The position numbers and the translations under genes are program-made. Source: Pseudomonadota bacterium (GTDB lineage: Bacteria; Pseudomonadota; Gammaproteobacteria; Burkholderiales; Gallionellaceae). Taken from it: a DNA stretch of 64,000 nucleotides. The DNA is taken from NCBI GenBank assembly GCA_021782365.1, contig JAJXVB010000002.1:177306-241305 (forward strand). Reading direction: 5' to 3'. Of the stretch, positions 1 to 64,000 are shown piece after piece (position 1 is the first letter of the stretch; each line of letters opens with the position of its first letter). The notes under the pieces were generated by a model that was not told the DNA's origin, did not search any database, and worked only from the letters and a program-made list of their open reading frames with translations.

Positions 1-2
1 TT

Positions 3-767
3 GAAATCGCGGCAGGAGAATATGTCGATGTGCTGGTGCTGCGCATCTTGGCGCCGCTTTCAATCGACGACGAAGCCGCATTGCGTTCGTTCGCGGACAT
101 GCACAAAATCCAGTTCTGGCTGCAACCCAAGGGACCGGAGACCATCGCGCCTTTTCATCCAGTCGATGCGCCAGCGCTTTCATACAGCCTTCCTGAATTC
201 AACATCGTGATGCCGTTTGCGCCGAGCGAATTCACCCAGGTGAATAGCCGGCTGAACCGTGTGATGGTGAGCCGAGCGATGCGCCTGCTCGATCCTCAAG
301 CCGAAGAGCGCATCGCCGATTTTTTCTGTGGTCTTGGAAATTTCACGCTGCCGATCGCGAAAAGCGGGGCAAGCGTGCTGGGAGTAGAGGGAAGCGATGC
401 GCTTGTTAAACGTGCCAGACAGAATGCGAGCACCAATGGTTTGCCCAGCAATACGGAATTTTCGGCGGTGAATCTGTTCGAAATGAATGAAGCGGAGCTT
501 TCGAGCTTGGGCAGATTCGACAAATGGCTGGTCGATCCGCCCAGGGATGGAGCCCTGGAGCTCGTGAGATCCATATCGCGTGAGATTGCGCCAGGGCGCA
601 TCGTCTATGTGAGCTGCAACCCGGCAACACTTGCGCGCGATGCAGCCGAGCTCGTGCAGAAAGGTTATATACTGAAATCGGCTGGCGTGATGAACATGTT
701 TCCGCACACCTCACATGTCGAATCCATCGCCCTGTTCGAAATGAGCCCTTCATGGGCCAACGCCTGA
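3..767 (+). CDS. rlmD: 23S rRNA (uracil-5-)-methyltransferase, RlmD/RumA type, 5'-truncated
   Basis: The gene enters from the left edge, so the N-terminal part (TRAM-like domain and Fe-S cysteines in this family) is missing. What remains is the C-terminal class I SAM-dependent methyltransferase domain. It has motif I ([13 protein letters not shown]), the VDPPRDG motif, the catalytic-cysteine segment [11 protein letters not shown], and the C-terminal HVESIALFE with the general-base glutamate. These are the signatures of the TrmA/RlmC/RlmD family, which makes 5-methyluridine in RNA. RlmD (23S U1939) is the likeliest member, but RlmC cannot be excluded without the N-terminus. The reading frame is open from base 3. 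mqo follows 11 bp downstream, so the two may be co-transcribed. Confidence 0.85.
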
Positions 768-778
768 AAGCCTAGACG

Positions 779-2251
779 ATGAAAAAAGTGGATGTCTTGC
801 TGGTGGGGGCTGGCGTGATGAGCGCTACGTTAGGTCAGTTGCTTTTGCTGCTGGACCCCACCTTGCGCATCATGATGGTCGAGCGCTTGAGCCGGGTGGC
901 AAGCGAAAGCTCTCACGCGCTTAACAATGCGGGAACGGGACATGCCGGATATTGCGAGCTCAATTACACCCCGCAGACGGACGGATCGGTGGACATCGGC
1001 CGCGCGCTCGCGATCAATTCGGCCTATGAGATTTCCTTGCAGTTCTGGTCCTATCTGGTCGAAAACGGCATGCTGCCGGAGCCTCAAAAATTCATCAATC
1101 CGATCTGTCATCAGAGTTTTGTCTGGGGAGAGCAGAACGTAGAATTTCTCAAGAAACGCTTTGAAGCCTTGCATGCGCATCATCTTTTCGCGGAGATGGA
1201 ATACAGCGAAGACCATGAGGTTTTGAGGCAATGGATGCCGCTCGTGATGGAAGGGCGGGATCTGCATCAAAGGGTTGCGGCAACACAGGTGAAGCATGGC
1301 ACCGATGTGGATTTCGGCGTGCTGACGAGAAACCTCGTGAAGGCGATGGGCAGGTTTGAGAGTTTCGAGCTTCTGCTTTCCCATTCGGTCTCAGGCATGA
1401 AGCAGCATTCCGATGCGAGCTGGCATGTGCGCATCATGGATAATCATACCAAGCAGATCAAGACTGTTTCAGCAGGTTTCGTGTTTTTGGGCGCGGGCGG
1501 CGGAGCGTTGCCGCTTTTGCAAAAATCCGGGATTCCTGAGAGTTCCGGTTATGGCGGCTTCCCGGTGAGCGGGCAATGGCTGATCTGCAAGAATCCCGAT
1601 GTGGTCAATCGCCACAGGAGCAAGGTCTACGGGAAAGCGCCCATGGGCGCGCCGCCCATGTCGGTTCCGCATCTCGACGCCCGCTTGATAGACAGCAAGC
1701 CGGCATTGCTGTTCGGTCCTTTTGCAAGCATCACCACCAAATTCCTGAAGGAAGGGTCGGTGCTGGATCTTTTTTCCTCCCTGAAGTCAGATAACCTCAA
1801 ACCCATGCTTTCCGTCGCACGGGACAATATGGATCTAACGCGCTACCTCATCACCGAGGCATTCAGGTCGCACAAGGAAAGAGTGGCAAGCCTGAAAGAG
1901 TTTTATGCCGACGCAAGGGAGGAAGACTGGGAGTTGGCATCTGCGGGGCAGCGCGTTCAGATCATCAAGGGATGCAATGTCAAAGGCGGGCGCCTTGAAT
2001 TCGGCACGGAAATCGTTTCTGCCCATGATGGCACGCTTGCCGCGCTGCTGGGTGCATCGCCTGGCGCATCGGTTTCGGTGAAGGCGATGCTGGCTGTGAT
2101 CGAGCGCTGCTTTGATTCCAGAATGCAAGAATCTGGATGGAATGAGAAATTAATGAAAATCATCCCTTCCTTTGGCGTATCCCTGGATGAAAATCCGGAA
2201 CTGCTGCGCATGGTGCGCGAAAGGAATCTCAGCACGCTTGGTCTTACATAG
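779..2251 (+). CDS. mqo: malate:quinone oxidoreductase (FAD-dependent)
   Basis: The 490-residue protein matches the usual length of Mqo, the peripheral membrane enzyme that oxidises malate to oxaloacetate and passes electrons to quinone. It starts with a dinucleotide-binding fold (VDVLLVGAGVMSATLG), followed by the Mqo-typical region ASESSHALNNAGTGHAGYCE. GYGGFPVSGQWL lies in the middle and a QRVQIIK segment near the C-terminus. It is metabolically unrelated to the flagellar genes that follow and is separated from them by 370 bp, so it marks the left border of the motility locus. Confidence 0.93.
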   Translation: MKKVDVLLVGAGVMSATLGQLLLLLDPTLRIMMVERLSRVASESSHALNNAGTGHAGYCELNYTPQTDGSVDIGRALAINSAYEISLQFWSYLVENGMLPEPQKFINPICHQSFVWGEQNVEFLKKRFEALHAHHLFAEMEYSEDHEVLRQWMPLVMEGRDLHQRVAATQVKHGTDVDFGVLTRNLVKAMGRFESFELLLSHSVSGMKQHSDASWHVRIMDNHTKQIKTVSAGFVFLGAGGGALPLLQKSGIPESSGYGGFPVSGQWLICKNPDVVNRHRSKVYGKAPMGAPPMSVPHLDARLIDSKPALLFGPFASITTKFLKEGSVLDLFSSLKSDNLKPMLSVARDNMDLTRYLITEAFRSHKERVASLKEFYADAREEDWELASAGQRVQIIKGCNVKGGRLEFGTEIVSAHDGTLAALLGASPGASVSVKAMLAVIERCFDSRMQESGWNEKLMKIIPSFGVSLDENPELLRMVRERNLSTLGLT

Positions 2252-2365
2252 GCATCCAGTCTGAAATTTCACCAATCCCTCATAAAAAAATTGAAATTCT
2301 TCCAATAAATTTCAAATTTTTTCTATCTATTTGTTTTTAAGCAAATAAATCTTTTCAAAAAAACC

Positions 2366-2392
2366 TAAAGTTTTTCTAAATGCTGCCGATAA
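2366..2392 (+). promoter_or_regulatory. sigma-28 (FliA) promoter, exact consensus
   Basis: TAAAGTTT at 2366-2373 and GCCGATAA at 2385-2392 are separated by 11 bp. This matches the enterobacterial FliA consensus TAAAGTTT-N11-GCCGATAA with no mismatch. Transcription would start near 2399. It points towards flhD, yet a terminator lies about 45-80 bp downstream of the expected start. Confidence 0.85.
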
Positions 2393-2398
2393 TACTCA

Positions 2399-2480
2399 CA
2401 AGAGCCATGTTTGACCCCTCGCAAACGAGTGCTCCGCAATGGTCTCCGGCCCCCTCAGCGGGCTGGAGAGTTTTGCTTTG
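2399..2480 (+). ncRNA. putative sigma-28-dependent small RNA or attenuated flhD leader
   Basis: A transcript from the sigma-28 promoter and ending at the terminator would be about 80 nt. It would form two hairpins: GTTTG (2409-2413) with CAAAC (2422-2426) around the 8-nt loop ACCCCTCG, and the terminator stem. The loop bases CCCCTCG are the exact reverse complement of CGAGGGG in the flhD ribosome binding site around 2609-2615. It could therefore act on flhD translation in trans, or in cis if read-through occurs. An alternative is a 40-codon ORF starting at ATG 2407, but it has no good SD and runs through the terminator. The existence of the RNA is inferred. Confidence 0.45.
2443..2480 (+). 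terminator. Rho-independent terminator between the sigma-28 promoter and flhD
   Basis: A 10-bp stem (TCTCCGGCCC at 2443-2452 with GGGCTGGAGA at 2460-2469, one G-U wobble) encloses a 7-nt loop and is followed by GTTTTGCTTTG. This is a canonical intrinsic terminator. A second perfect hairpin overlaps its T-tail (2477-2499). Confidence 0.75.
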
Positions 2481-2621
2481 TAGGCGAAATTCCTACAAAT
2501 CCTTACGCCATTCCCTACAGAATAATTAGTCCTCTTCTGATTTGAATTACCTCTTTCCTTCGGCACAATTCAGCCGTCGCCGATGCTCATCAAGATTATT
2601 GGCTCAAACGAGGGGAAATTC

Positions 2622-2945
2622 ATGAATACAGCGCAATTGCAAGAAGGGATCCGGGATTTAAATCTGACTTATCTGATGCTGGCTCAGGAGATGATCAAGC
2701 AGGACAGGTCGGCAGCGATCTTCCGTCTGGGATTGAGTCAGGAGCTGGTTGACCTAATCGGCGGCTTAACTCCTGCCCAAGTGCTCAAGATGGCGAGCTG
2801 CAACATGCTGTTGTGCGGTTTCCGTTTTGATGAAAACATCCTGTTGAACATGGTGACGGACTACAGCAAGAGCCGCATGATGTCGCAAATGCATGCAGCG
2901 ATTCTGATGTCTGCGCAAAATATCGAAGAAGCTGCAGCGGCCTAA
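2622..2945 (+). CDS. flhD: flagellar transcriptional activator FlhD
   Basis: This is the 107-residue FlhD subunit of the FlhD4C2 master activator of flagellar operons. Residues such as LNLTYLMLAQEMIKQDRSAAIFRLGLS and the segment around MASCNMLLCGFRFDEN are typical of the family. The ATG at 2622 was chosen over an in-frame start at 2583 because it follows the GAGGGG Shine-Dalgarno and gives MNTAQL, matching the family's N-terminus. flhC follows after 14 bp, so the two are co-transcribed. The long leader upstream carries the regulatory structures described separately. Confidence 0.95.
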   Translation: MNTAQLQEGIRDLNLTYLMLAQEMIKQDRSAAIFRLGLSQELVDLIGGLTPAQVLKMASCNMLLCGFRFDENILLNMVTDYSKSRMMSQMHAAILMSAQNIEEAAAA

Positions 2946-2959
2946 ATAGGGAGAGCGAC

Positions 2960-3514
2960 ATGGCGATCAAGACGGTGCTGGGTGAGGCTCAGCAGGTTAA
3001 AATAGCTAAAGAGCTCATTGAATTGGGCGCCAGATTGCAGGTTTTGCAGGAAGAAACAGCCCTGAGCCGCGAGCGTCTCCTCAAGCTCTACAAAGAGGTC
3101 AAGGGGGAGTCTCCCTCCAAGGGCATGCTGCCTTATTCGACCGACTGGTTCATCAGCTGGCAGCCGAACATCCACTCATCTCTGTTCATGGGCGTCTATC
3201 ATTTCATGGTAAAGCATGCGGGCGTGTCGGGGGTTCAGGCCCTGATTTCCGCGTATCATTTGTATCTGGATCAGGTGCAGGGCATCGAAGACGGAGAGGC
3301 TGTGCTTAGCATCACGAGGGCCTGGTTTCTCGTGCGCTTCTTCAATGCGGGCATGATGCAGCTTGTTCCATGCCGCGAATGCGCTGGTCATTTCGTGGCT
3401 CACTCCAATGAATTGCACAGCAATTACGTGTGCGGCATCTGCCATCCCCCTGCGCGCGCCGGGAAGACAAATCCCAAGTCCAAGAATCCGGAGCCTATAG
3501 AGCAGGCGGCCTGA
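2960..3514 (+). CDS. flhC: flagellar transcriptional activator FlhC
   Basis: This is the 184-residue partner of FlhD. It has the family's four zinc-binding cysteines at 138, 141, 158 and 161 (PCRECAGHF and YVCGICHPP), spaced as in the E. coli protein. FlhC provides most of the DNA contacts of the FlhD4C2 complex, which recruits sigma-70 polymerase to class II flagellar promoters. The short lysine/proline-rich tail after the second CxxC is not conserved. It is translated from ATG 2960 behind a GGGAGAG ribosome binding site. Confidence 0.96.
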   Translation: MAIKTVLGEAQQVKIAKELIELGARLQVLQEETALSRERLLKLYKEVKGESPSKGMLPYSTDWFISWQPNIHSSLFMGVYHFMVKHAGVSGVQALISAYHLYLDQVQGIEDGEAVLSITRAWFLVRFFNAGMMQLVPCRECAGHFVAHSNELHSNYVCGICHPPARAGKTNPKSKNPEPIEQAA

Positions 3515-3690
3515 CCGGATTTGCAATTTCAGATATTTGCATTCCTCGCTTTCATGCGGGCGATCGCCGGCATTTCTGAAGTTTGCGTATTTCTAAGTCG
3601 CAAATAAATATCGCCTGATGGTTGGCAAGGCGCGCCTTGTTTGGCTGATTTGCATTAAAATGCGCTGGCTATAATTCGGGAGAGTGCTGC
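3515..3690. promoter_or_regulatory. flhC-motA intergenic region with three palindromes
   Basis: Three symmetric sequences lie here. A 20-bp near-palindrome at 3554-3573 (ATGCGGGC, GATC, GCCGGCAT; one mismatched pair) may act as the flhDC transcript end, though it lacks a T-tail. TTTGCG at 3582-3587 and CGCAAA at 3599-3604 are separated by 11 bp. CAAGGCGCGCCTTG at 3626-3639 is a perfect 14-bp palindrome. One or more may be operators for motAB. The bound factor is unknown. Confidence 0.4.
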
Positions 3691-4545
3691 ATGCTAGTAA
3701 TCATAGGTTATGTCGTAGTGCTGGGTGCTGTGTTTGGAGGCTTCGCGTTGGCGGGAGGGCATCTGGGAGCACTGTGGCAACCGGTCGAATTGCTGATGAT
3801 ATTTGGCGGTGCCTTGGGGGCTTTTTTTGTCGCCAACAACATGGCGACGATCAAGTCAACCATGAAGGATCTTCCTGGCCTTTTGAAGGGTTCGAAATAC
3901 ACCAAAGACACCTACATGGAACTGATGGCGCTGATGTACGACATGCTGACCAAGGTTCGCAAGGAAGGGTTGATGTCGATCGAGGGGGATATCGAAAATC
4001 CCACAGAGAGCCCGGTCTTTTCCAAGTATCCCAAGATAATGGCAGATCACCATGTGGTGGAATTCATGACGGATTATCTGCGCATCATGGTCAGCGGGAA
4101 TCTCAATGCGATGGAGATAGAGAACCTGATGGATGTCGAGCTCGAGACGCATCATCACGAGGCGATGATCTCATCTCATGCGGTTGCAAAGCTGGCTGAC
4201 GGTATGCCTGCATTCGGCATCGTGGCTGCGGTGATGGGGGTTGTGCACACCATGGAATCTGTGGGTATACCACCTTCTGAGCTAGGCATGCTGATTGCGC
4301 ATGCGCTGGTTGGAACTTTTCTGGGGATACTGCTGGCATATGGTTTCATTGGGCCATTGGCAAGTCTTCTGGAACAGAAGGCCGAGGAAGACGGGAAGAT
4401 ATTTCAGACGATCAAGGTAACGCTGCTTGCCAATCTGAATGGTTACGCGCCTGCGATGGCTGTCGAATTCGGACGCAAGGCACTGAGCTCCAAGGATAGG
4501 CCAAACTTTGCCGATCTGGAGGCGCATGTCAAGCAAAAGCGCTAA
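3691..4545 (+). CDS. motA: flagellar motor stator protein MotA
   Basis: This 284-residue inner-membrane protein belongs to the proton-type MotA family (E. coli MotA is 295). It opens with the family-typical VIIGYVVVLGAVFGGFALAGGHLGALWQPVE. A long cytoplasmic loop follows, then the paired membrane helices around GMPAFGIVAAVMGVVHTME and LIAHALVGTFLGILLAYGFIGP, which carry the conserved prolines of the ion channel. With MotB it forms the stator that drives FliG. motB lies 28 bp downstream in the same operon. A second, different stator pair is encoded at 32680-34190. Confidence 0.95.
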   Translation: MLVIIGYVVVLGAVFGGFALAGGHLGALWQPVELLMIFGGALGAFFVANNMATIKSTMKDLPGLLKGSKYTKDTYMELMALMYDMLTKVRKEGLMSIEGDIENPTESPVFSKYPKIMADHHVVEFMTDYLRIMVSGNLNAMEIENLMDVELETHHHEAMISSHAVAKLADGMPAFGIVAAVMGVVHTMESVGIPPSELGMLIAHALVGTFLGILLAYGFIGPLASLLEQKAEEDGKIFQTIKVTLLANLNGYAPAMAVEFGRKALSSKDRPNFADLEAHVKQKR

Positions 4546-4573
4546 GCTTTGTCCGTGCCCATAAGGGGAAGTC

Positions 4574-5530
4574 ATGGCTGAAGACAAGAATAAACGACCC
4601 ATCGTCATAAAGCGCGTCAAGAAGGTGGTGGGAGGCCATCACGGCGGGGCGTGGAAGATCGCCTATGCGGATTTCGTCACCGCGATGATGGCTTTTTTCC
4701 TTTTGATGTGGCTCTTGGGATCCACAACGAAGGGAGATCTTTCCGGTATCGCCAATTATTTCAAGATGCCACTCAGAGTTGCTTTGATGGGAGGATCCGG
4801 CAGTGGCGACAGTTCCAGCATCATCAAGGGCGGCGGTAAGGATCTGACGCGCAGTTCGGGCCAGATCAAAGAAGGTGAATTGCCTGTCGAAAAGAAGGTC
4901 ATCAACATCAAGGATGCGGCTGAGGAAGTGAGGCGAGTAGAGCTTGAAAAACTCAAGGGGCTCAAGGCCTCGATAGAAGCCGCAATCAACGGCAGCGACA
5001 AGCTCAGGAAATATAAGAATCAGATTCTGCTCGATATGACCAGCGAAGGATTGCGCATCCAGATCGTGGATGATCAAAACCGTCCGATGTTCCAGAGCGG
5101 CAGCGCGGAACTCGAACCCTATACTCAGGAAATCCTGCGCGCAATAGGCCAGGCGTTAAACGACGTGCCCAACAAGGTGAGCATCTCCGGGCACACCGAT
5201 GCGACGCCCTATGCGGGTGACGACAAGGGGTACAGCAACTGGGAATTGTCCGCAGACCGGGCGAATGCCACGCGTCGTGAGCTTCTCGCCGGGGGCATGA
5301 ACGACGACAAGATCGTGAGAGTCGTAGGACTTGCATCGGCAGTTCCCTTCAACAGGGCCGATCCATATGACCCTAGCAATCGCAGGATCAGCCTGATCGT
5401 CATGAATAAAAAGGCTGAAGAAGCGGCCGCACATGATGGAGGAACTGTTGGTGTGGATACCGAAGAAAGCGATCAGGGGGTCAAGCAAACCATCAACAAC
5501 AGCGTCCTTCCTGCGCGTTCTCATCAATAA
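4574..5530 (+). CDS. motB: flagellar motor stator protein MotB
   Basis: This 318-residue partner of MotA has a short basic cytoplasmic N-terminus and a single membrane helix (WKIAYADFVTAMMAFFLLMWLLG), whose Asp33 is the proton-carrying residue. A plug/linker region follows, then a periplasmic OmpA-like peptidoglycan-binding domain. The latter contains VSISGHTDATPYAG and SNWELSADRANATRRELL, with the terminal NRRISLIV. The last 35 residues are a non-conserved tail. It anchors the stator to the cell wall. Confidence 0.95.
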   Translation: MAEDKNKRPIVIKRVKKVVGGHHGGAWKIAYADFVTAMMAFFLLMWLLGSTTKGDLSGIANYFKMPLRVALMGGSGSGDSSSIIKGGGKDLTRSSGQIKEGELPVEKKVINIKDAAEEVRRVELEKLKGLKASIEAAINGSDKLRKYKNQILLDMTSEGLRIQIVDDQNRPMFQSGSAELEPYTQEILRAIGQALNDVPNKVSISGHTDATPYAGDDKGYSNWELSADRANATRRELLAGGMNDDKIVRVVGLASAVPFNRADPYDPSNRRISLIVMNKKAEEAAAHDGGTVGVDTEESDQGVKQTINNSVLPARSHQ

Positions 5531-5603
5531 ACCTATTCCATTGGTTTTTATCGATTGGACTTTGAACAACGCCTGCCAGTATGAATCCATTCCGATCGGG
5601 CCA

Positions 5604-5620
5604 TCAATTCGTCGAATTGA
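5604..5620. promoter_or_regulatory. 17-bp palindrome upstream of the first receptor gene
   Basis: TCAATTCG and CGAATTGA flank a single T, giving a perfect inverted repeat of 8 bp per arm. It lies 24 bp upstream of the sigma-28 -35 element and resembles a dimeric regulator site. The loop is too small for a good RNA hairpin. Confidence 0.35.
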
Positions 5621-5644
5621 CGGGGTTTCATTTGACTATTCTCC

Positions 5645-5671
5645 TAAAGAAATTTCATATTTTGCCGTTAC
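5645..5671 (+). promoter_or_regulatory. sigma-28 (FliA) promoter for the receptor/cheV operon
   Basis: TAAAGAAA (5645-5652) and GCCGTTAC (5664-5671) are separated by 11 bp. The -35 keeps the key TAAA and the -10 keeps GCCG-TA. It sits 85 bp upstream of the first chemoreceptor start, matching the usual late-class control of chemotaxis genes. Confidence 0.65.
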
Positions 5672-5755
5672 AGTAGCTAAGCTTCGTAAACGATGCTCAG
5701 ATTCTCGAATGGTTGCCATAGACTGAGCGTTGCTTCGAAGAAACATGGGGGAAGA

Positions 5756-7408
5756 ATGTTAAATGATATGACGATCAAGTCGAGGCTCAATCTGCTGCTG
5801 TTGGTGTTGATGGCGATTGCGGTGATCATTGCAGCCTTGGCCTTCAAAGGACTTGCCAGCCTGCAAAGCCAGACTGAAGTGATCGCGGTGGAGCAGATCA
5901 ATCTGATCAGGACAATCAACAAGGCGATGTATGCCGTTGCTGACGATCGGTCGAGCGTGTTAAGGGCTGCCCAGCATGACCCTGAATTGGAAGTGGCTAA
6001 GCTGCAGGATCATCCGGTCGAGCGTCATCTTCAGGATATTTCTGCAAGTCTCGCCAAGACCGATGGGTATTTTGCGGAATTGGAGCGGGATACGCATGAT
6101 GATGAGGGCAAGGCTGACCTAAAGGCATTCAAGGAAGCGCGCGAAACTTATGTCAAGGAGGCAATACTGCCTTCTGTGCAGGCGATAAAGAGCGGCGATT
6201 ACAAGGAGTTGAACATTTTGCTTGGCAGCAAGATCAACCCTCTGCTTAAAGACCTATTGGAAAAGGGCAATGCGGAGTCTGAGCATGAGGATCAAATGGC
6301 AAAGCAGGGATATGAGGCTGCGATGAGGACTGCACATAGTGCGGAGCTTATATTGATCGTGGGCGTGATTCTGATGCTGGCAGTCGCGGCAGGCCTGGGT
6401 TATTCGATCATCAGCGGGATATCTCGCGCCACAGGCGATATGCGCGATGTGATGAGCCGGACGGCAGCGGATGGCGATCTTTTGCGTCGCGTCAAAATTC
6501 ATGGAAATGACGAGGTGGGACAGGCCGCCGCTGCGTTCAATGGGTTGATGGAAGGTTTTTCGGGGATCATCCGTCAGGTTAACGAGAGTGCGGGGACGGT
6601 GTCGAGTACTGCCGGGAGCCTGTCGGCGACATCGACGCAGATAGAGCATGGATCGCAGGCGCAGAGCGAGGCGGCGGCGTCGACTGCGGCGGCGGTTGAA
6701 GAGATCACGGTGAGCATCAGTTCGGTGGCGAACAATACGGAGGACGTGAGGAAGCTCTCTGAAAGGAGTCTGCAGCAGACGCGTCTTGGGAACGAGAATG
6801 TTGCTGGCATGGTAGGGGAGATAGAGCGTGTTCAGGAGTCGGTGAAGCTGATTGCGTCGTCGGTTGCGGAATTTGTTGAGAGCACGCGAGCGATTGCCGG
6901 GATGACGCAGCAGGTGAAGGATATTGCGGACCAGACGAATCTTTTGGCTTTGAATGCGGCGATTGAGGCGGCGCGTGCGGGTGAGCAGGGTCGCGGATTT
7001 GCGGTGGTGGCGGACGAGGTGAGGAAGCTTGCGGAGAAGTCGGCGCAGTCGGCTGACGAGATAGATAGGGTGACGAGTTCATTGAACCATAAGTCGACGG
7101 ATGTTGAGGAGGCGGTGTCGCAGGGATTGCAGTCACTGCAGACGACGCAGGAGCAGGTTGAACGGGTATCCCAGGTATTGACGGAGGCGGGCGCACTGGT
7201 TGAGCAGTCGAGCGCCGGGGTGAACGATATTGCGTCGTCGGTGAAGGAGCAGAGCATGGCGAGCAACGAGATCGCGCGGAATGTGGAGAACATCGCGCAG
7301 ATGTCTGAGGAGAATCATGCGGCGGTGGCGTCGAATACGGAGCAGATTGCGCGTCTCGAGGAACTTGCGCAAGAGCTGCAGAATGCCGTGAAAAGATTCA
7401 AGGTCTGA
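5756..7408 (+). CDS. methyl-accepting chemotaxis protein (transmembrane), receptor A
   Basis: This 550-residue chemoreceptor has TM1 near residues 10-30 ([20 protein letters not shown]) and a periplasmic helical sensor of about 170 residues. TM2 follows ([22 protein letters not shown]), then a HAMP linker and the cytoplasmic signalling hairpin with [36 protein letters not shown]. The ATG at 5756 was chosen because it follows GGGGGAAG and yields a short N-terminus before TM1. Residues about 258-550 are identical to those of the next gene, so the two differ only in sensor and HAMP start. It ends in KRFKV and carries no CheR/CheB tether. The ligand is unknown. Confidence 0.93.
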
Positions 7409-7409
7409 A
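6527..7409 (+). repeat. 883-bp direct repeat, copy 1 (receptor signalling half)
   Basis: This block recurs at 8209-9091, exactly 1682 bp downstream, with two differences (7246 G against 8928 A; 7363 A against 9045 G). Both are synonymous. It begins inside the HAMP-proximal segment and ends one base after the stop codon. Confidence 0.95.
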
Positions 7410-7467
7410 GTAAGCATGTGCTGATTAAAAAATTGCAAATATAATAAAAAATAAAAGGGAGTTATGC

Positions 7468-9090
7468 ATGTTTAGGGATATGAAGATCAGCATTCGCTTG
7501 ATGATCCTGTTGGGTTCGCTGTTATTGCTTACCTTGGTGATCGGTGCTGTGGGACTTTATGCATCAAGCGGCTCTAACACTTCGCTCAAGTATGTATATG
7601 AGGACAGACTACAGCCTATCGTGGAACTCAATTTGATCATGCGCGGCAATCTGCGCAACCGGGTTGCGATGGCTAACGGCCTCTTGCAGCCTGACCATAT
7701 GCATGAATTTGTCGGCGTGATAGAGGGAAATGTTGCCGAGAGTACAAAGCAATGGAATGCCTACATCGCAAACCCGCTGTCTGAAAATGACAAGGCGCTC
7801 GCCGCCAAATTCAATGATGCCAATGTGCGCTTCAACGAGGAAGGCATCAAGCCTGCGCTGGCAGCGATGAAATCAGGGGATGCGGATGCGCTGAGGAAGG
7901 TTCAGGCGGAACGCATCAAGCCTTTGTTCTTGAAGATGAACGATGCGCTCGAAGAATTGATCGCGCAGCAGGAGAAACAAGCCAAGAAACTGTATGATGC
8001 ATCGGATGAGACTTTCAGGACGGTGCGCATGGTGTCGATTGCGTTTATCCTGATTGGCAGCATATCGGGCATTCTGTTCGGGCTTTCCATCATCAACAGC
8101 GTCAAACGACCGGTCGGCGAGTTGCGCGGCGTGATGCTGAAGATATCCTCGGGCGGCGACTTGAATGCGCGCGTCAAGGTGCATGGCAAGGACGAGATAG
8201 GCGAGATGGCCGCTGCGTTCAATGGGTTGATGGAAGGTTTTTCGGGGATCATCCGTCAGGTTAACGAGAGTGCGGGGACGGTGTCGAGTACTGCCGGGAG
8301 CCTGTCGGCGACATCGACGCAGATAGAGCATGGATCGCAGGCGCAGAGCGAGGCGGCGGCGTCGACTGCGGCGGCGGTTGAAGAGATCACGGTGAGCATC
8401 AGTTCGGTGGCGAACAATACGGAGGACGTGAGGAAGCTCTCTGAAAGGAGTCTGCAGCAGACGCGTCTTGGGAACGAGAATGTTGCTGGCATGGTAGGGG
8501 AGATAGAGCGTGTTCAGGAGTCGGTGAAGCTGATTGCGTCGTCGGTTGCGGAATTTGTTGAGAGCACGCGAGCGATTGCCGGGATGACGCAGCAGGTGAA
8601 GGATATTGCGGACCAGACGAATCTTTTGGCTTTGAATGCGGCGATTGAGGCGGCGCGTGCGGGTGAGCAGGGTCGCGGATTTGCGGTGGTGGCGGACGAG
8701 GTGAGGAAGCTTGCGGAGAAGTCGGCGCAGTCGGCTGACGAGATAGATAGGGTGACGAGTTCATTGAACCATAAGTCGACGGATGTTGAGGAGGCGGTGT
8801 CGCAGGGATTGCAGTCACTGCAGACGACGCAGGAGCAGGTTGAACGGGTATCCCAGGTATTGACGGAGGCGGGCGCACTGGTTGAGCAGTCGAGCGCCGG
8901 GGTGAACGATATTGCGTCGTCGGTGAAAGAGCAGAGCATGGCGAGCAACGAGATCGCGCGGAATGTGGAGAACATCGCGCAGATGTCTGAGGAGAATCAT
9001 GCGGCGGTGGCGTCGAATACGGAGCAGATTGCGCGTCTCGAGGAGCTTGCGCAAGAGCTGCAGAATGCCGTGAAAAGATTCAAGGTCTGA
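7468..9090 (+). CDS. methyl-accepting chemotaxis protein (transmembrane), receptor B
   Basis: This 540-residue receptor has the same architecture as the gene before it: TM1 ([20 protein letters not shown]), a periplasmic four-helix-type sensor with an [19 protein letters not shown] segment, TM2 ([19 protein letters not shown]), HAMP and signalling hairpin. The sensor domain is clearly different from receptor A, while residues about 248-540 are identical to it. The start at 7468 follows a GGGAG ribosome binding site in an AT-rich 59-bp spacer. The natural stimulus cannot be predicted. cheV follows 18 bp downstream. Confidence 0.93.
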
Positions 9091-9091
9091 A
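8209..9091 (+). repeat. 883-bp direct repeat, copy 2 (receptor signalling half)
   Basis: This is the second copy of the block at 6527-7409, with two synonymous differences over 883 bp. The sharp identity edge inside the HAMP region points to recent duplication or gene conversion between the tandem receptors. Confidence 0.95.
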
Positions 9092-9108
9092 AGATTTAGG
9101 AGCGGGAA

Positions 9109-10053
9109 ATGTCTGATCTGTTGAAGCGTATTGATGGCAGGACCAAATTGGCCGGCACAAACAAGCTGGAGATACTGATGTTCTCGCTGGGCGTGGATAC
9201 ACGAACACAGCGAGAAGAGACCTTTGGCATCAATGTCTTCAAGGTGCGAGAAGTGATGCGCATCCCTGACATCACGCGCGCGCCGGAAATGCCTCCTGCA
9301 GTCGAGGGCATGGTCAGCCTGCGCGGGTCGCTGGTTCCTGTGATTGATCTGGCTAAATATATCGGACTTCAGACGGATGGGAAGCCGGAGATCATGATCG
9401 TCACCGAATACAATGGCCATACTCAGGGTTTTTTGGTCAAGGCGGTCGACAACATCCTGCGCCTCGACTGGTCCGCGATGCGAGTCCCCCCTGCGATGCT
9501 GGTGGCGGAAATGGGCGGCTTGGTCACTGCGATCACCGAACTCAAGGACAAACGCCTGGTGATGATGATAGACGTGGAGAAAGTCCTCGCAGAGACCGGG
9601 CAGTTCAATGCGGACGAGATGATGTACAGCGCAGTCAAGCCGCTGGGTCTGGATAACCGCACGGTATTCTTCGCGGATGATTCTGCGGTTGCGCGCAATC
9701 AGATTACCCGCACGCTGGACGCGATGGGTGTGAAGCATATCTCAGCGATGAACGGGCGCCAGGCCTGGGAAGAGCTGTCCAAGATGGCGACATATGCGGA
9801 GAATACGAATACGCCGATGAAGGACATGATACAGCTCATCCTGACTGATGTCGAAATGCCCGAAATGGATGGCTACATGCTGACGCGCAAGGTCAAGGAA
9901 GACAAGCGCTTTGCTGGAATTCCCGTGCTGATGCATTCGTCCTTGTCCAGTCAGTCCAATCAGCAGCTCGGAAAGGCTGTCGGTGTGGACGAGTATGTTC
10001 CCAAATTCGAACCGCAAAAGCTTTCCAACACATTGGCAAGGCTGCTGGCATAA
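9109..10053 (+). CDS. cheV: chemotaxis coupling protein CheV (first copy)
   Basis: This 314-residue protein has an N-terminal CheW-like domain (about 20-170; TFGINVFKVREVMRIPDITRAP, VEGMVSLRGSLVPVIDL) joined to a C-terminal receiver domain (about 182-314). The receiver has acidic residues at FFADDSAVARNQ and the phosphorylation site in ILTDVEMPEMDGYM. CheV links receptors to CheA and can be phosphorylated to tune or damp coupling. It follows receptor B by 18 bp and precedes a second cheV by 21 bp. An insertion in the receiver between helix 1 and strand 3 (KMATYAENTNTPMKDMIQ) is shared with the second copy and is normal for CheV. Confidence 0.94.
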   Translation: MSDLLKRIDGRTKLAGTNKLEILMFSLGVDTRTQREETFGINVFKVREVMRIPDITRAPEMPPAVEGMVSLRGSLVPVIDLAKYIGLQTDGKPEIMIVTEYNGHTQGFLVKAVDNILRLDWSAMRVPPAMLVAEMGGLVTAITELKDKRLVMMIDVEKVLAETGQFNADEMMYSAVKPLGLDNRTVFFADDSAVARNQITRTLDAMGVKHISAMNGRQAWEELSKMATYAENTNTPMKDMIQLILTDVEMPEMDGYMLTRKVKEDKRFAGIPVLMHSSLSSQSNQQLGKAVGVDEYVPKFEPQKLSNTLARLLA

Positions 10054-10074
10054 AGGCTGACTGAGGAGATTTAA

Positions 10075-11022
10075 ATGTCATATTCGGAAGAAATGCTGAG
10101 CAGCGTTGAAGATGGGTTGCTGGGCGATATCGATGCCAGGGCCGGTCTTGCCGGAACGAACAAGATGGAAATCCTGTTGTTCAATCTGGGCAGCGAAGAA
10201 AAATTCGGCATCAATGTGTTCAAGGTCAAGGAAGTGAGCCAGGCAGGCAAGATCACGCGCACGCCGAACATGCCTCACGGAGTGGACGGCATCGTCTCGC
10301 TGCGCGGCCACGTGATGCCAGTCTTGAATCTGGCCACGTTGATGGGGATAGCTCCTTCTATTCCCTATCAGACCATGATGGTTGCCGAATACAACATGCA
10401 TGTCCTGGGATTTCTGGTGGAAAGCGTGGATCGCATCATCAGGGTGGACTGGGAAAAGGTGCGTCCTGCAGACGGCATGCTCTCCGACAAGGGCGCGCTG
10501 ATCACTGCGATCACCGAGCTCCCCGATGGGACGCTGGTGTCGCTACTGGATGTGGAGCAGATCCTGTCGAACGCATTCGGCGAAGCGATCGTCGGTAATG
10601 TGGAGCCTATCGAATCGGGACACGAATTGTGTGTATTTTTTGCCGATGATTCCATGGTTGCCAGACGCAAGATTGCCGAGGTGCTGGACAAGATGGGCGT
10701 GAAGCACATCCAGGCAAACAGCGGACGCGAAGCATGGGACAGGCTCAAGACCATGGCGGATGCGGCGCAGAGCGCGGGTACCCCCTTGCATGATCAGATA
10801 CAGGTTATACTCACCGATGCTGAGATGCCCGAGATGGATGGTTATGTATTGACCCAGAATATCAAGGCGGATCATCGTTTCGATGGCATCCCGGTCGTGA
10901 TGCACTCATCCCTGTCGTCCGATGCGAATCGGGCAATGGGTAGGCGCGTCGGTGTTGATTATTATGTGTCGAAATTCGATTCGATTGTGCTGTCAACGAC
11001 GCTAAGGCCGTTGTTGATCTAG
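10075..11022 (+). CDS. cheV: chemotaxis coupling protein CheV (second copy)
   Basis: This 315-residue CheV paralogue has the same CheW-receiver layout: KFGINVFKVKEVSQAGKITRTPNMPHGVDGIVSLRG, and a receiver with FFADDSMVARRK and the phospho-acceptor in ILTDAEMPEMDGYV. It is clearly homologous to the preceding gene but diverged throughout, unlike the receptor pair, so this duplication is older. Each CheV may serve a different receptor subset or the two CheA kinases encoded here. The start follows a GAGGAG ribosome binding site. Confidence 0.94.
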   Translation: MSYSEEMLSSVEDGLLGDIDARAGLAGTNKMEILLFNLGSEEKFGINVFKVKEVSQAGKITRTPNMPHGVDGIVSLRGHVMPVLNLATLMGIAPSIPYQTMMVAEYNMHVLGFLVESVDRIIRVDWEKVRPADGMLSDKGALITAITELPDGTLVSLLDVEQILSNAFGEAIVGNVEPIESGHELCVFFADDSMVARRKIAEVLDKMGVKHIQANSGREAWDRLKTMADAAQSAGTPLHDQIQVILTDAEMPEMDGYVLTQNIKADHRFDGIPVVMHSSLSSDANRAMGRRVGVDYYVSKFDSIVLSTTLRPLLI

Positions 11023-11031
11023 GAGATTGGT

Positions 11032-11421
11032 ATGGGTATCGAGAGTACGCGTTTTTTGGTTGTGGATGATTTTTCGACGATGCGACGCATCGTGAGAAAT
11101 CTTTTGAAGGAGCTGGGTTTTGTGAATGTGCAGGAGGCCGAAGATGGCGTCGATGCATTGAAAAAGCTGCGTTCCGATACATTCGATTTTGTCGTGTCAG
11201 ACTGGAATATGCCGAACATGACGGGAATAGAGCTTTTGAAGGAGATACGCGCCGATGCGAAGCTGAAATCGCTGCCGGTCTTGATGGTGACGGCTGAAGC
11301 GAAGCGGGAAAACATCATCGAGGCAGCTCAGGCGGGTGCATCCGGCTATGTGGTCAAACCTTTCACTGCGGCCACGCTGGACGAGAAGTTGAAAAAGATA
11401 TTCCAAAACATGAATAAGTGA
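11032..11421 (+). CDS. cheY: chemotaxis response regulator CheY
   Basis: This 129-residue single-domain receiver is the flagellar switch signal. It has the acidic pair at 12-13 ([21 protein letters not shown]), phospho-acceptor Asp57 in [10 protein letters not shown], the conserved Thr in [27 protein letters not shown] and the lysine of VVKPF. All positions match E. coli CheY, which identifies it as the motor-binding CheY rather than the more distant second copy at 16550. cheZ follows directly, pairing the signal with its phosphatase. Confidence 0.96.
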
Positions 11422-11429
11422 GAACTGAC

Positions 11430-12173
11430 ATGGCTACCAATTCTGCAGTCCAGGAAAGCGAAGACCTCGAATCTTTGTTCGACAGCATCCTTGCAGCGAA
11501 TGTTCAAGAGGAGCAGGCCGAATCCGCGCCTGATGCAGCGGTGGCCACGCCAGCCGGTTCGTCCGGCGGCACTTCAGAGGCTGTTCTGAACCAGTTGGGC
11601 CAGATGACGAGAACCCTGCACGACACATTGCGGGAGCTTGGGCTTAACAAGGAAATCGAGAAGGCAACTGCATCGATTCCAGATGCGCGCGATCGCTTGA
11701 ATTATGTCGCGACATTGACTCAGCAGGCTGCAGAGCGCGTGCTAAATGCATCCGAAGCGGCGCAACCCCTGATGCAGAACATGGAAGTGGAGTCGCAGCG
11801 CCTAAGCGGGCAGTGGGCGCTCTTGTTCGAGAAGAAACTCAATGTCGAGCAATTCAAGATACTGGTGATGCAAACCCAGGCATTTCTGGACATCGTGCCC
11901 AAGCAGACCAAGATGGCCAATGCCTATCTGATGGAAATCATCATGGCCCAGGATTTCCAGGATCTGACAGGCCAGGTCATCAAGAAGATCATCGATGTCA
12001 CCCGGCAGATGGAAAGCCAGCTGTTGACCTTGCTTCTGGACAATGCGCCACCTTCGGTCAGGGCAGAATTTGATGCCGGATTGCTGAACGGCCCCGTGAT
12101 CAATCCGAACGGTAGAAATGTTGTGACTAGCCAGGACCAGGTTGACGATTTGCTGGAAAGTCTGGGGTTTTAA
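11430..12173 (+). CDS. cheZ: CheY-P phosphatase CheZ
   Basis: This 247-residue helical-hairpin protein dephosphorylates CheY-P. It has the catalytic motif MAQDFQDLTGQVIKKI with the active-site glutamine, and the C-terminal CheY-binding helix QDQVDDLLESLGF, nearly identical to that of enterobacterial CheZ. The ATG at 11430 is preferred to an in-frame GTG at 11418 that overlaps the cheY stop, because MATNSAVQ begins the conserved region. The N-terminal 60 residues are acidic and low in conservation. Confidence 0.94.
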   Translation: MATNSAVQESEDLESLFDSILAANVQEEQAESAPDAAVATPAGSSGGTSEAVLNQLGQMTRTLHDTLRELGLNKEIEKATASIPDARDRLNYVATLTQQAAERVLNASEAAQPLMQNMEVESQRLSGQWALLFEKKLNVEQFKILVMQTQAFLDIVPKQTKMANAYLMEIIMAQDFQDLTGQVIKKIIDVTRQMESQLLTLLLDNAPPSVRAEFDAGLLNGPVINPNGRNVVTSQDQVDDLLESLGF

Positions 12174-12264
12174 TTGGGGCTGAGGAGTGTGGATTCAGGA
12201 TCCGAGATAAGGGCTGGCGCCTCAATCTTCAATCCTTGATCCTCAAGCCCGATCAGGAGAATAC
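12174..12264. repeat. palindromic GGATTGA-type intergenic element, copy 1 (cheZ-cheA)
   Basis: The left arm (about 12176-12207, containing GGATTCAGGATCCGAG) and right arm (about 12220-12250, containing CTTCAATCCTTGATCCTC) form a long imperfect inverted repeat built of GGATTGA-like units. Similar elements lie at 45256-45347 and 53276-53434. Confidence 0.6.
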
Positions 12265-14088
12265 ATGAACGATTTTGCTGGCATGGAAGAGCTGTTGAGC
12301 GATTTTCTGCTTGAGGCGGGCGACATGCTGTCCGAGGTGGACAGCAAATTGATGGAGCTCGAAAAGCATCCGGACGATAACGGGCTGCTCAACGAAGTGT
12401 TCCGAGGCTTTCACACCATCAAGGGCGGAGCGGGATTTCTCAATGCGACAGAACTGGTCACGCTCTGCCATCTGACTGAAAACCTGTTTGACAAGTTGCG
12501 CAACAGAGAACTGGCACTGAGTGCGGAATTGATGGATGTGATTTTTTCCGCGACGGCAGAAGTCAAAAAGATGTTTGGTTCTTTGCAGCAAAGTTTGCAG
12601 CCTCAGCCAGCACCGCAGCATATACTGGATAATCTCAAATCGGCCCTGGCCGGGAAAGCGCTGAGCGCTGCACAACCAAGCCCTGTTGAGCCAGCTGCCA
12701 CGCCTTCAATGGACGGTGTTGATTGGAATGCGCTCTATACCGCTTTGACGGGGACAGACATCGTGAGCACCACGGGTGTGGCTCGTGATCCAGAAAAAAT
12801 TGCAGAGGCATTGTCGCAGGAGGAGTCGACCAAGAAGGCGTTTGGCCGAAGAGTCGATGATGTGCCCGGTGCGACGGTAGGGCGCCGTGAAGGCGATGTG
12901 TCTGTCAAGGAGGCCAAGGAAACTACGATCAGGGTGGACACCGAGCGCCTGGATCAGGTCTTGAATCTGTCAGGCGAGATAGGGCTGACCAAGAATCGCC
13001 TCAATCATTTGCGCTCGGACATCATGCAGGGGCATCATGGCACGGAGACTTTGCGCGACCTGGATCAGGCTGTCACGCAGCTGGATATGCTGGTTGTGAA
13101 TCTGCAAAATGCGGTGATGAAAACCCGAATGCAGCCGATCGGGCGGTTGTTCAAGAAGTACCCCCGCCTGGCGAGAGATCTCGCGCGCTCCCTGGGCAAG
13201 GATGTGGAGCTCGTGTTAAGCGGCGAAGAAACCGAGATGGACAAGACCATGATCGAGGACTTGAACGATCCCCTGGTCCATCTGGTGCGCAATGCGGTCG
13301 ATCACGGCGTGGAAACGGTAGAGGGCCGCAAGGCTGCAGGAAAACCTGAAAAGAGCCTCGTTGAATTGAGCGCGCGCCATGAGGGAGATCACATCCTCAT
13401 CACGATCGCCGATGATGGGAAAGGCATGCGTCCCGAAGTCATCCGCAACAAGGCCATCGAAAAGGGCATCATCACGCCTGAAGTTGCAAACACGTTGGAT
13501 GAGAACCAGTGCCTTGAGCTGATCTTTCTTCCAGGCTTTTCGACCAAGGATGAAATCTCCAGTGTCTCAGGGCGCGGTGTCGGGATGGATGTGGTCAAGA
13601 CCAACATCCAGAAACTCAACGGCACGATCAACATTCATTCGGTAGCAGGCCAGGGAACGATATTCACGATTTCCCTGCCTCTTACGCTTGCCATACTGCC
13701 CGTGCTTATCCTTCGTCTGGGCGATCAGTCCTTTGCAGTGCCGCTATCCATGGTGCGCGAAATCCTCTCTGTTTCACCGGGTCAATTGCAGAAGATTTCC
13801 GGTCGCGCAACCATGGTGGTGAGAGGCGAAGTGTTGCCGGTTCTGCCGCTGGCTCAGTTGATCGGTTGGAATGCCTCGGACAAGGAACCCGAGGTGGGCG
13901 TGCTGATGCAGTTTGGCAACAGCAGCTTCATTCTTTCTGCGGATGGCTTCGCAGGCCACGACGATGTGGTGATCAAGTCGCTCGACACTTTCCGTCCTAA
14001 GGGGGTGGCAGGGGTCACGATGTCCAGCGAAGGAGACATTGTGCTGATCCTCGACATCAAAGAGCTTTTAAGCGATGTGCGTGGATAA
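12265..14088 (+). CDS. cheA: chemotaxis histidine kinase CheA (first copy, no clear P2 domain)
   Basis: This 607-residue kinase has an Hpt domain at 1-105 with phospho-accepting His50 in [17 protein letters not shown] linker of roughly 100 residues follows without an evident P2 (CheY-docking) domain. Then come the dimerisation helices ([22 protein letters not shown]), the HATPase domain with N box [13 protein letters not shown]1 ADDGKGM and G2 GRGVGMDVV, and a CheW-like regulatory domain from about 470. It is shorter than the second CheA (713 residues) and is followed by two unusual receptors, suggesting a partner set of its own. The start follows AGGAG at 12255. Confidence 0.94.
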
Positions 14089-14120
14089 GCGGTATTGAGC
14101 TTCTAGGATCGGGAGATATT

Positions 14121-15221
14121 ATGTTTTGCGGGAAATTGAAACAGGAGCTTTCAAAGGCTCAAGGGGAGCTTGCGCGTTGCAAAAATGAGGCGGCCGGTCT
14201 GCGACGAGCCCTTTCTGATGCTGAAAGCGAGCGCGAGGCAATGCGAGCAGAAGCCCAGGAAGCGAAGATGGATGCCGAGATCGCAAGGCAGATATACAGC
14301 AACATGCAGAGCTTTGGAGAATCGTTCATTGCCTTGCAAGGATCGCAGGTGGCTGCCGCCAATTCGTTGCACTCGGAAAAGATGCACGCAATCGAGGCTG
14401 CACATATTTCTGCAGGCAATCGTGATGCGATAGAGCAAATCGCGGACACACTGGGCGTGATGTCTGACAATACCCTGAGGTCTTCACAGAATGTGCAGAG
14501 TCTCACCATGCGCGCCGCAGAAATTGGGGACATCGTCAAATTGATCAAGGAGATCGCGGATCAGACCAATCTGCTTGCGCTCAATGCGGCAATCGAGGCG
14601 GCCCGTGCTGGCGAGCAAGGAAGGGGATTTGCGGTTGTTGCAGACGAAGTGCGAAAGCTTGCCGAGCGCACGGCAAACGCCACCAGCGAAATTTCGACGA
14701 TCGTCGCGGCGATCCAGAGTGAGACGGATCAAACCAAGGTCCAGATGGAAGGTCTTGCAGAAAAATCACACCAATTCGGCAGCGATGTGGGAAATGTGGT
14801 AGGCAGCATGCGGCAGGTGATGGAGCTGTCCCATCTGATGGAAGGAAGCGTTTCCGCGGCAGCGCTGCGCAGCTTCATCGAGGTGGCAAAGATAGACCAC
14901 ATCCTGTACAAATTTGAAATCTACAAGGTCTTCATGGGGATTTCAGATCGCACGGCCGACAGCTTCGCATCCCATACCGCATGTCGTCTTGGCAAGTGGT
15001 ACTTCGAGGGGGAGGGAAAAGAAAACTTCTCCAGACTGGATGGATATGCCGCAATCGCTGCTCCGCATCAGGCATTTCACGAGCATGGAAGAGAAGCCGT
15101 TTCCGCATTCCGTAGTGGCGAAGCATTGATGGGGATGGGAATGGTTGAAAAGCTTGAGGCGGCAAGCATGGAAGTGCTTGCCGGACTCGAACGTATTGCT
15201 GTGGCGGGCAGCAAGAATTGA
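14121..15221 (+). CDS. soluble chemoreceptor with C-terminal CZB zinc-binding domain
   Basis: This 366-residue protein has no membrane segment. A coiled-coil N-terminus leads into a shortened receptor signalling hairpin ([47 protein letters not shown], about 140-190). The C-terminal 110 residues are a CZB (chemoreceptor zinc-binding) domain, with the zinc ligands visible as [25 protein letters not shown] and [11 protein letters not shown] receptors such as TlpD sense oxidants, zinc or energy state from the cytoplasm. It starts 32 bp after cheA and ends just before the next receptor. Confidence 0.9.
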
Positions 15222-15245
15222 TTGCATCGAACCGGGTCTGAATAC

Positions 15246-16436
15246 ATGAAAAAATATCCTCGCTTATTGATAGTGGGTGCGATGGCAAGCGCTGTGCTGT
15301 TTGGCGGGCAAGCCTTGTATTTCGGCAGCCTCGGGATTGCGCTCGCGGATAGCCTGCTTTGGCTCTGCGTGGTGGTTTTTTGGGGATATCTTTTAAGGAT
15401 TGCAAGCGTCAATCAGGCAGCCATCCAAATTTCCGAAACCCGTGACATGGAAGTCTTGCATGCAAGCCACGGTTTTCATGTGCAACTGGGCAGAGCCTTT
15501 GCAGGTCAGGCACTTTCGGCCAACAATGAGATGGCAAATACTCAGGCGATACTGGGAGAAGCAATCAACACACTGGTTGCGACTTTTACATCGATGGCTG
15601 AAGCCGTGCATATCCAGCAATCTCTCGTGCTCTCGATTGTGGGTGGAGAGAATGATAGCGGCTCCACAAAGCAGAAGTTCGGCAATTTCGTAAATGAAAC
15701 GGAAAAGGCGATGAACGAGTTTGTCGACAGCACCGTGGAGAGCAGCACGCGCGCGATGGAACTGGTCGAAAAGGTAGATGTGATCAGCGCGCAGGTTTCG
15801 AGCATCCTGGCGATCCTGACTGAAGTCGAGAGCATCGCCAAGCAAACCAATCTGCTTGCACTCAATGCGGCGATCGAAGCGGCGAGGGCAGGAGAGGCGG
15901 GACGTGGGTTTGCGGTGGTGGCAGACGAGGTGCGCAGTCTTTCCGAGAAGACCAACAAGTTCAGCAGCGAGATACGCATGCTGGTGGGCGGCGTGAATGT
16001 CTCGCTCAAGAGTGCGGAGGAGATGATCAACGCCCTTGCTGCAAAGGACATGTCAAATGTGATGCATTCCAAGAAACATGTCTATGACATGATGGAGGAC
16101 TTGACGAAGCTCAACGAGAGCCTGGCTCGTGATTCCATAGAGCTTGGTCGCATCAGCAATGAGGTCGAGCAGAAGGTGTCGACTGCCGTTTCCACGCTGC
16201 AATTCCAGGACATGAGTTCGCAGCTGATCGGACATGCGCAGATGCGCCTTGCGGCCATCCGGGAAGTCGCAGAGAAGTTAGGCGGCGGGACGGAGAGTGT
16301 CAATGCTCGCGAATATCTTGCACAAATCGCGGACTATGGCCATGTGCTCCACGAGCACGTCGTATCTCTGGATTCGAAAAAATCCAATCCTGTATCCCAG
16401 GACAGTTTCGAGACGGGTGATATCGAATTGTTTTAA
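15246..16436 (+). CDS. membrane-anchored receptor-like protein with a CheZ-like FQD motif
   Basis: This 396-residue protein has two closely spaced N-terminal membrane helices ([20 protein letters not shown] and [15 protein letters not shown]) with almost no periplasmic loop, so it senses no external ligand through a classical domain. The receptor signalling hairpin is present ([38 protein letters not shown]). The following long helix contains [17 protein letters not shown], which resembles the catalytic helix of CheZ-type phosphatases. The ATG at 15246 was chosen over an in-frame TTG at 15222. It could be a receptor, a CheA-array regulator, or a membrane-bound CheY-P phosphatase. The function is uncertain. 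Confidence 0.8.
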
Positions 16437-16549
16437 TGTTGTCATACAACCCTATTCAGGGTAAGATTTTTCGCATTGGCAGTGCTTGCGGCTTAGTGCG
16501 CTTCAGAACCGTTTCAATTTTAATTCATCATAACTACTGAGCGAAAAAT

Positions 16550-16915
16550 ATGGCAAAAACTGTGTTGACCGTCGACGATTCGGCATCCATCCGGCAGATG
16601 GTGGCCTTTACTTTGAAATCTTCTGGTTATACCGTCATCGAAGCGGAAGATGGCCAGGCCGGGCTCGACAAGGCAAAGGCAAGCAAGGTCGATCTGGTTC
16701 TGACAGACCAGAACATGCCGAAAATGGATGGCTTGATGCTGATCAAGACCCTGCGTTCACTCCCGCAATACAAGGCCACTCCTATTTTGATGCTGACCAC
16801 CGAATCAGGAGATGCGATGAAGGCGCAAGGCAAGTCGGCTGGCGCGACCGGCTGGCTGGTCAAGCCGTTTGACCCACAGAAACTGCTGGAAGTCGTCAAA
16901 AAAGTGATCGGTTAG
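16550..16915 (+). CDS. cheY: CheY-like single-domain response regulator
   Basis: This 121-residue receiver has DD at 9-10 (LTVDDSASIRQMVAFTL), phospho-acceptor Asp53 (LTDQNMPKMDG), Thr in MLTTESGDAMKAQGKSAGATGWLVKPF and the conserved lysine. It is the type usually encoded directly before cheA-cheW operons and is more distant from motor-type CheY than the copy at 11032. It may serve as a phosphate sink or signal to another output. It opens a cheY-cheA-cheW-receptor-cheR-cheD-cheB run. The 113-bp gap before it has only a weak hairpin (16449-16462). Confidence 0.92.
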   Translation: MAKTVLTVDDSASIRQMVAFTLKSSGYTVIEAEDGQAGLDKAKASKVDLVLTDQNMPKMDGLMLIKTLRSLPQYKATPILMLTTESGDAMKAQGKSAGATGWLVKPFDPQKLLEVVKKVIG

Positions 16916-16960
16916 CTACCCTTGTCGGACCTTTCAATACTGTCAAAACGGGGATAGCCA

Positions 16961-19102
16961 ATGTCCATCGACATGAGCCAGTTTTATCAGGTGTTCTTCG
17001 AGGAGTCTGCAGAACACCTTGCGAGCATGGAATGTCTATTGCTGGGGCTGGACCTCGATGCGCCGGATCCGGATGAACTGAATGCGATATTCCGTTCTGC
17101 CCATTCCATAAAAGGGGGCAGCGGCACGTTCGGATTCACCGACATGACCGAAGTCACGCATGTGCTGGAGACGCTGTTAGATGGCATACGCAAGAATGAG
17201 ATTGCGATTACTTCAGAAATGGTGGATGCGTTTTTGCAGGCGGGAGATGTACTAAACGGCCTGTTGGAAGCGCATCAGAATGGCACGATCGCAGAAGATG
17301 AGGCGTCGAAGGAAATCTGCGCAAAGCTTAAGGCGCTCACAGCAAAGGGGCTGGGTCGGCAGGAACAGAAAAGTCTGGAAAATAGCGATACGCCTTCTGT
17401 TTTGCGTCGCTACCAGATAGGCTTTCCAAACAACGCAGAAATCTTTCCGAAGGAAGGGCAGCTTCAAAATCTGCTCGAAGACATAAGCAATGTCGGCAGT
17501 ATCAATCACCAGGAAATCAATGCGGAAAAGGTCGAGTTAGACCTCAATACGGCTTTGGCTCCGGATGGATTGCGTGAAATTTTTTCCTTTTTCCTCAATG
17601 CAGATCAAATCACACTGACTGAGCTGGCGTGCGTGGAGCAGAAAGATTCTGATACAGGCTATGGCTTTTTTGACGATGAGGCGACAAGCGAAGAAATGGC
17701 GCCGTCGCAAGAGGCTTATGGGTTCTTCATCGAACCCGAGAAGGTCAAGGCGGATGTCGAGGAAGAGCAGGGTTTCGGATTTTTTGTAGAGCCGGAACAG
17801 GTTAAGGCTGACGTCGAGCATGCCCAGGGATATGGGTTTTTCAAAGAGCCCTCTGCCATCGATGAGACTCCCCAGCGCCGTTATACGGATATCTCGCCGG
17901 AAAAGGCGCAGCGCCGTGCAACCGACAAGCCAGCAGCAGCCGAGACCTCGATCAGGGTGAGCGTCGAGAAAGTCGATCAGATGATCAATCTGGTGGGAGA
18001 ACTCGTGATCACCCAGTCCATGCTGGCAGAGGCCGCTTCCCATCTCGATCCGGTGCAGCATGAGCAGCTGATAAACGGACTCGCCCAGCTCGAGCGCAAT
18101 ACCCGCGAATTGCAGGAATCCGTGATGTCTGTGCGCATGATGCCGATCGATTTCGTGTTCAGCCGCTTTCCGCGTCTGGTGCGCGATCTGGCAGGCAAGC
18201 TGGACAAGAAGGTTCAGTTGAAGCTCGTCGGAGAAGGGACCGAGCTCGACAAGGGATTGATCGAGAAAATCAGCGACCCCCTGACGCATCTCGTGCGCAA
18301 CAGTCTGGACCACGGCATCGAGATGCCGGATGAGCGCATCGCAAAGGGCAAGGATGTTGTCGGAACCATCACGCTGCGCGCAGCGCATCAGGGTGGAAAC
18401 ATTGTGATCGAAGTATCCGACGATGGCGGAGGATTGAACCGCGAGAGGATACTCGCCAAGGCGCGCGAGAAGGGCATGCCGGTGTTAGACGCGATGAGCG
18501 ATATGGAAGTCTGGCAGTTGATCTTTGCGCCAGGCTTTTCTACCGCTGCAGTGATCACGGATGTTTCGGGTCGCGGTGTCGGCATGGACGTGGTCAAGAA
18601 GAATATCGAGGGTATAGGGGGACGCGTCGAGATCTCATCGCGTCATGGAGAGGGCAGCACGATCACCATACGTCTGCCGTTGACGCTCGCGATACTCGAT
18701 GGCTTGTCGATAGCGGTGGGCGAACAGACCTATATCGTGCCGCTCACCTTCATCAGCGAATCGCTGCAGCCAACTGAAGATGCCATCAAGGAAATCAGCG
18801 GTCAGGGCAGGGTGGTACACGTGCGTGGCGAATATCTTCCGGTGATTGCGCTTCATCAAATTTTCAACATCGAGCCTAAGGTTACCAATCCTTCAGAAGG
18901 GATACTCGTGCTGCTTGAGGCAGAGGGCAAAAAGGTCGCGCTGTTTGTGGACGAACTGGTCAGCCAGCACCAGGTCGTCATCAAGAGCCTGGAGACCAAT
19001 TACCGCAAGGTGGCCGGCATTTCCGGGGCGACCATCATGGGCGATGGACGGGTTGCAATGATCATCGATGTAACAGCGCTGGTCAAATTGGCGCAGCGGT
19101 AG
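16961..19102 (+). CDS. cheA: chemotaxis histidine kinase CheA (second copy, with YGFF linker repeats)
   Basis: This 713-residue kinase has an Hpt domain with His48 ([16 protein letters not shown]), then a region of about 140-240 that may be the P2 domain. Next is a linker with four copies of a GYGFF/AYGFF/GFGFF motif, partly in a repeat containing [11 protein letters not shown]3 follows ([26 protein letters not shown]), then HATPase ([28 protein letters not shown]) and the CheW-like domain ([32 protein letters not shown]). It is the canonical betaproteobacterial CheA and the likely main kinase. cheW follows 20 bp downstream. Confidence 0.96.
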
Positions 19103-19122
19103 TCCAAAGAAAGGGGGGCAAC

Positions 19123-19599
19123 ATGGCAGCAGAAGAAGAGGTGTCAAGCAGCCGCGAGTTGCTGACTTTCACGCTAGGACGGGAAGAATACGGCATCGAC
19201 ATCCTGAAAGTGCAGGAAATACGCGGTTATGACGCGGTGACCGCGATCGCCAACGCGCCTGAATTCATCAAAGGGGTGATCAATCTGCGTGGCATCATCG
19301 TGCCCATCGTCGATCTTCGCATCAAGTTTCATCTGGGCAGGGTTGAATATGACCAGTTTACCGTCGTGATCATCCTGAATGTGGTCAATCGCGTGGTCGG
19401 TATCGTGGTGGACGGCGTATCTGACGTGATCGCTTTGGGTGAAGACCAGATGAAGGCCGCACCGGAATTCAGCTCGTCTTTGGATACCCAGTACATCATG
19501 GGGCTGGGCACGGTGGATGAGCGCATGATCATCGTGATGGACATCGAAAAGCTGCTCAGCAGTCGTGACATGGAATTGTTCGACGAAGTATTGAATTGA
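19123..19599 (+). CDS. cheW: chemotaxis coupling protein CheW
   Basis: This 158-residue two-subdomain SH3-like adaptor bridges receptors and CheA. It shows the family pattern [57 protein letters not shown] followed by [19 protein letters not shown]. It is the only stand-alone CheW in the window, so both CheA copies probably share it, with the two CheV proteins adding extra coupling. It has a strong AAGGGGGG ribosome binding site. Confidence 0.96.
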
Positions 19600-19635
19600 T
19601 TTTTAATACGGCATTTAAATTTTAAGGAGAGCAAT

Positions 19636-21759
19636 ATGTTTGGAAATAGCAGGATGCTTGAGTCACAGATCAACGATGCGATTGCGATCATAGAAAAGAT
19701 ATCGGACAGCAATTTGTCCGCGATGATCGAAGGATCCGATCCCTTGAGCAAGGCCTTGCGCAATCTGCAGAGCAAACTGGCTGCCAGTTTTTCCGAACTC
19801 AGACGCGAAGTGGACGAATGCAAAAAACAGAATTCCGCCATGTCCCGTTTGAAGTCTGCGCTGGACAATGTCTCGACGAATGTGATGATCGCCGACAACG
19901 ATTTCAACATCGTCTATATGAACAGGACAGTCCGGGAAATGCTCTCTGCTGCAGAGTCGGACATCAGGAAGGAATTGCCAGGATTCAATGTCGCGGCGCT
20001 TATCGGCACCAACATCGACAGCTTCCACAAGAATCCGTTGCATCAGCGCAGCATGCTGAGCAACTTCACTTCGACTCACAGGGCATCCATCAAAATCGGC
20101 GGAAGAACCTTCTCGCTGATTGCGAATCCTGTGATCGATGACAAGGGGCAGAGGCTAGGAGCAGTCGTCGAATGGAAGGACAACACGGCTCAAGTGGCTG
20201 CGGAAATCGAAGCCAAACAAAAACAGGACGAGATGACGCTCATCAAGGATGCGCTAGACAATGTTTCATCCAACGTGATGATTGCCAATGCAAATCGCAA
20301 CATCGTTTTCATGAACAAGTCGATACTCGCGATGCTATCCAATGCGGAAAGCGACATCAGGCGCGCCTTGCCCAATTTCAACGTGTCAAGGCTCCAGGGG
20401 GCAAACATAGACCAGTTCCACAAGAACCCCGCGCATCAGTCGCAGATGCTGGCGAACTTTTCATCCACTCATACCGCGCAGATTGTGGTCGCGGGCAGGA
20501 CATTCCGCCTGATCGCCAACCCGATCATCAACGATAAGGGGGAACGCCTGGGCAGCGTGGTCGAGTGGGCCGATCGCACGATTGAAGTGGCAACCGAGCA
20601 GGAAGTCGCGAACATCGTCGAGAGCGCTGCCATGGGCGACTTCACGGTGCGCATGAATCTGCAAGGTAAGTCGGGCTTTTTCCTGCAACTGGGAGAGGCG
20701 ATCAACAAACTTTTGCAAACCAGCGAAGTCGGCTTGAATGAGGTGGTGCGCGTGCTGGGTGCATTGGCTGAGGGCGATCTTACAGAGAACATCACCAACG
20801 AATACTTCGGCACCTTTGGCAGGCTCAAGGATGATTCCAACCGGACGATAGAAAAGCTCAAGGAAATTGTAGGGCAGATCAAGGATGCCACCGACACCAT
20901 CAATACGGCAGCCCGCGAAATCGCCGCCGGCAATTCTGATCTGTCTCAGCGCACCGAGGAACAGGCGTCTTCTCTTGAGGAGACGGCCAGCAGCATGGAA
21001 GAGCTGACTTCCACCGTGAAGCAAAATGCGGAGAACGCCAAGCAGGCCAACCAGCTTGCGATCGGCGCATCCGACGTGGCAGGCAAGGGAGGCGCTGTGG
21101 TGAATCAGGTTGTAGTGACGATGGATTCGATCAACGAATCTTCGCGCAAGATTGTGGACATCATATCGGTGATCGATGGCATCGCATTCCAGACCAACAT
21201 CTTGGCACTCAACGCCGCGGTGGAAGCGGCCAGAGCGGGTGAACAGGGCCGTGGCTTTGCGGTGGTGGCAGGCGAGGTGAGAAATCTCGCGCAGCGCTCC
21301 GCAGCGGCCGCCAAGGAGATCAAGACCCTGATCGGCGATTCGGTGGAGAAAGTGCAGGGTGGCAGCAAACTTGTGGCACAGGCAGGCCAGACGATGGAGG
21401 AGATCGTAACTTCCATTCGCCGTGTGACCGACATCATGTCTGAGATCACCGCGGCTTCGGTTGAACAGAGTGCAGGCATAGAGCAGGTGAATCTTGCGAT
21501 CACGCAGATGGACGAAGTCACCCAGCAGAATGCAGCGCTGGTTGAAGAGGCTGCCGCTGCTGCCGAATCCCTGGAAGAACAGGCGCATAATCTGTCAACA
21601 TCGGTTGCGACGTTCAAGCTTGATGTGAACGTGAAGGCACAAGCTGCGCGGAAAATTGCTGCGCCGGTTTCTAAAGCGCCAGCTCATAAGGCACCAGTGA
21701 AGAAGATATCTGCAAGGTCTCAACCCAAGTCGGCTGATGGGGATTGGGAAGAGTTCTAA
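19636..21759 (+). CDS. soluble double-PAS chemoreceptor with CheR/CheB-binding C-terminal pentapeptide
   Basis: This 707-residue receptor has no evident membrane helix. Two tandem PAS domains (each starting [16 protein letters not shown] or [16 protein letters not shown] and ending in VVEWKD or VVEWAD) occupy about 75-315 and are internal duplicates. HAMP-like helices follow ([28 protein letters not shown]), then a full-length signalling hairpin ([39 protein letters not shown]). A proline/alanine/lysine linker leads to the terminal DWEEF, a NWETF-like tether for CheR and CheB. It is likely to sense an internal redox or energy cue via PAS, but no cofactor can be read off. cheR follows immediately. 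Confidence 0.93.
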
Positions 21760-21784
21760 GGGCGATTCGCGATATAGATGGAAA

Positions 21785-22651
21785 ATGACGGACTTCAACC
21801 TTAAATCCACTGCTGGGCGAGACCGCGAATTCGTGTTCACGGCGAAGGATTTTCAGCGGGTACGGAAATTGATCTACGATCATGCCGGCATTTCGCTAAA
21901 CGATTCCAAGCAGGACATGGTATACAGCCGCCTGGCTCGGCGCCTGAGGGCAACCCGGATCGATAATTTCAACGATTATCTGGCCTTGCTCGAGAGCAAC
22001 AACAAGGCGGAATGGGAGGCTTTCGCAAATTCGCTGACCACCAATCTGACTTCATTCTTTCGCGAACCCCATCACTTCCCTCTGCTGGCTGACCATGTTC
22101 TAAAACAAAAAGGGAAGCAACGCATCTCGCTTTGGTGTTCGGCATCGTCAACCGGCGAGGAGCCTTATTCGATGGCGATGACCATGGTCGATGCCTTCGG
22201 CAGTTTCACGCCCCCCGTGACGATACTTGCGACTGACCTGGATACTAACGTGCTGGCCAAGGCAGAAGAAGGCGTCTATCCGATGGAGCGAGTCGAGAAG
22301 CTCTCTCAAGATGTGATCAAGCGCTTCTTTCTGAAGGGGTCCGGTTCTCAGGCCGGCTTTGTACGGGTAAGGCCAGAATTGCGCGCGATGATCACATTCA
22401 GGCGGGTGAACCTGCTCGATCAGGAGTGGCCGGTGCGCGGACCGCTGGATGCGATATTCTGCCGCAATGTGATGATCTACTTCGACAAGGAGACGCAGCT
22501 CAGGATATTGCAGCGCTTCGCACCCTTGCTGCAGTCGGATGGATTGCTGTTTGCCGGCCATTCTGAAAGCTTTCATCATGCCGCCCATTTATTCAGGCTG
22601 CGCGGGAAAACGGTATATGAACTCGCAAAAGCGCATCATGGGCCTCGATAA
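21785..22651 (+). CDS. cheR: chemoreceptor glutamate methyltransferase CheR
   Basis: This 288-residue SAM-dependent enzyme methylates receptor glutamates. It has an N-terminal helical domain (FTAKDFQRVRKLIYDHAGISL) and the SAM motif SLWCSASSTGEEPYSMAM, then ATDLDTNVLAKAEEGVYP and DAIFCRNVMIYFD. All are classical for CheR. The ATG at 21785 is preferred to one at 21737, which lies inside the preceding receptor gene. The placement directly behind the receptor bearing a DWEEF tether fits tether-assisted methylation. Confidence 0.96.
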   Translation: MTDFNLKSTAGRDREFVFTAKDFQRVRKLIYDHAGISLNDSKQDMVYSRLARRLRATRIDNFNDYLALLESNNKAEWEAFANSLTTNLTSFFREPHHFPLLADHVLKQKGKQRISLWCSASSTGEEPYSMAMTMVDAFGSFTPPVTILATDLDTNVLAKAEEGVYPMERVEKLSQDVIKRFFLKGSGSQAGFVRVRPELRAMITFRRVNLLDQEWPVRGPLDAIFCRNVMIYFDKETQLRILQRFAPLLQSDGLLFAGHSESFHHAAHLFRLRGKTVYELAKAHHGPR

Positions 22652-22668
22652 ATTCAAGGCAGTTTCCC

Positions 22669-23283
22669 GTGGCTGACCACAGTTTTGAAGAGCTGCTGGC
22701 GCCCAATCTTTATTTTGATTCAGAGCATGGAATCGATGCGGCCAAGATATTGCCCGGAGAATATTATGTGACGTCTCGCGACATGGTGCTGGTGACGGTT
22801 CTCGGCTCCTGCGTGTGCGCCTGCATACGCGATACGATGAGCGGAATCGGAGGCATGAATCATTTCATGCTGCCCGATAGCGGGCGGGATCAGAACAACC
22901 CGCTTGGCAATTCTGCACGTTATGGCACCTATGCGATGGAGATACTCATCAATCAACTTTTGAAGCTGGGCGCCAAGCGCAGCAATCTTGAGGCCAAGGT
23001 GTTCGGAGGGGGCGCCGTGTTGCGCGGATTCACGGTGTCCAATGTGGGGGAACGCAATGCAAAGTTCGTGCTGGATTTCCTGAAGGCGGAAAATATCCGC
23101 ATAGCAGCGCAGGATCTGCTCGATATTTATCCGAGAAAGGTATACTTTTTTCCGGGTAGCGGAAGGGTGCGCGTGAAAAAGCTCAAGCAGGTCCACAACG
23201 ATACGATCATCAGCCGCGAGAATGAATACAGCTCGCGCCTGCGCTATTCGGATCTTGAGGGCGATGTAGAGCTGTTTGTTTGA
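22669..23283 (+). CDS. cheD: chemoreceptor glutamine deamidase CheD
   Basis: This 204-residue protein is the CheD deamidase, which converts receptor glutamines to glutamates and can interact with other Che proteins. The catalytic cysteine and histidine are visible in [27 protein letters not shown], followed by [34 protein letters not shown]. It starts at GTG 22669, the only suitable start (MADHSFEEL). Its stop overlaps the start region of cheB, consistent with cheR-cheD-cheB translation as a unit. Confidence 0.95.
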
Positions 23284-23306
23284 GGACAGACTGGATACGT
23301 GACGTC

Positions 23307-24395
23307 ATGGAAAATCGCAAGATCAGGGTGTTGGTGGTCGATGATTCAGCGCTGATACGCAGCGTGATGAAGGAATTGATCAACCGCGAAGCGGACATGG
23401 AATGCGTGGGTGCCGCGCCCGATCCGCTGGTCGCGCGCGAGATGATCAAGTCCTTGAATCCGGACGTGCTGACGCTGGATGTGGAAATGCCCAGGATGGA
23501 TGGTCTGGACTTTCTGGAAAAGCTGATGCGGCTTAGGCCCATGCCGGTGGTGATGGTCTCCACGCTGACAGAACACGGTTCCGACATCACTTTTCGTGCG
23601 CTCGCCTTGGGGGCGGTGGATTTCGTCTCAAAACCCAAGATCGACATCATGCGCGGCATGGAAGAATATGCGGGCGAGATCATCGACAAGATACGCACGG
23701 CTGCACAGGCGAAGGTGCGCAGGGCAGCCTCTCCTTCGCCGAACTCGGAAAGGCTGAGCGCTGATGCGATCCTGCCTAGCGTTTCAGGGAAATTTTCATC
23801 CACAGAAAAGCTGATCATCATCGGCGCATCGACAGGTGGGACCGAAGCGATCAAGGAGGTGCTGACGCATTTCCCCGCCGATGTGCCAGGCATACTGGTG
23901 ACCCAGCACATGCCGGAGGCGTTCACCAAGTCGTTTGCGGACAGGCTCAACAATCTGTGTAAGATTTCGGTCAAGGAGGCGGAGCACAACGAACGGATAT
24001 TGCCGGGACACGCCTACATCGCGCCTGGCCACTCCCATCTATTGTTGAAACGCAGCGGTGCAAACTACATGACGGAGCTGAGCCAGGGGCCGCCTGTGAA
24101 CCGGCACCGCCCTTCGGTAGATGTGCTCTTCCGTTCTGCAGCCAATGTGGCCGGTGCGAATGCGCTTGGGATCATACTCACCGGCATGGGCAAGGACGGC
24201 GCACAGGGAATGCTCGAGATGAGACAGGCAGGATCCCATACGATCGCACAGGACGAGGCAAGCTGCGTGGTTTTCGGCATGCCCAGGGAAGCAATCGCGC
24301 TAGGGGGCGCCTCTGAGGTCGTTCCGTTGCAGGGCATTGCCCGCCATACGCTGGATTATCTTGCAAGGCATGGCAGTAAATCCAATCGGGTCTGA
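23307..24395 (+). CDS. cheB: chemoreceptor methylesterase CheB
   Basis: This 362-residue response regulator removes methyl groups from receptors. The receiver domain ([20 protein letters not shown]; phospho-acceptor in [14 protein letters not shown]) is joined to the esterase domain with catalytic Ser in [11 protein letters not shown], His in [18 protein letters not shown] and Asp in [13 protein letters not shown]. The ATG at 23307 ([11 protein letters not shown]) is preferred to a TTG at 23280 that overlaps cheD. It closes the adaptation cassette cheR-cheD-cheB. Confidence 0.96.
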
Positions 24396-24416
24396 ATTTA
24401 TAGTGAAAGGAACAAG

Positions 24417-24722
24417 ATGGCCATCAAAACAGATATTCGTGAAGATATAGCGCGCATTTCCATTTCGGGACGCTTCGATTTTCTGGTACATCGTGATTTC
24501 AAGAACGCCTATGCGCCATCCCTTGAGAACCCGGTGATAAGCGAATTCGAGCTTGAGTTGAGCCAGGTTGATTATCTGGACAGTTCGGCGCTTGGCATGA
24601 TGATGCTGCTGCGCGAGCGCGCGCAGTCAGCGGGAAAGACGGTCATGCTGGTCAGGCCCAATCCTGCGATCGTGCAGATACTCGATATCGCCAATTTCAA
24701 CAAGCTGTTCAAGATACTTTAG
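24417..24722 (+). CDS. STAS-domain anti-sigma factor antagonist (HsbA-like)
   Basis: This 101-residue single STAS domain has the phosphorylatable serine pair in VDYLDSSALGMMMLLRERA. Such proteins bind an anti-sigma factor or switch kinase when unphosphorylated. The next gene, 11 bp downstream, encodes a receiver-phosphatase-kinase protein able to phosphorylate and dephosphorylate it. In Pseudomonas aeruginosa the same gene pair (hsbR-hsbA) lies next to flagellar genes and HsbA binds FlgM. The pair here sits in the motility locus with flgM in the same window, so an HsbA-like role is a reasonable inference. Confidence 0.85.
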   Translation: MAIKTDIREDIARISISGRFDFLVHRDFKNAYAPSLENPVISEFELELSQVDYLDSSALGMMMLLRERAQSAGKTVMLVRPNPAIVQILDIANFNKLFKIL

Positions 24723-24733
24723 GTCTTGGCTTG

Positions 24734-26461
24734 ATGAGCATGGAAAGCATGCGGTCGCTCAACGTGCTGGTCGTGGACGATGCGCCCGCTAACCGCAAGC
24801 TCATGTCGGTGATGCTGCAAAAGATGGGCTATCGCGTGACGCTGGCCGAGGATGGTATGCAGGCTTTGGCGATATGCGAGCAGGGCAGGCCTGACATGGT
24901 GCTGATGGATGTACAGATGCCGGTGATGAATGGCATCGAGACCGTGCGCGAGATAAGGAGGCGCTATTCATCCTGGTTTCCCATCCTATTTCTTTCCGCA
25001 CAGACAGCCAGTCAGGAAGTCGTCGAAGGGCTGCGCGCAGGAGGGGATGATTATCTCTTCAAGCCGGTTCAGTTTGAAGTCCTTAAGGCGAAGATGCACA
25101 ACTTCGATGTGCGTCTCGAGCAAACCAATCGTCTTCTTGATTACAAGGAGCGCATAGAAGAAGAGGCCGCTGCCGCGCGCACTTTCATCGAACAGTTCAC
25201 TGCACTCGGCAAGATCAGCGATCCTTGCGTGCGCTTTTTGCTTAAACCTGCCGAGCATTTCAGCGGCGACCTGATCGCGTTTGCCAGAGGACCGGATGGC
25301 TCGCTGAATGCGTTGCTGGCAGACAGCGCGGGACATGGCCTGACGGCGGCCTTGGCGGTGATTCCGATCACGCATCCCTTTTACCAGATGACCGCAAAGG
25401 GTTTTGATATTGTCTCCATCCTGAATGAGCTCAATGCAAGGGTGCGCGACTATCTGCCTTTGCCACGCTTCGTCGCAGCAGCCTTGTTGTCCATCAATCC
25501 TGTGGCCGGGATCGTCCAGGTGTGGAACGGAGGATTGCCTCCAGTTCTGGTGATGAGCGAGGACGGAAAAAGTATCCTGCACAGCTTCAAATCCAGGCAA
25601 TTGCCATTGGGAGTCTTGAACAACACCGAGTTTGACCCATCTGTTGAATATTACAATCTGGCTGATCAACATGGACAAGTGCTGATGTGCACGGATGGTG
25701 CGACAGAAATCAGGAGCGCAGATGGTCAGATGCTGGGGCAGAATGGCCTCTTGCAGTTTGCAATGCAAGCCAAGCCCGAAAGCCTGTTTGACGGGGTGGC
25801 GAAAACGATAGAGAGCCTGCTCGCAACCACCCAACCTATCGATGACATCGCCTTGATCTCGATCAGCTGTCCTGCAGTCATCATGCTGGATCCTAAATCG
25901 GAAAGACTGGCGGATCATCAAACGGCTTCCTCTGTCCTGCGCGAATTGCTTGTCCCGGTCTGGGATTTCTCGCTGTTGCTGAAGGCGCAGCAATTGAAGC
26001 GCCTGGATGTGGTTCCATTTCTGCTGGGCATCGTGAGGCAGATAGAAGACGGGCAGGCGGACAGCAGGCTGTTTCTGGTTCTCTCCGAATTGTTCAACAA
26101 TGCGCTCGATCACGGTGTGCTCAAGCTCGATTCAGCGCTCAAGAATCAGCCGGACGGAATGGAGCTTTATTTTATTGAACGCGCAAGAAAACTTGCCGAA
26201 CTCCATGATGGACAGATTTCGCTTAAAATCGAGAAGCTGAAGGGTAACTCCAGTGCCTTTTTCAGAGTCTCGCTCAGCGACAGCGGGGATGGATTCGATT
26301 TTGCGAGCGTGCTGCATTGCGATCTGTCAACCAATCAACAAAGACACGGCCGCGGCATCGCTTTACTTCTCAACATGTGTGACAGCCTGGAATACTTGGG
26401 AAATGGTTCGCAAGCGGTTGCCTATCTGGATATGCATGAAGAACCAAAAATTAAATCCTGA
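24734..26461 (+). CDS. response regulator with PP2C phosphatase and HATPase (HsbR-like)
   Basis: This protein of about 575 residues has three domains. An N-terminal receiver (1-125; VVDDAPANRKLMSVML, VLMDVQMPVMNG) is followed by a PP2C/SpoIIE-type serine phosphatase (about 160-385; LLADSAGHGLTAALAVIPI, LMCTDGATEIR, IDDIALISI). An anti-sigma-type HATPase kinase domain lies at 440-570 (LSELFNNALDHGV, DSGDGFDF, RHGRGIALLLNM). The same protein could therefore both phosphorylate and dephosphorylate its STAS partner under receiver control. The exact start (24734 ATG, 24740 ATG or 24731 TTG) is uncertain. It ends the chemotaxis run, 150 bp before flhB. Confidence 0.9.
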   Translation: MSMESMRSLNVLVVDDAPANRKLMSVMLQKMGYRVTLAEDGMQALAICEQGRPDMVLMDVQMPVMNGIETVREIRRRYSSWFPILFLSAQTASQEVVEGLRAGGDDYLFKPVQFEVLKAKMHNFDVRLEQTNRLLDYKERIEEEAAAARTFIEQFTALGKISDPCVRFLLKPAEHFSGDLIAFARGPDGSLNALLADSAGHGLTAALAVIPITHPFYQMTAKGFDIVSILNELNARVRDYLPLPRFVAAALLSINPVAGIVQVWNGGLPPVLVMSEDGKSILHSFKSRQLPLGVLNNTEFDPSVEYYNLADQHGQVLMCTDGATEIRSADGQMLGQNGLLQFAMQAKPESLFDGVAKTIESLLATTQPIDDIALISISCPAVIMLDPKSERLADHQTASSVLRELLVPVWDFSLLLKAQQLKRLDVVPFLLGIVRQIEDGQADSRLFLVLSELFNNALDHGVLKLDSALKNQPDGMELYFIERARKLAELHDGQISLKIEKLKGNSSAFFRVSLSDSGDGFDFASVLHCDLSTNQQRHGRGIALLLNMCDSLEYLGNGSQAVAYLDMHEEPKIKS

Positions 26462-26611
26462 TCTGGAAATGCCAATTTTCTGACCAGAAACCTTCCAGGA
26501 ATTTCCTTGCCTAATCCCCGAATGTTCTGAGTAGCCAGAAAAATCCCCCGTTATTCGCGGGATTGAAGGACGCGCTTTTGCGTATAGTCCGTCTTATCGG
26601 CGGAGCTCATC
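26462..26611. promoter_or_regulatory. flhB upstream region with inverted repeat and possible -10
   Basis: AATCCC (26542-26547) and GGGATT (26559-26564) flank an inner CCG-TTATT-CGC segment, forming an imperfect inverted repeat. A -10-like TATAGT lies at 26583-26588, 23 bp before the flhB start, without a matching -35. That would fit an activator-dependent (FlhDC class II) promoter with the inverted repeat as the operator, but the binding site is not proven. No gene is seen here. Confidence 0.3.
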
Positions 26612-27754
26612 ATGGCAGAAGAAAGCGATCTAGAAAAATCAGAACAGCCTTCGCAACGGCGACTTGACCAAGCGAGAGAAAAGGGTCAGGTTGCGCGTTC
26701 CCATGAGCTATCCACATTTTCACTCCTGCTAGCAGGCGGCGCTTCCCTCTGGTTCATGGGAGGGCATCTCAACGCCCAGATGGTGCAACTGCTGCAAGAT
26801 GGCATGACGATCAGCCGCGATCTGGTTTTCAAGCCTGAGCTATTGATTCCGCATCTTTATGATTTGTCATTGCGCATGTTGATCATATTCTCGCCCGTTT
26901 TGGCCCTGATGCTCCTGACGGCGCTGGTTTCCCCGCTGTTTTTGAATGGCTGGCTTTTCAGCACGGAAGCGCTCATTCCCCAGTTTTCACGCATGAATCC
27001 TGTCAATGGTATCGGGCGCATGTTTTCCATAAACGTGCTGATCGAACTCGCCAAGGCATTCGGCAAGGCGATCGTGGTGGGCGGCGTTGCGGCATGGGTG
27101 ATGTGGCGGCATCTGGGAGATGCGCTGCAGCTGGCAACCTTGTCCATCTCATCTGCGATTGCCGAGATGGGATATCTCGTGGGAGGAAGTTTTCTCGCGA
27201 TAGTGGGCGGCATGGTGCTGATCGTCGCGATCGATGTGCCATTCCAGCTTTATTCGCACAACAAGAAGATGATGATGACCAAGGAAGAGGTGCGTCAGGA
27301 GCACAAGGAAACCGAGGGAAATCCGCAGATCAAGGGACGCATACGCAGCATGCAGCGCGAGATGGCAAGGCGCCGCATGATGGCGGAAATCCCGACTGCG
27401 GACGTGGTGGTGACCAACCCGACGCACTATTCCGTCGCGCTCAAATACAGCGAGAAAGGCATGCGCGCGCCGATCGTGGTCGCAAAAGGCTCCGATCTGC
27501 TCGCCCAGCGCATACGCGAGATTGCGCAGGAAAATCACGTGCCGATACTCGAGGCGCCACCATTGGCTCGCGCTCTGCACAAGCACACCGAGGTCGGCGA
27601 ATCCATCCCGGAGGCGCTGTATACCGCAGTCGCCGAAGTACTCGCTTATGTATATCAGTTGAAGCGCTATCAGGATGAAGGAGGGGCGCGCCCCATGGAG
27701 CCCAGCGGCCTGCCCGTGCCTTCCGAACTTGATCCTGCAAATGGAGCCGCATGA
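26612..27754 (+). CDS. flhB: flagellar type III export gate protein FlhB
   Basis: This 380-residue inner-membrane export protein has a hydrophilic N-terminus (EESDLEKSEQPSQRRLDQAREKGQVARSHEL), four membrane segments and a cytoplasmic autocleavage domain. The cleavage motif NPTH starts at Asn269, the E. coli position, in VVTNPTHYSVALKYSEKGMRAPIVVAKG. Cleavage switches export from hook to filament substrates. The stop overlaps the flhA start by 4 bp, so the two are translationally coupled. The gene opens the flhBAFG-fliA-motCD operon. Confidence 0.97.
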   Translation: MAEESDLEKSEQPSQRRLDQAREKGQVARSHELSTFSLLLAGGASLWFMGGHLNAQMVQLLQDGMTISRDLVFKPELLIPHLYDLSLRMLIIFSPVLALMLLTALVSPLFLNGWLFSTEALIPQFSRMNPVNGIGRMFSINVLIELAKAFGKAIVVGGVAAWVMWRHLGDALQLATLSISSAIAEMGYLVGGSFLAIVGGMVLIVAIDVPFQLYSHNKKMMMTKEEVRQEHKETEGNPQIKGRIRSMQREMARRRMMAEIPTADVVVTNPTHYSVALKYSEKGMRAPIVVAKGSDLLAQRIREIAQENHVPILEAPPLARALHKHTEVGESIPEALYTAVAEVLAYVYQLKRYQDEGGARPMEPSGLPVPSELDPANGAA

Positions 27755-29835
27755 TGGACCAGATATTGGAATTTCTGAAGAAGAACTCGAGCCTGCGCGG
27801 ACTGGCAGGCCCCGTGCTGATCGTGATGATACTCGCGATGATGGTTCTGCCATTGCCGCCCATGTTGCTGGACATCCTGTTCACTTTCAACATCTCGGTA
27901 GCCGTGATGGTCTTGCTCATCAGCATGAACACCAACAAGGCGCTGGATTTTCTTTCCTTTCCGACCATACTCCTGATCACCACCTTGCTGCGCCTGTCTC
28001 TGAACGTGGCTTCGACCAGGGTCGTTCTGCTGCAAGGCCACACGGGGCCTGATGCGGCAGGCAGGGTGATCGACTCTTTCGGGCACTTTCTAGTCGGCGG
28101 CAATTACGCAGTGGGCATCGTGGTGTTCGCGATACTGGTGGTGATCAACTTCATGGTGATCACCAAGGGTGCGGGGAGAATTGCGGAAGTGGGCGCGCGC
28201 TTTACCCTGGATGCGATGCCCGGCAAGCAGATGGCAATCGATGCGGATCTCAATGCGGGGCTGATCGGCGAGGACGTCGCAAGACAGAGGCGGGCCGAGA
28301 TCGGCCAGGAGGCGGATTTCTACGGTGCGATGGACGGTGCTTCCAAATTCGTTCGAGGCGATGCGGTCGCAGGCATTTTGATCATGTTCATCAACCTGAT
28401 CGGCGGGTTGGTCGTCGGCGTGCTGCAGCACAACATGGACATCGCAACGGCTGCCAAGAATTACACGCTGCTGGCGATTGGCGACGGGCTGGTGGCGCAG
28501 ATTCCGGCGCTGGTGATTTCCACGGCTGCGGGTGTCGTGGTGAGCCGTGTTTCCACCGAGCAGAACATCGGCGAGCAGATGGTCGGGCAGCTTTTCAAGC
28601 ATCCTCAGATCATCATGCTGACGGCCGCCATCGTCGGCATGCTGGGCATCATACCCGGCATGCCGCATTTTCCGTTCCTCTTGCTCTCATTCGGGATGAT
28701 CTGGCTTGCCTATTATTTGACGAAGAGATCTGAGCTGGCGGCAATTGAGTCTCAGGCAGAAGCTCCCTCAACGCCATTGATTGCAGAGGGGGCGGATGCC
28801 AGCTGGGAAGATGTCGCACAGGTCGATGTGCTAGGGCTTGAAGTGGGATATCGTTTGATCTCGCTGGTCGACAAGGCGCAGGATGGCGATCTCTTGAGAA
28901 GGATCAAGGGGATACGCAAGAAATTCACTCAGGACATCGGATTTTTGCCGCCTCCCGTGCATATACGTGACAACCTAGAGCTGCGCCCCAATGCTTACCG
29001 TATTACGTTGAAGGGCGTCGAGATCGGCAGCGGGGATGCCTATCCTCAGCAGTTTCTGGCGATCAATCCGGGCAGTGTGACAGGCCCTCTTGCTGGCATG
29101 GAAACGCGCGATCCCGCATTCGGGCTTCCTGCAGTCTGGATAGATGCAGGATTGCGCGAACAGGCGCAGATCATGGGCTATACCGTCGTCGATCCCAGCA
29201 CAGTGGTTGCAACCCACTTGAGCAATCTGATCAATACGCGCGCAGCCGAACTGCTTGGGCGTCAGGAAGTGCAGCAACTGCTTGACCATCTGGCCAAGAC
29301 CGCACCCAAGCTCGTCGAAGATCTGGTTCCCAAGACCTTGCCGCTAGGCACGGTGCAGAAGGTGTTGCAAAATCTTCTGGACGAAGGCATGCATATCCGC
29401 GACATGCGCACCATCGTGGAAACGCTGGCCGACAACGCGCCGCGCATACCGGATGCATTCCAGCTGACTTCGCTTGTGCGCGTGGCGCTGGGTCCTGCCA
29501 TCGTGCAGCAGTTCTATCCTTCGGCGCATGAATTGCAGGTGATTGGCATGGACAAGGAGCTGGAGCATGTTCTGATGCAGGCGATGCAGGCAAGCCAGAA
29601 CGGCATAGGCATAGAGCCGGGTCTTGCCGATACCGTGCTCAACGAATCCCGCGCTGCAGTCCAGCGTCAGGAACAGATGGGGCTGCCCACGGTGATGCTG
29701 GTTCCCGCGCAGCTGCGCGATCTCTTGGCGCGCTTTTTGAAACGCGCCGTGCCGAATTTGCGGGTGATTTCGCACGATGAAGTACCGGACTTTAAGACCA
29801 TAAGGGTGACCTCTATGGTGGGAGGAAATGCATGA
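27751..29835 (+). CDS. flhA: flagellar type III export protein FlhA
   Basis: This 694-residue component of the export gate has an N-terminal membrane half with the FHIPEP-family signature around FPTILLITTLLRLSLNVASTRVVLL and FVRGDAVAGILIMFINLIGGL, up to about residue 330. The cytoplasmic domain follows (DVLGLEVGYRLISLVDKAQDGDLLRRIKGIRKK). The cytoplasmic ring of nine FlhA binds chaperone-substrate complexes. It overlaps flhB upstream and flhF downstream (29832-29835). Confidence 0.97.
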   Translation: MMDQILEFLKKNSSLRGLAGPVLIVMILAMMVLPLPPMLLDILFTFNISVAVMVLLISMNTNKALDFLSFPTILLITTLLRLSLNVASTRVVLLQGHTGPDAAGRVIDSFGHFLVGGNYAVGIVVFAILVVINFMVITKGAGRIAEVGARFTLDAMPGKQMAIDADLNAGLIGEDVARQRRAEIGQEADFYGAMDGASKFVRGDAVAGILIMFINLIGGLVVGVLQHNMDIATAAKNYTLLAIGDGLVAQIPALVISTAAGVVVSRVSTEQNIGEQMVGQLFKHPQIIMLTAAIVGMLGIIPGMPHFPFLLLSFGMIWLAYYLTKRSELAAIESQAEAPSTPLIAEGADASWEDVAQVDVLGLEVGYRLISLVDKAQDGDLLRRIKGIRKKFTQDIGFLPPPVHIRDNLELRPNAYRITLKGVEIGSGDAYPQQFLAINPGSVTGPLAGMETRDPAFGLPAVWIDAGLREQAQIMGYTVVDPSTVVATHLSNLINTRAAELLGRQEVQQLLDHLAKTAPKLVEDLVPKTLPLGTVQKVLQNLLDEGMHIRDMRTIVETLADNAPRIPDAFQLTSLVRVALGPAIVQQFYPSAHELQVIGMDKELEHVLMQAMQASQNGIGIEPGLADTVLNESRAAVQRQEQMGLPTVMLVPAQLRDLLARFLKRAVPNLRVISHDEVPDFKTIRVTSMVGGNA

Positions 29836-31010
29836 ACATCAGAAAATATGTCGCTGCTACCGCACGCGAGGCGTTGAGGGATATCAGAAACGAACTGGGA
29901 GAAGATGCGGTCATCCTGTCGAATCGTCCGACTCCTCATGGCGTCGAGATCGTCGCGATGAACGGCGACGACATCGCTCATCTCTCGGATTCTGCAGCCA
30001 GGAAGGCGCCGGTAATTCAGCAGGCAAAGCCAGTTCAGCCTCCGGCAAAGGTTCAAGAGACCGGCCAGCAGCATTCCGAATCGGTGCTGCTTGGTGAAAT
30101 CAAGTCCATGCACAACAAATTGCAGCGGCAGATCGAATCGCTTTCGTGGAACCATGTGCAGCAACGCGATCCGCAGCGCGCAGCCCTGTTGCGCAGGCTC
30201 ATCAATGCGGGATTCAGCACGCTGCTTGCCCGCCAGCTTCTGGAGAAGCTTCCTTCAGGCGATGAAAAGGGGGAGCAATGGATAAAACAGGTGCTGAAGC
30301 GCAACTTGCGCGTCGCCCAAGCTGACGACGATATCGTGGCAAAGGGAGGCGCCTATGCGCTGATCGGCCCCACAGGTGTCGGCAAAACGACGACCACGGC
30401 CAAGCTTGCTGCGCGCGCCGTGGTGCGCTATGGCGCTGACAAGGTCGCACTCCTGACCACGGACAGTTACCGCATAGGCGCTTACGAGCAGCTCAAGATT
30501 TACGGAAAGATACTGGGGGTGGCGGTGCATGCGGTGAAGGGAGCGGATGATTTGCGCTTGACGCTATCCGCACTGCGCCACAAGCATCTGGTTCTGATCG
30601 ATACCGTGGGCATGGGGCAAAGAGACGAGCGTGTGGTGGAGCAGAACGAAATGTTCGACGAGGCAGGAGTCAAGCGGTTGCTTGTGCTCAATGCGACCAG
30701 CAGCGGGGATACGCTGGAGGATGTCGTGCGCATGTACCACAACAAGCAGGTGATAGGCTGCATTGCGACCAAGCTCGATGAGGCGGTCAATCTGGGTGGC
30801 GTGCTGGATGTCGTTCTGCGCCATCGGCTGATGATGCATTTCATCGCGAATGGGCAGCGGGTTCCTGAGGACCTTCATCCGGTCAACATCGATGTTTTGT
30901 TGCACCGTGCGTTCAAACCGACGGAGGAGAAATCGCCCTATAGCCTGGATGAGATGGATTTCCCGGCAGTCATGGCGGGTGTAAACAGCGAGGTGTCCTG
31001 TGCAGTTTGA
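29832..31010 (+). CDS. flhF: flagellar SRP-type GTPase FlhF
   Basis: This 392-residue GTPase belongs to the signal-recognition-particle family and sets the site and number of flagella. The N-terminal B domain (IRKYVAATAREALRDIRNELGEDAVILSNR) is basic and variable. The G domain carries G1 GPTGVGKTTTTAKL (from about residue 179), G3 DTVGMGQRD and G4 TKLDEAVNLG. All catalytic motifs are intact. It lies directly upstream of flhG, its usual activator, whose GTG start overlaps this gene by 11 bp. Confidence 0.96.
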   Translation: MNIRKYVAATAREALRDIRNELGEDAVILSNRPTPHGVEIVAMNGDDIAHLSDSAARKAPVIQQAKPVQPPAKVQETGQQHSESVLLGEIKSMHNKLQRQIESLSWNHVQQRDPQRAALLRRLINAGFSTLLARQLLEKLPSGDEKGEQWIKQVLKRNLRVAQADDDIVAKGGAYALIGPTGVGKTTTTAKLAARAVVRYGADKVALLTTDSYRIGAYEQLKIYGKILGVAVHAVKGADDLRLTLSALRHKHLVLIDTVGMGQRDERVVEQNEMFDEAGVKRLLVLNATSSGDTLEDVVRMYHNKQVIGCIATKLDEAVNLGGVLDVVLRHRLMMHFIANGQRVPEDLHPVNIDVLLHRAFKPTEEKSPYSLDEMDFPAVMAGVNSEVSCAV

Positions 31011-31917
31011 TATCCGTGCGCTAGACAGGGCGGTATCGGGTAAGTCGATGCCGCGGCTGGGAGTCGACGATCAGGCGGAAGGATTGCGCCGCATGCTGGT
31101 TTCCAACCAGACAGAGATTCTTGCGCTTGTGTCGGGAAGACGCGCTTCAGGGCGTACCAGCGTGACGCTTAATCTCGCAGCAGCCCTGAGCAAGGCAGGT
31201 CGAGACGTTTTGATACTCGATGAAAACCCTGCTCCTCATAACTTGACGGACAGTCTGGGATTGCTCGCACGCCTTGATCTCCTGGATGTGATCAGGGGAA
31301 AATGCCAGCTTGTGGACGCTGTCGTTGGCGCCTATGGTTGTTCGATATTGCCCACGGCAAGACTGATGCGCGCATTGCCCACGCTGAATGCTAACGAGCA
31401 GGGCCGCCTTGAGGAAATTCTGCTGGAAGCCGCAAACGGGGTGGATGTGATGCTGGTCGATGCGGCGATGCTGGACGAGACGACATCCCTTGCGCTTTCC
31501 CCGAACGTGCGCATGCTGGTGGTCATGGATGCGACTTCAAGCGGAATCACGCAAAACTATGCGATGATCAAGCGGCTTGCGCTGGAGCAGGCAAGGTCTC
31601 GCTTCGAAATACTGGTGAACAGGGTTGCCGATGAAAAGACGGCCAGGCTTGTTTATGGAAATATCGAGAAGGTTGCCAAAACGCATCTCGCTGTCGAGCT
31701 TGAATATATGGGATGCATTCCGCAGGATGATAGACTCAAGCGTTCGACGCAACTGGGGCGTGCGGTGGTTGAGGCATTTCCTGCCGCGGCTTCCGCAAAG
31801 TCTTGCATTGCGCTTTCGCAAAGCGCGCTGAACATGAAGAGTCAACAGGGCTTGCAAGGCATTTCGCAGATGATGAGGACTCTGATCGGGCAGTTGAGGC
31901 GACAGCATCTGGCGTAA
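31000..31917 (+). CDS. flhG: MinD-like ATPase FlhG/FleN with degenerate P-loop
   Basis: This 305-residue protein is in the flhG position and has the MinD-like fold with a helical C-terminus. The deviant Walker A motif, normally KGGVGKT, reads SGRRASGRTS at 45-54. Both the signature lysine (47) and the P-loop lysine (52) are arginine, and the downstream DADLG-type switch is replaced by DENPAPHN. The rest is clearly homologous, including the MinD-like VDAAM, VVMDATSSGITQNYAMIK and the FleN-like GCIPQDDRLKRSTQLGRAVVEAFP. FlhG normally stimulates FlhF and limits flagellar number. ATP binding here may be weak or lost. It starts at GTG inside the end of flhF. Confidence 0.88.
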   Translation: MQFDIRALDRAVSGKSMPRLGVDDQAEGLRRMLVSNQTEILALVSGRRASGRTSVTLNLAAALSKAGRDVLILDENPAPHNLTDSLGLLARLDLLDVIRGKCQLVDAVVGAYGCSILPTARLMRALPTLNANEQGRLEEILLEAANGVDVMLVDAAMLDETTSLALSPNVRMLVVMDATSSGITQNYAMIKRLALEQARSRFEILVNRVADEKTARLVYGNIEKVAKTHLAVELEYMGCIPQDDRLKRSTQLGRAVVEAFPAAASAKSCIALSQSALNMKSQQGLQGISQMMRTLIGQLRRQHLA

Positions 31918-31969
31918 TCCTCGAGGACGATCTGGATATAAATTGCTCTAGGATTTATGATTAGCCATT

Positions 31970-32680
31970 ATGTATAACGCATCCGGATTGCAGGATAAAG
32001 ATCAGTGCCTGAGGGAATTTGCCCCCATGGTCAAACGTCTTGCCCATCAGATGATGAGCAGGTTGCCTTATAGCGTCCAGATAGACGACATCATTCAGGC
32101 GGGCATGATGGGGCTGCTTGATGCTGCAAGCCGGTACGACGAAATACACGGCGCACAGTTTGAAACCTATGCGACACAGCGCATACGCGGCGCGATGCTG
32201 GATGAGCTGCGCAGTGCGGACTGGTTGCCGCGCGGCTTGCGGCGCGACATGCGGCTCATCGAGCAATCGGTCAGCCGTTTGCAGCAGAAATTGGGGCGTC
32301 CGCCCAACGAAACCGAGATTGCCAGGGAACTGAATGTCAGCCTTGCGGAATACCAACAGATGCTGCAGGATGCGCGAGGTGCGCAGCTGATTTATTATGA
32401 AGACTTCCAGGATGAGGACCATGACGATTTCTTCGAGCGCTTTGAATTCTCCAACGATGTCGACCCTCAGGCATTGCTTTCCGATGAGCGTTTCAAAACC
32501 GAATTGACCGGCGCGATAGACCGCTTGCCTGAGAGAGAGCGCATGCTGATGGGCATGATCTATGAACAGGAGATGAATTTGCGGGAAATCGGCGAGGTGT
32601 TCGGCGTCAGCGAGTCCAGGGTTTCCCAACTCCACAGTCAGGCCGTTGCCCGTTTGCGCGCTGCATTGAAAGGATATTGA
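31970..32680 (+). CDS. fliA: flagellar sigma factor 28 FliA
   Basis: This 236-residue sigma factor directs late flagellar transcription. Region 2 (PYSVQIDDIIQAGMMGLLDAASRYDE, FETYATQRIRGAMLDELRSADW), region 3 (RLQQKLGRPPNETEIARELNVSLAEYQQML) and region 4 (RLPERERMLMGMIYEQEMNLREIGEVFGVSESRVSQLHSQAVARLR) are all present. Its promoters are recognisable at four sites in the window. The anti-sigma factor FlgM is encoded 2.3 kb downstream on the other strand. The stop overlaps the start of motC. Confidence 0.97.
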   Translation: MYNASGLQDKDQCLREFAPMVKRLAHQMMSRLPYSVQIDDIIQAGMMGLLDAASRYDEIHGAQFETYATQRIRGAMLDELRSADWLPRGLRRDMRLIEQSVSRLQQKLGRPPNETEIARELNVSLAEYQQMLQDARGAQLIYYEDFQDEDHDDFFERFEFSNDVDPQALLSDERFKTELTGAIDRLPERERMLMGMIYEQEMNLREIGEVFGVSESRVSQLHSQAVARLRAALKGY

Positions 32681-33423
32681 TGGACAGGCTGACCCTGTTG
32701 GGCTTGGTGATTGCGTTGACGGGCATCCTGCTTTCGCAAGTCATAGAGGGGAGCAATCTTTCCATTCTGCTTCAGGGCACCGCATTCCTGATCGTTTTCT
32801 TCGGCACACTGGGTGCGGTGATGGTGCAAAGCTCAAGGAAAGTTTTCCTGATGGCCATCGAGATGGTCCGCTGGGCTTTTTTTGACCCCAAGATTTCAGG
32901 ACAGGAGTCGATAGACCAGCTGACGGCATGGAGTACGCTGGCGCGCAAGGAAGGAATGCTGGCGCTTGAGCAGTATATTCCGGGCATCTCCGATCCTTTT
33001 CTGAAAAAAGGGGTGCAATTGCTGGTGGATGGCCATAACGCGGAGAAAATTCGCGAAGTGCTGGAAATCGACATCAACTCATGGGAGCAGCTGCGCTGGC
33101 AGGCCGCAAGGGTATGGGAGGCTGCGGCTGGCTATTCTCCCACCATAGGCATCATAGGCGCGGTGCTGGGATTGATGCATGTGATGCAGAACCTGTCGGA
33201 GCCCAGCAAACTCGGGGGAGGGATTGCGGTTGCGTTTGTCGCAACCATATATGGCGTGGCGTTTGCAAACCTCTTGTTTCTGCCAATCGCAAACAAGCTA
33301 AAGGGCATCATCATGCAGCAGACACAAATGCGGGGCATGATAGTCGATGGCTTGGGCTCGATTGCAAACGGCGAGAATCCCCGCTACATCGAGTTCAAAT
33401 TGCAAAGTTATCTGGATCAGTGA
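32680..33423 (+). CDS. motC: second flagellar stator protein, MotA/MotC-like
   Basis: This 247-residue MotA-family protein (MDRLTLLGLVIALTGILLSQVIEG) is shorter and quite distinct from the MotA at 3691. The C-terminal membrane pair contains GYSPTIGIIGAVLGLMHVMQNL and AVAFVATIYGVAFANLLFLPIANKL. Bacteria with two stator sets (MotAB plus MotCD, as in Pseudomonas) use them for different load or viscosity conditions. The ATG at 32680 overlaps the fliA stop, so translation is coupled. The symbol motC follows Pseudomonas usage. Ion specificity cannot be assigned with confidence. Confidence 0.9.
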   Translation: MDRLTLLGLVIALTGILLSQVIEGSNLSILLQGTAFLIVFFGTLGAVMVQSSRKVFLMAIEMVRWAFFDPKISGQESIDQLTAWSTLARKEGMLALEQYIPGISDPFLKKGVQLLVDGHNAEKIREVLEIDINSWEQLRWQAARVWEAAAGYSPTIGIIGAVLGLMHVMQNLSEPSKLGGGIAVAFVATIYGVAFANLLFLPIANKLKGIIMQQTQMRGMIVDGLGSIANGENPRYIEFKLQSYLDQ

Positions 33424-34190
33424 TGGCTGCTCGACGCAAACGGGAAGAGCACGACAATCACGATCGCTGGTTGATCTCTTATGCCGATTTCGTGACGCTA
33501 CTGTTTGCCTTCTTCGTAGTGATGTATGCGATTTCATCGGTCAATGAAGAAAAATACAAAACCTTCAGCAATTCCCTGAGCCAGGCCTTCAGCCAGCAGC
33601 CGGGTTCAACTGCGAGCATCAGCAAGCCTTCATTGCAGTCGTTGGTCGATAAGCGCGATGCGCGCCTGGCAGCTCAACAGCGTCAAGCCAGGGAAGAAAT
33701 GCAGGCGGTGGAGGAGAATCTTCAGAAGGCGCTGGGCCCCGAGATTGCTGATGGCCAGATCGGCCTGCGCAAGTCTTCTCGCGGCATGGAAGTCGACATC
33801 AGCGCCAGTGCGCTGTTCAACGAGGGAGATGACAAACTGCAGGGAGATGCAAAACAGACCCTGCAAAAGCTGGCTCAGGTGCTGAGCAAGGAAAACAAGG
33901 CTATCGAGGTGGAAGGGCATACTGACAATGTGCCGATCAAGAACGCGAAGTTCCCGTCAAACTGGGAATTGTCCTCCGGGCGAGCAGGCAGCGTGGTCAG
34001 GACTCTGGCCGCATATGGTGTGCCGGAAAGTCGGATGACGGCGGTAGGAATGGCGGCAAATCAGCCAGTCGTGCCCAATGATACGCCGGAACATCGCGCA
34101 CAGAATCGGCGGGTTTCGATCACGATATTGTCACCGAAGTTTGATCGGTCGAGTCAGGGTATGCAGACCCCTGAGGCAAGAGGCAACTAA
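33423..34190 (+). CDS. motD: second flagellar stator protein, MotB/MotD-like
   Basis: This 255-residue partner of MotC has a short N-terminus, a membrane helix (WLISYADFVTLLFAFFVVMYAIS) with the ion-binding Asp22, and a periplasmic OmpA-like domain (IEVEGHTDNVPIKNAKFPSNWELSSGRAGSVVRTL; HRAQNRRVSITIL). The ATG at 33423 overlaps the motC stop by one base. An upstream reading-frame extension is only the shadow of motC. Its 3' end overlaps the convergent flgN gene by 4 bp. Confidence 0.92.
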   Translation: MAARRKREEHDNHDRWLISYADFVTLLFAFFVVMYAISSVNEEKYKTFSNSLSQAFSQQPGSTASISKPSLQSLVDKRDARLAAQQRQAREEMQAVEENLQKALGPEIADGQIGLRKSSRGMEVDISASALFNEGDDKLQGDAKQTLQKLAQVLSKENKAIEVEGHTDNVPIKNAKFPSNWELSSGRAGSVVRTLAAYGVPESRMTAVGMAANQPVVPNDTPEHRAQNRRVSITILSPKFDRSSQGMQTPEARGN

Positions 34191-34657
34191 CCCAAGCCCA
34201 GCGTTCTTCCGCTGCCCGTTGAGAAACTGGTCTGTCCGTTCGGGCCGTACAGATTAGCCTGGTTGACCGCACGGCTCAAGGCACCGATCAGTTGCTGATT
34301 GTGGCGCAGTTTGAGCTGTATCAGCTCGCCATTGATGCGGTTCAATTCGTGCGCCTGATCACCCAGGATGCGTATGCTTTGCCATAGATTGAGGCCTTCC
34401 TTGCTGTTTTTTTCCAGCCAGTTCTGGATATTTTTGGCGGTGAGTTCGGGAATCAAGGCTTGCAGGAGGCTGTGGCGCGTTTCTGCGATCTTGTTGATCT
34501 TTACGGCATGGGTTGATTTCTTTTCTGCAAGCTCAAGAAGATTATCCGTGCTGAATTCTGTCAGCATCTTCTGTTCCTTCTGGAGCAGAGAAACGAAACT
34601 TTGAAGGGATGCTTGCTCTTCTTTCAGGGCGGCCAAGAGATTGGCAAGCTGCGTCAT
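34187..34657 (-). CDS. flgN: FlgK/FlgL export chaperone FlgN
   Basis: This 156-residue helical protein escorts the hook-filament junction proteins FlgK and FlgL to the export gate. Family marks are the coiled LLAALKEEQASLQSFVSLLQKEQKML start, NGELIQLKLRHNQQLIGAL, and the C-terminal NQANLYGPNGQTSFSTGSGRTLG. The start codon overlaps the flgM stop (ATGA). Both cargo genes lie at 47373-50481. Confidence 0.93.
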   Translation of the reverse strand: MTQLANLLAALKEEQASLQSFVSLLQKEQKMLTEFSTDNLLELAEKKSTHAVKINKIAETRHSLLQALIPELTAKNIQNWLEKNSKEGLNLWQSIRILGDQAHELNRINGELIQLKLRHNQQLIGALSRAVNQANLYGPNGQTSFSTGSGRTLGLG

Positions 34658-34959
34658 GCTTGGCTGTTTTTGATCAGATCATGAACAGACTGAATCAGGC
34701 GATCCGCCACCACGCTCGAGTTGACCTTGAAGTTGCCATTGCTGATGGCCTGTTTGATTTGCGCAACCTTGTTCGCATCGACGATGGGCGAATTCGCCAT
34801 GCTCGCCTGCATGCTGGATATCTGGGGGGAATTCGAACCCAGAGAGACGCTGGTGCCGGACTGCTGCGGTGCAGGGTTGCTCTTTGCGTTGCTTGCGCGC
34901 GAGGCTGCAGCTCCTGGAATTCCGGTACTGGCTGTATTGGATGGCTTCTCGATTTTCAT
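34654..34959 (-). CDS. flgM: anti-sigma-28 factor FlgM
   Basis: This 101-residue largely unstructured protein binds FliA until the hook is finished, then is exported. The N-terminal signal-like region (MKIEKPSNTASTGIP) and the C-terminal sigma-binding part (SIVDANKVAQIKQAISNGNFKVNSSVVADRLIQSV) match the family. The ATG at 34959 behind AGAGGA is preferred to a TTG at 34977. It is transcribed from its own sigma-28 promoter (35003-35029), giving feedback control. In many relatives flgM is co-transcribed with flgA, but here 4.1 kb of unrelated genes separates them. Confidence 0.93.
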   Translation of the reverse strand: MKIEKPSNTASTGIPGAAASRASNAKSNPAPQQSGTSVSLGSNSPQISSMQASMANSPIVDANKVAQIKQAISNGNFKVNSSVVADRLIQSVHDLIKNSQA

Positions 34960-34977
34960 GATGATCCTCTTGCTCAA

Positions 34978-35174
34978 GCGGTAATTCGCGGCCTTGTTTG
35001 CTTTATCGGAAAGTCCTGAAAAAACTTTAGCATCATTTGGAGCTATTTTTGGGCGGCTTCATTGTAGCATGAAGAACAGCAGACGAATAACCGGGCATTT
35101 TGCGCCTTGTTTCAAGGAAAAGAGCAGGCTCATGTGTGCTAATCTTGAGCCTACCTTACCGTGGAGCGCATATT
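34978..35174. other. flgM-decarboxylase divergent intergenic region
   Basis: On the minus strand this region holds the flgM sigma-28 promoter. On the plus strand an extended -10 (TGCTAATCT, ending at 35145) without an obvious -35 could drive the metabolic cassette. A small hairpin (CCTTG and CAAGG around TTT) lies at 35105-35117. Confidence 0.4.
35003..35029 (-). promoter_or_regulatory. sigma-28 (FliA) promoter for flgM-flgN
   Basis: Read on the minus strand it is TAAAGTTT (35029-35022), 11 bp, then TCCGATAA (35010-35003): one mismatch from the full consensus. It lies 44 bp upstream of the flgM start. Confidence 0.8.
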
Positions 35175-36596
35175 TTGGAAACATCAGGGGAAACGCTGGA
35201 CCCTCAAGACTGGCAGGTATTCCGGCGGCAAAGCCATCGCATGCTGGATGACATGCTCGATTATACCGAGTATCTGCGCAACCGACCGGTCTGGCAGCCT
35301 ATTCCGCAAGAGGTTCGAGATTTGTTCCAGAAACCCATGCCGATAAAATCTGGCGACATGGCTGAAATTCATGCGATGTTCATGCAGAATGTGCTGCCCT
35401 ATGCGATAGGCAATGCGCATCCCGGCTTCATGGGCTGGGTTCATGGGGGGGGCACGCCGGTCGGCATGATGGCGGAGATGCTCTCGGCTGGTCTCAACGC
35501 CAATCTTGGCGGACGGGACCAGATTCCGGTTGAAGTCGAGAGGCAGATGCTGCGCTGGGTAAGGGAGATCTTTGCGTTTCCGGATACGGCAAGCGGGCTT
35601 TTCGTCACCGGAACTTCCATGGCCAACTTCATCAGCGTGCTGGTTGCGCGCACCGCAGCGCTGGGAACAGCTGTGCGCGAAACAGGCTTGTACTTGGAAC
35701 ATGGCCTTGTCGCGTATGCTTCGGCCAGCGCGCATGTCAGCATCGCACAGGCGCTGGATATGGCGGGCTTGGGTACGTCTGCGCTGCGCAAGGTGGCGCT
35801 GGATGAAAATTTCAGGATGGATGTGAATGCACTCGAAGCGGCCATCAGGCGGGACTTAGAGGCTGGCCTCAGGCCATTCATGATCGCAGCGACGGCGGGT
35901 TCGGTGGATGTCGGGGCGATCGATCCTATAGATGAGATCGCCGAACTCGCAAAGCGTTATCAATTATGGCTGCATGTGGACGGGGCATACGGTGCGCTGG
36001 GGATGTTGTCGGAGGAGATCAGGCCTATGCTTAAAGGCATGGAGCGCGCCGATTCCATCGCATTCGATTTCCACAAGTGGGGACAGGTTCCCTACGATGC
36101 AGGATTCGTGCTGGTGAAGGACGGTGAGTTGCATCGCAGCACCTTTGCCTCACCCGCGGCCTATCTTCAGCGTGAAACGCGCGGCATGGCGGCTGGCTCT
36201 CCCTGGCCTTGCGACTTTGGTCCCGATCTCTCTAGGAGCTTCAGGGCGCTGAAAACCTGGTTCACGCTCGAAGTCTATGGAACAGAAAAACTGGGGCGAT
36301 CGATTTCCAATACCTGCGCGCTGGCGCAGTATCTGAAACAATGCATCGAAGCTTCTCCGATGCTTGAATTGATGGCTCCGGTTGCGTTGAACATTGTATG
36401 CTTCCGCTACCGTGGGGATGACAAGATCAATGCGGACATCGTCGTTGGTCTCCAGGAATCCGGCATCGCGGCGCCTTCGACCACAAAGATAAATGGACGG
36501 CTTGCGATTCGCGCGGCCATCGTCAATCACCGCACCGAACGACGCGATGTCGATGCGTTGGTGAATGCGGTGATTGAACTGGGAGGAAAGTTATGA
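35175..36596 (+). CDS. PLP-dependent (group II) amino acid decarboxylase-like protein
   Basis: This protein of about 473 residues is a fold-type-I PLP enzyme of the aromatic/diaminobutyrate/glutamate decarboxylase group. NAHPGFMGWVHGGGTPVGMMAEML is the substrate-side segment, LHVDGAYG provides the aspartate to the pyridine nitrogen, and the Schiff-base lysine is in AFDFHKWGQVPYDAGF. It would decarboxylate an amino acid to an amine; the substrate is unknown. The start chosen is TTG 35175 with GGAG 8 nt upstream. A TTG at 35100 lacks a ribosome binding site. Its stop overlaps the next start by 4 bp. It is not a flagellar gene and has no known motility role. Confidence 0.85.
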   Translation: METSGETLDPQDWQVFRRQSHRMLDDMLDYTEYLRNRPVWQPIPQEVRDLFQKPMPIKSGDMAEIHAMFMQNVLPYAIGNAHPGFMGWVHGGGTPVGMMAEMLSAGLNANLGGRDQIPVEVERQMLRWVREIFAFPDTASGLFVTGTSMANFISVLVARTAALGTAVRETGLYLEHGLVAYASASAHVSIAQALDMAGLGTSALRKVALDENFRMDVNALEAAIRRDLEAGLRPFMIAATAGSVDVGAIDPIDEIAELAKRYQLWLHVDGAYGALGMLSEEIRPMLKGMERADSIAFDFHKWGQVPYDAGFVLVKDGELHRSTFASPAAYLQRETRGMAAGSPWPCDFGPDLSRSFRALKTWFTLEVYGTEKLGRSISNTCALAQYLKQCIEASPMLELMAPVALNIVCFRYRGDDKINADIVVGLQESGIAAPSTTKINGRLAIRAAIVNHRTERRDVDALVNAVIELGGKL

Positions 36597-37795
36597 GTGA
36601 AGCGGAAAAGGAGCTGATCGGACTCGCGCGCTTGTTGCGCATGACGATCGAAGGTCATGACATGGGATCCCTTGGCATGAAGCTGATCGCGCGCGCGGGG
36701 GAACAACCAGCTGATGCCTGTGCGCTGATGGACCTTGCGACGATACTGCAGCTCAGAGGGGAACGGGAGCTTGGATTGAACATACAGCGCCAAGCATTGT
36801 CGATGCAACAGATTTACGCGGTTACCGGCGCCTCTCCTGAAAAGGCGGAAATCAGGGTGCTTTTGCTCATGAGCGAGGGCGATCTGATGGCCAATTCTCC
36901 GATCGAATGCCTGATAGAAAACAAGAATGCTTCCTTGCATATCGTATATGTGACGGATAAATTGGGCATGCCAGATTCCTTGCCTGAACACGATTTGCTT
37001 TTCGTTGCGATCGCCGAGTCTGAAAAAAACAATCCCATTCTCAAGAAAGTGTCAGAAAGAATTGCCTCATGGCCCGTACCCGTACTCAATAATCCCATGC
37101 ACATCGCCGCGCTATCGAGGGATAATTGCGCGGTCTTGCTGAAAGATATCCCAGGGCTCGACATGCCTCAAACGGTGAAGCTTGATCGGGATGGCCTTGA
37201 AAGGCTATCGGCCAATGATCTTGCGATCAAGGATGTGCTGGGAGGAGGGGGCTATCCGGTATTGATCCGGCCTGTCGATTCGCATGCCGGAAATGAACTT
37301 GAGAAGATAGCTGATGTGGCCGGGATAAGGCGCTATCTCGCTTCCTCGGATTCCACCGAATTCTATGTTTCGCGCTTTGTGGACTACAGAAAGGCGGACG
37401 GACAATTCCGCAAATACCGCATCGTGCTGATAGCGGGCCGCCCCTATATCTGCCACATGGCCATCTCTTCTTACTGGATGATTCATTATGCAAATGCAGG
37501 CATGAATGAGAGTGCAGAGAAAAGGGATGAGGAAGCGCGCTTCATGGAAGGATTCGATGAATTTGCATCCCGTCATGCGACAGCATTCAAGGCGATCAAT
37601 GAAAAAATCGGGCTGGACTATCTGGGCATAGACTGCGCCGAAACAGTGGATGGACGCCTCCTGATCTTCGAAGCAGACAGCTGCATGATCGTACATGCGC
37701 TAGACCCCGTCGATCTCTATGGCTACAAGCAAAAACCGATAAACCGCCTCTTCGATGCCTTCTATGAGATGCTGCTCGATGCCAAGGGCACTTAA
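36593..37795 (+). CDS. TPR-like/ATP-grasp ligase of unknown substrate
   Basis: This 400-residue protein has an N-terminal TPR-like helical segment (about 1-80; ACALMDLATILQLRGERELGLNIQRQAL), a middle domain and a RimK/glutathione-synthase-like ATP-grasp domain. Visible parts are VPVLNNPMHIAALSRDN, GYPVLIRPVDSHAGNEL, FVDYRKADGQFRKYRIVLIAGRPYICHMAIS and LDYLGIDCAETVDGRLLIFEADSCMIVHALDP. The last contains the metal-binding glutamate. ATP-grasp enzymes join a carboxylate to an amine or thiol. Start ATG overlaps the decarboxylase stop. I know no characterised homologue with this architecture. Confidence 0.82.
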   Translation: MSEAEKELIGLARLLRMTIEGHDMGSLGMKLIARAGEQPADACALMDLATILQLRGERELGLNIQRQALSMQQIYAVTGASPEKAEIRVLLLMSEGDLMANSPIECLIENKNASLHIVYVTDKLGMPDSLPEHDLLFVAIAESEKNNPILKKVSERIASWPVPVLNNPMHIAALSRDNCAVLLKDIPGLDMPQTVKLDRDGLERLSANDLAIKDVLGGGGYPVLIRPVDSHAGNELEKIADVAGIRRYLASSDSTEFYVSRFVDYRKADGQFRKYRIVLIAGRPYICHMAISSYWMIHYANAGMNESAEKRDEEARFMEGFDEFASRHATAFKAINEKIGLDYLGIDCAETVDGRLLIFEADSCMIVHALDPVDLYGYKQKPINRLFDAFYEMLLDAKGT

Positions 37796-39086
37796 GGTGG
37801 AGCCAAGCATCGAGGAGCTGCTGGTCGCAGGAAACGACAGGCGCATTTCGCTTGATCCTGCAACCGGGCTCAACAAATACGGCTGTCCTCCCCGACCCGA
37901 CCCGGCGCTTCTGGCCTTTGGTTCATCCACTGCATCGGTGATTTCGGTGTCCTCCTTTGATGAAGTTTCCCGTCAGCACGAGCGTCTGCTAAAAGGTGCG
38001 GACACGCTAGAGAAAGCTTGGCAAAGGGTAAGCGAAGCGCTCCTGTCAGATGTGTCGGATATGGGGGCGAGCCTGGCATTCGCTTCTTCCGGGACGGACG
38101 CTCATGCTTTGGCAGTCCGATCCCTTTCGGCCTTTTCGAAGCTTTTCGTTTTGATGGTGGAGGAGTCTGAAACGGGCAGCGGTGTGCGAGCCGCGATGTC
38201 CATCTATCATCCCGAAGTCAAGGCAGTATCGATCAGAAAACAGGATGGCATGCCGCGTTCGGCAGAGGATATCGACCCGGAGGTGGTCGCATCGGTCGAG
38301 TCAGCCGTTGCCAGAGGTTGCCATGTGTTGCTGGTGATGATCGACCAGTCGAAGACCGGGATGATCTCGCCCAGTGTTTCCTGTGCGATGGCGCTCAGGA
38401 AACGCTATCCGGAAAAAATCAGCGTGCTGGTCGATGCCTGCCAGTTCCGCATGGCGCCGCCCACATTGCGTGCTTATCTAAGTCAGGGATTCATGGTCGC
38501 GATCACAGGATCGAAATTCCTCACGGGGCCCGCATTTTCAGCCGCACTCATGCTGCCGCAGGGATTTGATCTGGAAATTCAGGAAAAGAAGGATATGGGG
38601 CTCTTGCTGCGCTGGGAAGCCGCTTTGGTCGAATACAGGCGATTTCATGCGCTTTCACAGAGCCAAATCACGAACATCATGGAGTCGTTCGGGGAGACAG
38701 TGCGAAAACGTCTTGCAGAGGATTCGAGGTTCGAGTCGCTCACCGTGCCGGCATTGGACCGCAGGCCGCTTGTGACTGACGCAAGCTGGGATCAGCTTCA
38801 TAGCATTTTCCCATTCCTGCTATACCATCGGGGTCAGCCGCTCAATCATGAAGAAACGCAGCGTATATACAGATTGCTGCAGGAATCGGACAGCAACGTG
38901 ATCGTGGGGCAGCGATGCCAGCTCGGGCAGCCGGTTTTTTGCGGAAAGGGAAGAAGCGCTCTACGCATCGCGTTAAGCGCCAGATTGATCAGCGATGCAG
39001 CGGACCAAGGCATGGATGGACTTCTGAATGATGTTTTGGCCGTGCTGGACAAGACGGCCTATCTTGTCGACAAGATCAGGGATTGA
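37779..39086 (+). CDS. uncharacterised PLP fold-type-I enzyme (aminotransferase/desulfurase-like)
   Basis: This protein of about 435 residues has the layout of class-V-like PLP enzymes. FASSGTDAHALAV is the cofactor phosphate region, then VMIDQSKTGMISPS, VDACQFRMAP (the aspartate contacts the pyridine nitrogen) and AITGSKFLTGPAFSAALMLP with the probable Schiff-base lysine. EESETGSGVRAAMSIYH is another marked segment. The reaction is unknown; aminotransferase, lyase or desulfurase activity are all possible. The start is ATG 37779 (17-bp overlap with the ATP-grasp gene), with GTG 37797 as an alternative. Its 3' end overlaps convergent flgA by 11 bp. Confidence 0.8.
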   Translation: MPRALKVEPSIEELLVAGNDRRISLDPATGLNKYGCPPRPDPALLAFGSSTASVISVSSFDEVSRQHERLLKGADTLEKAWQRVSEALLSDVSDMGASLAFASSGTDAHALAVRSLSAFSKLFVLMVEESETGSGVRAAMSIYHPEVKAVSIRKQDGMPRSAEDIDPEVVASVESAVARGCHVLLVMIDQSKTGMISPSVSCAMALRKRYPEKISVLVDACQFRMAPPTLRAYLSQGFMVAITGSKFLTGPAFSAALMLPQGFDLEIQEKKDMGLLLRWEAALVEYRRFHALSQSQITNIMESFGETVRKRLAEDSRFESLTVPALDRRPLVTDASWDQLHSIFPFLLYHRGQPLNHEETQRIYRLLQESDSNVIVGQRCQLGQPVFCGKGRSALRIALSARLISDAADQGMDGLLNDVLAVLDKTAYLVDKIRD

Positions 39087-39750
39087 TCCGAACCGCACCT
39101 TCTTCTGTGGCCGTGCCGCTGATCACGCGTCCGGAATCTATGCGTACCTGGACGCTATCTCCGGGACCGGCATTGCTGAGCGCAACGCCTGAATTGCTCA
39201 GCGTGAATCCGCCGCCTTGAACGACGATCTGCACGACCTGCCCTTGTCTCACCGTATAGTTAGCGCGCAGCATCTCGGGCCTGATGATCGTGCCTGCAGA
39301 GATGCTATAGCGCAGAACCTTCCCCAGCACGCGCTTTTCATCGGTCATGCCTACATCCTGCATGGTCTCCGTGCTCTGTCTTGCAATATCCTGGGAGCCT
39401 AACGTCTGCCCGCTTGAGAGGGGTTTTGCGCTGATGATCAAATTGCGCGTGATCTTGATCTGCACGGGGATGAAAATCCGCCATCCTTTTGCATCGAGGC
39501 AGCGCACGCCGACAGAAACGCGCCCTATGAGCTGGCTGCCGGCCGGCAGAAACGCCTCCATCCTGTTGCAGTTATCCAGTACAAGTCGGGGATCGATGGG
39601 CTCGACGGTGAAGGCGACTTTTCCTTCCAGATCAGCCGTCTGCTGCTTGATGAATGCAGTGGCCGTATCCTTCAATGCGGCGTGATCCTGCTCCGCAAAG
39701 GCAAAGGCGCAGTGCAAAAGAAGGCTTGCAATCAGCAGAAATTTCTTCAT
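39076..39750 (-). CDS. flgA: flagellar P-ring assembly chaperone FlgA
   Basis: This 224-residue periplasmic protein has a signal peptide (MKKFLLIASLLLHCAFAFA) and the SAF/FlgA C-terminal domain (KPLSSGQTLGSQDIARQSTETM; GTIIRPEMLRANYTVRQGQVVQIVVQGGGFTLSNSGVALSNAGPGDSVQVRIDSGRVISG). It aids FlgI polymerisation into the P ring. It is divergent from flgBCDEFGHIJ as in enteric bacteria, but is not followed by flgM-flgN, which lie 4.1 kb away beyond the metabolic cassette. Confidence 0.94.
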   Translation of the reverse strand: MKKFLLIASLLLHCAFAFAEQDHAALKDTATAFIKQQTADLEGKVAFTVEPIDPRLVLDNCNRMEAFLPAGSQLIGRVSVGVRCLDAKGWRIFIPVQIKITRNLIISAKPLSSGQTLGSQDIARQSTETMQDVGMTDEKRVLGKVLRYSISAGTIIRPEMLRANYTVRQGQVVQIVVQGGGFTLSNSGVALSNAGPGDSVQVRIDSGRVISGTATEEGAVRINP

Positions 39751-39897
39751 GGCGACATTGTGCTTGGTATGGGCCGTTATGGGAAGGCTGCAATAGCCGT
39801 GAAATGAGGGGAAAATTTCCCCCTAATCGGGAGTTAGCAGATTTGCATCCGGACTTAAGATAATGCTCATCGTGATAGTTGTAGCTCGAGGTGCGAG
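39751..39897. promoter_or_regulatory. flgA-flgB divergent intergenic region with 15-bp palindrome
   Basis: GGGGAAA and TTTCCCC flank a single A at 39808-39822, a perfect inverted repeat placed between the two divergent operons. It is a candidate operator for coordinated class II control. GGCTGCAATAGCCG lies just upstream (near 39786-39799). I cannot name the binding protein and see no sigma-28 promoter. Confidence 0.4.
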
Positions 39898-40302
39898 ATG
39901 ATCAACAGTTTGGACGATGCTCTGCGTTTCAATCAGCTGGCGTTGAACCTGCGCGGCGCGCGGCAGGAATTGCTGGCTTCCAATGTGGCGAATGCCGATA
40001 CGCCTGGATACAAGGCAAGAGACATCGATTTTGCAAGCGCGCTGCAGCATGCGCTGTCAGGCTCTACCCAGCCTTTGGCAATGACGACGAGTTCATCCGC
40101 CCATCTCGAGGGCAATGCCGGAGGCCAGATCATGGGCGCGCCCGTGCTGTACCGGGTGCCTGAGCAACCCAGTGCCGACGGCAATACGGTGAACATGGAC
40201 GTGGAGCGAGCCCAGGCGACCGACAATGCATTGCGTTACGAGGTTGGTGTGAGTTTTGTTGTCAGTCAATTCAAAGACTTGAATGCGGCCCTGCAACCTT
40301 AA
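39898..40302 (+). CDS. flgB: flagellar basal-body rod protein FlgB
   Basis: This 134-residue proximal rod protein has the rod-family N-terminal motif LRGARQELLASNVANADTPGYKARDIDF and the C-terminal DVERAQATDNALRYEVGVSFVVSQFKDLNAAL helix. It starts the ten-gene flgBCDEFGHIJKL run, with flgC 19 bp downstream. Confidence 0.96.
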   Translation: MINSLDDALRFNQLALNLRGARQELLASNVANADTPGYKARDIDFASALQHALSGSTQPLAMTTSSSAHLEGNAGGQIMGAPVLYRVPEQPSADGNTVNMDVERAQATDNALRYEVGVSFVVSQFKDLNAALQP

Positions 40303-40321
40303 CCGATAAAGGGGAGTCATT

Positions 40322-40726
40322 ATGTCATTATTCAATGTTTTCAATATCGCGGGCTCCGGCATGGCCGCCCAGTCTCAACGATTGAATGCGGTTGCGAGCA
40401 ATCTGGCAAACGTCGACAGCACGACGAGTTCGGATGGCAAACCTTACAAGGCGAAGGAAGTGGTTTTCGCCGCGACGCCTATGGGAAATCCTGATGCACA
40501 GGGAGTGAAAGTTGCATCAGTGGTGGAGAGCACGGCACCGATGAAGATGGTCTATGACCCCAACCATCCGCTGGCCGATGCGAAGGGTTATGTTGCGATG
40601 CCCAACGTGAACGTGGTGGACGAGATGGTGAACATGATCTCGGCCTCGCGTTCTTATCAGAACAACGTGGATGTGCTGAACTCTTCTAAAGCGTTGTTGT
40701 TGAAGACCTTGACCATAGGCGCGTAA
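40322..40726 (+). CDS. flgC: flagellar basal-body rod protein FlgC
   Basis: This 134-residue proximal rod protein shows [25 protein letters not shown] near the N-terminus and [40 protein letters not shown] at the C-terminus, the two helices that coil together in rod subunits. The start follows GGGGAG. Confidence 0.96.
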
Positions 40727-40760
40727 AGGCGATGAGCGTAATCATTAGGAGGTATACATC

Positions 40761-41450
40761 ATGGTAAGTCCCACCCAGCAAACCAATTCGGCCGCGGTAT
40801 TTGCAGCGTTAAACGGCGGCGCATCTTCTGCGAGTGCGGCAACAGCGGCAAACTCAACGGCCTCAGCGATGCAGGATCAGTTCATGACCCTGCTCGTCAC
40901 CCAGCTGAAAAACCAGGATCCTTTGAACCCTATGGACAATGCGCAGATGACTTCGCAAATGGCGCAGATCAACACGGTGAACGGCATCGATCAGTTGAAT
41001 CAGACGCTGAAGGCCTTGAGCGCCAGCATGACGCCCAATCAGACAGTCCAGGCGGCGAGCATGATAGGTCATGGTGTCCTGGTGCCGGGCAACGGTGTCG
41101 ATCTTGCTAACGGTTCTGCAATGGGCGGGTTTTCATTGTCCAGTCCGTCCGACAGTACGAAGGTGTCCATTTACGACAGTTCCGGTTCCCTGGTCGATAC
41201 GATGAATCTGGGGGCTCAGCCTGCAGGGGTTACCGACTGGCAGTGGAACGGCATGGATGGCAATGGAAATCCCGTTCCTGCTGGCAGTTACACATTCAAG
41301 GTCGACGCATCGCTCGCGGGCAGCGCGGTTTCTGCGAACACACTGCAATATGGCGTGGTCAACAGCGTGACTCAGGGTGCAACAGGGCTGACCCTGGGGG
41401 TCGGGTCGTTGCAGAATATCGCGCTGAACCAGGTTCAACAAATTCTTTAA
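40761..41450 (+). CDS. flgD: hook cap/scaffold protein FlgD
   Basis: This 229-residue protein forms the cap under which hook subunits assemble. The conserved N-terminal part (DQFMTLLVTQLKNQDPLNPMDNAQMTSQMAQINTVNGIDQLN) and the FlgD Ig-like/tudor region (WQWNGMDGNGNPVPAGSYTF) are clear. Its ribosome binding site AGGAGGT is the strongest of the operon, fitting a protein needed early in hook growth. Confidence 0.96.
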   Translation: MVSPTQQTNSAAVFAALNGGASSASAATAANSTASAMQDQFMTLLVTQLKNQDPLNPMDNAQMTSQMAQINTVNGIDQLNQTLKALSASMTPNQTVQAASMIGHGVLVPGNGVDLANGSAMGGFSLSSPSDSTKVSIYDSSGSLVDTMNLGAQPAGVTDWQWNGMDGNGNPVPAGSYTFKVDASLAGSAVSANTLQYGVVNSVTQGATGLTLGVGSLQNIALNQVQQIL

Positions 41451-41462
41451 TCGGGAGATACC

Positions 41463-42947
41463 ATGAGCTTCGAACAAGGTCTTAGCGGATTGAGCGCTGC
41501 GAGCAGCAGTCTAAGCGCAATAGGAAACAATGTGGCCAACGCCAATACGGTGGGTTTCAAGCAATCTTCTGCGCAATTTGCCGACATGTTTGCCGCATCG
41601 CTCGCAGGTGCAAGTTCAACGTCGATCGGTACCGGCGTGACGATTGCCGATATCGCTCAGCAATTTACGCAGGGCAACATCACCACGACCACCAATCCGC
41701 TGGATACCGCGATCAGCGGCCCCGGTTTCTTTCAGATGACCAATAGCGCAGGTGCCACGGTTTACAGCCGTAACGGCCAGTTTCACATGGATAAAGACGG
41801 ATTCATGGTCAATGGACAGGGAAACAAGGTAAATGGCTATATGCCCAATGCGGCCGGCGTGATCCTGGGTGGTGCACCCGTCCCGATTCAGATCAATCCC
41901 GCGAACATACAGCCTCAGGCATCGTCGACTTCCACGGTGGGGGTGAATCTGAGCTCAGCCTCTCCAGTGCCGACCACTTCGACATTTTCCTCTACGGATC
42001 CGACCTCCTATACCAACTCGACTTCGATGACGGTTTACGACAGCCTGGGGGCTAGCCATGTCGCAACGGTGTATTTTGCGAGGCAGCCTGTGACGACGGT
42101 CGGCAATGGTTCGTTTACTGCGGCAGGCAACACCATGACAGTAGGTAACACTGCAGGTCTGTCTGTCGGCAATACGGTCACGCTGTCGGGGGTTACTTAT
42201 ACGATCACCGCTATTCCGGGTACGACGACGCTGACGGTCACGCCGGCATCAGCTGGTGTAGTTGCTTCGGCTGCGGCCACGACCAATGCGCCATCGTCGA
42301 ACTGGAATACTTACCTCACGGTTGATGGGAATTCGATTCCGGCGCTTGTGCCGCCTGCTACAACGCTGACGCCGCTGGCGAAACTGACTTTTAATTCTCT
42401 CGGCGCATTGGCTTCCACCACGCCAGCCAGTACGCCGCTGGGCTCGATCACTTCCGCAGCGCTGTTTCCCAATTCCACTTCTGTATCGACGACTCAGGCC
42501 ATCACCTTCGATTTCAATTCCCCAACGGCCAGTTCGACCCAGTACGGCAGCCCTTTTGCAGTCAATACCCTGACTCAGAACGGTTATGCGTCGGGTCAGC
42601 TCAATTCGACCAGTACAAGCGCGGATGGCACGATCATGGGGCGCTATTCGAACGGCCAGACGCGCTCATTGGGACAAATCGTGCTGGCCAATTTTACCGG
42701 AGTGCAGGGGTTGCAGGACATAGGCAACAACTCCTGGGTGCAGACAGCCGCATCGGGCAATCCACTCGTGGGACCGCCGGGATCTGGTGGCCTGGGTACG
42801 CTGCAATCATCGGCGACTGAGGACTCCAACGTGGATCTTACCGCTGCGCTGGTGAACATGATCACCGCTCAGCGCGTATACCAGGCCAATGCGCAGACCA
42901 TCAAGACCGAAGACACCTTGATGCAGACAGTCGTGAATCTGCGATGA
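41463..42947 (+). CDS. flgE: flagellar hook protein FlgE
   Basis: This 494-residue hook subunit is longer than the E. coli protein (402). It has the N-terminal LSAASSSLSAIGNNVANANTVGFKQSSAQFADM and the C-terminal NVDLTAALVNMITAQRVYQANAQTIKTEDTLMQTVVNLR, which form the inner tube. The middle contains a threonine/glycine-rich insertion around residues 215-275 (TVGNTAGLSVGNTVTLSGVTYTI and following) that accounts for much of the extra length and probably lies on the hook surface. Confidence 0.95.
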   Translation: MSFEQGLSGLSAASSSLSAIGNNVANANTVGFKQSSAQFADMFAASLAGASSTSIGTGVTIADIAQQFTQGNITTTTNPLDTAISGPGFFQMTNSAGATVYSRNGQFHMDKDGFMVNGQGNKVNGYMPNAAGVILGGAPVPIQINPANIQPQASSTSTVGVNLSSASPVPTTSTFSSTDPTSYTNSTSMTVYDSLGASHVATVYFARQPVTTVGNGSFTAAGNTMTVGNTAGLSVGNTVTLSGVTYTITAIPGTTTLTVTPASAGVVASAAATTNAPSSNWNTYLTVDGNSIPALVPPATTLTPLAKLTFNSLGALASTTPASTPLGSITSAALFPNSTSVSTTQAITFDFNSPTASSTQYGSPFAVNTLTQNGYASGQLNSTSTSADGTIMGRYSNGQTRSLGQIVLANFTGVQGLQDIGNNSWVQTAASGNPLVGPPGSGGLGTLQSSATEDSNVDLTAALVNMITAQRVYQANAQTIKTEDTLMQTVVNLR

Positions 42948-42979
42948 GTTGAGGCCTTCGGGTTAGCCGGGAGCATGCC

Positions 42980-43717
42980 ATGGATAAACTGATATATACC
43001 GCGATGACGGGCGCATCCCAGGTGCTCGAGCAGCAGGCATCGGTTTCTGAAAACCTTGCCAATGCAAGCACGCCGGGTTTTCGCGCCGTGATGAACACTT
43101 TCCGCGCCGTGCCGATACTGGGAGAAGGGGCGCCTACGCGGACTTTCGTGGTCGATTCGACCGTGGGCACGAATTTCGCGCCGGGAGGCTTACAGCCCAC
43201 AGGACGTGATCTCGATATTGCGGTCAACGGGAAAGGCTGGATAGCGGTTCAGGGGCCGGATGGCAAGGAAGCCTATACCCGAAATGGCAGCCTGCAGATC
43301 AGTCCAGACGGGATACTCAAGACCAGCACCGGATTGACCGTGATCGGGTCCTCCGGACCTATCAACGTTCCGCCGACTTCCCAGATCACGTTTGCCTATG
43401 ACGGCACGATTTCCACGATACCCGATGGATCGCAGGCTTATGGCATCACCGTGATCGATACACTGAAACTCGTGAATCCCCCCGAGAATCAGCTTGAGCG
43501 CGGCGCCGACGGCCTGTTCCGCATGAAGAACGGAGGAGCTGCGCCCGTCGACCCAAACACGCAGATCGTGCCGGACAATATCGAAGGAAGCAATGTGAGC
43601 ACCGTCAATGCGCTGGTGAACATGATTTCGCTTTCCAGAAAATACGACATGCAGATAAAGATGCTGACCACGGCCGACAACGATGCAAAGCAGGCCAGCA
43701 CCATCATGGGTATCTGA
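42980..43717 (+). CDS. flgF: flagellar rod protein FlgF
   Basis: This 245-residue proximal rod protein begins LIYTAMTGASQVLEQQASVSENLANASTPGFRA, contains the internal DIAVNGKGWIAVQGPDGKEAYTRNG typical of FlgF/FlgG, and ends SNVSTVNALVNMISLSRKYDMQIKML. It is distinguished from FlgG by length and order. A 49-bp gap precedes flgG. Confidence 0.96.
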   Translation: MDKLIYTAMTGASQVLEQQASVSENLANASTPGFRAVMNTFRAVPILGEGAPTRTFVVDSTVGTNFAPGGLQPTGRDLDIAVNGKGWIAVQGPDGKEAYTRNGSLQISPDGILKTSTGLTVIGSSGPINVPPTSQITFAYDGTISTIPDGSQAYGITVIDTLKLVNPPENQLERGADGLFRMKNGGAAPVDPNTQIVPDNIEGSNVSTVNALVNMISLSRKYDMQIKMLTTADNDAKQASTIMGI

Positions 43718-43766
43718 TGGCGCTTGACGAATTGATTAACGATGGCCAAATACTGGAGCCAATAAA

Positions 43767-44549
43767 ATGATACGTTCCTTGTGGATTGCTCAAACGGGTC
43801 TGGACGCGCAACAGGTTCAGATGGACACGATAGCCAACAACCTGGCCAACGTAAGCACCAATGGTTTCAAGCGCTCGCGCGCCGTGTTCGAGGACTTGCT
43901 TTATCAGACGATAAGGCAGCCAGGCGCGCAATCCTCCCAGCAGACGCAGCTGCCTTCGGGTCTGCAGATTGGAACCGGCGTTCGTCCGGTTGCCGCAGAG
44001 CGGATTTTTACCCAGGGAAATCTGCAGCAGACTGGAAACAGCTTGGACGTTGCGATTCAGGGTGCTGGTTTCTTTCAGGTGCTGATGCCGGATGGGACGA
44101 TAGCCTATACCCGGGATGGCTCCTTTCAGGAGAATTCACAGGGTCAGCTCGTGACTTCAAGTGGTTTCACGGTTCAGCCCGCGATAACCATTCCGCCCAA
44201 CGCGCTGACGGTCACCATAGGCCAGGATGGCGTCGTGTCTGTCACCCAGCCGGGTGTGGCGAATCCTGTCCAGATAGGCAGTCTGCAGCTTGCAACTTTT
44301 GTGAATCCGACAGGACTGATGAGCATGGGGCAGAACCTTTATCAGCAAACGGCTTCTTCAGGCTTGCCAACCACGACGGTTCCAGGAACCAATGGTAGCG
44401 GAACCGTGAATCAGAATTACGTCGAGACTTCCAACGTCAACGTGGTCGAGGAGATGGTCAACATGATCGCGACGCAGCGCGCTTATGAGATCAACTCGAA
44501 GGCGATCACGGCATCGGATCAGATGCTGCAGAAACTGGAGCAGATGTAA
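43767..44549 (+). CDS. flgG: flagellar distal rod protein FlgG
   Basis: This 260-residue protein is the canonical length of FlgG. It shows [71 protein letters not shown] and the C-terminal [41 protein letters not shown]. It forms most of the rod crossing the periplasm. The last base of its stop is the first base of the flgH start. Confidence 0.97.
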
Positions 44550-45259
44550 TGCGAGCGATCGCCAAAAGCGGCCTTTTTCTGACAGCCTGTCTGCTTGCTG
44601 CCTGCAATACCTCGGTGCCGCCAACCAGCATCAAACAGCCGATGACCGCAAGGCCGCCGAGCCCGCCTCCCGTGCTGCCGGCCGATGGCGCAATCTTCCA
44701 TCCCAGTCTCAGTGAGCATCCTCTATTCGAAGACGTGAGGGCCCGCAATGTGGGCGATACGCTGACCATCATCGTCGCTGAATCGACAGTAGGAAGTCGA
44801 AGCACCAGCGATGGCTCATCGATGTCCAACAGCAGCGCGGCGGGCACGCCTTCCATCACATCCGGAACATCGGGGACGGCAGGGAGTTCGGCGCTTGCAA
44901 CACTCTTGAAGCCGATCAACATTAACAGCAGCAACTCGGACAAGTCCGCATCGACGGGTTCAGGGGCGGCAAGTCAGACCCTGACCGGCACGATCACGGT
45001 CACGGTGATCGAGGTACTTCCCAACGGCAATCTTGTCGTGAGCGGCGAAAAGCAGGTCGCGCTGACCAACAGCAACGATTTCATCCGCTTCTCTGGCGTG
45101 GTCAACCCGGTCTTTATTTCCAACAACACGGTGCAGTCCACCCAGGTGGCGGATGCGCATCTTGAATACAAGAATGCAGGCGAGATGAGTCAGGTGATCA
45201 ACGATGCGAAATCGCTTGGCTTCCTGGGTAGGTTCTTCAAGTCCGTGCTGCCGTTTTAA
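44549..45259 (+). CDS. flgH: flagellar L-ring lipoprotein FlgH
   Basis: This 236-residue outer-membrane lipoprotein has a lipobox LLAAC, so Cys19 or Cys20 is acylated ([20 protein letters not shown]). Family motifs include LFEDVRARNVGDTLTIIVAESTVGSRST and the C-terminal GNLVVSGEKQVALTNSNDFIRFSGVVNPVFISNNTVQSTQVADAHLEYKNAG. Its presence shows the cell has an outer membrane. Confidence 0.96.
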   Translation: MRAIAKSGLFLTACLLAACNTSVPPTSIKQPMTARPPSPPPVLPADGAIFHPSLSEHPLFEDVRARNVGDTLTIIVAESTVGSRSTSDGSSMSNSSAAGTPSITSGTSGTAGSSALATLLKPININSSNSDKSASTGSGAASQTLTGTITVTVIEVLPNGNLVVSGEKQVALTNSNDFIRFSGVVNPVFISNNTVQSTQVADAHLEYKNAGEMSQVINDAKSLGFLGRFFKSVLPF

Positions 45260-45347
45260 AGCAGGATTGAGGATTTAGGATTGTGCGAAAGATGGGGCAG
45301 TGGGTGTTTTTGAATCCTTGCTCCTCAATTCGCTATCCTGTTTAAAG
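45256..45347. repeat. palindromic GGATTGA-type intergenic element, copy 2 (flgH-flgI)
   Basis: The outer arms TTTTAAAGCAGGAT (from 45256) and ATCCTGTTTAAA (to 45347) are inverted. Inside, GGATTGAGGATTTAGGATTG on the left faces GAATCCTTGCTCCTCAATTC on the right. The element fills the gap between two coupled ring genes and overlaps the flgH stop codon. It is related to the elements at 12174 and 53276. Confidence 0.6.
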
Positions 45348-45356
45348 GGATAAATG

Positions 45357-46454
45357 ATGAAACGATTTTTTTCAATACTGCTGTTGGTGCTGTTGCCGAT
45401 TGCTGCGCATGCCGACCGCATCAAGGATGTCGCGAGCATACAGGGCGTTCGGGACAACCAGCTGATCGGTTATGGCTTGGTCGTGGGCTTGGATGGCAGT
45501 GGTGACCAGACCATACAGACGCCTTTTACCGTGCAGAGCATCATCAGCATGCTCTCGCAATTGGGCGTGAACATGCCGCAAAGCGTGGCTTCGACCATGT
45601 TGCTGAAGAACGTTGCGGCGGTGATGGTGACGGCGACCCTGCCTCCTTTTTCCAAACCCGGGCAGACGATAGACGTGACCGCGTCCTCCTTGGGAAATGC
45701 CAGAAGTCTGAGCGGCGGTACGCTCCTAATGACGCCTCTGAAAGGTGCTGATGGCAATGTATATGCGATGGCGCAGGGCAATGTGCTGGTCGGCGGCGTG
45801 GGTGCTTCCGCAGGGGGATCATCGCTGCAGGTGAACCATCTGAGCGTGGGCCGGGTTCCAGCTGGGGCGACGGTCGAACGTGCCGTTCCGAGTCTGCTGG
45901 GGCAGGGGGATTTCATCCATCTTGAACTCAACAACAACGACTTCACGACTGCCGAGCGCGTGGTCAATGCGATCAACGCAAGGCTGGGACCAGGAACCGC
46001 AGTCGCGCAGGATGGGCGTGTGATCGAGGTCAAGGCGGTGCAGGGTGACGGTCTGGTCGGCTTCATTTCCAGAATCGAAAACATTGAAATCGACCCTGCA
46101 CAGGGAGCGGCTAAGGTGATCATCAATGCGCGCACGGGTTCCGTGGTGATGAACCAGCTTGTGACACTGGATCCATGTGCGGTGGCGCATGGGAACCTGA
46201 CGGTCGTGATCAATACCGACAAGTCGGTGAGCCAGCCCAATCCGTTTTCCCAAGGGCAGACCGTCGTGACCGACAAATCGACGATAGACGTGAAGAGCGA
46301 CAAGGGGGAGCTCGTGCAATTGCCCAAGGGCACTTCCCTGACCGAAGTGGTCAAGGCGCTCAATGCGATAGGCGCGACGCCTCAGGACTTGCTGGCGATA
46401 CTTCAGGCGATGAAGTCGGCCGGTGCTCTGCATGCCGAGCTGGAGGTGATCTAA
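45357..46454 (+). CDS. flgI: flagellar P-ring protein FlgI
   Basis: This protein of about 365 residues has a signal peptide (MKRFFSILLLVLLPIAAHA). The mature part begins DRIKDVASIQGVRDNQLIGYGLVVGLDGSGDQT, with GQTIDVTASSLGNARSLSGGTLLMTPLKGADGNVYAMAQG, both highly conserved. It forms the periplasmic ring around the rod, with FlgA as chaperone. ATG 45357 gives better spacing from AAGGGA than the adjacent ATG 45354. Confidence 0.96.
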   Translation: MKRFFSILLLVLLPIAAHADRIKDVASIQGVRDNQLIGYGLVVGLDGSGDQTIQTPFTVQSIISMLSQLGVNMPQSVASTMLLKNVAAVMVTATLPPFSKPGQTIDVTASSLGNARSLSGGTLLMTPLKGADGNVYAMAQGNVLVGGVGASAGGSSLQVNHLSVGRVPAGATVERAVPSLLGQGDFIHLELNNNDFTTAERVVNAINARLGPGTAVAQDGRVIEVKAVQGDGLVGFISRIENIEIDPAQGAAKVIINARTGSVVMNQLVTLDPCAVAHGNLTVVINTDKSVSQPNPFSQGQTVVTDKSTIDVKSDKGELVQLPKGTSLTEVVKALNAIGATPQDLLAILQAMKSAGALHAELEVI

Positions 46455-47306
46455 ATGGCGGCACAGGCAAATCCGGCGCTTGCCATTGACTCCAAGGCGC
46501 TTGGGCAGCTCAAGCTTCAGGCATCCAAGACGCCGGATCAGGCGCTAAAGGCGGCAGCGCAGCAGTTCGAGGCGCTTTTCATGAGCATGATGCTTAAAAG
46601 CATGCGCGATTCAACTCCCCAGGATGGGGCGATGGACAACGAGCAGACCCGGATGTTTACCGGGATGCTGGATCAGCAGCTCGCACAGAACATGTCTTCC
46701 GGCCGTGGCATCGGCCTTGCCGACATGCTGGTGAAGCAGCTTAGCCAGAGCGGTCAGGCTCCAAGCCTCAAAGGGCTTCCGCCCAATATCGGGCCTGCCA
46801 TCGTTAACCCTCCTACTGCCGCCATTCCTTCCGCATACAATGCGGCAACGCAGCAGGATTTTGTGAATCAGATGCTGCCCCATGCCTTGAAGGCGAGCAA
46901 TGCAAGTGGGGTGTCGCCCGAATTGATGCTGAGCCAGGCAGCGCTTGAAAGCGGCTGGGGAAAACGTCAGATCATGATGCCGGACGGAACGAGTAGCCAT
47001 AACCTATTCGGGATCAAGGCGGGTGCTAATTGGCACGGCAAGGTGGCCGAAGTGATGACCACCGAATACAAGAATGGTGTTGCACAGAAGAAGGTCGAGA
47101 AATTTCGCGCCTATGATACCTATGAGGAAGCCTTCAAGGATTATGCCAGGATGATGAGCAGCAATCCTCGCTATGCCAGCGTGATGCAGCAAAGCGGCAG
47201 CCCCATAGGAATGGCGCATGCACTGCAGAATGCAGGTTATGCGACCGACCCCAAATACGCCGAAAAGCTGGTGAGCGTGATGAGGCGGATGAATATTATC
47301 GGTTGA
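46455..47306 (+). CDS. flgJ: rod-cap muramidase FlgJ
   Basis: This 283-residue two-domain protein has an N-terminal rod-cap part (AAQQFEALFMSMMLKSMRDST; LADMLVKQLSQ) and a C-terminal glucosaminidase-type peptidoglycan hydrolase. The hydrolase shows LSQAALESGWGKRQIMMPDGTSSHNLFGIKAG and FRAYDTYEEAFKDYARMMSSNPRYASVM. The catalytic glutamate in AALESGWG is present, so this is the dual-domain form found in beta- and gammaproteobacteria. It starts immediately after the flgI stop. Confidence 0.96.
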   Translation: MAAQANPALAIDSKALGQLKLQASKTPDQALKAAAQQFEALFMSMMLKSMRDSTPQDGAMDNEQTRMFTGMLDQQLAQNMSSGRGIGLADMLVKQLSQSGQAPSLKGLPPNIGPAIVNPPTAAIPSAYNAATQQDFVNQMLPHALKASNASGVSPELMLSQAALESGWGKRQIMMPDGTSSHNLFGIKAGANWHGKVAEVMTTEYKNGVAQKKVEKFRAYDTYEEAFKDYARMMSSNPRYASVMQQSGSPIGMAHALQNAGYATDPKYAEKLVSVMRRMNIIG

Positions 47307-47312
47307 TCTCCC

Positions 47313-47339
47313 TAAAGAAATTTCAGAGAATGCCGATAA
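47313..47339 (+). promoter_or_regulatory. sigma-28 (FliA) promoter for flgK-flgL
   Basis: TAAAGAAA (47313-47320), 11 bp, GCCGATAA (47332-47339). The -10 is exact and the -35 keeps TAAAG. It lies 33 bp upstream of flgK and explains late expression of the hook-filament junction genes separately from flgB-J. Confidence 0.82.
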
Positions 47340-47372
47340 CATAACTGAAGGTTCGCTGCGGAAGGGCGCGTC

Positions 47373-49274
47373 ATGGGAAGCAACAACATATTTGCAGCAT
47401 CGTTAAGCGGCTTGAATGCGGCGATGTATGAGTTGAACACGACTCAGAACAACATCGCCAATGCAAATACGCCCGGATATACGCGTGAGCAGGTCAACTT
47501 AAGCCCTGTAACTGCGGGTGCAGGGACTGTCGGGCAGGGTGTCAATGTTGTCGGCGTGCAGCGGATGTACGACCAGTTTTTGACCACCCAGCTTTTACAG
47601 CAGCAGAATCAGGCCAGCTATCAGAATACCTATCTGTCCTCGATGACGCAGATCAACAATCTGCTGTCCAGCTCCAGCTCGGGTGTTTCGACCACGATGC
47701 AGAATTTCTTTTCTGCGGCTAATTCGATGGCGAACAATCCATCAAGCATACCCGCGCGCCAGACGGTATTGGGCAATGCGCAATCTGTGGTGGACAGTTT
47801 TCAGTCTGCCAGCCAGACGCTTTCAAGCATCTCTTCGGGAGTGGCTCAGCAGATAAGCGGAAGTGTTCAGCAAATCAATACCTATGCGACTCAGATCGCT
47901 GCTTTGAACAGTAATATCGCTGCCTCCGTTGCTGCGAATAATGGTCAGCAGCCCAACGCGCTTCTGGATCAGAGGGATCAGCTGATCAGCAAGCTTAATC
48001 AGCAGGTCGGTGTGACGACCCAGCAACAGCCGGATGGCACGGTGAGCGTGTTTGTCGGCAGCGGTCAGCCACTCGTGATAGGCAATCAGGCCATGTCCTT
48101 GCAGATGACTCAGGATCCAACAACGCCAGGGCAGATGAATGTTTCGTATCTGGACAATGGAAAGATTATACCCATACAGCAGAATTCGCTGCAGGGCGGA
48201 AACCTTGGGGCTTATCTGTCTTTTCAGAACAATGAACTTCAATCCGCAAAAAATCAGTTGGGGCTGGTTGCGCTGGGGTTTGCGACAAACCTCAACCAGC
48301 AGAACCAGATGGGACTGGATTTGAATGGCGCGTTGGGTGCCCCTTTACTGAATGCCGCACCTCCGGCGGTGAGTGCGAACGAAAACAATACCGGCACCGC
48401 TTCGGTAACGGCGACAAACACCGATGTTTCTGCAATGACGGGCAGCAATTATCAACTCAAATATGACGGCACCAATTACACATTGACGCGATTGTCGGAT
48501 AACACGGTGACAAATCTTGGCACGAGCGCGCCTTTATCGCAGATTGTAGACGGAGTGAATGTTTCGGTTTCAACGGGTATGCATGCCGGGGACAGCTTCC
48601 TGATTCAACCTACGGTCAATGCGGCAAGCGCGATCTCCTTGCTGACGACGGATCCTACAAAGCTTGCCGCCGCCGCACCCATGATTGCCAGCGCAGCTTC
48701 AACCAATACAGGGACTGGGACGATTACGCCGGGAACAGTGAATACGCCTCTGCCGCTCAATGCAAACCTGCAGGCGACAGTGACGATCACCTTTACCAGT
48801 TCGACCACGTACACTGTCTCTGGTGCGGTGCCTGCTGTAGCGGGCAATCAGCCTTACACGCCAGGTCAGAACATTTCCTATAACGGCTGGACGACACAGA
48901 TCTCGGGTACCCCGGCGACAGGCGATAAATTTACGGTTTCTTCAAACGTCGGTGCGGCCGGAGACAATCGCAACGCCCTGTTGATGGCGAATCTTCAGAC
49001 CCAGAACATCATGGGAAACAGCACGACCACGCTGCAAGGCCAATATGCACAACTGGTCTCTTCTGTCGGGTCCAGAACCAACAGTCTGACAGTCACGAGC
49101 ACTGCGCAAAATACCATGGTGACCCAGGCGCTCGCGGCACAGCAGTCTGTTTCAGGGGTGAATCTCGACGAAGAGGCAGCGAATCTTTTGCAGTATCAGC
49201 GCGCATATCAGGCATCGGCCAAGGCGATGCAGATTGCCAACACGATGTTTGATGCCTTGATAACATTAAGGTAG
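47373..49274 (+). CDS. flgK: hook-filament junction protein FlgK (HAP1)
   Basis: This 633-residue protein is longer than E. coli FlgK (547). The N-terminus (LSGLNAAMYELNTTQNNIANANTPGYTREQVNLSP) and the C-terminus (GVNLDEEAANLLQYQRAYQASAKAMQIANTMFDALITLR) form the coiled core. The extra length comes from two related beta-rich insertion modules at about residues 338-415 and 440-530. The second closely resembles a module in FlgL. It is exported with the help of FlgN. Confidence 0.96.
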   Translation: MGSNNIFAASLSGLNAAMYELNTTQNNIANANTPGYTREQVNLSPVTAGAGTVGQGVNVVGVQRMYDQFLTTQLLQQQNQASYQNTYLSSMTQINNLLSSSSSGVSTTMQNFFSAANSMANNPSSIPARQTVLGNAQSVVDSFQSASQTLSSISSGVAQQISGSVQQINTYATQIAALNSNIAASVAANNGQQPNALLDQRDQLISKLNQQVGVTTQQQPDGTVSVFVGSGQPLVIGNQAMSLQMTQDPTTPGQMNVSYLDNGKIIPIQQNSLQGGNLGAYLSFQNNELQSAKNQLGLVALGFATNLNQQNQMGLDLNGALGAPLLNAAPPAVSANENNTGTASVTATNTDVSAMTGSNYQLKYDGTNYTLTRLSDNTVTNLGTSAPLSQIVDGVNVSVSTGMHAGDSFLIQPTVNAASAISLLTTDPTKLAAAAPMIASAASTNTGTGTITPGTVNTPLPLNANLQATVTITFTSSTTYTVSGAVPAVAGNQPYTPGQNISYNGWTTQISGTPATGDKFTVSSNVGAAGDNRNALLMANLQTQNIMGNSTTTLQGQYAQLVSSVGSRTNSLTVTSTAQNTMVTQALAAQQSVSGVNLDEEAANLLQYQRAYQASAKAMQIANTMFDALITLR

Positions 49275-49281
49275 GTGAAAA

Positions 49282-50481
49282 ATGCGCATCAGTTCAAATA
49301 GCATGTTCAATTACAATGTCGCCATGATGAATCAGCTGCAGGTCCAGCTGACTCAGACGCAGGAGCAGGCGGCAAGCGGCGTGCAGCTCTTGAGTGCGGC
49401 ATCCGATCCCGTGGCATACACTCAGGCGATGCTGCTAAAGCAGACGGATTCAATCACCAATCAGCAGTCTGCCAACATCACGGCAGCGACCAATACGCTG
49501 TCCATCGCCGGCAATACGATGATGAGTGTAACTAATCTTTTGCAGTCGATAAGAAGCAATGTGCTTTCCGTCGCAGGCAGTTCCACCAGTTCCGGAACGC
49601 TGACTACCATGGCCAATTCGTTGAACGGACAACTGCAGCAATTGATGGGCTTGGCTAACAGCACGGATGGCAATGGGAACTATCTGTTTTCAGGTTATCA
49701 GTCCAGTACGCAGCCATTTTCCACCAATTCCAGCGGAGTGGTGGTCTACAACGGTGACTCCGGTCAGCAACTGGTACAGGCCAGCAGCACGAGGCAGATT
49801 CCGGTGAGCGACAACGGTGCGAGCGTATTCATGAACATCAAGAATGGCAATGGCACTTTCGCAACCAGTGCATCCAGTTCAAATACCGGAACAGGGGTGA
49901 TAGATGTCGGTTCTGTCGTGAATCAGGGAGCCCTGACTGGCGACAGTTACAGCATTTCCTTTTTCGTTTCAGGTGGCACAACGACTTATACGGTAAAAGA
50001 CACCACGACTAGCACGACTGTGGCTAGTGCCCAGCCCTATACCAGCGGGCAGGCGATAACCTTTGCCGGAATGCAGGTCTCGATTTCGGGTTCGCCTGCC
50101 AATAATGACAGTTTCACGGTTGCACCCAGCACGAACCAGAGCGTTTTTCAGAGCATTTCAAACATCATTACTGCGCTCCAGTCGGGAAACTCGACGACAG
50201 CTACCAATGCGATTTCGGGCAGCGGATTGCGAAACATCGACAATGCGATAAGTCATATGTCGGATGTGGAGGCTTCTCAAGGCTTAAGGCTCAATGAACT
50301 ATCGATGTTGCAGACAAATAGCACCAGCATGGACGTGCAACTTAAACAGAATATATCCTCATTACAGGACACTAATTATACCTCGACGATTACTGCATTG
50401 AACCAGCAGCAGCTGGCCTTGCAGGCTGCGCAGAAGTCCTATGCTCAGGTCGCGACGCTGTCGATGTTCACCTATATCTAG
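49282..50481 (+). CDS. flgL: hook-filament junction protein FlgL (HAP3)
   Basis: This 399-residue flagellin-like protein is longer than in E. coli (317). The N-terminal MRISSNSMFNYNVAMMNQLQVQLTQTQEQAASGVQLLSAASDPVA and the C-terminal YTSTITALNQQQLALQAAQKSYAQVATLSMFTYI match the family. The additional about 80 residues around 200-285 form a beta-rich insertion that shares spaced motifs with one in FlgK (NTGTG, TTYTV, QPYT-GQ, ISG-PA, D-FTV). It follows flgK by 7 bp. Confidence 0.95.
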   Translation: MRISSNSMFNYNVAMMNQLQVQLTQTQEQAASGVQLLSAASDPVAYTQAMLLKQTDSITNQQSANITAATNTLSIAGNTMMSVTNLLQSIRSNVLSVAGSSTSSGTLTTMANSLNGQLQQLMGLANSTDGNGNYLFSGYQSSTQPFSTNSSGVVVYNGDSGQQLVQASSTRQIPVSDNGASVFMNIKNGNGTFATSASSSNTGTGVIDVGSVVNQGALTGDSYSISFFVSGGTTTYTVKDTTTSTTVASAQPYTSGQAITFAGMQVSISGSPANNDSFTVAPSTNQSVFQSISNIITALQSGNSTTATNAISGSGLRNIDNAISHMSDVEASQGLRLNELSMLQTNSTSMDVQLKQNISSLQDTNYTSTITALNQQQLALQAAQKSYAQVATLSMFTYI

Positions 50482-50577
50482 CAAGTCCGCAGGCGGGTTC
50501 TGATCATTCGGGCGTTGCGGCTCCCCTTCCCGCGGGTTAAACTGCGAACCGCTTGAGCAGCCTATTTTCAGGACGAC

Positions 50578-51318
50578 ATGACGACAGAAGAACCCGCATT
50601 CAAGATCAAGACCGGAAGCCTTCCGGTGCTGAAACTCCACCTGCTCACCCCGGATATTCATCAACTGCAAAAAGAGCTGGTATCGAGGCTCGAAAAGAGC
50701 CCTGATTTTTTTGCGAACACGCCCATCGTGCTCGAGCTCTCCGCCATTGCCGAACTCGATGCAATACCCGATTTTTCGGCATTGACATCTTTCATGCTCG
50801 CGCATCGCATGTGCGCGGCCGGGATCGTCGGCGGTTCCGATGCGCAAAGGGATGCGGCAGCCAAGGCAGGGCTCGTGCAATTTCTCTCGGTGGCAGCGAA
50901 AAGAGATCCAAAACCGGTCGAACCGATTCCCAAGCAGGTCGAATTGCCGGAACCCGAAACGCGCGTTATCGAGCCTCGCATACTCCCGACTCAGGTCGTC
51001 GATAAACCGGTGCGCACGGGACAACGAATTTATGCGGAGGGCGCTAATCTGGTCGTGCTGGCTATCGTCAATGCCGGGGCTGAGCTGATTGCCGACGGGG
51101 ACATACATGTATATGCGCCGATGCGGGGTCGCGCGATCGCGGGCGCCAGGGGAAACGAGTCCGCGCGCATCTTTGTGCAGGGCATGGAGGCAGAGCTATT
51201 GTCGATTGCGGGTTGCTTCAAGGTGCTGGAAGATGAAATGCCGGAAAATGTCAGGGGGAAACCCGCGCAGATAAGGCTTGAAGGATCGCGCCTCTTGATA
51301 GAGCCCATGGTCAAGTGA
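50578..51318 (+). CDS. minC: septum site-determining protein MinC
   Basis: This 246-residue division inhibitor has an N-terminal FtsZ-interacting domain (FKIKTGSLPVLKLHLLT...) and a C-terminal beta-helix domain (RTGQRIYAEGANLVVLAIVNAGAELIADGDIHVYAPMRGRAIAGARGNESARIFVQGMEAELLSIAGCFK) that binds MinD. It sits between the flg operon and minD. A 96-bp gap with only weak stems separates it from flgL, and no sigma-28 promoter is seen, so it is probably transcribed independently. Confidence 0.95.
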   Translation: MTTEEPAFKIKTGSLPVLKLHLLTPDIHQLQKELVSRLEKSPDFFANTPIVLELSAIAELDAIPDFSALTSFMLAHRMCAAGIVGGSDAQRDAAAKAGLVQFLSVAAKRDPKPVEPIPKQVELPEPETRVIEPRILPTQVVDKPVRTGQRIYAEGANLVVLAIVNAGAELIADGDIHVYAPMRGRAIAGARGNESARIFVQGMEAELLSIAGCFKVLEDEMPENVRGKPAQIRLEGSRLLIEPMVK

Positions 51319-51388
51319 GAGAAATTTTTTGTATTCGCGCTTTGCAGGTAAAATGCGCTCTTATCGACAATTCTTCGGGAAATGAAAC

Positions 51389-52198
51389 GTGGCTAAAGTG
51401 ATCGTTGTGACTTCGGGCAAAGGCGGAGTGGGAAAAACCACGACCAGCGCCAGTTTTTCGAGTGGCCTTGCACTGCGCGGCAACAAGACTGCGGTGATCG
51501 ATTTTGACGTGGGCCTTCGCAATCTCGATCTCATCATGGGTTGCGAGAGGCGCGTGGTGTATGATCTGATCAACGTCATCAACGGCGAAGTGTCGCTGAA
51601 GCAGGCGCTGATCAAGGACAAGAACTGCGACAATCTTTACATATTGCCTGCATCCCAAACCAGGGACAAGGATGCATTGAACCTCGAAGGGGTGGGGCGC
51701 ATACTCGACGAACTGAAGGAGAGCTTCGATTACATCGTCTGCGATTCTCCAGCAGGGATAGAGGCGGGCGCATTCACCGCGATGTATTATGCCGACGAGG
51801 CGCTGGTGGTCACCAATCCCGAGGTCTCGTCTGTGCGCGACTCGGACCGCATCCTTGGAATACTGGCGGCAAAATCGAAACGCGCAGTCGAAGGGCAGGA
51901 GCCCGTCAAGGAACACCTTCTGGTCACCCGCTACGACCCAAAGCGCGTGAATGCAGGAGAGATGCTTTCGGTCACCGATATCCAGGAAATCCTGCGCATC
52001 CCGCTCTTGGGCGTGATCCCGGAATCCGAGTCGGTACTTCAGGCATCCAATGCGGGAAACCCTGCGATACATCTCGAGAAGAGCGATGTTGCCGAGGCAT
52101 ACAAGGATGCGGTGAAGCGCTTCATGGGAGAAGAAGTGCAAATGCGTTTCCTGACCGAAAAGGCGGGATTCTTCAAGCGTCTTCTGGGAGGAGCCTGA
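51389..52198 (+). CDS. minD: septum site-determining ATPase MinD
   Basis: This 269-residue ATPase has the intact deviant Walker A motif (VVTSGKGGVGKTTTSASF), Walker A' DFDVGLRNLDLIMG and Walker B DYIVCDSPAGIE, and ends in the membrane-targeting amphipathic helix (EKAGFFKRLLGG). It recruits MinC to the membrane and oscillates with MinE. It starts at GTG 51389 and ends one base before minE. It contrasts with the related FlhG at 31000, whose P-loop lysines are lost. Confidence 0.97.
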   Translation: MAKVIVVTSGKGGVGKTTTSASFSSGLALRGNKTAVIDFDVGLRNLDLIMGCERRVVYDLINVINGEVSLKQALIKDKNCDNLYILPASQTRDKDALNLEGVGRILDELKESFDYIVCDSPAGIEAGAFTAMYYADEALVVTNPEVSSVRDSDRILGILAAKSKRAVEGQEPVKEHLLVTRYDPKRVNAGEMLSVTDIQEILRIPLLGVIPESESVLQASNAGNPAIHLEKSDVAEAYKDAVKRFMGEEVQMRFLTEKAGFFKRLLGGA

Positions 52199-52199
52199 G

Positions 52200-52478
52200 A
52201 TGTCCATGTTAGCCGGCCTGATCGATTACCTTAAGGGGGGCGAGAAGAAGTCTGCGGCTGTCGCCAAGGAACGCCTTCAGATCATACTCGCTCACGAGCG
52301 CGCTGGCAGAGGCACGGCAGCTCCCGATTACCTGCCGGCTCTGCAGGAGGAGTTGATGGCGGTGATCGCCAAGTACATCCACGTGGATCGCGATGCATTC
52401 AAGGTTCAGCTTGGCAAACACGACCAGTACGACGTGCTGGAACTGAATGTCACGCTGCCGGAAAATCGCAAGTCCTGA
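52200..52478 (+). CDS. minE: cell division topological specificity factor MinE
   Basis: This 92-residue partner of MinD has the anti-MinCD segment (AVAKERLQIILAHERAGRG) and the topological specificity domain (PALQEELMAVIAKYIHVDRDAFKVQL). Length and order match the family. The convergent fliR gene ends 18 bp further on with no clear terminator between them. Confidence 0.96.
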   Translation: MSMLAGLIDYLKGGEKKSAAVAKERLQIILAHERAGRGTAAPDYLPALQEELMAVIAKYIHVDRDAFKVQLGKHDQYDVLELNVTLPENRKS

Positions 52479-52496
52479 AACCGATCCAGGCCTTGT

Positions 52497-53273
52497 TCAG
52501 GGAAGCTTGACCAGCTTGAGCGAGGTGGCAATCGCATCAGACGTCATCCTGTCGACGATGGGAGCGAGGTAGGGTAGCGAAATGTTCAATATCAGAAATC
52601 CTATCGTCAGGGTGATCGGAAATCCGATCGCAAATAGATTGAGCTGCTGGGCCGCACGGGTCAGTATGCCCATCGCCATATTGGTGATCAGCAGCGCGGC
52701 AAGCAAGGGAAGCGATATCTGCAATCCGTAGATGAAGATGTTTGCGCCCCACTTGGCTATGGTATAGAAGCTTTGTGCAGGCATCATCTGTCCGATAGGC
52801 AAGGTATGGAAGCTTTCTGAGATCAGCGCCAGGATCATCAGATGCCCGTTGAGCGTCAAGAAGGTGAGCGAGGCGATGATGCCAAGCCACTGAGAAATCA
52901 CGGCCGAGTTGCTAGCGGTCCTGGGATCGTAGAAGCTCGCGAAGCCTATTCCCATGATCATGCCCGAGAATTCTCCTGCCAGTTCCACCGCGGAAAAAAT
53001 CAGGCGCACGGTGAAGCCCATCGCGCTGCCGATGATGATCTGTTGAATGATGATGAATAGGCCTTGTGCTGAACCGACAGGAATCGATGGCATCGGGTTC
53101 AAAGTTGGACCCAGCAGGATCGCCAGCAGCACCGATAGCCCGATCTTGACTCGCACAGGCGTTGGCTGATCGCCAAAAATGGGCGCGGTTGCAATCAGCG
53201 CAAGCACGCGCACGAGGGGATAGAGGAAGGCGGCAAGCCAGGCGTCAAGTTGCGCGCTGGTTACGCTGATCAT
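52497..53273 (-). CDS. fliR: flagellar export gate protein FliR
   Basis: This 258-residue membrane protein of the FliPQR export channel carries the family pattern RVLALIATAPIFGDQPTPVRVKIGLSVLLAILLGPTL, FIIIQQIIIGSAMGFTVRLIFSAVELAGEFSGMIMGIGFASFYDP. It is the last gene of the minus-strand fliF-R run. A 162-bp spacer containing a palindromic repeat separates it from fliQ. Confidence 0.95.
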   Translation of the reverse strand: MISVTSAQLDAWLAAFLYPLVRVLALIATAPIFGDQPTPVRVKIGLSVLLAILLGPTLNPMPSIPVGSAQGLFIIIQQIIIGSAMGFTVRLIFSAVELAGEFSGMIMGIGFASFYDPRTASNSAVISQWLGIIASLTFLTLNGHLMILALISESFHTLPIGQMMPAQSFYTIAKWGANIFIYGLQISLPLLAALLITNMAMGILTRAAQQLNLFAIGFPITLTIGFLILNISLPYLAPIVDRMTSDAIATSLKLVKLP

Positions 53274-53275
53274 GA

Positions 53276-53434
53276 TCAGAGGATTGAGGATTGGGGATTG
53301 AGAGATGAACGATGAGGATTGAACACTGAGGACTGAAAAGAAAATATTTCATAGATGTCCTTTCGGTTTTTAATTTTGAACCATTGATTTTTAACCCGTT
53401 ACTCATAGCGCAGTCCTCAATCCTCAATCCTGTT
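53276..53434. repeat. palindromic GGATTGA-type intergenic element, copy 3 (fliQ-fliR)
   Basis: The left arm begins with GAGGATTGAGGATTGGGG and carries further GGATTGA-like units. The right arm (53411-53431) is CAGTCCTCAATCCTCAATCC, its inverse. An AT-rich centre holds ATTTTTAACCCG. This is the largest of the three related elements and occupies nearly the whole spacer. Confidence 0.65.
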
Positions 53435-53435
53435 T

Positions 53436-53705
53436 TCAGCCGGCAAGCCAGGGAATGTTGCCGTAAAGCCGCTGGATGAAGTCCACCATCGTGCTGACCA
53501 TCCAGGGGCCAAAGAATATCAGCGCGGCAAAGATGCCCACGAGTTTGGGAATGAAGGAAAGGGTCTGTTCGTTGATCTGGGTGGCGGCCTGAAAAACGCT
53601 GACCACAAGGCCGATGATAAGACCGCTCAAGAGCAGCGGTCCTGCAAGCATCAGGACGAGTTCGATGGCCTGCTGGCCCAGCGTCATCACGGATTCGGGA
53701 GTCAT
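53436..53705 (-). CDS. fliQ: flagellar export gate protein FliQ
   Basis: This 89-residue protein has two membrane helices (QQAIELVLMLAGPLLLSGLIIGLVVSVFQAATQINEQTLSFIPKLVGIFAALIFFGPWMVSTMVDF), the standard FliQ length and pattern. The ATG at 53705 is preferred to a longer start at 53729, since MTPESVMTLG matches the family N-terminus and lies immediately after fliP. Confidence 0.95.
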   Translation of the reverse strand: MTPESVMTLGQQAIELVLMLAGPLLLSGLIIGLVVSVFQAATQINEQTLSFIPKLVGIFAALIFFGPWMVSTMVDFIQRLYGNIPWLAG

Positions 53706-53706
53706 G

Positions 53707-54450
53707 TCAGGTATAGAAACTTTGCGCAAGAGAGCCGATCAAGAGATTCCAGCCATCCGCCAGCACGAACAGCATGATCTTGAAAGGCAGCGAGATGGTG
53801 GTCGGGGAAAGCATCATCATACCCATGGACATCAGGATGCTGGCGACCACCATGTCTATGATCATGAAAGGGATGTATACCACGAAGCCGATCTGGAAGG
53901 CCGTTTTCAGCTCGCTCGTCACATAGGCAGGAACCAATAGGCGCATGGGCACATCCGCCGCGCTTTGCAGCGGCGCGCTATTCGAAATCTTGACGAACAA
54001 GGCAAGATCGGTCTGCCTGGTCTGACGCAGCATGAAGGTCTTGAGCGGCACGACACCCTTATCCACGGCTTGCTGGAAATCCATGCGGTTTTCGCTGTAG
54101 GGCAGATATGCCTCCGTATAGATCTTGTCGAAAACAGGGGACATCACGAAAAAGGTCAGGAACAGAGACAGGCCGATCAGCACCTGATTGGGTGGAGAAG
54201 TCGGCGTACCCAATGCAGAGCGCAGCATGCTTAAGACGATGATGATGCGGGTGAAGGCGGTCATCATGAGCAGGATCGCGGGCAGGAAGCTCAGCGAGGT
54301 GAGTATCAACAGCGTTTGCAGGCTAAGGCTGTAACTCTGTCCGCCTCCTGCCGCAGCCTTGCTCGTGATCGCGGGTATGGCGATCTCAGCAGCCCAAGCG
54401 CCATGACTCAACAGGAGCAATGCGATGATGACCAGCAGCCTACGATGCAT
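53707..54450 (-). CDS. fliP: flagellar export gate protein FliP
   Basis: This 247-residue core channel subunit has a cleavable signal ([20 protein letters not shown]), as in enteric FliP. It shows the conserved [61 protein letters not shown] and [32 protein letters not shown]. The start at 54450 overlaps the fliO 3' end by 11 bp. Confidence 0.96.
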
Positions 54451-54868
54451 GTTGCTTGCCAATTGAGGAACGGCTCTTTAACATCGAAAGCACTTTGTCG
54501 AACTGGTTGTCTGATACCGGCATGGAGGAAACCGTATCGTCCTTTGGCAGCGTGTGCAGAGTGCGGATCTGCCCTGGACCCACGCCCACAAGCAGCCAGG
54601 TTTCCTTGATTTCAACGAGCACGATACGCTCCCGCTGCCCAACGGCCACGCTGCCCAGGACCTTGAGCATGTTTCCCTGGCCTTGCTGCGCGACATTCAT
54701 GCGTTTCAAAACCCAGGCGACTGCCAGAATCGCGCCAAGAACCAGCAGCAGGCTGAGGGTGATCTTCAGCATGCCGCCTGTTCCTATCACCGAAGGCACC
54801 TCTATCGGGCGAGTGGCGGCATAGGTTGTATTTCCGATCAGCAAAAGGATGAAGAAGAGATGCTTCAT
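54440..54868 (-). CDS. fliO: flagellar export assembly protein FliO
   Basis: This 142-residue protein has a signal-like start ([17 protein letters not shown]), one membrane helix ([25 protein letters not shown]) and a small cytoplasmic domain ([37 protein letters not shown]) typical of FliO. It assists FliP ring assembly. Confidence 0.92.
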
Positions 54869-54870
54869 GG

Positions 54871-55317
54871 TCAGCGGTTGAGGCGGCGCAGGCGCTCGGA
54901 AGGGGTGATGATGTCGGTCACGCGTATGCCGAGCTTGTCGTTCACGACCACCACTTCCCCTTGTGCGATCAGAAAGCCGTTGATCATCACATCAAGGGGC
55001 TCTCCAGCCATGCCGGACAATTCAACCACAGAACCTTGCGCCAGCTGAAGCAGGTTCTTGATCGGCATCTTGGTGCGGCCGAGCTCGACGGTCAGCTGCA
55101 CCGGGATATCCAGAATCATGTCCAGATCGTTGGTGCCGGCACCTGTATTTCCTTCGCCGAATTTCTCGAATGCAAGCGGTTTGCTCGCTGGCGGCGGCGC
55201 TACCTGTTCAGCCATCGCGGCAGCCCAGTCGTCAGCGCTTGTCGCGGTTTCAGCAGATGTTTGCTCTGCCATGGCGGCACCCCAGTCGTCGGCGGTGATT
55301 GCAGTTTCCTCAGACAT
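54871..55317 (-). CDS. fliN: flagellar switch protein FliN with N-terminal DDW repeat
   Basis: This 148-residue protein has a C-terminal FliN/SpoA domain (MILDIPVQLTVELGRTKMPIKNLLQLAQGSVVELSGMAGEPLDVMINGFLIAQGEVVVVNDKLGIRVTDI). The N-terminal extension repeats ADDW(G/A)AAMAEQ twice, at about 9-19 and 28-38, with an alanine/proline linker after it. FliN forms the base of the C ring with FliM. The start overlaps the end of fliM by 8 bp. Confidence 0.95.
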   Translation of the reverse strand: MSEETAITADDWGAAMAEQTSAETATSADDWAAAMAEQVAPPPASKPLAFEKFGEGNTGAGTNDLDMILDIPVQLTVELGRTKMPIKNLLQLAQGSVVELSGMAGEPLDVMINGFLIAQGEVVVVNDKLGIRVTDIITPSERLRRLNR

Positions 55318-56299
55318 TTTCGTCTCCTTCGTTGTTCGTCAGCATCTTCACAATCTTGAGCGCATACTGATTGTTGAATACGCCGTATTTGCATTCCATC
55401 ACAGGTATGCCATCCACGGATGCGGTGATGTTGTCGTTCACCTCCAATGGGATCACATCGCCCAAGCGCATTTTCAATACCTGTTCAAGCGTGATGCTGG
55501 CTTGCCCAAGTGTCGCGGCCAATTCGATCTCGGCAGACTTCACCTGGCTTGCAAGCAACTGCAGCCAGCGCTTGTCCACAGCCATATGTTCGCCCTGAAC
55601 ATTGTTGAACAGCAAATCCTTGATCGGCTCGATCATCGAATAGGGCATGCAGACATGGAAGGAGCCGCCGTTTCCACCCAGCTCGATATCGAAGGTCGTG
55701 ACGATCACGACCTCGTTTGGCGTGCCGATGTTGGCGAATTGCGGATTCATTTCTGAACGAACGTATTCGAATTCGAGAGGATGAACGGTTTCCCAGGATT
55801 TGGTAAGGGCCTCGAACACCACTTCCAGGAGATTGCGGATGATGCGCTGTTCTGTCTGGGTGAACTCCCGCCCTTCGACTCTTGTATGGAAGCGTCCATC
55901 TCCGCCGAACATGTTGTCCACCACCAGAAAAACCAGATTCGGGTCAAAGATGAAAAGCCCATTTCCGCGCAAAGGCTTGGCCTGAATGATGTTCAGGTTG
56001 GTGGGAACGGCGATGTTGCGTATGAATTCGCCAAACTTCAAAACACGCACGGGGCCTACCGAGATTTCAGGCGTGCGTCTGATAAAATTGAAAAGGCCGA
56101 TGCGGAACAGGCGCGCAAAACGCTCGTTGATGATTTCCATCGTGGGCATGCGCCCGCGCACGATGCGTTCCTGGGATGCAAGATTGTAGGAGCGAACTTC
56201 TCCTTCGGCTGTTTCCGGATGATCTGCAACCTCATCCGTCTCGCCATTCACTCCCTTTAGCAGGGAGTCGACTTCATCCTGTGAAAGAAATTCGCTCAT
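55310..56299 (-). CDS. fliM: flagellar switch protein FliM
   Basis: This 329-residue C-ring protein has the N-terminal CheY-P-binding peptide intact (FLSQDEVDSLLKGV), a CheC-like middle domain (GRMPTMEIINERFARLFRIGLFNFIRRTPEISVGPVRVLKFGEF) and a C-terminal FliN-like domain (LGQASITLEQVLKMRLGDVIPLEVNDNITASVDGIPVME). It reads the chemotaxis signal and reverses motor rotation. Confidence 0.96.
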   Translation of the reverse strand: MSEFLSQDEVDSLLKGVNGETDEVADHPETAEGEVRSYNLASQERIVRGRMPTMEIINERFARLFRIGLFNFIRRTPEISVGPVRVLKFGEFIRNIAVPTNLNIIQAKPLRGNGLFIFDPNLVFLVVDNMFGGDGRFHTRVEGREFTQTEQRIIRNLLEVVFEALTKSWETVHPLEFEYVRSEMNPQFANIGTPNEVVIVTTFDIELGGNGGSFHVCMPYSMIEPIKDLLFNNVQGEHMAVDKRWLQLLASQVKSAEIELAATLGQASITLEQVLKMRLGDVIPLEVNDNITASVDGIPVMECKYGVFNNQYALKIVKMLTNNEGDENV

Positions 56300-56301
56300 T
56301 T

Positions 56302-56859
56302 CTATTGAATGATAAACGACGTGAAGAGTATGGCCGCTATGCCTTTTTTTGCAGGCGGTAAAGGAGGCAAGGGCGGCACGACTGCATCGGGTGCAACCGA
56401 GCGTATCGGAGGCGCAGATTTTCGCAAACCCATGATGTATTCGATTTGCTCCTTGATCTGGCTAGCCAATTTCTCCTTGCCTTCCACGGTGGAGAGCTGG
56501 GAAGGATACTTGCTCTGCAAGATCAGGTTGACCGTGTTCTGGATTTCCGGCAATTGCGCCTTGATCTTTTCTTCGAGCTCCGGATCGGTGATCTTGATCG
56601 AGATGCCGACTTGCAGATAGCGATCCGTGTCTTCCTTCATCAGATTGGCGGTATATGTGCCAATTTCAACAAATTTGGGCGGAGTCTTGGCTTCCTCCTC
56701 GACCTTGGCCGCGTTCTTTGCCGAAGGTTTCATCAGGAAATATGCGGCCGCACCGCCGCCAGCCAGCAGGACGACTGCAGCAACGATGATCATGATGAGC
56801 TTTTTCTTGCCCTTGGGCGGAGGTGCTTCGGCCTCTGCTGCTGCTTCTTGTTTTGCCAT
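56302..56859 (-). CDS. fliL: flagellar basal body-associated protein FliL
   Basis: This 185-residue single-pass membrane protein has a lysine-rich cytoplasmic N-terminus, a helix LIMIIVAAVVLLAGGGAAAYFLM, and the periplasmic FliL domain (FVEIGTYTANLMKEDTDRYLQVGISIKITDPELEEKIKAQLPEIQNTVNLILQSKYPSQL). A proline/alanine stretch lies near the C-terminus. It supports stators at high load. fliM starts 2 bp further on. Confidence 0.94.
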   Translation of the reverse strand: MAKQEAAAEAEAPPPKGKKKLIMIIVAAVVLLAGGGAAAYFLMKPSAKNAAKVEEEAKTPPKFVEIGTYTANLMKEDTDRYLQVGISIKITDPELEEKIKAQLPEIQNTVNLILQSKYPSQLSTVEGKEKLASQIKEQIEYIMGLRKSAPPIRSVAPDAVVPPLPPLPPAKKGIAAILFTSFIIQ

Positions 56860-56932
56860 GATGCGATCCTAACTCGAAAATATCCTGATTATCGCCCAAA
56901 TCTCGCGGGTTTATCCACTCTCTATCACGCCA

Positions 56933-58162
56933 TCAGGCAAAAGTGTCGAGTATCCCGGTGTGACGGCGGACCGCAGCGGCAGGCAGGCTTACCGCCTGAG
57001 GTTCCGGCGCTAAAACGGAGCTTGTCCTGCTGCGCTGCTGTGTGAACCTGCCTGCGCCGTTGTCGCGTGGCGTCTGGTCGCTGACCGTTGCATTGCCCAG
57101 CATGATTCCATTATCGGCCAGGCTTTCTCTGAGTTTAGGCAGCGCGTTTTCAATGGCGTGCCTCACTTCGCTGTGAGGTGATGAAAATTGCGCCATCGCC
57201 TGATTGTCTGTCACGGAGATGACCACATGCATGGGCCCGAGATCGGGCGGGTTCAAATGCAGCTCTGCCACCTGACTTTGCTCGTGACTTAACCAGGTGA
57301 TCTTCTGCGAGAATTCACCGGCCCATGCCGGGCTGTTCAGAGGGGCTTCGATGTTATGCGTGACAGGAGAGGCTGGCATATGGGTGTTTATCATGGCTTG
57401 AGCGGCTGCCAGCTGCGCTCCCTGAATTGCCTCGGAGGAGGGCTTGCTTTCAGGAGTGCTTACAACATTTTGCAACACCCTTGAAAAGTCTGCCGGAAGC
57501 GATGCAGTCTTGTCATTCGATGCATTGGCTTCCAGTTTGAGGTTCATGTTGAGTGCCTCTGCAGAAGATGGCGTTGTCCCGGTTACAGTCTTCGCTTCAA
57601 CTGCCGGATTGGTCACCGATATGCTATCTGGCACAAGTTTCGGGTTGGTTACCGATGTGCTATCAGGCACAAGTTTTGGATTGGTCAGAGATGAGGCGCT
57701 ATCGGCAATCTTCCCTGCTATCGCTGTCGAAATACCGGAAGCTGAAAGGGTATCTGCTGCGCTGCCAGGTGTGTTCGTAACCTGAGCAGGAGTCTGGCTG
57801 ATGTTCCCGGCGACGATGCCAGGATTCACGATGGCCAGGCTGTTTGCGTCAGGCAGAGGAGGGGCAAGATCGGTTTGTTTTTTGTTATCGGAGACCTTTG
57901 CTGCAGGAAGCTTGATATCCTTCTTGCTGAGAGAAGCGATGGTTATCGATGCCGGAAGCATCGCAACATCCGGCGCGATGACCGCTTCAGCCGGATTTGC
58001 TAGGGCTGCTTGAGCAGCAGAATTTTTGGGGGCGGCAGCCGTTTTCTCCTGAACTTGTCTGGCCAGCATGGCACCGAATGTGCCATTTGATGAGACATCC
58101 ATGGAGCTCGAATCGCTGGGCTGTGTAGATGAGGGTGGGGCACTGGTTACGGGTTTGATCAC
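56933..58162 (-). CDS. fliK: flagellar hook-length control protein FliK
   Basis: This 409-residue exported ruler has a long low-conservation N-terminal two-thirds rich in A, S, T and P, and a conserved C-terminal switch domain (VAELHLNPPDLGPMHVVISVTDNQAMAQFSSPHSEVRHAIENALPKLRESLADNGIMLGNATVSDQ). This domain contacts FlhB when the hook is complete. A 12-residue tandem repeat (VTNPKLVPDS..) lies in the ruler part. Gene order fliJ-fliK-fliL supports the call. Confidence 0.93.
   Translation of the reverse strand: MIKPVTSAPPSSTQPSDSSSMDVSSNGTFGAMLARQVQEKTAAAPKNSAAQAALANPAEAVIAPDVAMLPASITIASLSKKDIKLPAAKVSDNKKQTDLAPPLPDANSLAIVNPGIVAGNISQTPAQVTNTPGSAADTLSASGISTAIAGKIADSASSLTNPKLVPDSTSVTNPKLVPDSISVTNPAVEAKTVTGTTPSSAEALNMNLKLEANASNDKTASLPADFSRVLQNVVSTPESKPSSEAIQGAQLAAAQAMINTHMPASPVTHNIEAPLNSPAWAGEFSQKITWLSHEQSQVAELHLNPPDLGPMHVVISVTDNQAMAQFSSPHSEVRHAIENALPKLRESLADNGIMLGNATVSDQTPRDNGAGRFTQQRSRTSSVLAPEPQAVSLPAAAVRRHTGILDTFA
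57606..57693 (-). repeat. 36-bp tandem repeat within fliK
   Basis: Two full units (57606-57641 and 57642-57677) and a partial third encode NPKLVPDSTSVT and NPKLVPDSISVT on the minus strand. The units differ at only a few bases, so the duplication is fairly recent, in the part of FliK that measures hook length. Confidence 0.85.
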
Positions 58163-58176
58163 GATTATCTCCTTGC

Positions 58177-58635
58177 CTACTTGTTTTCCGTATCGAGCGC
58201 CTTGTATGCGCTCATGCGGCCTGTGTGTTCATCGGCGATGCGTTGTTCCTGCTTTATTTGCGCCTTGATTTGCGCCTCAGTGTGACGCTGCTGCAAAGTG
58301 TCGAAGGATTTCAATTTGCGCTGCGCATGATTGAAATCGTTGCGCCCATTCTGAACGGACAGTCTGTTTTGTTCGACGACCTTGGCCTGCTGGGCGATTG
58401 CGGCATCCAGCTTGTAAATGAATTCCTGGAAATTTTTCAATAAGGCCGGGTTCATGCCATCCCGGCTTGCCGATTGCATGCGGTCCTGATATTCGCGACG
58501 GTATTGATGGAGCATTTCAAGCTGCGCCTGTGCGTCGTGTTCCTGCTTGTTCAGGAGGCCCAAGCGGCGCGTGGCCGCATCGTTTTTGCTCTGGGCCAGA
58601 TTCAAGAGGGTCTGCAATGGAAATGATTCGCTCAT
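58177..58635 (-). CDS. fliJ: flagellar export chaperone FliJ
   Basis: This 152-residue protein is an almost entirely helical coiled coil (LNLAQSKNDAATRRLGLLNKQEHDAQAQLEMLHQYRREY; KRKLKSFDTLQQRHTEAQIKAQIKQEQRIADE), as expected for the stalk-like FliJ that inserts into the FliI ring. It lies directly after fliI, as is usual. Confidence 0.92.
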   Translation of the reverse strand: MSESFPLQTLLNLAQSKNDAATRRLGLLNKQEHDAQAQLEMLHQYRREYQDRMQSASRDGMNPALLKNFQEFIYKLDAAIAQQAKVVEQNRLSVQNGRNDFNHAQRKLKSFDTLQQRHTEAQIKAQIKQEQRIADEHTGRMSAYKALDTENK

Positions 58636-58645
58636 GTCAGTTCAC

Positions 58646-60091
58646 CTAGTCGAAAAGTGCTGCGAGCTGTGAAATGCTGGATGCATAGTTTTCCTGCTGA
58701 TGCATCCCCTGGTTCAGAAAAAGCTCCATCCTCGGGTAGAGTCTGATCGCCTCGTCAAGCAAAGGATCGCTGCCGCCTATATAGGCGCCGACATTGATCA
58801 AGTCGCGATTGCGCTGGTAATGCGCATACATCTGCTTGAAGCGCTGCGTCAGCGCGGTGTGATCAGGATTAGCGAGTCTAGACATCACGCGGCTGATGGA
58901 GGCTTCTATGTCGATCGCGGGATAGTGCCCCTGTTCCGCAAGACGGCGGGAAAGCACGATGTGCCCATCCAGAATGGCGCGCGCGCTGTCGGCGATCGGG
59001 TCCTGCTGATCGTCCCCCTCGGTCAATACCGTATAGAAGGCGGTGATCGATCCGCTGCCGTTAAGACCGTTTCCTGCGCGCTCCACGAGCTGGGGCAGCT
59101 TTGCGAAGACCGAAGGAGGGTAACCTTTGGTGGCGGGCGGCTCGCCGACGGCCAGTGCAATTTCACGCTGTGCCATCGCATATCTGGTCAGCGAGTCCAT
59201 GATGAGCAGAACGCTCTTGCCCTGGTCTCGAAAGTATTCGGCTATGGTCGTCGCATAGGCCGTTCCCTGCAGACGCATGAGCGGAGAGGTGTCGGCGGGT
59301 GTTGCGACTACCACCGAGCGCGCCATGCCTTCAGGGCCGAGTATGTCATTGATGAATTCCTTGACTTCCCTACCGCGTTCGCCGATCAATCCCACGACCG
59401 TGACATCCGCGCTGGTGTAGCGCGCCATCATGCCAAGAAGCACACTTTTTCCCACACCGCTGCCAGCAAACAATCCCATGCGCTGGCCGCGTCCGACAGA
59501 AAGCAGGCTGTTGATCGCCCGCACGCCGACATCCAGCGGCGTGTCTATCGTCGCGCGTTCAAGGGGATTGAAAGGCCTGCTTTGCAGTGGCGCCGAGGCA
59601 GTGTCCTGCAAAGGCCCCAGCTGATCCAACGGCTTTCCTGCACCATCCAGCACGCGTCCGAGCAGCATGTTGCCGACCGGCATGTGCTTGGCATGATCCG
59701 ACATGCGGCGGCGCGGCGGCCTGCGTTTTCTCGAAAGAGTCAGTGCATGCGCAGGCTCCACAGGCATCACGCGTGCGCCCGGGACGAGCCCTGCGACATC
59801 GTTTTCCGGCATCAGGAAAAGTTTTTCCCCGGAAAATCCGACGACCTCGGCTTCGATCCTGGCATTGGGAAGATGGATTTCGCAGGTGCTACCGACGGGC
59901 ATTTGCAGCCCGACAGCCTCCATCATCAGGCCGGTGACCTTGGTCAGATGGCCGCTGGGCGGCATCGCATTGCAACTCGCGACATATTCCCTTCCTTCAT
60001 TGAGAAAAGCCTGCCAGCGCAAGCTTGTGGGGCTGGGCTCGCGATCTGCCGTGCTTACTTCAGGCAATTCAAGCGTCAGGTCTTCAGCCAT
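58646..60091 (-). CDS. fliI: flagellum-specific export ATPase FliI
   Basis: This 481-residue F1-beta-like ATPase has Walker [21 protein letters not shown], Walker [48 protein letters not shown] and the family loop [11 protein letters not shown]. It powers or assists substrate loading, with FliH as regulator and FliJ as stalk. The N-terminal 30 residues ([19 protein letters not shown]) are a variable FliH-binding extension. The start overlaps the 3' end of fliH by 16 bp. A long ORF on the opposite strand is only a shadow. Confidence 0.96.
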
Positions 60092-60711
60092 GATTTGTCC
60101 TGCCCTATGGATTCTACGATGGCGCGCCAGCGTGCCGGATTGGTCGCATCTATATGGCTGTGCGCGGTTTCGACCCGGCAGCCGCCGGTTTCTATTTTTG
60201 CGTCAGTGAAAATTTTCCATCCTGCATGCGCCAGTTGTTCCCCCATCTCCCTGCGGACCAGTTCAGCGTCTTTGGGATTCAAGATCAGGTGCGCGTTCTG
60301 ATTGAAATGTGGCAGGCTGCTGATGGCGGTGCTGACAATTTTGAGTATGATCTCGGGATTGACCTGCAATGCTTCTGTGACCATCTTGCGCGCGATCTCG
60401 AGGGACAGGTCGAGAAGCGACTGAGCAAGCTGCTGATCGACCTGATTCAACGCAGTCTGCAGATTCTGCATCAGCGTCTGCAGCTGGGATGTTTCAACCG
60501 ATGCATGCTGCATTCCAGCCTCATGACCTCTGGCATATCCCTCTTCATAGGCCTTCTCCTTGATCTTTTGCAATTCCTCGGTTGATGTGGGGCCTGGCAC
60601 TGGAGCTACCTGGCCTTTCTTCGGCGCTGAGTCAAAGGAAGCCAGTTCCCAGCGCTGGAACGCGGTGAGCTGCTCCTTGGGAATAAGCTGTCCGGATGTG
60701 GAATCAGACAT
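60076..60711 (-). CDS. fliH: flagellar export ATPase regulator FliH
   Basis: This protein of about 211 residues has an N-terminal linker ([23 protein letters not shown]), a glycine/glutamate-rich coiled part ([25 protein letters not shown]) and a stalk-like C-terminal domain ([67 protein letters not shown]). It anchors FliI at the C ring. Three in-frame ATG codons at 60723, 60717 and 60711 are possible. 60711 was chosen for its GAGG spacing. Confidence 0.92.
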
Positions 60712-61699
60712 AGGCATCCTCATCTCCCTTGGCGCCTAGAGAAATCTGGCCATCATCAGACAGACGCTTGACGATCTTGAGGATCTCCTTCTGGTTGGAT
60801 TCGACCTCGCTCAATTTGACCGGCCCCTTGGATTCGAGATCCTCTCGCATCATCTCGGCAGCGCGTGTCGACATGTTCCTGAAGATTTTCTCGCGCAGTT
60901 CTTCGCTCGAGCCCTTGAGTGCGACGATCAGTGCCTCAGACTGTACTTCGCGCAGGATCAGCTGTATGCCCCTGTCGTCCACCTCAAGAATGTTTTCGAA
61001 GACGAACATCTTGTCTTCAATCTTTTGCGCGAGATCCGGATCGAAGCTGCGCACCTTTTCCATCATCTCGGCTTCCATCGCGCTTCCCATGAAGTTCAGG
61101 ATTTCCGCGGCGGTCGCAACGCCACCCTTGAGGGTCTTCTTGCCTGTCTGGCCACCGCTCATCAGCTTGCTCAGCACGTCGTTCAGCTCGCGCAGCGCGA
61201 CAGGCTGTACGCCATCCAGCGTGGAGATGCGCAGCAGTACGTCATTGCGTGTGCGCTCGGTGAACATCTTCATGATGCTTGCAGCCTGATCGGCTTCGAG
61301 ATGAACCAGTATCGTCGCGATGATCTGAGGGTGCTCGTTGCCTATCATTTCCGCCACGGCGCCGGGATCCATCCACTTCAGGCTCTCTATCCCGCTGGTA
61401 TCGCTGTTATGCATGATGCGGTCGAGCAAACCTGCAGCCTTGTCGTCGCCCAGCGCCTTGGTGAGCATGTTGCGTATGTAGGAGTTGGAGTCCAGTCCTA
61501 TCGTGGTCTTGGTCGATGCAGTGACCAGGAAGTCATGAAACACCTGGGCGATCTGGTCCTTCGACAGGTTGTTCAGGGTGACCATCGCAGAGCTGATCTT
61601 CTGAACCTCCTTGGGTTCCAGATATTTGAGCACTTCCGCTGCCTCATTCTCGCCCAGAGACATCAGGAATACCGCGCTGTTTTTTATCCCATCATCCAT
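60704..61699 (-). CDS. fliG: flagellar motor switch protein FliG
   Basis: This 331-residue C-ring torque protein has the N-terminal domain (AVFLMSLGENEAAEVLKYLEPKEVQKIS), the EHPQ loop region (IGNEHPQIIATILVHLEADQAASIM) and the C-terminal torque helix (LKGSSEELREKIFRNMSTRAAEMMREDLESKGPVKLSEVESNQKEILKIVKRL) with the charged residues facing MotA. It overlaps fliF by 8 bp and fliH by a few bp. Confidence 0.97.
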   Translation of the reverse strand: MDDGIKNSAVFLMSLGENEAAEVLKYLEPKEVQKISSAMVTLNNLSKDQIAQVFHDFLVTASTKTTIGLDSNSYIRNMLTKALGDDKAAGLLDRIMHNSDTSGIESLKWMDPGAVAEMIGNEHPQIIATILVHLEADQAASIMKMFTERTRNDVLLRISTLDGVQPVALRELNDVLSKLMSGGQTGKKTLKGGVATAAEILNFMGSAMEAEMMEKVRSFDPDLAQKIEDKMFVFENILEVDDRGIQLILREVQSEALIVALKGSSEELREKIFRNMSTRAAEMMREDLESKGPVKLSEVESNQKEILKIVKRLSDDGQISLGAKGDEDAYV

Positions 61700-63329
61700 T
61701 GCCGTTCACCCATTCCTTGATGACGCTGGCCACGATCTTGGGCTCCTGCTGGGCAATCTGCTTTGCAAGGTTGAGATTGTTCTCATAAGAAGGCGACGTT
61801 GGCATGATGATCTCCTCCTCAGCATGTTCTGCTGCCGCATGCGCCGGCGCATGGCCGACATGATCGTCGACCTTGAATGCTGCGAGCGGACGCAATGCAG
61901 GTTTGATCACCTTGAAAATCACGAGCAGCATGACGATCGTGATGATCAGATACTTGGCGATTTCCTTAGCTAATTCTATCATGTCCGTCTGCTTCCAGAT
62001 CGGCACCTCTTTAGGCGCTGCCTCACCATAGTCCTTGAAGGACGCATTTTCGATGTTCAGACTGTCGCCGCGGCTTGCATCGAACCCTACCGCATCCTTC
62101 ACCAGCATGTCGATCTGCGCCTTCTCCTTGTCGCTCAGGGGTCTTGAGCTGACTTTTCCTTTGGTGTCGGCAGACTTTTTGTCGTTGACCACCACGGCGA
62201 CAGACAGGCGCTTGATGATGCCGACAGGCATCACGGTATGGCTGATGGTGCGATCCACTTCGTAATTGACGGTGGATTCCTTGTGCAGATTGTCAAGTCT
62301 TGCGGCGCTCGCAGCCTGGGCGCCCTGCGCATTGGGCGGGGCGACGATAGGGGCGGTCGCAGGCACAGGAGGCTGGTTGGATAATGCGCCAGGTACACCA
62401 CTTGCAGCAAGGCCTGAGCCGTTCAGCGTTTCGCTGTTCTGCTGGCTGCGTATGCTGGCGTCGGCCGGGCTCTGGTTGGGTTTGTAGGTTTCCGATGTCT
62501 GTTCGACCCGTGCAAAATCGACGTTGGCAGTCACCTGTGCGCGCACGTTTTCCGCGCCATAGAGAGGAGCCAGGATATTTTCGATGCGCTTGATATAGCC
62601 TTGTTCTACCTGTTTCACATATTCGATCTGCTTGGCATCCATCCCTGTGCCATTATCATCTTGTCCTGCACTCAGCAATGTGCCATCCTGATCGACGACA
62701 GTGACATTTTTTGCCTCGAGATCCGGCACGCTGCTCGAAATCAGATGCACGATAGCGGATACCTGTCCCGAATCCAGCAATCTGCCGCCGCGCAGTGTGA
62801 GAACGACAGAGGCGCTGGGTTTTTGCTGTTCCTTGATGAAGACGCTGGGTTTGGGAATGGCAAGATGGATGCGAGCGGAGGCGACTGCGCCTATGGTCTG
62901 CACCGAGCGCGCAAGTTCTCCTTCAAGGGCGCGCTGGTAATTGACCTGTTCGGCAAATTGCGTGATTCCGAATTTCTGGTTTTCCATCAGCTCAAAGCCA
63001 ACGGTGCCCCCCTTGGGCAATCCCTGACTTGCCAGTTTCAGGCGCGCCTCATGGACTTCGTTGGAAGGAACCATCAGCGCGCCGCCGCCTTCGGCAAACT
63101 TGTAGGGGATGTTCATCTGCTGCAAGGACTCGATGATCGCGCCTCCATCCCTGTCGGACAGATTGCTGTATAAAACGCGGTAATCCGGGGTCTGGCCCCA
63201 CATCCATGCCCCGGCTAGCAATGCGATCAGCGCGGCTATGCCTATGCCTATCCCCATCTTCTGCTGGAGGCTCAAGCGCCCGAGGTTGCCGAGCATTGTA
63301 GGTGCAGCGCTCAATTGTTGTTCGGCCAT
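61692..63329 (-). CDS. fliF: flagellar MS-ring protein FliF
   Basis: This 545-residue protein has two membrane helices (MGIGIGIAALIALLAGAWMWG near 25-48 and AKYLIITIVMLLVIFKVI near 455-475). The ring-building motifs between them include LYSNLSDRDGGAIIESLQQMNIPYKFAEGGGALMVPSNEVHEARLKLASQGLPKGGTVGFELM. The C-terminal tail binds FliG. It opens the fliFGHIJKLMNOPQR operon, divergent from fliE. Confidence 0.97.
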   Translation of the reverse strand: MAEQQLSAAPTMLGNLGRLSLQQKMGIGIGIAALIALLAGAWMWGQTPDYRVLYSNLSDRDGGAIIESLQQMNIPYKFAEGGGALMVPSNEVHEARLKLASQGLPKGGTVGFELMENQKFGITQFAEQVNYQRALEGELARSVQTIGAVASARIHLAIPKPSVFIKEQQKPSASVVLTLRGGRLLDSGQVSAIVHLISSSVPDLEAKNVTVVDQDGTLLSAGQDDNGTGMDAKQIEYVKQVEQGYIKRIENILAPLYGAENVRAQVTANVDFARVEQTSETYKPNQSPADASIRSQQNSETLNGSGLAASGVPGALSNQPPVPATAPIVAPPNAQGAQAASAARLDNLHKESTVNYEVDRTISHTVMPVGIIKRLSVAVVVNDKKSADTKGKVSSRPLSDKEKAQIDMLVKDAVGFDASRGDSLNIENASFKDYGEAAPKEVPIWKQTDMIELAKEIAKYLIITIVMLLVIFKVIKPALRPLAAFKVDDHVGHAPAHAAAEHAEEEIIMPTSPSYENNLNLAKQIAQQEPKIVASVIKEWVNGNG

Positions 63330-63507
63330 GATCTATACAAAACTATGCGATGACAGGGTCATTATCCGCGCAATAAAGATTCCTGAAATGAAGAATAAGG
63401 GGAAAATCCTGCGCTTGTTCGTCTGATGTGCTGTTTATTGCTTTGATTAAAGTGCGAATAGGGATGCTGTCATTGAACGGCATCAATCAATCACCAGGGA
63501 GTTTTCC
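63330..63507. promoter_or_regulatory. fliF-fliE divergent intergenic region with long-spaced inverted repeat
   Basis: GCAATAAA (63370-63377) and TTTATTGC (63434-63441) are perfect inverses separated by 56 bp, placed between the two divergent genes. A short ATGAC/GTCAT repeat lies near 63341-63353. These may be half-sites of an activator for both promoters. No convincing sigma-28 promoter is seen. Confidence 0.35.
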
Positions 63508-63831
63508 ATGAACAACATATCGGCAATGGATGGATTGCTCGCACAAATGCGCACAGCTGCCGCCGCAGCAGGACTTTCCCCGTCACCGGCTGCTTCACAA
63601 CCTGCTGAAGCCAATTTCTCATCGGTGCTCAAGAATGCGCTGGATGGAGTCGCACAATCCCAGGCAAACTCAGTAGCCATGCAGAAGGCTTTCGCGATGG
63701 GGGACGATAAGGTCAGCCTAAGCGACACCATGATCGCGGTGCAGAAGGCCAGCATCAATCTGCAGACCGCAGTTCAGGTTAGAAGCAAGCTCGTTCAGGC
63801 ATATAATGACATCATGAACATGCAAGTATAG
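63508..63831 (+). CDS. fliE: flagellar MS ring-rod junction protein FliE
   Basis: This 107-residue protein has the FliE pattern: a variable N-terminus, then ANFSSVLKNALDGVAQSQANSVAMQKAFAMGDDKVSLSDTMIAVQKASINLQTAVQVRSKLVQAYNDIMNMQV, which forms the rod adapter helices. Its position divergent from fliF is standard. The start follows GGGAG. Confidence 0.95.
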   Translation: MNNISAMDGLLAQMRTAAAAAGLSPSPAASQPAEANFSSVLKNALDGVAQSQANSVAMQKAFAMGDDKVSLSDTMIAVQKASINLQTAVQVRSKLVQAYNDIMNMQV

Positions 63832-64000
63832 CGGTCTTGAACCTGACCGGCATAATGGACAACCATGAGTAATCAGTAGTGTCCGGTTAAATTAGTCAGC
63901 CCTACCACGAAGGCCAATAACGGCGGGCTTTATAGCATAAATATTTTGGTGCCGATTTGAAATCAGCCTACCCAGATTCCGGTTCAAGTAACTTCCAGGG
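63832..64000. other. unassigned right-edge sequence
   Basis: The last 169 bp hold no recognisable gene. A segment around 63878-63892 (AGTGTCCGGTTAAATT) resembles the ends of some insertion sequences, but no second end or transposase lies in the window. Confidence 0.3.

Follow-up and report, generated by a model that had tools for sequence, protein, structure and literature searches.

A three-gene cassette of a decarboxylase family protein, a predicted ATP-grasp ligase and a predicted PLP enzyme is linked to flagella in Gallionellaceae and other bacteria

The stretch of Gallionellaceae DNA that was analysed (64,000 nucleotides, hereafter the window) contains a cassette of three genes, here called A, B and C, and comparison of its sequence across genomes shows that the cassette is linked to flagella. 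The link is with several flagellar sites and not with the single flgM-flgA site that is occupied in the window. It is tentatively suggested, with rather less than even confidence, that the cassette serves a modification linked to the flagellum: A would produce an amine, B would ligate it to a flagellar protein, and C would prepare or finish the group.

The trio spans 35175..39086 of the window, and neighbouring genes overlap by 4 bp and 17 bp (Table 1). The initial annotation, which described three coupled genes inside a flagellar cluster, was confirmed. A tRNA scan and an Rfam scan of the whole window returned no matches.

Table 1. The cassette, its flanking flagellar genes and the predicted flgM promoter (window coordinates)
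Feature	Position	Strand	Details
flgN (flank)	34187..34657	-	PF05130, 85.2 bits
flgM (flank)	34654..34977	-	PF04316, 53.4 bits
Predicted sigma-28 promoter of flgM	35003..35029	-	TAAAGTTT-N11-GCCGATAA, 1 mismatch
Gene A, group II PLP decarboxylase family	35175..36596	+	473 aa, TTG start, PF00282 226.1 bits
Gene B, helical (TPR-like) N-terminus and predicted RimK/LysX-fold ATP-grasp ligase	36593..37795	+	400 aa
Gene C, predicted class V-like fold-type-I PLP enzyme	37779..39086	+	435 aa
flgA (flank), tail-to-tail with C	39076..39750	-	PF13144, 91.7 bits

Gene A belongs to the group II PLP decarboxylase family, and its PF00282 score (226.1 bits) clears the gathering cut-off of 27. An HK motif, H300-K301, is conserved across 57 A rows (at least 95% have it) and aligns with the HK of solved relatives. 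K301 is presumably the PLP lysine. A loop residue, W344, aligns with the active-site W349 of the R. gnavus tryptophan decarboxylase (RgnTDC). The conserved loop, WPCD.GPDLSR, is absent from five solved relatives among the matches listed. A probably uses PLP and decarboxylates. It falls under the cut-off of every NCBIfam model that it matched, and three identities were rejected on this basis: the MfnA tyrosine decarboxylase of methanofuran synthesis (TIGR03812, 94.7 vs 299.4 bits), the L-2,4-diaminobutyrate decarboxylase RhbB (NF052646, 207.7 vs 900 bits) and PanP (TIGR03799, 129.8 vs 606.1 bits).

The best VIA matches of gene B are RimK, ArgX and LysX, and its predicted structure has, with confidence, a RimK/LysX-type ATP-grasp fold. 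D347 and E360 are present in 100 of 100 rows, while the third position is D in 98, N in one and A in one. These positions are candidates for the acidic metal ligands (D, E, N) of RimK/LysX-type ATP-grasp proteins. The window's B matches no Pfam family at all, and hence no Pfam TPR family, and no NCBIfam model; its N-terminus is helical in the model. The domain that follows the helices is modelled as an ATP-grasp and did not qualify as a glycosyltransferase. B would use ATP and ligate, and its helical TPR-like part possibly holds the target. At least 3167 relatives of B were found among the candidates scored.

A and B lie in one continuous frame, as a fusion, in two loci (L086 and L147). Relatives of the L086 fusion were searched with a length filter that favours fusions, and 113 of the 120 among the matches listed have both an A-like and a B-like part, whichever comes first; at least 60 residues separate the two parts in 49 of those 113. 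TPR matches are present between the two parts in both of the fused relatives examined. Together with the helical TPR-like domain of B, these A-TPR-ligase fusions fit protein binding.

Gene C has a predicted structure that falls within the class V fold of fold-type-I enzymes, and this class V-like fold is predicted with confidence. K246 is invariant (122 of 122 rows) and, from its TGSKF motif, is the likely PLP lysine. The window's C matches no Pfam family, PF00266 included; PF00266 is present in one listed relative, P0226. A sequence search of the PDB with C gave a single match with an E value of 0.98. At least 1443 relatives were found among the candidates scored. A related-locus search with C gave one locus, and a wide draw from the class found C in 2 of 369 genomes, one of them the window's own.

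The trio is conserved as a unit. There are 67 genomes besides the window's own with a C match, and 65 contexts were analysed, G459 and G644 (match at contig start) being left out. The order A-B-C on one strand is found in 60 of these 65 loci, a count of tblastn matches and not of intact genes, since some are interrupted or run off a contig, as with A in L041 and B in L098. An additional B-like match lies on the opposite strand in L096. Co-occurrence elsewhere, on which the pathway idea of the initial annotation depended, is therefore borne out by the ordered loci as well as by the A-B fusions. Pairwise distances in 53 of the 60 complete loci, those remaining after length filters, correlate at 0.785 for A-B, 0.726 for A-C and 0.617 for B-C, and part of this correlation is explained by shared ancestry alone. 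A search of the phylum found 37 genomes with an A match, one of them the window's own, and 20 contexts were fetched. A stands without B or C nearby in eight of these (41-54% identity), and A and B stand without C in three (L235, L236 and L246). Including the window's own genome, the trio is carried by 27 of 100 genomes in the family set and 38 of 300 in the order set.

In this clade the cassette is an insertion between flgA and flgM. Of 20 cassette-free flagellated relatives, 19 have flgA and flgM adjacent on the same strand with gaps of 81-275 bp. On the tree, all 14 rows whose cassette is at flgM-flgA fall to the same side of a single branch. Both observations support the insertion suggested at the outset. 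It had also been suggested that flgM runs from its own sigma-28 promoter, and a putative site with one mismatch (Table 1) supports this. Sigma-28-like sites with at most two mismatches precede flgM in all 13 cassette loci (shuffled expectation 0.3) and in 18 of the 19 cassette-free loci scanned (shuffled expectation 0.5). The flgM promoter thus appears to be independent of the presence of the cassette. Only 3 of 53 loci have a sigma-28-like site in front of A, and such a promoter was rejected as a general feature of the cassette.

Flagellar genes lie within about 9 kb of the cassette in 33 of 65 loci, compared with 2 of 20 control windows (Fisher p 8e-4, the loci not being independent), or 3 of 20 if one weak window (L201, 50-58 bits) is included. 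Round positions in six carrier genomes were chosen by hand for the control windows, which were not randomly generated. By Pfam names, the sites include flgM|flgA, a position beside fliE, one beside fliC-flaG-fliD-fliS-fliK-flhX and one beside flgA-flgB. On a tree of A and B (70 rows; a quick tree with no bootstrap, midpoint-rooted for drawing) the site labels need 14 changes, and the fliC-to-flhX label alone needs six. The gene order of L252 is fliC-fliD-fliS-A-B-C. In g484, listed as sharing no rank below the phylum, all four fetched loci have flgE-like matches near A and B, three have flagellins nearby, and one has flbT by Pfam; C is present in two of the four. No flagellar gene is within reach in the other 32 of the 65 loci, four of which are on contigs shorter than 6 kb. 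All eight loci of genus g321 are among these 32. Genes resembling those of an ABC transporter, named from reading alone, come after the trio in L045 and L135.

Nearly all carriers of the trio have flagellum genes. The fliG gene is present in 27 of 27 carriers and 49 of 73 non-carriers of the family set (Fisher p 1.5e-4), and in 35 of 38 carriers and 167 of 262 non-carriers of the order set (p 1.6e-4); the counts were read by eye, the two sets overlap, and neither value is corrected for kinship. The three carriers in which fliG was not seen, G645, G679 and G766 (95, 96 and 82% complete), all belong to g321. A role in motility, marked as speculative in the initial annotation, is now backed at the sequence level by several different flagellar sites and by this co-occurrence.

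The target of the proposed modification would be flagellar. A would decarboxylate its substrate to an amine, B would join this amine by an amide bond to a flagellar protein at a carboxylate, and C would serve in the preparation or finishing of the added group. The C-terminus reads LLR in all five flagellins examined and is glutamate in none, so a RimK-like addition to the flagellin tail is unlikely and a C-terminal glutamate of flagellin was rejected as the acceptor. The acceptor would then be a side chain or another protein. Alternatively, the trio could be only co-regulated with motility and make a free amide of a decarboxylated amino acid, a small molecule with a role in signalling, as a solute or at the surface. 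This is a serious possibility even though the chances are against it. Two PLP enzymes and a ligase could form a small pathway, in 32 of 65 loci no flagellar genes were seen beside the trio, three carriers show no fliG, and transporter-like genes follow the trio in two loci. The helical TPR-like domain of B and the A-TPR-ligase fusions fit protein binding instead, and flagellar sites recur on the tree.

Two further explanations are improbable. The ligase might act not on a structural part but on a chemotaxis protein or on a regulator or chaperone of the flagellum (FlgM, FlgN, FliS, FlbT), as cassette sites adjoin flgM-flgN, fliS and flbT. Yet no single regulator is common to all sites, and the flgM promoter is present with and without the cassette. 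It is equally hard to credit that the cassette is a passenger, a metabolic operon settling in flagellar clusters that tolerate it or travel with it. Its patchy presence (27 of 100 and 38 of 300 genomes, own genome included) and the placing of every flgM-flgA row on one branch would agree with this, but several different flagellar sites are occupied across distant lineages, and fliG accompanies the trio in all 27 carriers of the family set and 35 of the 38 of the order set.

Modification of a flagellar protein may be extended, with still more reserve, to a new class of flagellar modification: a decarboxylase-ligase machine, present in several proteobacterial lineages, would attach a decarboxylated amino acid to a flagellar protein as an amide, and a new family of PLP enzymes would finish the product. 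In that case the A-TPR-ligase may be a single protein in many bacteria. Known flagellar protein modification is mainly glycosylation and lysine methylation. If the proposal is true, amine-amide chemistry would join this list, and a function would be gained for two large protein groups (B and C) whose members in the window match no Pfam family. The trio can be tested in a cultured species, Sulfuricella denitrificans skB26, the name attached to the B protein (P0095) of L129, where the trio adjoins flhX, fliK, fliS, fliD, flaG and fliC. No description of the trio was found in the portions of the literature that the searches on it or its parts brought up.

The methanofuran-type pathway includes the decarboxylase MfnA, the ATP-grasp protein MfnD and the aminotransferase MfnC. 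It has three broad enzyme classes in common with the trio, but A scores far below the MfnA cut-off (94.7 vs 299.4 bits) and the trio has a flagellar setting. Group II PLP decarboxylases such as the R. gnavus tryptophan decarboxylase (4obu) and DfoJ (5o5c) are of the same family as A, and their HK motif and loop tryptophan align with those of A. A differs in scoring below the cut-off of each NCBIfam model that it matches, and its conserved loop WPCD.GPDLSR is not seen in the five solved relatives listed. B differs from the RimK, LysX and ArgX ligases in its extra helical N-terminus, in adjoining or fusing to a decarboxylase, and in having no NCBIfam match. RimK adds glutamate to a protein C-terminus (PMC4741518), whereas the five flagellins looked at here have no terminal glutamate. 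FlmG of Caulobacter, a TPR-glycosyltransferase, interacts with flagellins and modifies them (PMC7591256). B would resemble FlmG in coupling a TPR-like part to an enzyme domain, and FlmG acts on flagellin; FlmG is a glycosyltransferase, whereas B is a predicted ATP-grasp ligase with two PLP-family partners.

There are three genes in the cassette, which encode a PLP decarboxylase family protein (A), a predicted RimK/LysX-fold ATP-grasp ligase with a helical N-terminus (B), and a predicted class V-like PLP enzyme (C). A and B overlap by 4 bp, and B and C by 17 bp. Matches to C were found in 67 other genomes, and context was fetched for 65 loci (numbered with L). At 60 of these, A, B and C matches lie on the same strand in the order A-B-C. 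The five exceptions are L044, which is cut by the contig, L049, with C alone at 29% identity, L152, with only C, and L130 and L131, which are without A. In the last two, a divergent second B homologue adjoins B-C. Protein distances correlate across 53 loci (0.785 for A-B, 0.726 for A-C, and 0.617 for B-C), and common descent explains part of this correlation.

In L086 and L147, A and B are continuous in one frame. Among the relatives of the L086 fusion listed from the protein database, by a search whose length filter favours fusions, 113 of 120 matched both parts, a few of them with the order B-A. At least 60 residues separate the matched A and B parts in 49 of these, and TPR matches were found there in both such relatives examined. 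At L048:8025-10538, C extends into a SAM methyltransferase domain of class I (PF13649 and others). L129 is noted alongside L048, and the related genome G724 has a similarly long C frame of 830 aa. L116 (G525:C1:8784-10181) has one in-frame TAA within the C match, and its C may be broken. In L045 and L135, the two genes after the trio look, on reading, like the permease and the ATPase of an ABC transporter. An EarP-type EF-P rhamnosyltransferase gene (PF10093; L083:6383-7642) directly follows C in L083.

Flagellar genes were found within about 9 kb at 33 of 65 loci vs 2 of the 20 control windows set in six carrier genomes (3 of 20 if one weak match is included), with tblastn queries of flagellar proteins from the window and from L085. 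The p value for this comparison, 8e-4, is only a guide because the loci are related to each other. The sites within flagellar clusters differ among loci. On the tree of A and B, 14 changes of site label are needed; the fliC-to-flhX label taken by itself requires six. Flagellar genes are named by Pfam match or, in the window, by position and reading.

Positions in the window, and sites of the cassette in flagellar clusters
Feature	Position or loci	Strand	Remarks
Cassette A-B-C	35175-39086	+	three genes; flanks flgM-flgN and flgA, both sides on - strand
Sigma-28-like site of flgM	35003-35029	-	one mismatch
Site between flgM and flgA	13 loci and the window
Site beside fliE and fliF-fliJ	L085-L087, L089, L095, L096
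Site beside fliC to flhX	L048, L098, L129, L132, L136, L142, again L085
Site beside part of the fliC-to-flhX set	L083 (flaG only), L093, L097, L154
Site beside flgA-flgB	L084, L151, L153
Site on the fliR side	L130

The flagellar marker fliG was also explored, in two overlapping sets that both count the genome of the window. The family set of 100 genomes has C in 27 and fliG in 76, and fliG is present in 27 of 27 carriers of C vs 49 of 73 non-carriers. The order set of 300 genomes has C in 38 and fliG in 202 (35 of 38 carriers vs 167 of 262 non-carriers). The flagellum link is strong. It is not strict, because three carriers, G645, G679, and G766, all of genus g321, show no fliG. No flagellar neighbours were seen at any of the eight g321 loci.

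Of 20 flagellated relatives without the cassette, 19 have flgA and flgM as neighbours on the same strand, with 81-275 bp between them; in the other one, no flgM was found in the vicinity. Thus, the cassette lies inside a flgA-flgM-flgN arrangement. All 14 tree rows with this site fall on one side of a single branch (SH-aLRT 99 in a quick tree). Upstream of flgM, a sigma-28-like site was found at all 13 cassette loci scanned (0.3 expected from shuffling) and at 18 of the 19 scanned loci without the cassette (0.5 expected). The whole window has four matches at three or fewer mismatches vs 0.21 expected. One at 2366-2392 (+) is perfect and lies upstream of an ORF at 2583 that is FlhD-like by reading only.

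Named relatives of B and C are chiefly from Gallionella, and also from Sulfuricella and Methylobacter. Pfam and NCBIfam gave no family match for the window's B and C. The genome of the window has two B paralogues, at 47% (L002/L006 on contig C30) and 34% identity (L003/L007 on contig C14), and no A or C match elsewhere. The C14 paralogue has a long N-terminal extension. In the phylum search, relatives of A at 60-64% identity were found in g484, a group of 6-8 Mb genomes in the same phylum. All four loci fetched from it have flgE-like matches near A and B, and three have flagellins near them; two of the loci have C, and one has flbT (by Pfam). The order at L252 is fliC-fliD-fliS-A-B-C. The A family is wider than the trio, because neither B nor C is near A (41-54% identity) at eight of 20 fetched phylum-search loci (L243-L245, L247-L250, and L254).

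No description of the A-B-C trio was found in the literature searched on it or its parts. The trio is taken as a putative flagellum-linked modification island of a variant not described there. A could make an amine from an amino acid. B could grip a flagellar protein through its helical, TPR-like part and ligate the amine onto a carboxylate of that protein, and C could prepare or finish the added group. This is the best reading because of the predicted fold of B, the fusions of A, TPR and ligase, and the sites beside filament and cap genes. Such an action would resemble that of FlmG, the TPR-glycosyltransferase of Caulobacter flagellins, of which both the TPR part and the enzyme part were tested for interaction with flagellins (PMC7591256). 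The main rival is that the trio makes a free small molecule. Half of the loci were not seen near flagella and the five flagellins seen all end in LLR, both of which count against the modification reading. The predicted amidation of a flagellar protein, if true, would be chemistry new for flagella.
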